Shown here piece by piece: positions 1 to 23,056 of a stretch of 23,056 nt of DNA. The translations under genes and the position numbers were made by a program. The stretch covers positions 1 through 23,056 of the IMG/VR virus record IMGVR_UViG_3300046519_000303. The stretch is one strand, 5' to 3'. The notes beneath the pieces are model-generated. The model saw only the letters and a list, made by a program, of their open reading frames with translations. It had not been told where the DNA came from and ran no database searches. Origin of the DNA: a virus. Numbering within the stretch: the first letter of the stretch is position 1; every line of letters begins with the position of its first letter.

Positions 1-1
1 C

Positions 2-2854
2 GCGCTGGTCGCGCTGGTTAACTCGTCGCCCACCACCCTCGACACGCTGAATGAATTGGCGGCGGCGCTCGGTAATGATGCGAATTTCGCCACCACCATG
101 GCCAACGCGCTCGGCTTGAAAGCGCCGCTCGCCTCGCCTACGTTTACCGGCGTTCCGAAGGCGCCCACCGCTCCCGTAGGGACTGCATCGCCGCAAGTCG
201 CCACGATGCAGGCCATCATTGACGCGCTGGCCAACGCCGGCCTGGGTTTAAGCACCGGCGCCAATAACATTGCGGCAGGCACTGACCTCAACACCATCAC
301 AGTGTCAGGCCTATACGGCCAATCACAGAATCTCAACGCTACATTGGTCCTTAACTATCCCGTAGCCAAAGCAGGTTCGTTGCTGGTGCAGCGCGGCGGC
401 AATCAGATCGTCACGCAGCTCTACATGGAATATGACACCGGCCGTATTTGGAGCCGAAGTGTTTACAACGGCGTTCCGTCTGCGTGGTCGATGAGCTGGG
501 ACAGCACGACGCTGGTAAAAACTACATCTTCAACCGACAACACGGCTGGTCGTATGTTGAAGGTGGGTGATTTCGGTATCGGCGCGACCTTTCTCAGTCT
601 AACCACCACTATCGTAAACATTGACGATGTGACGATGCCAAACGGTTTGTACGCAGTGGGGGCAAGCACCATCACCGGTACAAAGCCTTCGCCGTGGGGC
701 ATCGTGGAGGTTATCGGCCGCAGCAACGTCGTCGGCGCCCAGGGGCGGGTGCATCAAACTTTTTACGATCCAGATGTTTCTTCCAAAATGTGGACGCGGG
801 CCTATGTGTTCGCGAGTTCAAGCTGGACCCCTTGGGTGCGTCAGTGGGATGAAAACAACCTGGTCAAAACCACATCCCCCCTCGACTCCACGCCGGGCAG
901 CATGTTGAAAGTCGGTGATTTTGGTCTGGGGTTGAAGGCGGTAGGGCTTGAAGCGACCAGTATCGACGCCTTGTCTCAAACCGGTTTCTACACTGCCAAG
1001 ATCAACGTTACTCCAGGCACTTGGCCAAGTGGCGCCACCGTTTGCGACATCTTCGGCCCAACGCTCATCAATATCATCAACGACGACGGCCCGTCTCGTT
1101 CTCAGTATCTGATGGATCGGGACGCCAATACCACGTACTACCGTGCAATGTCTTCCAGCATCTGGAAGCCGTGGCAGAGGATCGCCACAAACAATGACTT
1201 GCAGGGTGTTCTGACAAAGAGCGTTGCCGGTGGTGTGAATGTCACCCTGACGGCAGCCGAGGCCGCCTATGGGGCGCTGTGGTTTACGGGCGCCCTGACG
1301 GCAAACATCAGTGTGATCGTTCCTGCTGGCATTGGTATGTGGACTGTAGTGAACAGAACCACGGGCGCTTTCACCCTAACCATTCGTCAAGGTGCCGTTG
1401 GTAATCCGGGTCTTGTTGTCCCGCCAGGCCGTCAGATTCAGGTCGTTTCGAACGGGACTACCACCCTTACTCAAACAAACACCGCGTTCGTGAGTGCGGA
1501 GTTTTCTAACGAGATTCAAGCCACCGGTGTCAACGCTCTGCGCCATATACAGGGTGATTACGCATCGTTTTGGCGCAACGATGGGTCAAGTCTCTATCTG
1601 ATGTTGACCAATAGCGGCGATCAATACGGAACCTACAACGCCCTAAGGCCTTTCGCCGTTGCCATGGCGACGGGGAAAGTCAGTCTGGCGTCTGGCGTCA
1701 ACATGCCCACCATGCCGCTGGGGACAAACACCACAGATGGCGCCACCTGCGGGTTCGTTCAGGCGGCTGTGGCGGCGCTTGTCGATTCTTCGCCGGCGAC
1801 GTTGAATACCCTGAATGAGCTGGCCGAGGCCCTGGGTGATGACCCAAATTTCGCCACCAGCATGGCCACCGCGCTCGGCCTCAAGGCGCCGTTGGCCAGT
1901 CCGAGCTTTACCGGCGACCCCAAGGTCCCGACCCCAGCCACGGGCGATAAAGACACCAGTGCCGCGAACACTGCATTTGTTCATAACACGCTGGAATCGT
2001 TTGGTATGGGGGGCGGCACGGCGGTTCAGGTATCTGCCGCAGCCACCCCGACGGATATTGCGGCTCTGCCAGCGGGTAATTACTACTTCCCGCCAGGGGT
2101 GTCGCCTTATCCTGATTTTGCGTTTGCACAGCGCATGAAGTACCTGGCCACTCGCGGTTTCGAGCTGGCAAACATCCCGTACACGGACCGTTTCTTTGGT
2201 CGTGCGTGCAACAACGATGGCACCTGGCGGACGCCGGTGGAACTGGCGAAAGTTGATAGCCCGGCCTTTACCGGCGCTCCGACCGTGCCGACTCCAGCGG
2301 CCGGCGACAATAGCTTGAAGGTGGCCAATACCGCCTTTGTCCAGGCCGCCATGGCGGCGAACGTGGGCGAAGTCACGCACTTTGCGATGTCCACGCCGCC
2401 ACCGGGTTACTTGAAGCGTAACGGCGCTTGGGTATCTCGCACGGCTTACGCCGCATTGTTCGCAAAAATTGGGACAACCTACGGTGCTGGCGATGGCTCC
2501 ACTTCATTTACGCTCCCGGATTCGCGGGCAGACTTTGACCGGGGCTGGGACGACGGCAGAAACGTGGATACAGGGCGCGTATTCGGCTCTGCGCAGGCCA
2601 GCCAGAACCTGAACCACTCTCACACCGGCACGGCGGCGTCCGCCGGGGCTCACTCGCACAGCTTGGGGGTATTGATGGACCGAAGTACGGGCGAAGGTGG
2701 TAACGCGGTTTTTGGCGATGAAAACTATTACGGCGTCGCCAACCCAACCACCAGCACGGCGGGCGATCACACACACACCATCACGATCGGTGGTTCTGGC
2801 GGTAACGAATCGCGACCAGTCAACACCGCGTTCCTGGCCTGCATTAAATATTAA
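2..2854 (+). CDS. Phage tail fibre protein, 5'-truncated by window edge
   Basis: This is a host-recognition tail fibre; 950 codons are visible and the reading frame is open to the left edge, so the N-terminal baseplate-attachment part is missing. The visible part begins with a helical tail-fibre repeat (LNELAAALGNDANFAT), which recurs near nt 1802-1914. Between and after these are four knob-like modules (about nt 272-508, 613-858, 958-1182 and 2050-2250), each with a G-Y/F core, an aromatic-R pair and a closing W-x-P/S-W, resembling 'pyocin knob' modules. The C-terminus (about nt 2365-2854) is a phage tail-collar domain: PPGYLKRNG, then TYGAGDGSTSFTLPDSR, then a His-rich HSHTG/HSH/HTHT region and a terminal NTAFLACIKY. 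The fibre assembly gene follows 11 nt later. Modular repeats of this kind support recombination and host-range change. The family call is firm; receptor specificity cannot be read from sequence. Confidence 0.93.
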   Translation, partial: ALVALVNSSPTTLDTLNELAAALGNDANFATTMANALGLKAPLASPTFTGVPKAPTAPVGTASPQVATMQAIIDALANAGLGLSTGANNIAAGTDLNTITVSGLYGQSQNLNATLVLNYPVAKAGSLLVQRGGNQIVTQLYMEYDTGRIWSRSVYNGVPSAWSMSWDSTTLVKTTSSTDNTAGRMLKVGDFGIGATFLSLTTTIVNIDDVTMPNGLYAVGASTITGTKPSPWGIVEVIGRSNVVGAQGRVHQTFYDPDVSSKMWTRAYVFASSSWTPWVRQWDENNLVKTTSPLDSTPGSMLKVGDFGLGLKAVGLEATSIDALSQTGFYTAKINVTPGTWPSGATVCDIFGPTLINIINDDGPSRSQYLMDRDANTTYYRAMSSSIWKPWQRIATNNDLQGVLTKSVAGGVNVTLTAAEAAYGALWFTGALTANISVIVPAGIGMWTVVNRTTGAFTLTIRQGAVGNPGLVVPPGRQIQVVSNGTTTLTQTNTAFVSAEFSNEIQATGVNALRHIQGDYASFWRNDGSSLYLMLTNSGDQYGTYNALRPFAVAMATGKVSLASGVNMPTMPLGTNTTDGATCGFVQAAVAALVDSSPATLNTLNELAEALGDDPNFATSMATALGLKAPLASPSFTGDPKVPTPATGDKDTSAANTAFVHNTLESFGMGGGTAVQVSAAATPTDIAALPAGNYYFPPGVSPYPDFAFAQRMKYLATRGFELANIPYTDRFFGRACNNDGTWRTPVELAKVDSPAFTGAPTVPTPAAGDNSLKVANTAFVQAAMAANVGEVTHFAMSTPPPGYLKRNGAWVSRTAYAALFAKIGTTYGAGDGSTSFTLPDSRADFDRGWDDGRNVDTGRVFGSAQASQNLNHSHTGTAASAGAHSHSLGVLMDRSTGEGGNAVFGDENYYGVANPTTSTAGDHTHTITIGGSGGNESRPVNTAFLACIKY
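35..157 (+). repeat. Tail-fibre helical repeat, copy 1
   Basis: Encodes TLNELAAALGNDANFAT followed by GLKAPLASPTFTG. Copy 2 at 1802-1914 differs at only a few residues. This is an in-gene direct repeat about 1.77 kb apart and a plausible site of intragenic recombination in the fibre. Confidence 0.8.
1802..1914 (+). repeat. Tail-fibre helical repeat, copy 2
   Basis: Encodes LNELAEALGDDPNFATS followed by GLKAPLASPSFTG, matching copy 1 at 35-157. A reduced third version (SPAFTGAPTVPTPAAGD, then NTAFVQAAMAANV) lies at about 2258-2365, just before the collar domain. Confidence 0.8.
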
Positions 2855-2865
2855 GGATTGTGAAC

Positions 2866-3588
2866 ATGAGCAACGAATTTTCCCCGGAAGATGAATTCAT
2901 GCCGGTTGCGCCGCCCCCTGTGTATTGGTGGCTGTTGGAGGGGGTGACGCCACCCGTGATCTGTAATGTTGATCGTGTTACTGGTGAATTCCTTGGGGTG
3001 GCTGAGGCCGACTACAGCCCGCTAGAGCCAGGGGTGTGGCTTATCCCGGCTCATGCTTATCAGTGTGAGCCGCCCGTGCTGGAAGCGGGTTTCGCAGCCA
3101 TCCGCACAGAGGGCGTAACGGGCTGGCAGCGTGTGGCCGACCATCGCGGTCTGACGGTCTACAGCACCGCCACGGGCGAGGCATTCATGTGGCGGACCCT
3201 CGGCGAACTGCCCCCGGAGTGGACGCTGGAGGCGCCCAGTTCCGAGTTTGACGAATGGGTCAATGATAAATGGGTGTTGAACGAAGTGGCCCAGGCGGCC
3301 GCACTGACTAAAATCGCCACGCGCAAAAAGGTGTTGTTGGTGCAGTACAGCACCAACATGGTCAACACCCTGCAGAACGCGGTTGATCTTGAAATGGCCT
3401 CGGCCGGCGAGGTTGAAGCGCTGAGTGCCTGGAAGGCCTACGGCGTTTATTTGAATCGCGTCGAACCGAGCGCCAAACTGACGCCTAGCGACTGGCCATC
3501 CAGCCCGAACGATACCGCTCTGGCGGGCTGGCTTGAGGCGCAAGGCTTCGAAGAGCCACCGCCGTCAGCGGCCACTACACCCGCTTAA
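2866..3588 (+). CDS. Tail fibre assembly protein
   Basis: 240-aa chaperone for folding or trimerising the preceding fibre. The N-terminal third carries a PPPVYWWLLEGVTPP stretch and a V-T-G-E-F motif. The C-terminal part (KIATRKKVLLVQYS, then LSAWKAYGVYLNRV and DWPSSP) is the classic Caudo_TAP / phage tail fibre assembly signature. The ATG at 2866 is chosen over an in-frame GTG at 2860 because AGGA at 2854-2857 is spaced correctly for it. Its position directly after the fibre gene and before two terminators indicates that these two genes close one transcription unit. Confidence 0.9.
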   Translation: MSNEFSPEDEFMPVAPPPVYWWLLEGVTPPVICNVDRVTGEFLGVAEADYSPLEPGVWLIPAHAYQCEPPVLEAGFAAIRTEGVTGWQRVADHRGLTVYSTATGEAFMWRTLGELPPEWTLEAPSSEFDEWVNDKWVLNEVAQAAALTKIATRKKVLLVQYSTNMVNTLQNAVDLEMASAGEVEALSAWKAYGVYLNRVEPSAKLTPSDWPSSPNDTALAGWLEAQGFEEPPPSAATTPA

Positions 3589-3613
3589 ACGCCCCGTACC
3601 CCGGGGCGTTTTT
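3589..3613 (+). terminator. Rho-independent terminator after fibre assembly gene
   Basis: ACGCCCC (3589-3595) pairs with GGGGCGT (3603-3609) across a 7-nt loop, followed by a T-run to 3613. It begins immediately after the stop codon. Confidence 0.85.
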
Positions 3614-3634
3614 GCATCCGTCTGTTTTTCCCAG

Positions 3635-3658
3635 GCCCCGACAGTGCCGGGGCTTTTT
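3635..3658 (+). terminator. Second tandem terminator before the sheath gene
   Basis: GCCCCG (3635-3640) pairs with CGGGGC (3648-3653) across a 7-nt loop, followed by TTTTT at 3654-3658. Two hairpins in about 70 nt insulate the fibre unit from the sheath/tube unit, so a promoter for FI might be expected in or just after this gap. I see no clear sigma70 elements there, which fits activator-dependent P2-type late promoters. Confidence 0.8.
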
Positions 3659-3678
3659 CATGTCTGGAGATTGGCTCT

Positions 3679-4854
3679 ATGAGTGGTTTTTTTCACGGCG
3701 TTACCGTAACGAACGTCGACACCGGGGCGCGCAGCATTGCGCTGCCGTCGTCTTCCATCATTGGTTTGTGTGACGTGTTCACGCCTGGGCCGCTGGTTGG
3801 GGGCACCCCGACCGCGCTGGCCAACGAACTCAAGGCGATTACCAACGAGCGCGAAGCGATCGCCGCTTGGGGTGCTGATGCGCCCATTACCAAAGCCTGC
3901 CAGGCGATTTTTGCGCGGGCCAAGGCGGTGATCATCGGGTGTGGTGTCGCCAAAGTGGCCGAAGCGGCGGCGCAGACCTCGGCCATCATCGGCGGCGTGT
4001 TGGCCTCGGGTCAGCGCACCGGTTTACAAGCGCTGTTGGACGGTAAAAGCAAGTTCAACGCCCAACCCCGCCTGCTGATTGCGCCCAAGCACACGGCGAC
4101 CCAGGCGGTTGCTACTGCCCTGGACGGCCTAGCGGCCAAGCTGCGCGCCATTGCCATCATTGATGGCCCGAACACCACCGACGAGGCCGCCGTGGCTTAC
4201 GCCGAAAACTTCGGCAGCAAGCGCGTATTTTTGGTCGATCCGGGTGTGCAGTTCTGGGACACGGTGGCGAGCAAGACCATTGATGCACCGGCCTCGGCCT
4301 GGGCGGCGGGCATGTTTGCCTACACCGACGCGGAATACGGGTTTTGGGCCTCGCCGTCCAACAAGGAAATGGTCGGCATCACTGGCACGTCGCGCCCGGT
4401 GGAATTCCTCGACGGTGATGAAACCTGCCGGGCCAACCTGCTCAACAACGCCAATATCACCACGATCATTCGCGACGACGGGTTCCGCCTGTGGGGCAAC
4501 CGCACCATGTCGAGCGACCCCAAATGGCAGTTTGTCACCCGCGTGCGCACCATGGATATCGTCATGGACGCCATCCTGTACGGCCACAAATGGGCGGTCG
4601 ACCGCTCGATCACCAAGACCTACATCAAGGACGTCACCGAAGGCCTTCAAGCCTTCATGCGCGACCTGAAAAACCAAGGCGCGATCATCAATTTCGAGGT
4701 TTACGCGGACACCGAATTGAACACAGCCAGCCAACTGGCTGACGGCAAGGTGTATTGGAACATTCGGTTCACCGACGTGCCGCCTGCTGAAAACCCGAAT
4801 TTCCGTGTCGAGGTCACTAACCAGTGGCTGACCGAAGTGCTTGAAGCTGCCTAA
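3679..4854 (+). CDS. FI: Major tail sheath protein FI
   Basis: 391 aa, essentially the length of P2 gpFI (about 396 aa). It forms the contractile outer sheath of a myovirus tail. The start FFHGVTVTNVDTGARSI, the internal VFLVDPGVQFWD and the C-terminal region (NFEVYADTELNT, then IRFTDVPPAENPNFRVEVTN) are typical of P2-family sheath proteins. A GGAG-type ribosome-binding site (3664-3667) precedes ATG 3679. Tube protein FII follows 12 nt downstream, as in P2. The gene is intact with no sign of decay. Confidence 0.95.
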   Translation: MSGFFHGVTVTNVDTGARSIALPSSSIIGLCDVFTPGPLVGGTPTALANELKAITNEREAIAAWGADAPITKACQAIFARAKAVIIGCGVAKVAEAAAQTSAIIGGVLASGQRTGLQALLDGKSKFNAQPRLLIAPKHTATQAVATALDGLAAKLRAIAIIDGPNTTDEAAVAYAENFGSKRVFLVDPGVQFWDTVASKTIDAPASAWAAGMFAYTDAEYGFWASPSNKEMVGITGTSRPVEFLDGDETCRANLLNNANITTIIRDDGFRLWGNRTMSSDPKWQFVTRVRTMDIVMDAILYGHKWAVDRSITKTYIKDVTEGLQAFMRDLKNQGAIINFEVYADTELNTASQLADGKVYWNIRFTDVPPAENPNFRVEVTNQWLTEVLEAA

Positions 4855-4866
4855 GGAGGCCGCCCA

Positions 4867-5370
4867 ATGATTCCGCAAACCCTTTCTAACACCAACCTGT
4901 TCGTCGATGGCACGAACTTCACCGGCGACGTGCCGACGCTGACGCTGCCGAAAGTGACGGTGAAAACCGAAGAGTATCGCGGTGGCGGTATGGCCGGCCC
5001 GGTCGAGATGGACATGGGCCTGGAAAAGCTCGAGGCCTCGTTTGTCACCAATGGCGTGCGCCGCGAGTCGCTGAAGTTCTTCGGTCTGGCGGATCAGACC
5101 GCATTCAACGGCACGTTCCGGGGCTCGTTCAAGGGCCTCAAGGGCGTGATCACACCGGTGATTGTCACCGTGCGCGGCATGCTCAAAGAGGTGGATATGG
5201 GCGACTGGAAGCCCGCCACCGTCGCTGAAATCAAGCACGCGATCGCCGTCACTTACTACAAGCTGGAAGTAGACGGCCGCTTGATTTACGAAATCGACAT
5301 GGTGAACGCGGTACGCGTGATCGATGGCGTTGACCAACTCGCTGCAGAACGTGCGGCCCTGGGCCTGTAA
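4867..5370 (+). CDS. FII: Major tail tube protein FII
   Basis: 167 aa, matching the usual length (about 170 aa) of P2 gpFII, the inner tube through which DNA passes. It starts MIPQTLSNTNLFVDG, contains EEYRGGGMAGPVEMDMGLEKLEA, and ends in the conserved Y-E-I-D-M-V-N region. A strong AAGGAGG ribosome-binding site just before ATG 4867 suits its high copy number. It sits between FI and gpE, the canonical P2 order. Confidence 0.95.
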   Translation: MIPQTLSNTNLFVDGTNFTGDVPTLTLPKVTVKTEEYRGGGMAGPVEMDMGLEKLEASFVTNGVRRESLKFFGLADQTAFNGTFRGSFKGLKGVITPVIVTVRGMLKEVDMGDWKPATVAEIKHAIAVTYYKLEVDGRLIYEIDMVNAVRVIDGVDQLAAERAALGL

Positions 5371-5379
5371 GGATTAGTC

Positions 5380-5691
5380 ATGAGCATTACATCTGAAAAC
5401 AAACCCTTGCCGACCTGGCTGGTGATGACCGACGAAGGCGTCAGCATCGCGTTCAAGTACAAGGCGCAAGTCAATGACATCACCGTGGACAAGCTGTTCA
5501 TGCGTGCGCCGTGCATCCGTGATAACCGCAAGGCGCAGGCCGTGGCGAACGGGGATCGTGAGATGCACGAGTTTCACCTGTTCGCCAGCCTGACCGACTG
5601 CCCGGTCAAGGATATCGAAGGCCTTAAAGAGCGCGATTATCGCCGTCTCCAAGAGGGCTATTTTCGCCTGGTCGAAGAGACTGAACTGTAA
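5380..5691 (+). CDS. E: Tail assembly chaperone gpE (first frame)
   Basis: 103 aa (P2 gpE is 91 aa). It lies between the tube and tape measure genes, where tailed phages encode the G/GT-type tail assembly chaperone that coats the tape measure protein during assembly. The sequence includes IAFKYKAQVNDITVDKLF and a terminal LKERDYRRLQEGYFRLVEE, typical of the family. The start is ATG 5380 after GGAT. The second chaperone domain (E') lies downstream in a different frame (5702-5803), implying programmed frameshifting or reinitiation. Confidence 0.85.
   Translation: MSITSENKPLPTWLVMTDEGVSIAFKYKAQVNDITVDKLFMRAPCIRDNRKAQAVANGDREMHEFHLFASLTDCPVKDIEGLKERDYRRLQEGYFRLVEETEL
5659..5667 (+). other. Candidate +1 slippage site for the gpE/E' fusion
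   Basis: The gpE frame reads TAT-TTT-CGC here. A +1 slip of tRNA-Phe from TTT to TTC at 5663-5665 would enter the E' frame, which is open from 5594 to 5803. The resulting protein would continue as AWSKRLNCNPDT and then the E' domain. This is inferred from frame analysis; a -2 slip elsewhere in 5594-5691 would give the same frame. The -1 frame used by P2 stops at 5682-5684 and cannot reach E'. Confidence 0.35.
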
Positions 5692-5701
5692 CCCCGACAC
5701 C

Positions 5702-5803
5702 ATGAAGATGGCGGCCAAGAAACTCGCAGCGGAAACCGGGTTTTCCGCTGCCGAGATTCAGGGCATGCCGTTCAATGAAATGATTTGGTGGCTCACGGAT
5801 TGA
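5702..5803 (+). CDS. GpE'-like tail chaperone C-terminal domain (out of frame with gpE)
   Basis: Reads as 33 codons from ATG 5702, including KKLAAETGFSAAEI and a terminal GMPFNEMIWWLTD. That short helical motif with Leu/Trp pairs is typical of the T half of tail chaperones. No ribosome-binding site precedes ATG 5702, so it is more likely translated as a frameshifted extension of gpE than alone. Its frame is +1 (equal to -2) relative to gpE. It ends 28 nt before the tape measure start, the expected position. Confidence 0.6.
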   Translation: MKMAAKKLAAETGFSAAEIQGMPFNEMIWWLTD

Positions 5804-5831
5804 GCCTTTTAGCCGTTGCCTGGGGTGCGCT

Positions 5832-8800
5832 ATGTCTGATTTAAAGCTGGGGCTGGTGATCGGTGGGGCGGTCAGTTCCTCCGTGGGGAAGGCCTTCAAG
5901 GACGTTGAAAGCCGTATCCAAGCCCTGGACGACAAGGGGGCCAAGGCTCGCATTCTGCAAAGCACCATCGGCGAAACGATCAAGCTGCGCGATGAATGGA
6001 AAAAGGCCCATGACACGGGCCAGGCCGGGGCGTCGACGTTGCTGTCGCGCCTCAATGCCAACCTGGCCAGCCTCAAGGCGCAGGGTGTGGAAGCCGGGCG
6101 ACTGGGTCGCGCCTATGAGGCCATGGGCCGCAAAGCCCGGGCGGCTGAGCTGCAGGCCAAAGGTCGGAGGCAGATGGAAGAAGGCCGGGACGGGCTGAAG
6201 AGCACGGCCGGGCAAGCTGTCGCGGCCACCGCTGTGGCGGTGATGCCGATCAAAGTAAGCGCCGATTACGGCGCAATCATTCGTGACATTGCGATCAAGG
6301 CGGGCATTGCCAACAGCCCGCAAGAAGCGCAAATGTCGCAAACCATCGTCAAAACCTCCCGGGATACTGGGATGGCGCGCAACGATGTGGCCGAGGTGGT
6401 GAACGCCCTGGTCGGTGCCGGCATGGACCTCAAGCAGGCCATCGACTACGCGCCGTCGGCGGCCAAGTTCGTGGTCGGCCAAGGCGCTGATGGCGCTGAC
6501 ACGGCCAAGATGATCAACGCCTTGGGGCAGAACGCCAAGATCACCGACCCCAAGGTCATGCAGCAGGCGTTGGAGGCGATCGCCTACCAAGGCCAAGCCG
6601 GCAGCTTTGAAGCGGCCGACATGGCGAAATGGTTCCCGGAAATGCTCGCCGGCATGGGCAAACTGGGCATCACCGGCATGGATTCGGTGACCCAGCTGGG
6701 CGCACTGCTGCAAGTGCAGATGAAGACCGCCGGCGGCGCGGATGAGGCGGCCAACAATCTCAAAAACTGGATGGAGAAAATCGGTTCCGGCGACACCGTC
6801 AAGGCTTACAAAGACGTCGGGATCGACTATGAGGCGTCGATGCAAAGCGGCATGCAAAAAGGCATGTCCACGCTGGAGTCCAGCTTTGCCCTGGCGCAAC
6901 GCTACATTCAGGCGACCGACCCGAAAAAGGCCGCCGCGATGGCCGAGGCGACGGCCAAGATCAGCAAGGAAGCCGATCCGGTTAAAGCCCAGGCGATGAT
7001 CAACGCCCTGGAACAAGCCTTGCGCACCGGCGATCTGTTTGCCGACATGCAGGTCAAGGGCGCGTTGACCGCGTTTATGCAGAACAAAAATCTGTATGAG
7101 CAGCTGAAAAATGACTCGCGCGCCGCCTCGGGCATTCTGGACAAGAACCTGGACGAACGCCGCGATGCGTCCGCGCAGCGCTGGAAAGAAGTCGGGCAGA
7201 GCATGGACGATGCTTTGCGCTCGGTAGGGGATGCGCTGGCCCCAATGACCGACGCGATGGCCACGGGGATCACCACCGTGACACGCGGGCTAAGCCAGCT
7301 CACGGATGAGTCGCCCAAGGTCGTAAGCGGCGTGGCGGCGGTGGTGGCGGGCTTCCTGGCCCTGCGCGCCGTGGTCAACACCGTGAAGATTGGTCGAGGC
7401 CTGATGAACCTGGGCCGGGGCACCCTGATGGGTAACCCGAACATTCCGCAAAAAGTCATTGTGATGAACCCTGCGTCTGGCGGTGGCCCGGATCTGGGCG
7501 GCGCTGACGCGGAACGTAAGAAGCGCGGCCGGCGCGAGCGGGTGGGCGCACCGTCGCCTGGGACGCCTGAGCCGGCGGCCAAGCCGCGCATGCGGGTGTA
7601 TGCCGGCGCGGATCTGAGCAAGGCTCATAAGCCGCTGAGCGGCTGGAAACCGCCCACGACGGTGCCCCGGGTTGAGCCTGTCGCCGCCACACCTAAACCG
7701 GCCGGCGTAGGGACCAGCTCCAAGGTGGCGGGCTCGGGGACGGTCGTTTATGCCCTGCTCGATGCCGGCATGAAGGCGAAAGAAACCTACGATACGGCCA
7801 CGACCCAGGACCAGAAGGCCGAAGGTTATGGTGAGGCCGCCGGTGGCTTTGCCGGCACGCTGGCGGGTGCCGCGGCGGGGGCGGCGATTGGTTCGATGGT
7901 GCCGGTGATTGGCACCATCGTCGGCGGGGTGCTGGGGGGGTATCTGGGCAGCCTGGGCGGTGACGCGGCGGGCGGCTTTCTGGGTAAGAAAATGTTCGGC
8001 GGTGACGAATCGCTGAAACAGATGCCGGTAGCCGGCCCGCTGATGATGGCGGACGCGGGCAAGTCAATTCCGCCCGTGCTCGATGACGTGGCGCAATCGT
8101 TCAAGACGCCGGCCCCGGCACCTTTGTTGCTGGCCCGCCCGCCAATGGATCCGCGCCCGGTTGCGCAGGTGGATAAAGCGCCTGTCATGCCGGCGCCGGT
8201 TCCGCTGGCGCCGCTGTTGCCCCGGGCGCCGGTGCCGGCGCCGGTTCTGTCGGTCTCGGTACCGCCGGCGCCGCTGTTGCCCCGGGCGCCGGTGGTGGCT
8301 CCGGTGGAGCAGCGCCCAGTGGCACCGATGGAGAAAGTGCCTGGTGTGTTGGCGCCGATTCTGTCGGTACCGCCGGCGCCGCTGTTGCCCCAGCCGCCGG
8401 TTCTGCCGGTACCGGCCCCGCCGTTGCCCCGCCTGCGGGTGGTGGTGCCCATGGATCAGCGGCCGGTTGCCAAGACTGACCCGGTACCGACGCCGGTGGC
8501 CCAGCGGCCGAAGGGCGAAAAAGAGGCCGCGCCCGTCCCGCTGGCACCAGTCAAAGCCGAGCGTTCGGCAACGCGTTCGGAGGGGGTGAACCCGGTTGTT
8601 TCAGTCATGGCGCCAAAGCCGGCGGTGCCGGCGATCAACATGCTGCTGCCGGAGCGTTCGGCAGATGACCAGGCGCAAGCCCGGCCAAGCGTTACGCATA
8701 ACGCGGCGCAGGTTCCTGACGGGCCGAAATTGGGGGATGTGGCGCGCGCTCTGACGGCAAAACCGGCGGTGGCCACGCCGTCACCGATCATCCTCAAGCC

Positions 8801-9002
8801 GGAGCCGCCGCCCAAGCCAGTGGCCCCTAAGTACGAGCAGAAGGTGGAGATCCATGCACCGATTTCGCTGACCGTTCAGGGGGATGTGAAAGATCCGCAA
8901 CAGTTGATGCGTGAGCTGGAACCCATGATTCAGCGGGTCATGCGCGACTCGGCGCAGCAGGCGCAGCGCACCAATCTGTTTGATGCTCCGCATGTCGAAT
9001 AA
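5832..9002 (+). CDS. T: Tail tape measure protein
   Basis: 1056-aa tape measure that sets tail length. Residues 1-110 are a charged, helical N-terminus. A conserved tape-measure core follows from about residue 130 (MPIKVSADYGAIIRDIAIKA) to about 410. A hydrophobic helix lies near residues 495-521 (VVSGVAAVVAGFLALRAVV), and a Gly/Ala-zipper membrane-active stretch at about 663-718. Residues about 759-890 are a low-complexity Pro/Ala/Leu/Val-rich linker with repeated APLLPRAPV units. The C-terminal 60 residues (ISLTVQGDVKDPQQLMRELEP) are the conserved tape-measure tail. The start is ATG 5832 with a weak GGGG upstream. gpU follows after 9 nt. The family call is firm; the proline-rich insert is unusual. 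Confidence 0.93.
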   Translation: MSDLKLGLVIGGAVSSSVGKAFKDVESRIQALDDKGAKARILQSTIGETIKLRDEWKKAHDTGQAGASTLLSRLNANLASLKAQGVEAGRLGRAYEAMGRKARAAELQAKGRRQMEEGRDGLKSTAGQAVAATAVAVMPIKVSADYGAIIRDIAIKAGIANSPQEAQMSQTIVKTSRDTGMARNDVAEVVNALVGAGMDLKQAIDYAPSAAKFVVGQGADGADTAKMINALGQNAKITDPKVMQQALEAIAYQGQAGSFEAADMAKWFPEMLAGMGKLGITGMDSVTQLGALLQVQMKTAGGADEAANNLKNWMEKIGSGDTVKAYKDVGIDYEASMQSGMQKGMSTLESSFALAQRYIQATDPKKAAAMAEATAKISKEADPVKAQAMINALEQALRTGDLFADMQVKGALTAFMQNKNLYEQLKNDSRAASGILDKNLDERRDASAQRWKEVGQSMDDALRSVGDALAPMTDAMATGITTVTRGLSQLTDESPKVVSGVAAVVAGFLALRAVVNTVKIGRGLMNLGRGTLMGNPNIPQKVIVMNPASGGGPDLGGADAERKKRGRRERVGAPSPGTPEPAAKPRMRVYAGADLSKAHKPLSGWKPPTTVPRVEPVAATPKPAGVGTSSKVAGSGTVVYALLDAGMKAKETYDTATTQDQKAEGYGEAAGGFAGTLAGAAAGAAIGSMVPVIGTIVGGVLGGYLGSLGGDAAGGFLGKKMFGGDESLKQMPVAGPLMMADAGKSIPPVLDDVAQSFKTPAPAPLLLARPPMDPRPVAQVDKAPVMPAPVPLAPLLPRAPVPAPVLSVSVPPAPLLPRAPVVAPVEQRPVAPMEKVPGVLAPILSVPPAPLLPQPPVLPVPAPPLPRLRVVVPMDQRPVAKTDPVPTPVAQRPKGEKEAAPVPLAPVKAERSATRSEGVNPVVSVMAPKPAVPAINMLLPERSADDQAQARPSVTHNAAQVPDGPKLGDVARALTAKPAVATPSPIILKPEPPPKPVAPKYEQKVEIHAPISLTVQGDVKDPQQLMRELEPMIQRVMRDSAQQAQRTNLFDAPHVE
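8208..8391 (+). repeat. In-frame direct repeats in the tape measure gene (APLLPRAPV units)
   Basis: GCGCCGCTGTTGCCCCGGGC occurs at about 8208 and again 60 bp later at about 8268. A third, diverged copy (GCGCCGCTGTTGCCCC) lies at about 8376-8391. The units encode proline-rich APLLPRAPV/APLLPQPPV. Expansion or loss of these 60-bp units would change tape length in frame. Confidence 0.75.
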
Positions 9003-9011
9003 GGAGGCGTA

Positions 9012-9857
9012 ATGCCCTATATGGAACAGTTGCAATCTGGCCTGAAGTACCTGGCGTCAGCCGGAGAAACAGGGCGCCGGAGTTTGGACGGCATGCTTGG
9101 CCCGGTGAACGGCGCGATCGGGGAAATCACCGGCGCGGCGTCTGAGCTGGAGGGGCTGCCGATTGTGGGGCCGGCGGTGGGGGCCAAGCTCCAGCGGGTC
9201 ATGCGCGGGGTGAACGCCGCGCAGGCCAAGGTCGGCGCGGTGGTCTCCAAATACAACAGCGCCGCCCGGGCCGTGTCGCAGATCGATGAGCGCATGGGGG
9301 TACTCAAGGAGCAGGCCGCCAAAGCCAGTACCGCGATTAACAAGATTGCCGGCAAGGTCAGCCCGTCGCTGTCCAACATTGTGCCGACCTCTTCTTTCGC
9401 GGCGGACAAGACGCCCGCCGTCGAGGCGGTGAAGGCGTTCCCCCATCTGTTGATCATGCAGCCGCTGACCGCCAAGTCAGAGCCGTATTACTTCAACCTG
9501 GACACCGCCGCATTTGACGAGTTGAGCCGTTCCAGCGACTTCCGTTGGGCCTCGCAGGAGCGGTTGACGCGGCGGCCGGCCCAGCAGGCGGTTGGCTTGG
9601 GCGAAGAGAAATTGACGCTCAAAGGTTCGATTTTCCCGGGCTTCAAAGGCGGCATCAAGCAACTGGACACCCTGCGCAGCATTGGCGGCAAGCTGGCGCC
9701 CCTGTCCTTGACGACGGGCTATGGCGCCGTGCTGGGCAGCTGGTGCCTTAAAAGCGTTCAGGAAGACCAAAGCGCGCTGCTGCAGGGCGGTATCCCGCGC
9801 AAGCAGGGCTTTACCTTGGAGTTTGTGCGTTATGGCGACGACCTGCAGAACATCTGA
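9012..9857 (+). CDS. U: Tail protein gpU with long N-terminal extension
   Basis: 281 aa. The C-terminal half (from about residue 145, FPHLLIMQPLTAKSEPYYF, to the end) is the Phage_P2_GpU domain, including LTLKGSIFPGFKGG and a terminal GFTLEFVRYGDDLQ. P2 gpU is only about 159 aa and is thought to be involved in tail completion. The first about 140 residues are extra: an Ala/Gly-rich, helical, possibly coiled-coil segment (AVSQIDERMGVLKEQAAK) with no family I recognise. AAGGAGG precedes ATG 9012. gpX overlaps its 3' end by 26 nt. Confidence 0.9.
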   Translation: MPYMEQLQSGLKYLASAGETGRRSLDGMLGPVNGAIGEITGAASELEGLPIVGPAVGAKLQRVMRGVNAAQAKVGAVVSKYNSAARAVSQIDERMGVLKEQAAKASTAINKIAGKVSPSLSNIVPTSSFAADKTPAVEAVKAFPHLLIMQPLTAKSEPYYFNLDTAAFDELSRSSDFRWASQERLTRRPAQQAVGLGEEKLTLKGSIFPGFKGGIKQLDTLRSIGGKLAPLSLTTGYGAVLGSWCLKSVQEDQSALLQGGIPRKQGFTLEFVRYGDDLQNI

Positions 9858-10038
9858 CGGGGATCTGCTCGACACCCTTTGTTATGACTTTTACGGCCAT
9901 CTAAACGGGTCAGTCGAGGCTGTGCTTGAGGCGAACCAAGGGCTTGCCGATGAGGCCCAGCCATTCCGTGCCGGCGTCCTGATCCGCTTGCCTGATCTGC
10001 CGGAACCTTCTGATGGCACCGTGATGCTGTGGGATTAA
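9832..10038 (+). CDS. X: Tail protein X (LysM-like)
   Basis: 68 aa, matching P2 gpX (67 aa). After a short leader it reads TSDGDLLDTLCYDFYGHLNG, then VLEANQGLADEAQPFRAG and a terminal IRLPDLPEP, a LysM-like fold thought to bind peptidoglycan or sit at the baseplate hub. The start is set at ATG 9832 because GGAG at 9818-9821 is correctly spaced and this gives the family length; it overlaps gpU by 26 nt. Order U-X-D is as in P2. Confidence 0.9.
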   Translation: MATTCRTSDGDLLDTLCYDFYGHLNGSVEAVLEANQGLADEAQPFRAGVLIRLPDLPEPSDGTVMLWD

Positions 10039-10044
10039 CCCGGC

Positions 10045-10056
10045 GTTACGCGTAAC
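10045..10056. other. 12-bp perfect palindrome between X and D
   Basis: GTTACGCGTAAC is self-complementary over 12 bp and sits in the 71-bp gap between the gpX stop and gpD start, just before a terminator-like hairpin. It may be chance or a protein-binding site; no function is claimed. Confidence 0.35.
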
Positions 10057-10072
10057 CACGCTTAGTCACCTG

Positions 10073-10096
10073 ACCCCGCTGATGCGGGGTTTCTTA
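10073..10096 (+). terminator. Hairpin between gpX and gpD (weak terminator)
   Basis: ACCCCGC (10073-10079) pairs with GCGGGGT (10084-10090) across a TGAT loop, followed by an interrupted T-tract (TTCTTATT). The weak tract suggests attenuation rather than full termination. Confidence 0.6.
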
Positions 10097-10109
10097 TTCT
10101 GGACTCCCC

Positions 10110-11153
10110 ATGACACCACTGTTTCGCGTCGTTGCCGATGGTAAGGACATCACGGCCTTGATCAACGATCGGCTGCTGTTGCTGCGCACCACCGACAAGC
10201 CCGGGATCGACTCGGATGAATTCGAGTTGCGGATTGATGACCGTGATGGCGAGGTCGCGTTGCCCAGCCGCGGTGCCAACATCGAGCTGTACCTGGGCTA
10301 TGAGGGGCAGCGCTTGACCCGTGTCGGTCAGTACACCATTGATGAAATCGAAGTCTCTGGTCCCCCTGACACCATGGTTCTGCGCGGCAAAGCCAGTGAC
10401 ATGCGCGGCAGCGGCAAGACCACCCGCAGCGGCAGTTGGGAGGACGTGCCGCTGTCCAAGATTGTCAGCGATATCGCGCAGCGCAATGGCTGGAAGCCGG
10501 TGTGCAACGTGACCACCAAAGTGCCCCGGGTCGACCAGCTCGGCGAATCCGATTTCAATTTCATCACGCGCCTGGCGAAGCAATACGACTGCACGGCCAA
10601 GGTGGCCGACGGCAAGCTGTTGATCATGCCGCGACAGGACGGATTGAGCGCATCCGGCAAGGTGCTGGGGGTCGTCAGCATTACCCGCCGCGACGTCAGT
10701 CGCTGGCAGTTTCGCCTTGGCGATCGCACGACCCACAAAGCCGTCTCGACCAAACACCAGGACATGAAGACCGGCAAATTGTCCGTGGTCACCCTGGACA
10801 ATGCCGACGCGCCCGATGGCCTGCCGCCGGTCCATAGCGACCGACATATCTACCCCAACAAAAGCGCCGCCCAGCAGGCCGCTAAGGCGCGCCTGGCAGC
10901 GTTCAACCGTTCCACGGCCGCCGTGCGCCTGGAGATGCCGGGGCGCACTGACTTGTTTGCAGAAATGCAGCTGAGTGCCACGGGCTTCAAGGTCGGCCTT
11001 GATGGCGAGTATCTGGTGGACTCGGTGGAACAGGTGTTCACCCAGTCGGGCTGGAGCACCACGGCGGAATGCAACGGCGGCAAGAAGGGCAAGGCCCAGG
11101 CCAAAGGCAAGCCGAAGAAAGAAACGAAGCCGCTCAAGGTCGAGCAGCTGTAA
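10110..11153 (+). CDS. D: Tail hub protein / late control protein D
   Basis: 347 aa, against 387 aa for P2 gpD, a gp27-like tail hub protein historically called late control D. Recognisable parts are the N-terminal FRVVADGKDITALINDRLL and SDEFELRIDDRDGEVALPSRG, a central ESDFNFITRLAKQYDCTAKV, and FNRSTAAVRLEMPGRTDL. The C-terminus is a Lys-rich tail (KKGKAQAKGKPKKETKP) of unclear role. The start is ATG 10110 behind a weak GGA. It closes the P2-type tail cluster and is followed by a terminator and then the lysis genes. Confidence 0.92.
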   Translation: MTPLFRVVADGKDITALINDRLLLLRTTDKPGIDSDEFELRIDDRDGEVALPSRGANIELYLGYEGQRLTRVGQYTIDEIEVSGPPDTMVLRGKASDMRGSGKTTRSGSWEDVPLSKIVSDIAQRNGWKPVCNVTTKVPRVDQLGESDFNFITRLAKQYDCTAKVADGKLLIMPRQDGLSASGKVLGVVSITRRDVSRWQFRLGDRTTHKAVSTKHQDMKTGKLSVVTLDNADAPDGLPPVHSDRHIYPNKSAAQQAAKARLAAFNRSTAAVRLEMPGRTDLFAEMQLSATGFKVGLDGEYLVDSVEQVFTQSGWSTTAECNGGKKGKAQAKGKPKKETKPLKVEQL

Positions 11154-11165
11154 CCCCCACTCCCC

Positions 11166-11191
11166 GGACCGCCATTGAGCGGCCTTTTTTT
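11166..11191 (+). terminator. Rho-independent terminator after gpD
   Basis: A GG-A-CCGC / GCGG-CC hairpin (11166-11184, one bulged A) is followed by TTTTTTT (11185-11191). It separates gpD from the lysis cassette. Confidence 0.75.
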
Positions 11192-11207
11192 GTCTGGAGT
11201 TTCACCC

Positions 11208-11858
11208 ATGCCTATCACCGAGGCGCAACTGTTGCGCATCCTCCCCAATGCCCGCCCCGTCGCGGGCATTTTTGTGCCGGCGCTCAATCGCGCCATGGCG
11301 CGCTATGACATCAGCACCCCGGCGCGCCAGGCGGCTTTTCTGGCGCAGGTCGGGCACGAGTCGGGGCAGCTCCGATCGCTGAGCGAAAGCCTGTACTACA
11401 AGGACGCCACGCGCGTGGCGCAGTTGTTCAAGTACGGTTTCGACCTGAATCACAACGGCCGCGTCGATCCCGCCGAGGTGCGCGATGCCGAAGCGTATTT
11501 GCGCAATAGCGAGAAGCTGGCCAACCGCGTTTATGGCGGTCGTTACGGTAACGGCCCGGAAGCCTCGGGCGACGGTTTCAAGTACCGCGCGCGGGGCCTG
11601 ATCGGCATTACCTTTCGCGACAACTACCGCTTGTGCGGCAAGGCTCTTGGCGTGCCCCTGGTCGAGCAACCCGAGCTGCTCGTGCAACCGGAATATGCCG
11701 CGCTGTCGGCGGCCTGGTTCTGGTGGGATCGGGGCTTGAATGACAAGGCCGACCTCGGGCTGTTCGATGGCATCAGCAGTGTGATCAACGGCGGCGGCAA
11801 TGGCCGGGCAGAGCGCCGCGAGCTTTGGGCCACGGCCAAGGCGGTGCTATGCGCCTGA
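11208..11858 (+). CDS. Endolysin, glycoside hydrolase family 19 (chitinase-like)
   Basis: 216-aa peptidoglycan-degrading enzyme. The family's catalytic Glu is in AQVGHESGQL (E51). The later YRARGLIGITFRDNY segment matches the conserved GRGLIQLTGRxNY motif, followed by AAWFWWDRGLND and INGGGNG. No signal peptide or membrane segment is visible, so release should depend on a holin, which is not visible in this window. ATG 11208 is preferred over an in-frame upstream start at 11175 because GGAG at 11196-11199 is well spaced. Rz overlaps its 3' end by 10 nt. Confidence 0.9.
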   Translation: MPITEAQLLRILPNARPVAGIFVPALNRAMARYDISTPARQAAFLAQVGHESGQLRSLSESLYYKDATRVAQLFKYGFDLNHNGRVDPAEVRDAEAYLRNSEKLANRVYGGRYGNGPEASGDGFKYRARGLIGITFRDNYRLCGKALGVPLVEQPELLVQPEYAALSAAWFWWDRGLNDKADLGLFDGISSVINGGGNGRAERRELWATAKAVLCA

Positions 11859-12388
11859 TCGATCTTATACCGCCGACGCTGCGCGTCTGGGCGGTGGCCC
11901 TGGTGCTGCTGGCGATCGCCGGCGCAGCTGCTGGCGGCGCCTGGGTGGCGCAAGACTGGCGGTATGGCAAGGAACTGGCCGAGCAGGCAGGCAAGGTCGA
12001 TAAGGCGGCGCTGAAGCGTGCCGAGGATGTCCTGGCCGAACTGGCGATCGAGCAGCGCAAGCGGCTGGCCCTGGAGTCCCGCCTGAAGGCCAACGACGAA
12101 ACCCACCACAAGGAATTGTCCGATGCGAAGAACACTCAGCGACGCCTGTCTGATCGCCTTGCCACTGCTGATGTGCGGTTGTCAGTCCTACTTGCCGCCG
12201 AACCCGCCGGTGGTGTCGGGCCGCCAGCCGCTGCCGGCACCGGCGGCGTGGTTTATGGAGCCACACGCGCCCAACTTGACCCCGCGCATGCTCAACGAAT
12301 TATCGGCATCACCGATGACGGCGACCAAGGACTGATCGCCTTGGCGGCCTGTCAGGCGTATGCCAAAGAAGTCTCAACACCGAAGTGA
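11849..12388 (+). CDS. Spanin inner-membrane subunit (Rz-like)
   Basis: 179 aa. A single N-terminal transmembrane helix (about residues 10-32, VWAVALVLLAIAGAAAGGAW) is followed by a long charged helical periplasmic domain (KELAEQAGKVDKAALKRAED) and a C-terminal region. This is the i-spanin layout, which bridges the inner membrane to the outer-membrane lipoprotein Rz1 to disrupt the outer membrane in the last step of lysis. ATG 11849 lies inside the endolysin gene's last codons. Rz1 is nested in another frame at 12123-12335, strong support for the assignment. Confidence 0.88.
   Translation: MRLIDLIPPTLRVWAVALVLLAIAGAAAGGAWVAQDWRYGKELAEQAGKVDKAALKRAEDVLAELAIEQRKRLALESRLKANDETHHKELSDAKNTQRRLSDRLATADVRLSVLLAAEPAGGVGPPAAAGTGGVVYGATRAQLDPAHAQRIIGITDDGDQGLIALAACQAYAKEVSTPK
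12123..12335 (+). CDS. Spanin outer-membrane lipoprotein (Rz1-like), nested in Rz
   Basis: 70 aa, wholly inside the Rz gene in a different frame. It starts MRRTLSDACLIALPLLMCGC, a signal peptide with a lipobox-like M-C-G-C ending at Cys20. The short proline-rich mature part (QSYLPPNPPVV, PLPAPA) is typical of Rz1 o-spanins. It would be lipidated and anchored in the outer membrane, where it pairs with Rz. Confidence 0.85.
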   Translation: MRRTLSDACLIALPLLMCGCQSYLPPNPPVVSGRQPLPAPAAWFMEPHAPNLTPRMLNELSASPMTATKD

Positions 12389-12505
12389 AAAAGAGCGACC
12401 GGAGTGGATGCGTCAACATTCAACCCGGCCGCCGTCCCTGCAGAAGGTCCCTGCAAGTCCAGCCAAGGCTCTTGCTCCGTGCACAAAGCGCGGCGAGCCT
12501 AGCAC

Positions 12506-12521
12506 CTGTTTATCCATACAG
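12506..12521. promoter_or_regulatory. LexA (SOS) box upstream of the methylase
   Basis: CTGTTTATCCATACAG fits the CTGT-N8-ACAG LexA core perfectly, and the flanking TA on the right also fits the 20-mer consensus. The right half resembles the E. coli sulA box. It ends 17 nt before ATG 12539, where a bound repressor would cover the transcription start. I see no equally clear -35/-10 pair. It suggests DNA-damage control of the downstream methylase. Confidence 0.7.
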
Positions 12522-12538
12522 TAAAGGTCTTGCTCTCT

Positions 12539-13333
12539 ATGTCTACACCCATCATCCCTTGGATGGGCGGCAAACGCCGCCTGGCCGATCGCCTCATTCC
12601 GCTTTTTCCGCCACACGAATGCTACGTCGAAGTCTTTGCCGGCGGCGCCGCCTTGTACTTCATGCGGCCCCAAGCCGCGCCCGTCGAAGTCCTCAACGAT
12701 ATCAACGGCGACCTGGTCACGCTGTACCGCGTCGTGCAGAACCATCTTGAGGAGTTTGTGCGCCAGTTCAAATGGGCGCTGAGCTCGCGCCTGGTGTTCG
12801 AATGGCAGAAGATGACCCGCCCTGAAACCCTCACCGACATCCAGCGCGCCGCTCGATTCTTCTACCTGCAGCATCATGCGTTCGCCGGCAAGGTCACCGG
12901 GCAGACCTTCGGTACTGCGACCACTGGCCCAGCCATCAATCTGCTGCGGATCGAGGAAAACCTGTCGGCTGCCTGGCAGCGCCTGTCCGGCACCTATGTC
13001 GAAAATCTCCCGTGGCTGGAATGCGCCGAACGCTACGACCGTGCCCATACTTTTCACTACATGGACCCGCCTTACTGGCAGACTGCCGGCTATGGGGTGG
13101 ATTTTCCCTTCGAGAACTATGAGCGGATGGCCGACTTCATGCGCAGCTGCAAAGGCAAGGTGATGGTCAGCATCAACGATCATCCGGACATCAGGCGAGT
13201 GTTCGAAGGCTTTCACTTTGAGACGCTGGATATCCGCTATTGCAACACCAATCAGCGGCAGGGCCAGGCTGAAGTGAGTGGTGAACTGTTGATTATGAAC
13301 TGGGAGCCGGCAGCGTTAGGTGGGCTATTTTAA
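12539..13333 (+). CDS. DNA adenine methylase (D12 / Dam class)
   Basis: 264 aa N6-adenine methyltransferase. PWMGGKR (residues 7-13) and EVFAGGAALYF (31-41) form the S-adenosylmethionine site, followed by NDINGDL (53-59). The catalytic motif is DPPY (176-179). Order and length fit the MethyltransfD12 family. No cognate restriction enzyme is adjacent, so it looks like an orphan phage methylase for modifying phage DNA or affecting host expression. ATG 12539 is chosen because AAAGG at 12523-12527 precedes it and PWMGGKR then falls at the usual distance; an in-frame TTG at 12530 is less likely. A LexA box lies just upstream. Confidence 0.93.
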   Translation: MSTPIIPWMGGKRRLADRLIPLFPPHECYVEVFAGGAALYFMRPQAAPVEVLNDINGDLVTLYRVVQNHLEEFVRQFKWALSSRLVFEWQKMTRPETLTDIQRAARFFYLQHHAFAGKVTGQTFGTATTGPAINLLRIEENLSAAWQRLSGTYVENLPWLECAERYDRAHTFHYMDPPYWQTAGYGVDFPFENYERMADFMRSCKGKVMVSINDHPDIRRVFEGFHFETLDIRYCNTNQRQGQAEVSGELLIMNWEPAALGGLF

Positions 13334-13432
13334 CGTGCTGTCTTAAAATGCCCTTGCGTCTTATTACAAAAACGTTAAATAGTGTGCATCTATCGTGCTC
13401 CGGATTTGTAGAGGAGGCGAAGTAAGTACCTT

Positions 13433-13460
13433 TTGACATTAACAATGCCCAAATGACAAT
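13433..13460 (+). promoter_or_regulatory. Sigma70-type promoter for the 313-aa gene
   Basis: A perfect TTGACA (13433-13438), a 16-nt spacer and GACAAT (13455-13460) face the downstream gene. Its presence in an AT-rich gap shows that the cargo gene can be expressed independently of phage late transcription. Confidence 0.6.
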
Positions 13461-13462
13461 CG

Positions 13463-13479
13463 AAAATTTTTCAAATTTT
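13463..13479. promoter_or_regulatory. Inverted repeat at promoter +1 region, possible operator
   Basis: AAAATTT (13463-13469) and AAATTTT (13473-13479) form a 7-bp inverted repeat with a 3-nt centre. It lies directly after the -10 and before AGGAG (13480-13484). It could be an operator or a small hairpin near the ribosome-binding site; AT-richness makes chance possible. Confidence 0.35.
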
Positions 13480-13489
13480 AGGAGCTGGA

Positions 13490-14431
13490 GTGAAAAAAGT
13501 AGTCATCAGTCAGGATGAGCTTGAGCAGGCTAATGGTCAATTTCAGGAGTATATGCAATATGTCGAACGGCGGCTTTCTTCGAAGTATTTTGAGCCTGCA
13601 ATGGTATTGTTCAATATTGTGGATATTATCAAGGAAGATGGTTATGACATTGAGCTTGGTTCAGTGCGTGATGATGCTGCCATCAATGTTGAAAAATGGG
13701 TTAATGAGTTCTACGCTGAGCGCGGCCACATATCGTTCTGCTTTCCTGGTGTTGCGCATAAAGTTAATGGTGCGGTTTATCTCCTGAGAATGCCGGTCAA
13801 TCGCGTAAGTGAGATTATGCTCACTCAGGCTGTGATGGATCTTACGCAGTTGGCCGCTGATATGATAAGTCCCAAACAGCTTGAGCGGTTAGAAAGTGAT
13901 TATAATGATTTTTATAATTGCTATTATGATATGTCAAAATTTCATCCGACTGTGGTGACTCATTTGGAGAGCTCCGCTCAAAAAATTTACAGTGGGTCAG
14001 CTCATTTTGCGCTTTCAAGGTGGGAGTCTTTACATTTCGTAGAGAAGGCGATGAAAGAAGTGCTCTCCCCATTAGGGGTGAAATTTACTGGTTCGAACGG
14101 ACATGATATTCGTGGTGCTTTATATGATGAGTGGTTAGGAGCTGGCTTGTCACCACTACCGGTTCAGTTGTTGGAGGATGTGATGTGCAGCGCGAAAATT
14201 AGGTATGAAAAAACTCTACAGCCTTTTGACTCAACTTTAAGAGCTTACCATTCGGCTATACGACTCGGAGGGTTGATTGCAAAGCAGCTCCCATCAATTC
14301 CCGAAATGCATGAAGAATTATCTATGAAAGTGGGTGAGTTTTCACTGGACGCTGTTATGGCATTTTCACGACTTATTTTGGCTGTTGATCCGCAAGCAGG
14401 AAATTGGCCAAAAGTTAAATTACTAAAGTAG
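13490..14431 (+). CDS. Uncharacterised cargo protein with HEPN-like C-terminal half
   Basis: 313 aa; I do not recognise a named family. The N-terminal about 160 residues are helical and acidic with no clear motif. From about 170 to 265 the pattern resembles a HEPN helical domain: ALSRWESLHFVEKAMKEVL, then NGHDIRGAL, and later CSAKIRYEK. R177 to H182 forms an RX4H, though not at the canonical place. No signal peptide or membrane segment is seen. Translation starts at GTG 13490 behind AGGAG. Codon use is AT-rich, unlike the phage genes before it, which points to recent acquisition. It stands alone behind its own promoter, convergent with the PtuAB-like pair. A defence or phage-exclusion role is inferred from context only. 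Confidence 0.75.
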   Translation: MKKVVISQDELEQANGQFQEYMQYVERRLSSKYFEPAMVLFNIVDIIKEDGYDIELGSVRDDAAINVEKWVNEFYAERGHISFCFPGVAHKVNGAVYLLRMPVNRVSEIMLTQAVMDLTQLAADMISPKQLERLESDYNDFYNCYYDMSKFHPTVVTHLESSAQKIYSGSAHFALSRWESLHFVEKAMKEVLSPLGVKFTGSNGHDIRGALYDEWLGAGLSPLPVQLLEDVMCSAKIRYEKTLQPFDSTLRAYHSAIRLGGLIAKQLPSIPEMHEELSMKVGEFSLDAVMAFSRLILAVDPQAGNWPKVKLLK

Positions 14432-14433
14432 TT

Positions 14434-14553
14434 TTCAATGATCGTGAGGTGAAGGCTGACGCGCCTGCCGGGCCGTTGTTGGGGATGGACACGGCTGGCG
14501 CATTGCAAACCGTTGATGCAACGGATTTATATGATTTTCTGGAATGCGCTTGA
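14434..14553 (+). pseudogene. Short GC-rich reading-frame remnant between cargo genes
   Basis: The frame reads FNDREVKADAPAGPLLGMD and continues to a terminal TDLYDFLECA before the TGA at 14551-14553. It looks like the C-terminus of a protein whose beginning was replaced, or a tiny ORF from GTG 14449 (34 aa). Base composition returns abruptly to phage-like GC here. An opposite-strand frame (14415-14648, GTG start with AGGAAGAGGAG upstream) overlaps it, and I cannot tell which, if either, is real. The rest of the gap to 14703 shows no further gene. Confidence 0.3.
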
Positions 14554-14703
14554 AGCCCGACTTCCAAACGGATCGACGACCTCCAGTCTGGCCCGCCGGC
14601 GAGCTTGGTCACCAGGCACTCGCGCACCGCGTGCTGCTCGATTAACACGCAACTCCTCTTCCTGAATGCCTACGCCAACCATCCCCCCACCCAGCCTGGC
14701 GTC

Positions 14704-15336
14704 TCAGTGAGTTGCCACTTTTACCGCTAGCGGTATCACTTTTTTAATTTCATTACATGTTGCATCTGCACCGAGACTGTCAATAGACTCTAACAGCGAC
14801 TGCGTTAAAGTATCTCCAAAGCTCTCCCATTCGGCGTATGCAAAATCAAACCTGATCAGATCGCACATCATATAGGTGCTCTTTCCTTTGTGAGCATTTT
14901 TTACACGATATGTCTGTTGTTCTCCACAACGCACAATCTCGATGTGATCACTATACGTGTCGTAGTGGGGATGAATTATTGAAAACGCTTTGCCGGAGTC
15001 TGGGTAACTCATTTTAACTTTGCTCGTGAAAGGGTCCTTTTCACCTTTGGCAATATTACACTCTTTGCAAGAAAGTGCGAGGTTGTTTAGATCGAATAAG
15101 AATTGAGGATAAACAGATTTAGGAGCTATGTGTTCTATATCCCAAGTCATGCCATGTCTTTCTGTTTTTCGCTGCTGGCAATAACAGCAGCGAAATTTCA
15201 GGAGAGGCAAAAAATGCTCGCGTAAAACTTTGCGTAGACGAGAAATATCTCTTCCGTCAGAGTTCCATATATTATAATTGATGAGATCATAGCTATCTAT
15301 AAAATCTTGAGTCTGAGCATCATAAACTAGAGTCAT
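14704..15336 (-). CDS. ptuB: HNH endonuclease, PtuB-like (Septu-type defence)
   Basis: 210 aa. The HNH core is a zinc-ribbon type: C50-x2-C53, then DIEHIAPKS with H69, then NNLALSC with N85, then C90-x2-C93-N-x2-K. This pattern, with YPQFLFDLNNL between the two cysteine pairs, matches the TIGR02646-like HNH family that includes PtuB of Septu and of retron Ec78 systems. The start ATG overlaps the ATPase stop as ATGA (15333-15336), implying coupled translation. It is AT-rich relative to the tail genes. It is expected to be the nucleic-acid-cutting effector, controlled by the ATPase. No reverse transcriptase is present nearby, so this is Septu-like rather than retron-associated. Confidence 0.8.
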   Translation of the reverse strand: MTLVYDAQTQDFIDSYDLINYNIWNSDGRDISRLRKVLREHFLPLLKFRCCYCQQRKTERHGMTWDIEHIAPKSVYPQFLFDLNNLALSCKECNIAKGEKDPFTSKVKMSYPDSGKAFSIIHPHYDTYSDHIEIVRCGEQQTYRVKNAHKGKSTYMMCDLIRFDFAYAEWESFGDTLTQSLLESIDSLGADATCNEIKKVIPLAVKVATH

Positions 15337-16664
15337 TTTTCGCTTAGCACCTGAATTTGCTCAATCAAATGCAACACTGGATCATTGTCTTTCAGTCGGG
15401 ACTTTATTCTTTCTAAATGCTTGGTTGCCTGTTTCTCCAAGCTATCTAGTTTTTGGTTCTTTGCCAGTTTTGCGAGAACTTTAAGGGCGGTCCTAAGTAA
15501 AAATTCATTACGAAAGCCAGGCTCTTCGAATACTCGTGATAACTGAAAGTCTGCAGATTTTTCTGAATAAGAATCAGGGTAAAACACCTGGTGATTTTCA
15601 AGGTTTATTACGCACGCCGCTTCTGCCTGTAAACCTGAGACCACTTGTGGTGAGTGTGTAGCAATAAAAAAGTGACACCCCTCATAGGACTTGAATATTT
15701 CTTGTAGTAAATTGATAACTTTGGTTTGCCATTCGGGATGCAAACTAATTTCTGGCTCATCTATACAAATTAGCGCATGATGACGCATAGAGGCCGCTAG
15801 GCCTATTAGCATTTGAATCATGCATTGCTGGCCCGAGCTTGCGTCACTAAATTTATGTTTATTTTTACTGCGCAGTGAATATAGTTCGGTATCCAGAACG
15901 CGTAAAAATCCGTTCTCAACTAATTCTATTATTAGCGGTAATATATGTCTAATCGCAGGGGCTGCTCCTGACAAGATATCCAAGTTAAGAGTCAATGGTG
16001 AACCTGGTTTGGCTTTAAAAGTCTTGTAGATTTTATCGACTTCTTTTAACCACATATCAAATTTAAAGTCAGGAGCTATTTTGTTTAGGCGTCTTTTTTC
16101 TCGCTCACGCCTTAGTTCAAATCCTTCAGCTATAGTCAAATTGAATGACGAGCGATAGCCCAGCATTTCAAAGGCGTTGGCTAGTTCAATTGAATGCCTG
16201 TCATCGTCAGCAAGATTCTTAATGACTTGCAAAAAGCTGCTTGACAATGTCGTAACGCCCGCGTGATCGTTTTTGCTTCCAGAAGCTCCTATATAATGGT
16301 ACTCGATACCCGATTCACTTATTTTACTAGTCGGTCTTGGAAATCTATCTCTCGCTCCGGTCGATACTGCGATTACGCAACTCGGACGGGTTTCGGAATA
16401 GAATGCGGGCAGAACATCACTAGACTCTAAAAGGTCATAGTGATCAGAAAATATGTAATTGCTCACGATCTTTCTTAGTAAACGACTCTTACCGCTTGCA
16501 TTACGGCCCGTAATGATAGTGAACGCAGTTTCGTCTCCATGATAACTATCATCACTCAACTGTATTTGTTTTTGGTCATGAATAATCGATGCAATTCGAA
16601 AATACAAAGTGCCTCCTGCAATTATTTTATCCAAACTTGCAGAATATACCACTGAGGATGTCAT
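15333..16664 (-). CDS. ptuA: ABC/SMC-type ATPase, PtuA-like (Septu-type defence)
   Basis: 443 aa. Walker A is GRNASGKS (residues 53-60), the ABC signature SSGQQ (276-280), Walker B LICIDEPE (298-305) with the following SLHPEWQ, and the switch-histidine ATHSPQ (H337). The long insert between Walker A and signature is charged and helical, as in OLD/SMC-like ATPases. Without a TOPRIM domain and directly upstream of an HNH gene in the same operon, this is the PtuA arrangement: a sensor/regulator ATPase that complexes with PtuB. The start lacks a strong Shine-Dalgarno (GTGATAGCC precedes it), so low expression is possible. Divergence from characterised PtuA proteins cannot be judged here. Confidence 0.8.
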   Translation of the reverse strand: MTSSVVYSASLDKIIAGGTLYFRIASIIHDQKQIQLSDDSYHGDETAFTIITGRNASGKSRLLRKIVSNYIFSDHYDLLESSDVLPAFYSETRPSCVIAVSTGARDRFPRPTSKISESGIEYHYIGASGSKNDHAGVTTLSSSFLQVIKNLADDDRHSIELANAFEMLGYRSSFNLTIAEGFELRREREKRRLNKIAPDFKFDMWLKEVDKIYKTFKAKPGSPLTLNLDILSGAAPAIRHILPLIIELVENGFLRVLDTELYSLRSKNKHKFSDASSGQQCMIQMLIGLAASMRHHALICIDEPEISLHPEWQTKVINLLQEIFKSYEGCHFFIATHSPQVVSGLQAEAACVINLENHQVFYPDSYSEKSADFQLSRVFEEPGFRNEFLLRTALKVLAKLAKNQKLDSLEKQATKHLERIKSRLKDNDPVLHLIEQIQVLSEK

Positions 16665-16943
16665 TTGGCTATCACGGCGCGCAGCTTAACTGAATCTGAA
16701 AAATTTTGATTGGACGATATGTATGGTCCGAAAGCTAAGTGATACGACAGACATCTGCCGTTTTATGCCTCTCACGACCGGCAGAGAGCGACCCTAAGCG
16801 GCTGGTTGCGATGGGCAGAAACCGACCAGAAGGAGTCATTGAGTTCCGGCAAAGATAAGGCGGTTCGCATTTATAACCCGATAACGCTTCTTTGACCTCC
16901 AGTCAGCTATGGTCAGCAGCCCGTAGACTAGAGGTTTTGCCTA
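16665..16943. other. Intergenic region with no gene; inverted repeats
   Basis: This 279-bp gap between two divergent genes holds no supported ORF. It marks the change from AT-rich cargo to higher GC. CTGCCG (16755-16760) and CGGCAG (16779-16784) form an inverted repeat, and the TCACGACCGGCAG segment recurs in altered form (TCACGACAGGCAG) near 18930. An imperfect GGAC-N9-GTCC repeat lies near 16714-16730 and could belong to the ATPase promoter region. No reverse-transcriptase-linked ncRNA could be recognised. Confidence 0.5.
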
Positions 16944-17477
16944 ATGAAACAGTTTATGACCTGGGCTCTCACGCTAGCCATGCTTCAAGTTACGCCAGTG
17001 GCATTCCCTGCGGCATCACCCGCGCCCAATCCAAAAGTCTTTGGGTGGGTTGAAGAGGGGCTGATTCAGCCGGAAAACATTTCGGTGAAAATCAAGCTGG
17101 ATACAGGTGCACTGACCTCGTCGATGGATGCCAAAAATCTGGAGCGATTCGAAAAGGACGGGGAGAAATGGGTTCGCTTCAATGTTGAACTTAAGGATAG
17201 CGACACAGGCAAAATGGTCAGCGCAGCCTTTGAGCGCAGCATCGTCCGAAACGTGAAGGTTCGCGGTGCTGGTGGAGCGGAACGACGTCCAATCGTGCTG
17301 ATGAAAATTTGCATCGGCAAGCAAGTCTACAACGAACAGTTTTCTCTCAATGATCGAGGGGAAATGAACTATCCGATACTCATTGGGCGGAACACCATTG
17401 AGCACCTGGGCCTTGTGGATGTCACCAAGACCTTCACGATGGAGCCTCATTGCGGTAAGGACTCATCCTCGAAATAA
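16944..17477 (+). CDS. Exported retropepsin-like aspartic protease (RimB / 'ATP-dependent zinc protease' family)
   Basis: 177 aa. Residues 1-24 look like a signal peptide (MTWALTLAMLQVTPVAFPAA). The mature part carries the aspartyl-protease motif KLDTGALTSS (D53) and the later YPILIGRNTIEHLGL, typical of PF05618 proteins. These were misnamed ATP-dependent zinc proteases and have a single-domain retropepsin fold. It is probably periplasmic; the substrate is unknown. AGAGG precedes ATG 16944. An MFS transporter follows 146 nt downstream on the same strand, so the two may be co-expressed. Confidence 0.85.
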   Translation: MKQFMTWALTLAMLQVTPVAFPAASPAPNPKVFGWVEEGLIQPENISVKIKLDTGALTSSMDAKNLERFEKDGEKWVRFNVELKDSDTGKMVSAAFERSIVRNVKVRGAGGAERRPIVLMKICIGKQVYNEQFSLNDRGEMNYPILIGRNTIEHLGLVDVTKTFTMEPHCGKDSSSK

Positions 17478-17623
17478 CGGGCTAACATGCACCAACTGCA
17501 TATCAGCGCCATTAACCAGATCTTCACGATCAACCCCGCAGCTATTTGGCTGCCTGGGCGTGGTGCTTGCAGGAGTGCGAGGCGATTTTGGATGCCTAGC
17601 CAAACAGGTTTTCGAGGGTCGAC

Positions 17624-18871
17624 ATGAAAACTACTGACAAGCCGGGCGATGTTTCAACTACTGCGCCAATCCAGAAGGCGTCAACCGGCAATGTCTGGCG
17701 CACCATGCCTGGCGGCATCTGGGCATTGGGCTTCGTCTCGATGCTGATGGACATTTCCTCAGAGATGATCCATGCATTGCTGCCGCTCTATATGGTCACC
17801 GTACTGGGTACCTCCGTTTTGGCCGTGGGGTTCATCGAAGGCATAGCCGAGGCTACGGCCTCGATCACCAAGGTATTCTCCGGGGCACTCAGTGATCGAT
17901 TGGGCAAGCGCAAATTGCTTGCGGCGCTGGGCTATGGACTGGGGGCACTGTCCAAACCGATCTTTCCTTTAGCAGGCTCGCTGGACTGGCTGATCGGGGC
18001 TCGCTTTATCGACCGCATTGGCAAAGGTATTCGCGGCGCCCCGCGCGATGCGTTGGTCGCCGACATCACGCCGCTCGAGATACGGGGGGCAGCTTTCGGA
18101 CTGCGGCAAACTCTGGATACCGTTGGTGCATTCCTGGGACCGTTGCTGGCGATCGGATTGATGTGGCTGACCGCGAACCACTTCCAGTCTGTGTTCTGGG
18201 TGGCCGTCATCCCGGCCTTCCTTGCCGTCGCGGTGCTGCTGGTGTTCGTTCATGAGCCCAAACAAGTGGAAGGGACGCGCCGGGTGCATGCGCCTTTGAG
18301 CCGGCGGGAATTAGCCCGACTGGGCGCTGCCTACTGGTGGGTGGTGGGTGTCGCTGCGGTGTTCACCCTGGCGCGTTTCAGCGAAGCCTTTCTGATTCTG
18401 CGCGGTCAGGCAGTCGGGCTGGCGCCGATGTGGGCGCCGGCGGTGCTTGTCCTGATGGGGGTGGCGTACTCACTGTCGGCCTATCCCGCCGGGGCATTGT
18501 CTGATCGTGTCAGCCGCGTTGCGGTGCTCGGCATAGGTCTGATATTGCTGATTGCTGCCGACCTTACTCTGGCATTCACGCCGGGTATCGGTGGCCTGGT
18601 CGTTGGCGTCGTTCTATGGGGGCTGCACATGGGGTTCACCCAAGGGATATTCGCCGCACTGATTGCCGATTGCGCGCCGGCTGAACTGCGCGGAACGGCA
18701 TTTGGCATGTTCAATCTATCGACCGGGCTGGCCTTGCTGCTAGCCAGTGTCATCGCTGGGGCGTTGTGGGACACGGTAGGCTTCCAAGGCACCTTCTTGA
18801 TGGGTGGGAGCTTTGCTGTGCTGAGTTTTCTGGGGTTGGGGGTGATCCAGGCAAAAGTTCAGGTTCGATAG
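17624..18871 (+). CDS. MFS transporter
   Basis: 415 aa, about 12 hydrophobic segments, inner membrane. The first segment contains SMLMDISSEMIHALLPLYM (DxSSEM at 43-48), and loop 2-3 has the MFS motif A GALSDRLGKRK (87-97). Another conserved loop is RIGKGIRGAPRDALVAD. A second motif-A-like GALSDRVSRV begins the C-terminal half. It resembles drug/efflux MFS proteins; the substrate cannot be assigned. GAGGG precedes ATG 17624. Together with the preceding periplasmic protease it may form a small efflux or stress unit. Confidence 0.88.
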   Translation: MKTTDKPGDVSTTAPIQKASTGNVWRTMPGGIWALGFVSMLMDISSEMIHALLPLYMVTVLGTSVLAVGFIEGIAEATASITKVFSGALSDRLGKRKLLAALGYGLGALSKPIFPLAGSLDWLIGARFIDRIGKGIRGAPRDALVADITPLEIRGAAFGLRQTLDTVGAFLGPLLAIGLMWLTANHFQSVFWVAVIPAFLAVAVLLVFVHEPKQVEGTRRVHAPLSRRELARLGAAYWWVVGVAAVFTLARFSEAFLILRGQAVGLAPMWAPAVLVLMGVAYSLSAYPAGALSDRVSRVAVLGIGLILLIAADLTLAFTPGIGGLVVGVVLWGLHMGFTQGIFAALIADCAPAELRGTAFGMFNLSTGLALLLASVIAGALWDTVGFQGTFLMGGSFAVLSFLGLGVIQAKVQVR

Positions 18872-19086
18872 CGACTCAGTGACTACCGATATCACGGCAG
18901 GTCCCTCTTACGTGGTCGAATGCAGGCCCTCACGACAGGCAGTTATTGGCCGAACGCGACCTGGCCGAACGTCTGCTTCTGCTGCTTGATCGACCTAGCC
19001 CACTTTTTCAAAAGTTGAAGCATGCCGCTGCGCTCAGGAAAGGAAGGCATCAACTCTACGATAGGTGCAGTGAACAATATGTAGGC
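18872..19086. other. Intergenic region, possible gene relic
   Basis: No supported gene. An open frame beginning near 18946 reads LAERDLAERLLLLLDRPSP and runs into the convergent membrane-protein gene; it has no ribosome-binding site and could be a fragment of a lost gene. The segment TCACGACAGGCAG near 18930 echoes one at about 16770. Confidence 0.35.
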
Positions 19087-19485
19087 TCAGCGAGTAATTA
19101 CTCTAACCAACATCACACTCGTTGCGCCCAGGAGCAGTGGGAACCAACCACCAAATGTCTGGATCAACAATTCGGGCAGGTCAAATTTGTGAGGCGGGAT
19201 ATCGAATGAGTAGTACCAATAGGCGATGATCGTAGAGAAAAATCCGGAGGTGATGTTCATGCCCAGTATCCTCAAGAGGAAGGGCTTGTTGCTGGTAAAG
19301 GCGAAAAACGCACCGCAAGTAAATCCGGAGATACCGGTAAGCAGCTCAAAGTTGAACTCTGGCTCCACAAACCACTGGCCAGCATTCAGACCGAACATCC
19401 TGCCGATGTACCAACCAGCTGTGCTTCCAAGCAGGATGGCTGGGAGGTATGGGGCTTTTGATCTCTTTGTTGTAGTTTCGAGCAT
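19087..19485 (-). CDS. Hypothetical small integral membrane protein
   Basis: 132 aa from ATG 19485 (an upstream in-frame ATG at 19497 gives 136 aa). The later start is preferred because TGGA lies 8 nt upstream, while the first has no ribosome-binding site. Four hydrophobic segments are visible: YLPAILLGSTAGWYIGRMFG, LLTGISGFTCGAFFAFT, ILGMNITSGFFSTIIAYWYY and GGWFPLLLGATSVMLVRVI. I do not recognise the family. It is convergent with the MFS gene. Confidence 0.65.
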   Translation of the reverse strand: MLETTTKRSKAPYLPAILLGSTAGWYIGRMFGLNAGQWFVEPEFNFELLTGISGFTCGAFFAFTSNKPFLLRILGMNITSGFFSTIIAYWYYSFDIPPHKFDLPELLIQTFGGWFPLLLGATSVMLVRVITR

Positions 19486-19505
19486 GCCAACGTCCATTTA
19501 AATGA

Positions 19506-19688
19506 TTATTCGTGCGCTTTCTTCAGCCCTTTCAAGCGTACATTCGCCCTTTTCACAGCGGCCATTTTTTCAGGCCGCTTCATGCGTTTCCACTTTCTGA
19601 TGTCTTCCTTGCTTCGCCCGCAGCTCACACACAGATCACCACTGAGCTGGCAAACTGAGATGCAGGGATTCTCGATTTCTTTAGCCAT
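19506..19688 (-). CDS. DUF1289 family protein
   Basis: 60 aa with the DUF1289 signature NPCISVC, then LCVSCGRS, then IRKWKRM. Four cysteines (two C-x2/3-C-like groups) suggest metal binding; function is unknown. The start is ATG 19688, preceded by AAAGGTGG, rather than a longer in-frame start at 19760. It begins 2 nt after the stop of the upstream gene, so the two are translationally coupled. Confidence 0.85.
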   Translation of the reverse strand: MAKEIENPCISVCQLSGDLCVSCGRSKEDIRKWKRMKRPEKMAAVKRANVRLKGLKKAHE

Positions 19689-19690
19689 TG

Positions 19691-20062
19691 TCAGCCACCT
19701 TTGGCCACACGTGATTGAGTCAGGCGGATTTTCCAGTCGCCTCCGTGAGTTCGCTGACACTCCTCCTCAGAGTCGAATCGGACGCTGTGGTCTGAAGGGA
19801 TTAGGTAGATATTGGCGTCATTCAACGCGATGGACGTCAACTCAAAGATGCGCGCCTTAGCGTCAACCAGGGCGAGCTTTCTGTCCGCCAGGGTCTCGAA
19901 TACCCAGATTACCTTCAGGGTTTCAGCCAACGCGTTCAGGTCAGCGATGTGGGTGAGCCAAGCAAAGCCTTTGATTTCACCCTTTGCTGTCTCGCATGCT
20001 TCCGTAAGCGTGGTTATCAACCGACGTTCGATTCGTGCCAGTTCACGTTTCCCTAGAGGCAT
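19691..20062 (-). CDS. Conserved hypothetical protein of a type often labelled 'Fis family regulator' in Pseudomonas
   Basis: 123 aa. It begins MPLGKRELARIERRLITTL and contains AKGEIKGFAWLTH and a C-terminal FDSEEECQRTHGGDW. Similar Pseudomonas proteins are often annotated as Fis family transcriptional regulators, but I see no convincing helix-turn-helix here, so that label is weak. ATG 20062 has AAAGGAA 8 nt upstream and is preferred over the longer 20083 start. It lies 39 nt downstream of dmeF on the same strand and may be co-transcribed. Confidence 0.7.
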   Translation of the reverse strand: MPLGKRELARIERRLITTLTEACETAKGEIKGFAWLTHIADLNALAETLKVIWVFETLADRKLALVDAKARIFELTSIALNDANIYLIPSDHSVRFDSEEECQRTHGGDWKIRLTQSRVAKGG

Positions 20063-20101
20063 TGCGGGTTCCTTTGGAGACAATGGTGGGGAGGCGCTTA
20101 C

Positions 20102-21022
20102 TCAGACAGGTCGAAACTCGACCGTCAGATGGCTGACTTCGTGAACCGGCTTGAGACGTTCACGAATGCTATCGGCGTTCGCAGTGGCCTCACCAAGGAC
20201 GCTGACGATGGCCGCATGGGCTTGCGGACCAACCCGCCAGACGTGCAAGTCCGTGATAGTGGCATCCCCCGGTTTCTCAACCAGTTCGCGGATTTCCTCG
20301 GCAACGTGTACATCTGTCTGATCCAGCAGTACTCCTGCGGTGGCCCCCATCAAGGTCCATGCCCAGCGCGCAATAACAATGGCGCCGACAATGCCCATGA
20401 CCGGGTCCAGCCACACCCAGCCGAGATACCGGCCGGCGAGCAATGCAGCAATGGCCAGAACGGAGGTCAGTGCGTCTGCAATGACGTGGACGTAGGCCGA
20501 TTTCAGGTTGTTGTCGTTCCCGTGATGGGCGTGGCCATGATCGTGATCGTGATCGTGCCCATGACTGTGCCCGTGGCCCAGCAGCAGGGCACTGACAATG
20601 TTGACGATCAAACCGGCAATCGCGATGAGCGTAGCGGTGCCGAACTGAACTTCCGTTGGCTGCAAGAGGCGCATGACAGATTCAACGCCAATTCCCAGGG
20701 AGACCATACCGAGAATCAGCGCCGAGGCGAATCCGCCCAAGTCTCCAACCTTACCGGTACCGAAACTGTAGCGCTGGCTGGAAGCGTGGCGTTTTGCGTA
20801 TCCATAAGCGGCCGCCGCGATGCCCAATGCGCCGGCATGAGTGGCCATGTGAAAGCCATCGGCCAGTAACGCCATCGAGCCCGTGATATAGCCAGCGGTG
20901 ATCTCGCCAACCATCATCACAACGGTCAGCGCCACAACCCAAAGCGTACGCTTGGCATTTTCGTCGTGTGCTGAGCCAAGGAACACATGATCGTGTGTGT
21001 AGTTGATGTTCGTGCTGTTCAT
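20102..21022 (-). CDS. dmeF: Cation diffusion facilitator, DmeF-type Co/Ni exporter
   Basis: 306 aa inner-membrane efflux protein with about six hydrophobic segments. The TM2 metal site reads LLADGFHMATH (D55, H58, H62), the DmeF form. TM5 has H179-x3-D183 (HVIAD). A His-rich cytoplasmic loop (about 150-167, GHGHSHGHDHDHDHGHAHHG) lies between TM4 and TM5. The cytoplasmic C-terminal domain includes ITDLHVWRVGP. ATG 21022 is chosen because AGGAA precedes it; a GTG at 21046 overlapping the dmeR stop gives 314 aa. DmeF exports Co(II), and in some bacteria Ni(II), using the proton gradient. The adjacent regulator gene confirms the pathway. Confidence 0.93.
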   Translation of the reverse strand: MNSTNINYTHDHVFLGSAHDENAKRTLWVVALTVVMMVGEITAGYITGSMALLADGFHMATHAGALGIAAAAYGYAKRHASSQRYSFGTGKVGDLGGFASALILGMVSLGIGVESVMRLLQPTEVQFGTATLIAIAGLIVNIVSALLLGHGHSHGHDHDHDHGHAHHGNDNNLKSAYVHVIADALTSVLAIAALLAGRYLGWVWLDPVMGIVGAIVIARWAWTLMGATAGVLLDQTDVHVAEEIRELVEKPGDATITDLHVWRVGPQAHAAIVSVLGEATANADSIRERLKPVHEVSHLTVEFRPV

Positions 21023-21042
21023 GAGCGTGTTCCTGGATACGT

Positions 21043-21318
21043 TCACTTGGAGTAACGGCGAATGGCTTCAAGAAGCTCCTCGACGCCTTTGTTACGCTCT
21101 TCTTCGCTGAGAGCAGGGTTCGCGACATGCTCCCGCGCGTGTTCCTCGATGATTTCCTCCATCAAGCCATTGATTGCTCCGCGAGTAGCGGCAACAAGGT
21201 GCAGTGTTTTGGCGCAATCGAGGTCCGACTCCAATGCCCGCTCAACGGCTTGGATTTGTCCGGCGATGCGTTTTACGCGTTTGAGAAGATCGTCTTTGTT
21301 CGCTGCAATGTGACCCAT
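21043..21318 (-). CDS. dmeR: DmeR, RcnR/FrmR-family Ni/Co-responsive repressor
   Basis: 91 aa, all-helical DUF156 (CsoR/RcnR/FrmR) fold. All four ligands known from E. coli RcnR are present at the same numbers: H3 (MGH), C35, H60 and H64 (EEHAREH). That favours Ni/Co sensing over Cu or formaldehyde. It should bind G-tract operators and repress its own operon with dmeF until metal releases it. It is the first gene of a minus-strand operon with dmeF, ending 20 nt before the dmeF ATG. Two C-tract sites lie upstream. Confidence 0.92.
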   Translation of the reverse strand: MGHIAANKDDLLKRVKRIAGQIQAVERALESDLDCAKTLHLVAATRGAINGLMEEIIEEHAREHVANPALSEEERNKGVEELLEAIRRYSK

Positions 21319-21321
21319 GGG

Positions 21322-21377
21322 ATACCCCCCCTACCTATACATTGCGAATGATAGGCATACCCCCTATACCTATGCAA
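21322..21377 (-). promoter_or_regulatory. dmeRF promoter with two G-tract operators
   Basis: On the minus strand TTGCAT (21372-21377) and TATCAT (21348-21353) are separated by 18 bp. ATACCCCC at 21357-21364 lies inside that spacer, and ATACCCCCCCTAC at 21322-21334 lies just before the start codon. RcnR-family repressors recognise A/T-flanked G-tracts, so both are operator candidates. Operators within the spacer and downstream of -10 would block polymerase directly. Confidence 0.7.
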
Positions 21378-21516
21378 GATTCGGCGGACGGAGGAATATC
21401 TGCGCGCCCTTGCGGGAAAGACAGACTTCAATTTCGAGCGGAGAGCGAGAGGATTTGGAGGGTCCGCTTCTGGCCGTTTTCTGTCTGTCCCTAAGGGCAG
21501 AAAATGGCCGATAGCA

Positions 21517-21726
21517 TCACTCCGGCGTCATCATCACAGCAAGCGTCATCTTAATGAATTCCTCATTCCGGTCGATCGCTTCCAGGGCGCCGCGCACGTT
21601 GTCAGCAACGTTGGCAGCACCTCGCAACTCTACCCAATTGGTAAGCTCCAGAATGGCCGCTTCGAGGGCGAGTTGGTTTTCGTTGATCTTGAAGAGTAAG
21701 GAAGGGAGCAGGTCAGAATGTGGCAT
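21517..21726 (-). CDS. Small conserved-looking hypothetical protein
   Basis: 69 aa, acidic and helical (LLFKINENQLALEAAILELT, then AIDRNEEFIKMTLAVMM). No signal peptide or known motif. The ATG at 21726 is preceded by GAGGA, which supports it as a real gene. The function is unknown. Confidence 0.6.
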   Translation of the reverse strand: MPHSDLLPSLLFKINENQLALEAAILELTNWVELRGAANVADNVRGALEAIDRNEEFIKMTLAVMMTPE

Positions 21727-21957
21727 CGCGAGTCCTCGATTTTGAGGTCAGCTTAGCAGGGAGTTTTAGGTCGGTGGAAAAGCTGATGGGTGAATTTCAA
21801 TCATGCAAAATTGGGTCAAACCGTACGCCAACTCATGCCATTTAAAGGCAGATGAACAAATAACACTTGATGTCAAAAAAGCCCTGTGGTCCTTTATTTA
21901 CATATAGTAGGGCTTTTTTGCTTTGTTGCTCCAACAATATCAGCGTGTGTTGGCCGT
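21727..21957. other. Intergenic region with a terminator-like hairpin
   Basis: No gene is seen. It contains the stem described at 21875-21919 and otherwise AT-rich sequence without recognisable promoters. Confidence 0.5.
21875..21919. terminator. Bidirectional terminator-like hairpin
   Basis: AAAAAAGCCCT (21875-21885) pairs perfectly with AGGGCTTTTTT (21909-21919) across a 23-nt loop. A-tract and T-tract ends allow termination on either strand; it would end the 254-aa gene's transcript on the minus strand. Confidence 0.7.
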
Positions 21958-22722
21958 TCAATTTTCCTTGGCTAGTAAGGCTGCGTTTTCCCGTAGGTCG
22001 CGCTCTTTCCACTCAGTGAGGCCAAGGTAGTACATTGCCAAAGCCATGCTCTCGGGTGTGTAGCGAGCGGGGAACGGTTGGAAATTTGAAACAAGGCATA
22101 GAACATCAACCGCTCCTATTATTTTGTAAAAATTGAGAGGCGCGCCGTAGTCAGTGTCAGTATACGAGCCATGCGTGATGCCATTTCGATTCGTTTTGTC
22201 GCCAAGGGAGTACTTCTCTGAGCCCGAGTAGAGGTATCGCTTGAGGTAGTGATCGAATGCGTCCAACATCGATTCAACTTCCTCATAATCCCCAAGCTTA
22301 AGTCTATTTGTCTCGTTTTTGGAGTAGGCTAGAAGTGCCGTTAGCATTGGCTTGAGCTCCAGTTTTCGGGCTTTACCGAGTCCAAATCGCTCGTGCAGCT
22401 GTCTGGCAGTCCCTTCGATGACGGGTACTAGTCCTGCGACTGCAACATGATTCAGTCCCAGGAAATGTGCTTCGATTGATTCCGAAATAATGGCTTTGTA
22501 CTGCTGGACAACTGGGGTTTCCGGATAGCGGGACACCACCATGGCGGCCAAATGTCCGGCCGTATAAATCTCTTTTAGTGCAGATTCAATGTGAGCCTGG
22601 CTGAGGTCTTTCGAAGTATGGGTATTTTTTATGATTTTTGAGAGTGTCCCGAAATTCACGAATGGCGGGATGAAAAAACCAATTTTTGCGAACTCAGTTT
22701 CGAATCCTTTGAGGCTGCCCAT
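21958..22722 (-). CDS. Hypothetical protein with HEPN-type RNxxxH motif, next to att site
   Basis: 254 aa, no signal peptide or membrane segment. An N-terminal helical region leads to a conserved-looking core, SIEAHFLGLNHVAVAGLVPV, and then NRNGITHG at 178-185, giving R179-x4-H184. The RX4-6H motif followed by Gly is typical of catalytic HEPN ribonucleases and abortive-infection proteins, but it is short and I do not recognise the whole family. ATG 22722 has AAAGGA 8 nt upstream. It is the last gene before the tRNA-Ser junction. Base composition is lower in GC than the tail genes. A toxin, defence or exclusion role is inference only. Confidence 0.7.
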   Translation of the reverse strand: MGSLKGFETEFAKIGFFIPPFVNFGTLSKIIKNTHTSKDLSQAHIESALKEIYTAGHLAAMVVSRYPETPVVQQYKAIISESIEAHFLGLNHVAVAGLVPVIEGTARQLHERFGLGKARKLELKPMLTALLAYSKNETNRLKLGDYEEVESMLDAFDHYLKRYLYSGSEKYSLGDKTNRNGITHGSYTDTDYGAPLNFYKIIGAVDVLCLVSNFQPFPARYTPESMALAMYYLGLTEWKERDLRENAALLAKEN

Positions 22723-22817
22723 GCGGTAATCCTTTGTAAGCGGGATGAATAGAAGTGTTCCAATCCATCATCGTATTAGTTTTTCGCCAAAGAGGTGCAC
22801 CCTCACCATCAGCCTGC

Positions 22818-22847
22818 TTAGGGCAAAATTAGGGCAAATTCAGGGCC
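22818..22847 (+). repeat. 11-bp-phased direct repeats near att
   Basis: TTAGGGCAAA occurs at 22818-22827 and 22829-22838, followed by a degenerate TTCAGGGC (22839-22846). The 11-bp period puts copies on one face of the helix, as in tyrosine-integrase arm-type sites. They lie about 90 bp from the tRNA fragment, on the element side. Confidence 0.5.
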
Positions 22848-22928
22848 GCTATAGTCCGTATTAGGCCACTGGAAAGGTGCTGAAGCGGCGTATTTACAGG
22901 GCAGTAGCGGCCTATGTGCACGCTAGAA

Positions 22929-22955
22929 GGGGTTCGAATCCCTATCTCTCCGCCA
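22929..22955 (+). other. attR: 3' fragment of a tRNA-Ser gene
   Basis: The sequence has GGGGTTCGAATCCC (T-arm), TATCTCTCC (3' acceptor strand) and GCCA. No matching GGAGAGA 5' acceptor strand or anticodon arm is found upstream, so this is only the 3' end. A terminator follows at once. This is what remains on the far side when an element integrates into the 3' end of a tRNA gene. The full tRNA should lie at the left end of the element. Confidence 0.8.
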
Positions 22956-22963
22956 TTACATGG

Positions 22964-22999
22964 AAAAAGCCCCGCAGCTGAAAAGCTGCGGGGCTTTTT
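22964..22999 (+). terminator. tRNA-Ser terminator (host side)
   Basis: AAAAAGCCCCGCAGCT (22964-22979) and AGCTGCGGGGCTTTTT (22984-22999) form a perfect 16-bp stem with a GAAA tetraloop and a terminal T-run. It is a strong intrinsic terminator at the normal position after a tRNA gene, now separated from its promoter by the element. Confidence 0.9.
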
Positions 23000-23056
23000 C
23001 GTTTTTGGTGTCTGCGGGTTACGCAGGGCGAGTCAATGGCCCCTGTTGGCCCGTCC

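Follow-up and report, generated by a model that had tools for sequence, protein, structure and literature searches.

Proteins of the HEPN class were surveyed in 2013, where Rx4-6H is defined as their usual RNase motif and a second motif, Ex3[KR], is noted (PMC3710099). The survey also includes members without Rx4-6H, for which RNA-binding roles were proposed. Members of the AF0298 (2hsb) type lack the histidine of Rx4-6H and have kept a conserved histidine further upstream; this residue and the basic one could make up an alternative site (PMC3710099). Here, we describe ORF313, a gene from the cargo region of a Pseudomonas prophage, and compare its product with these proteins.

The prophage and its post-dam cargo

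The DNA analysed here (the window) comprises 23,056 bases of an IMG/VR record, and its left part contains tail, lysis, and dam genes. The host element is a tailed Pseudomonas prophage with P2-type tail genes; many Pseudomonas genomes, and likewise many viral contigs, carry a close relative of its dam gene. The first gene beyond dam in the cargo region at the right end is ORF313. Because the 3' end of tRNA-Ser(CGA) is found close to the end of the window (Table 1), the right attachment site probably lies inside it, which makes the ~9.6 kb from dam to this site cargo. The segment at 22815–23007, which holds the tRNA-Ser 3' end and a terminator and is a probable attR, is partly common to many dam-anchored loci.

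Table 1. Features of the window around ORF313 and at its right end.
Feature	Positions	Strand	Basis or remark
dam-type DNA adenine methylase; the cargo follows this last conserved phage gene	12530–13333	+	PF02086, E 2.4e-22; PHROG 56, E 2.9e-95
Promoter-like site, TTGACA-16-GACAAT	13433–13460	+	plausible, not proven
Inverted repeat AAAATTT/AAATTTT, 3-nt spacer	13463–13479	+	perfect; near the expected transcription start
AGGAG ribosome-binding site	13480–13484	+	5 nt before GTG
ORF313	13490–14431	+	ORF and homologue alignments; gene of the finding
N-terminal region, residues 1–145, no known family	13490–13924	+	homology to plasmid HEPN proteins not established for this half
C-terminal HEPN domain, residues 146–283 as modelled (predicted)	13925–14338	+	hhalign of this half alone; AlphaFold pLDDT; Foldseek (1o3u, 1wol, 2hsb)
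Ex3K motif, E185-K-A-M-K189	14042–14056	+	E185, K186, and K189 invariant in 5 of 5 aligned members
H205 codon (GHD motif); catalytic His of an alternative site (candidate)	14102–14104	+	invariant in 5 of 5; role predicted by analogy with AF0298/2hsb
R238 codon (RY motif); may supply the basic residue of the site	14201–14203	+	invariant in 5 of 5; role inferred
DNA remnant common to other prophages of the group	14567–14701		74–79% identity; between ORF313 and PtuB
PtuB-type HNH nuclease	14704–15336	-	PADLOC PDLC00335, E 5.9e-70
PtuA-type ATPase	15333–16664	-	PADLOC PDLC00283, E 6.8e-107
tRNA-Ser 3' end, probable right attachment site	22930–22958	+	29 bp identical to the tRNA-Ser(CGA) end in locus L062

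In the 6 kb after dam of 123 relatives, 427 ORFs of at least 200 aa were counted (277 clusters), which is an overcount since it includes spurious frames and some of the loci extend into the chromosome. Ten defence-like post-dam proteins were chosen by eye, a biased set that yields no frequency, and nine of them matched PADLOC at 1e-10, including Dsr1, Dsr2, LmuB, and NsnB. The cargo after dam varies strongly between relatives, and its content suggests that the region is a hotspot of defence genes in this group of prophages. Related loci encode genes of the Dsr1, Dsr2, LmuB, and NsnB types on the downstream side of dam (L036, 11065–14865; L117, 16461–20279; L035, 14119–16881; L145, 7367–9370).

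Other parts of the cargo are also worth recording. A metal-sensitive repressor and a CDF (DmeF-type) efflux protein are encoded as a pair at 20102–21318 on the minus strand, and a pair of the same type is found near a distant HEPN relative on a plasmid of Pseudomonas sp. HR96 (L292, 4794–6007). A segment of ~250 bp with a small minus-strand frame (21505–21759) is found again, with 72–85% identity, amid the cargo genes of many related loci, frequently in two copies each. At the right end, a 254-aa cargo protein (21958–22722, minus strand) includes the sequence RNGITH, in agreement with the classical HEPN pattern Rx4H; no match to this protein was obtained in Pfam, PADLOC, NCBIfam, or PDB, and, judged from its sequence, it may represent a second, canonical HEPN cargo gene.

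ORF313 is a genuine ORF that encodes 313 aa from a GTG start, and this start is backed by two homologues whose collinear alignment reaches residue 1. A preliminary description of the locus had called the gene AT-rich and had placed a consensus-type TTGACA, an inverted repeat near the expected transcription start, and an AGGAG in front of it, all of which was borne out. Its GC content is 42.6% (GC3 0.40); the phage genes have 58–65%, and PtuA/PtuB have 40%. The TTGACA (13433–13438) is followed, after a 16-nt spacer, by GACAAT (13455–13460); the consensus is matched at 10 of 12 positions in all, the -10 hexamer contributing only four of six. An exact TTGACA arises in ~5% of base shuffles and an inverted repeat of this size in 2–4%, and six promoter-like sites were observed where 2.3 were expected from shuffles of the region upstream of ORF313. 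When the leaders of the two homologues (in the genomes G264 and G977) were inspected by eye, no similar promoter or inverted repeat was seen. Given these shuffle rates and the homologue leaders, the promoter is regarded as plausible and unproven, and the idea of a promoter/operator conserved throughout the family was rejected.

Relatives of ORF313 and the predicted HEPN domain

The ORF313 sequence had been assigned to no recognised family, and this holds for searches of Pfam, NCBIfam, PADLOC, PHROGs, and PDB sequences, none of which gave a match. One homologue was found among 399 Pseudomonas genomes (G264, 48% identity) and a second one among 398 genomes of the family (G977, 47% identity), so that three close members are known in total, namely the window and two Pseudomonadaceae genomes. 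When 50,697 phage records and 72,556 plasmid records were searched by tblastn with ORF313 of the window, no homologue was obtained, and nothing was found with the G977 homologue in phages and plasmids or with the G264 homologue in plasmids. Profile searches of further genomes, drawn class-, phylum-, and genus-wide with some genomes recurring between the draws, delivered no new close member. Pattern scans of viral contigs based on one, two, or three members likewise gave no homologue; the motif FVEKAMKE had a single, false match, and the 119 stretches returned by the broader EKAMKE scan included no relative as judged by HMM. Weak matches in two other genomes (G054 and G609) were discarded as chance hits overlapping other genes.

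ORF313 has no direct Pfam match, and its link to HEPN runs through intermediates. A profile of the three close members (A2) was run against the ORFs from all fetched loci, where one protein, L291, stands above the rest (E 5.6e-4), the next match (E 9e-3) being an unrelated dehydrogenase-like protein. L291 had come in independently, through a Pfam HEPN search, in which it only just reached the cut-off when its neighbours were included in the frame; scanned as a protein against PF05168 it reaches 19.0 bits against 22, so it is a marginal HEPN match. For profile–profile comparison, L291 was joined by a relative of its own from a Pseudosulfitobacter plasmid. With hhalign, the three close members and these plasmid HEPN-type proteins were aligned over 234 columns at 95.9% probability (E 5.9e-9), while reversed relatives gave 0.2% and none of 150 unrelated proteins exceeded 2.8%. 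The probability remained at 94.5–95.8% when any one member was dropped. The C-terminal half by itself gave 95.5% and the N-terminal half 1.0%. Homology to the plasmid HEPN proteins is therefore claimed for the C-terminal half only, and N-terminal homology, which the collinear alignment had hinted at, was dropped.

The same relationship was found in searches against known structures. When the domain profile was compared with PDB sequences, the top two matches were the HEPN proteins 1wol (E 0.011) and 1o3u (E 1.1). A more distant protein (L290) degraded the domain alignment and was excluded before folding. The AlphaFold model of residues 146–283 has a pLDDT of 79.1 and a pTM of 0.77, and Foldseek placed 1o3u at rank 1 (probability 1.00), 1wol at rank 2 (0.99), and 2hsb at rank 4 (0.94), with modest E-values of 0.06–1.1. 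A search of a viral structure library with the model gave no match. The full-length AlphaFold model built from three sequences was too poor for use (pLDDT 55.6), and its Foldseek search was uninformative save for the HEPN protein 2hsb, low at rank 34. The profile, PDB-sequence, and fold lines of evidence overlap in the sequences used and are not fully independent, yet they are concordant. Profile homology and predicted fold together make it highly probable that the C-terminal half is a HEPN domain. The preliminary description had proposed HEPN for this half and had recommended a comparison with HEPN folds, naming a structure unlike HEPN as the outcome that would overturn the proposal; the comparison instead returned HEPN structures, with an active-site pattern that is non-classical.

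Predicted activity, neighbourhoods, and competing explanations

No conserved Rx4-6H is present. The RWESLH that starts at residue 177 of ORF313 lies upstream of Ex3K and is not kept in the G264 homologue. As the survey takes in members without Rx4-6H (PMC3710099), its absence does not exclude membership in HEPN. Ten residues are invariant across the five aligned members, including the plasmid HEPN proteins: R177, W178, E185, K186, K189, G204, H205, C233, R238, and Y239. H205 and R238 provide the conserved histidine upstream of a basic residue by which the AF0298 type is recognised, and the Ex3K motif, H205, and R238 together resemble the alternative site proposed for these proteins. Given the fold, RNase action through this alternative site is predicted with about an even chance of being right.

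The HEPN domain may also be non-catalytic, as Rx4-6H is absent. ORF313 would then bind RNA or protein as a regulator, adaptor, or translation blocker, a role proposed for HEPN domains of the MtlR type, and serve lysogeny control or exclusion rather than act as an RNase. This agrees with the RNA-binding roles that the survey proposes for such domains (PMC3710099), whereas the invariance of E185, K186, K189, H205, and R238 across divergent members goes beyond a purely structural need, and we consider the explanation unlikely, though the strongest of the competitors.

In the window, ORF313 was correctly described as convergent with a PtuAB-like pair, which is a true Septu-type PtuB/PtuA on the minus strand, and a gap of 272 bp containing a gene remnant separates ORF313 from PtuB. 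The homologue in G264 lies ~105 bp after the gene of an OLD/GajA/AriA-like AAA protein; further upstream, one RES-domain and one OLD-TOPRIM-like protein are encoded. The neighbours of the G977 homologue include HetE-N, TPR-PIN, a retron-effector-like hydrolase, membrane proteins, two RepB/ParB-like proteins, and a serine recombinase. All three close members thus sit among defence-type genes, which is a small sample; and because only three are known, the evidence from context is thin. The earlier concern that homologues might occur only as housekeeping genes away from mobile elements does not apply. Together with the cargo hotspot, the three neighbourhoods make a defence role for ORF313 reasonably probable. 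As a separate observation, the OLD-TOPRIM-like protein of the G264 island (~440 aa; L164, 74–1402, minus strand) shares 81% identity with the product of a post-dam gene of L075 (10963–12282, minus strand), which suggests that it was exchanged between the chromosomal island and a dam-anchored locus.

A protein with a HEPN fold could also serve another cargo function, e.g., anti-defence, fitness, or superinfection immunity. Non-defence genes such as those for metal efflux are indeed present in the same cargo block; the other two members, however, sit amid conflict-type genes, and ORF313 shares its low GC content with the PtuAB pair, which leaves this explanation rather improbable. HEPN domains of this class frequently occur as toxins of HEPN/MNT-type toxin–antitoxin pairs, but neither an MNT protein nor a small partner adjoins ORF313 or recurs at the homologues, and a gene of nucleotidyltransferase fold in L164 is ~6.8 kb away and not conserved, so that a toxin role is very unlikely. 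Finally, the suggestion of the preliminary description that ORF313 could be a third partner of the nearby Septu system, with which its adjacency and equal AT-richness are consistent, is hardly credible, as the gene is convergent across the remnant-bearing gap, has a promoter-like site of its own, and has homologues beside an OLD/GajA-type ATPase and HetE-N/PIN-TPR genes, with no PtuAB near either of them.

The recommended survey of homologues found no recurring partner, and a stand-alone gene is therefore the simplest reading. We propose that ORF313 is an autonomous HEPN cargo (moron) gene of abortive infection or exclusion. In this proposal, the N-terminal part would sense an infection signal or keep the HEPN part inactive; once a competing phage infects the cell, RNA would be cut or bound by the HEPN part, probably through an alternative active site made up of H205, R238, and the pair E185/K189; translation would then stop, and the incoming phage could not multiply. 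RNA as the substrate, catalysis, the trigger, and the protection of the lysogen are the parts of the mechanism that we infer. Taken as a whole, including the alternative site, the explanation seems to us evenly poised between right and wrong. That ORF313 is the first representative of a new single-gene system of defence in Pseudomonas prophages and defence islands, in which a new N-terminal sensor is joined to a HEPN RNase with an H205/R238/Ex3K site, is a tentative and somewhat doubtful extension. ORF313 is a new, rare HEPN member and not a new kind of system.

Comparison with described HEPN proteins and prophage hotspots

ORF313 represents an uncatalogued HEPN family that escapes Pfam, NCBIfam, and PADLOC and would extend the defence repertoire carried by Pseudomonas prophages, and the post-dam cargo spot of these prophages is a place to seek more such genes. 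With the HEPN-T/PF05168 proteins TM0613 (1o3u), ST0689 (1wol), and AF0298 (2hsb), it shares the predicted C-terminal fold and Ex3K. Unlike these, it is missed by the Pfam model, has an additional N-terminal region of ~145 residues, and lacks an MNT partner. The upstream histidine described for AF0298 (PMC3710099) is matched by H205, and ORF313 offers a compact test case for RNA cutting through an alternative histidine by a HEPN protein without Rx4-6H, as predicted for the AF0298 type (PMC3710099). The plasmid HEPN proteins of Pseudomonas sp. HR96 (WP_320579644.1) and Pseudosulfitobacter (WP_114276002.1) resemble ORF313 in their C-terminal HEPN half and in length, but are only 18–22% identical to it and have different neighbourhoods. 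A functional parallel, drawn from the literature only and not claimed as a relative, is Tha of Staphylococcus prophages, which is likewise reported as a single prophage-borne HEPN-domain protein with a proposed defence role (PMC11087260). The locus as such is comparable to the anti-phage hotspots of P2-like prophages (PMC9122126), in which variable defence cargo also lies beside a conserved prophage gene; the E. coli hotspot adjoins the cos site, whereas the cargo spot described here belongs to Pseudomonas prophages, lies downstream of dam, and holds a larger cargo of ~9.6 kb.
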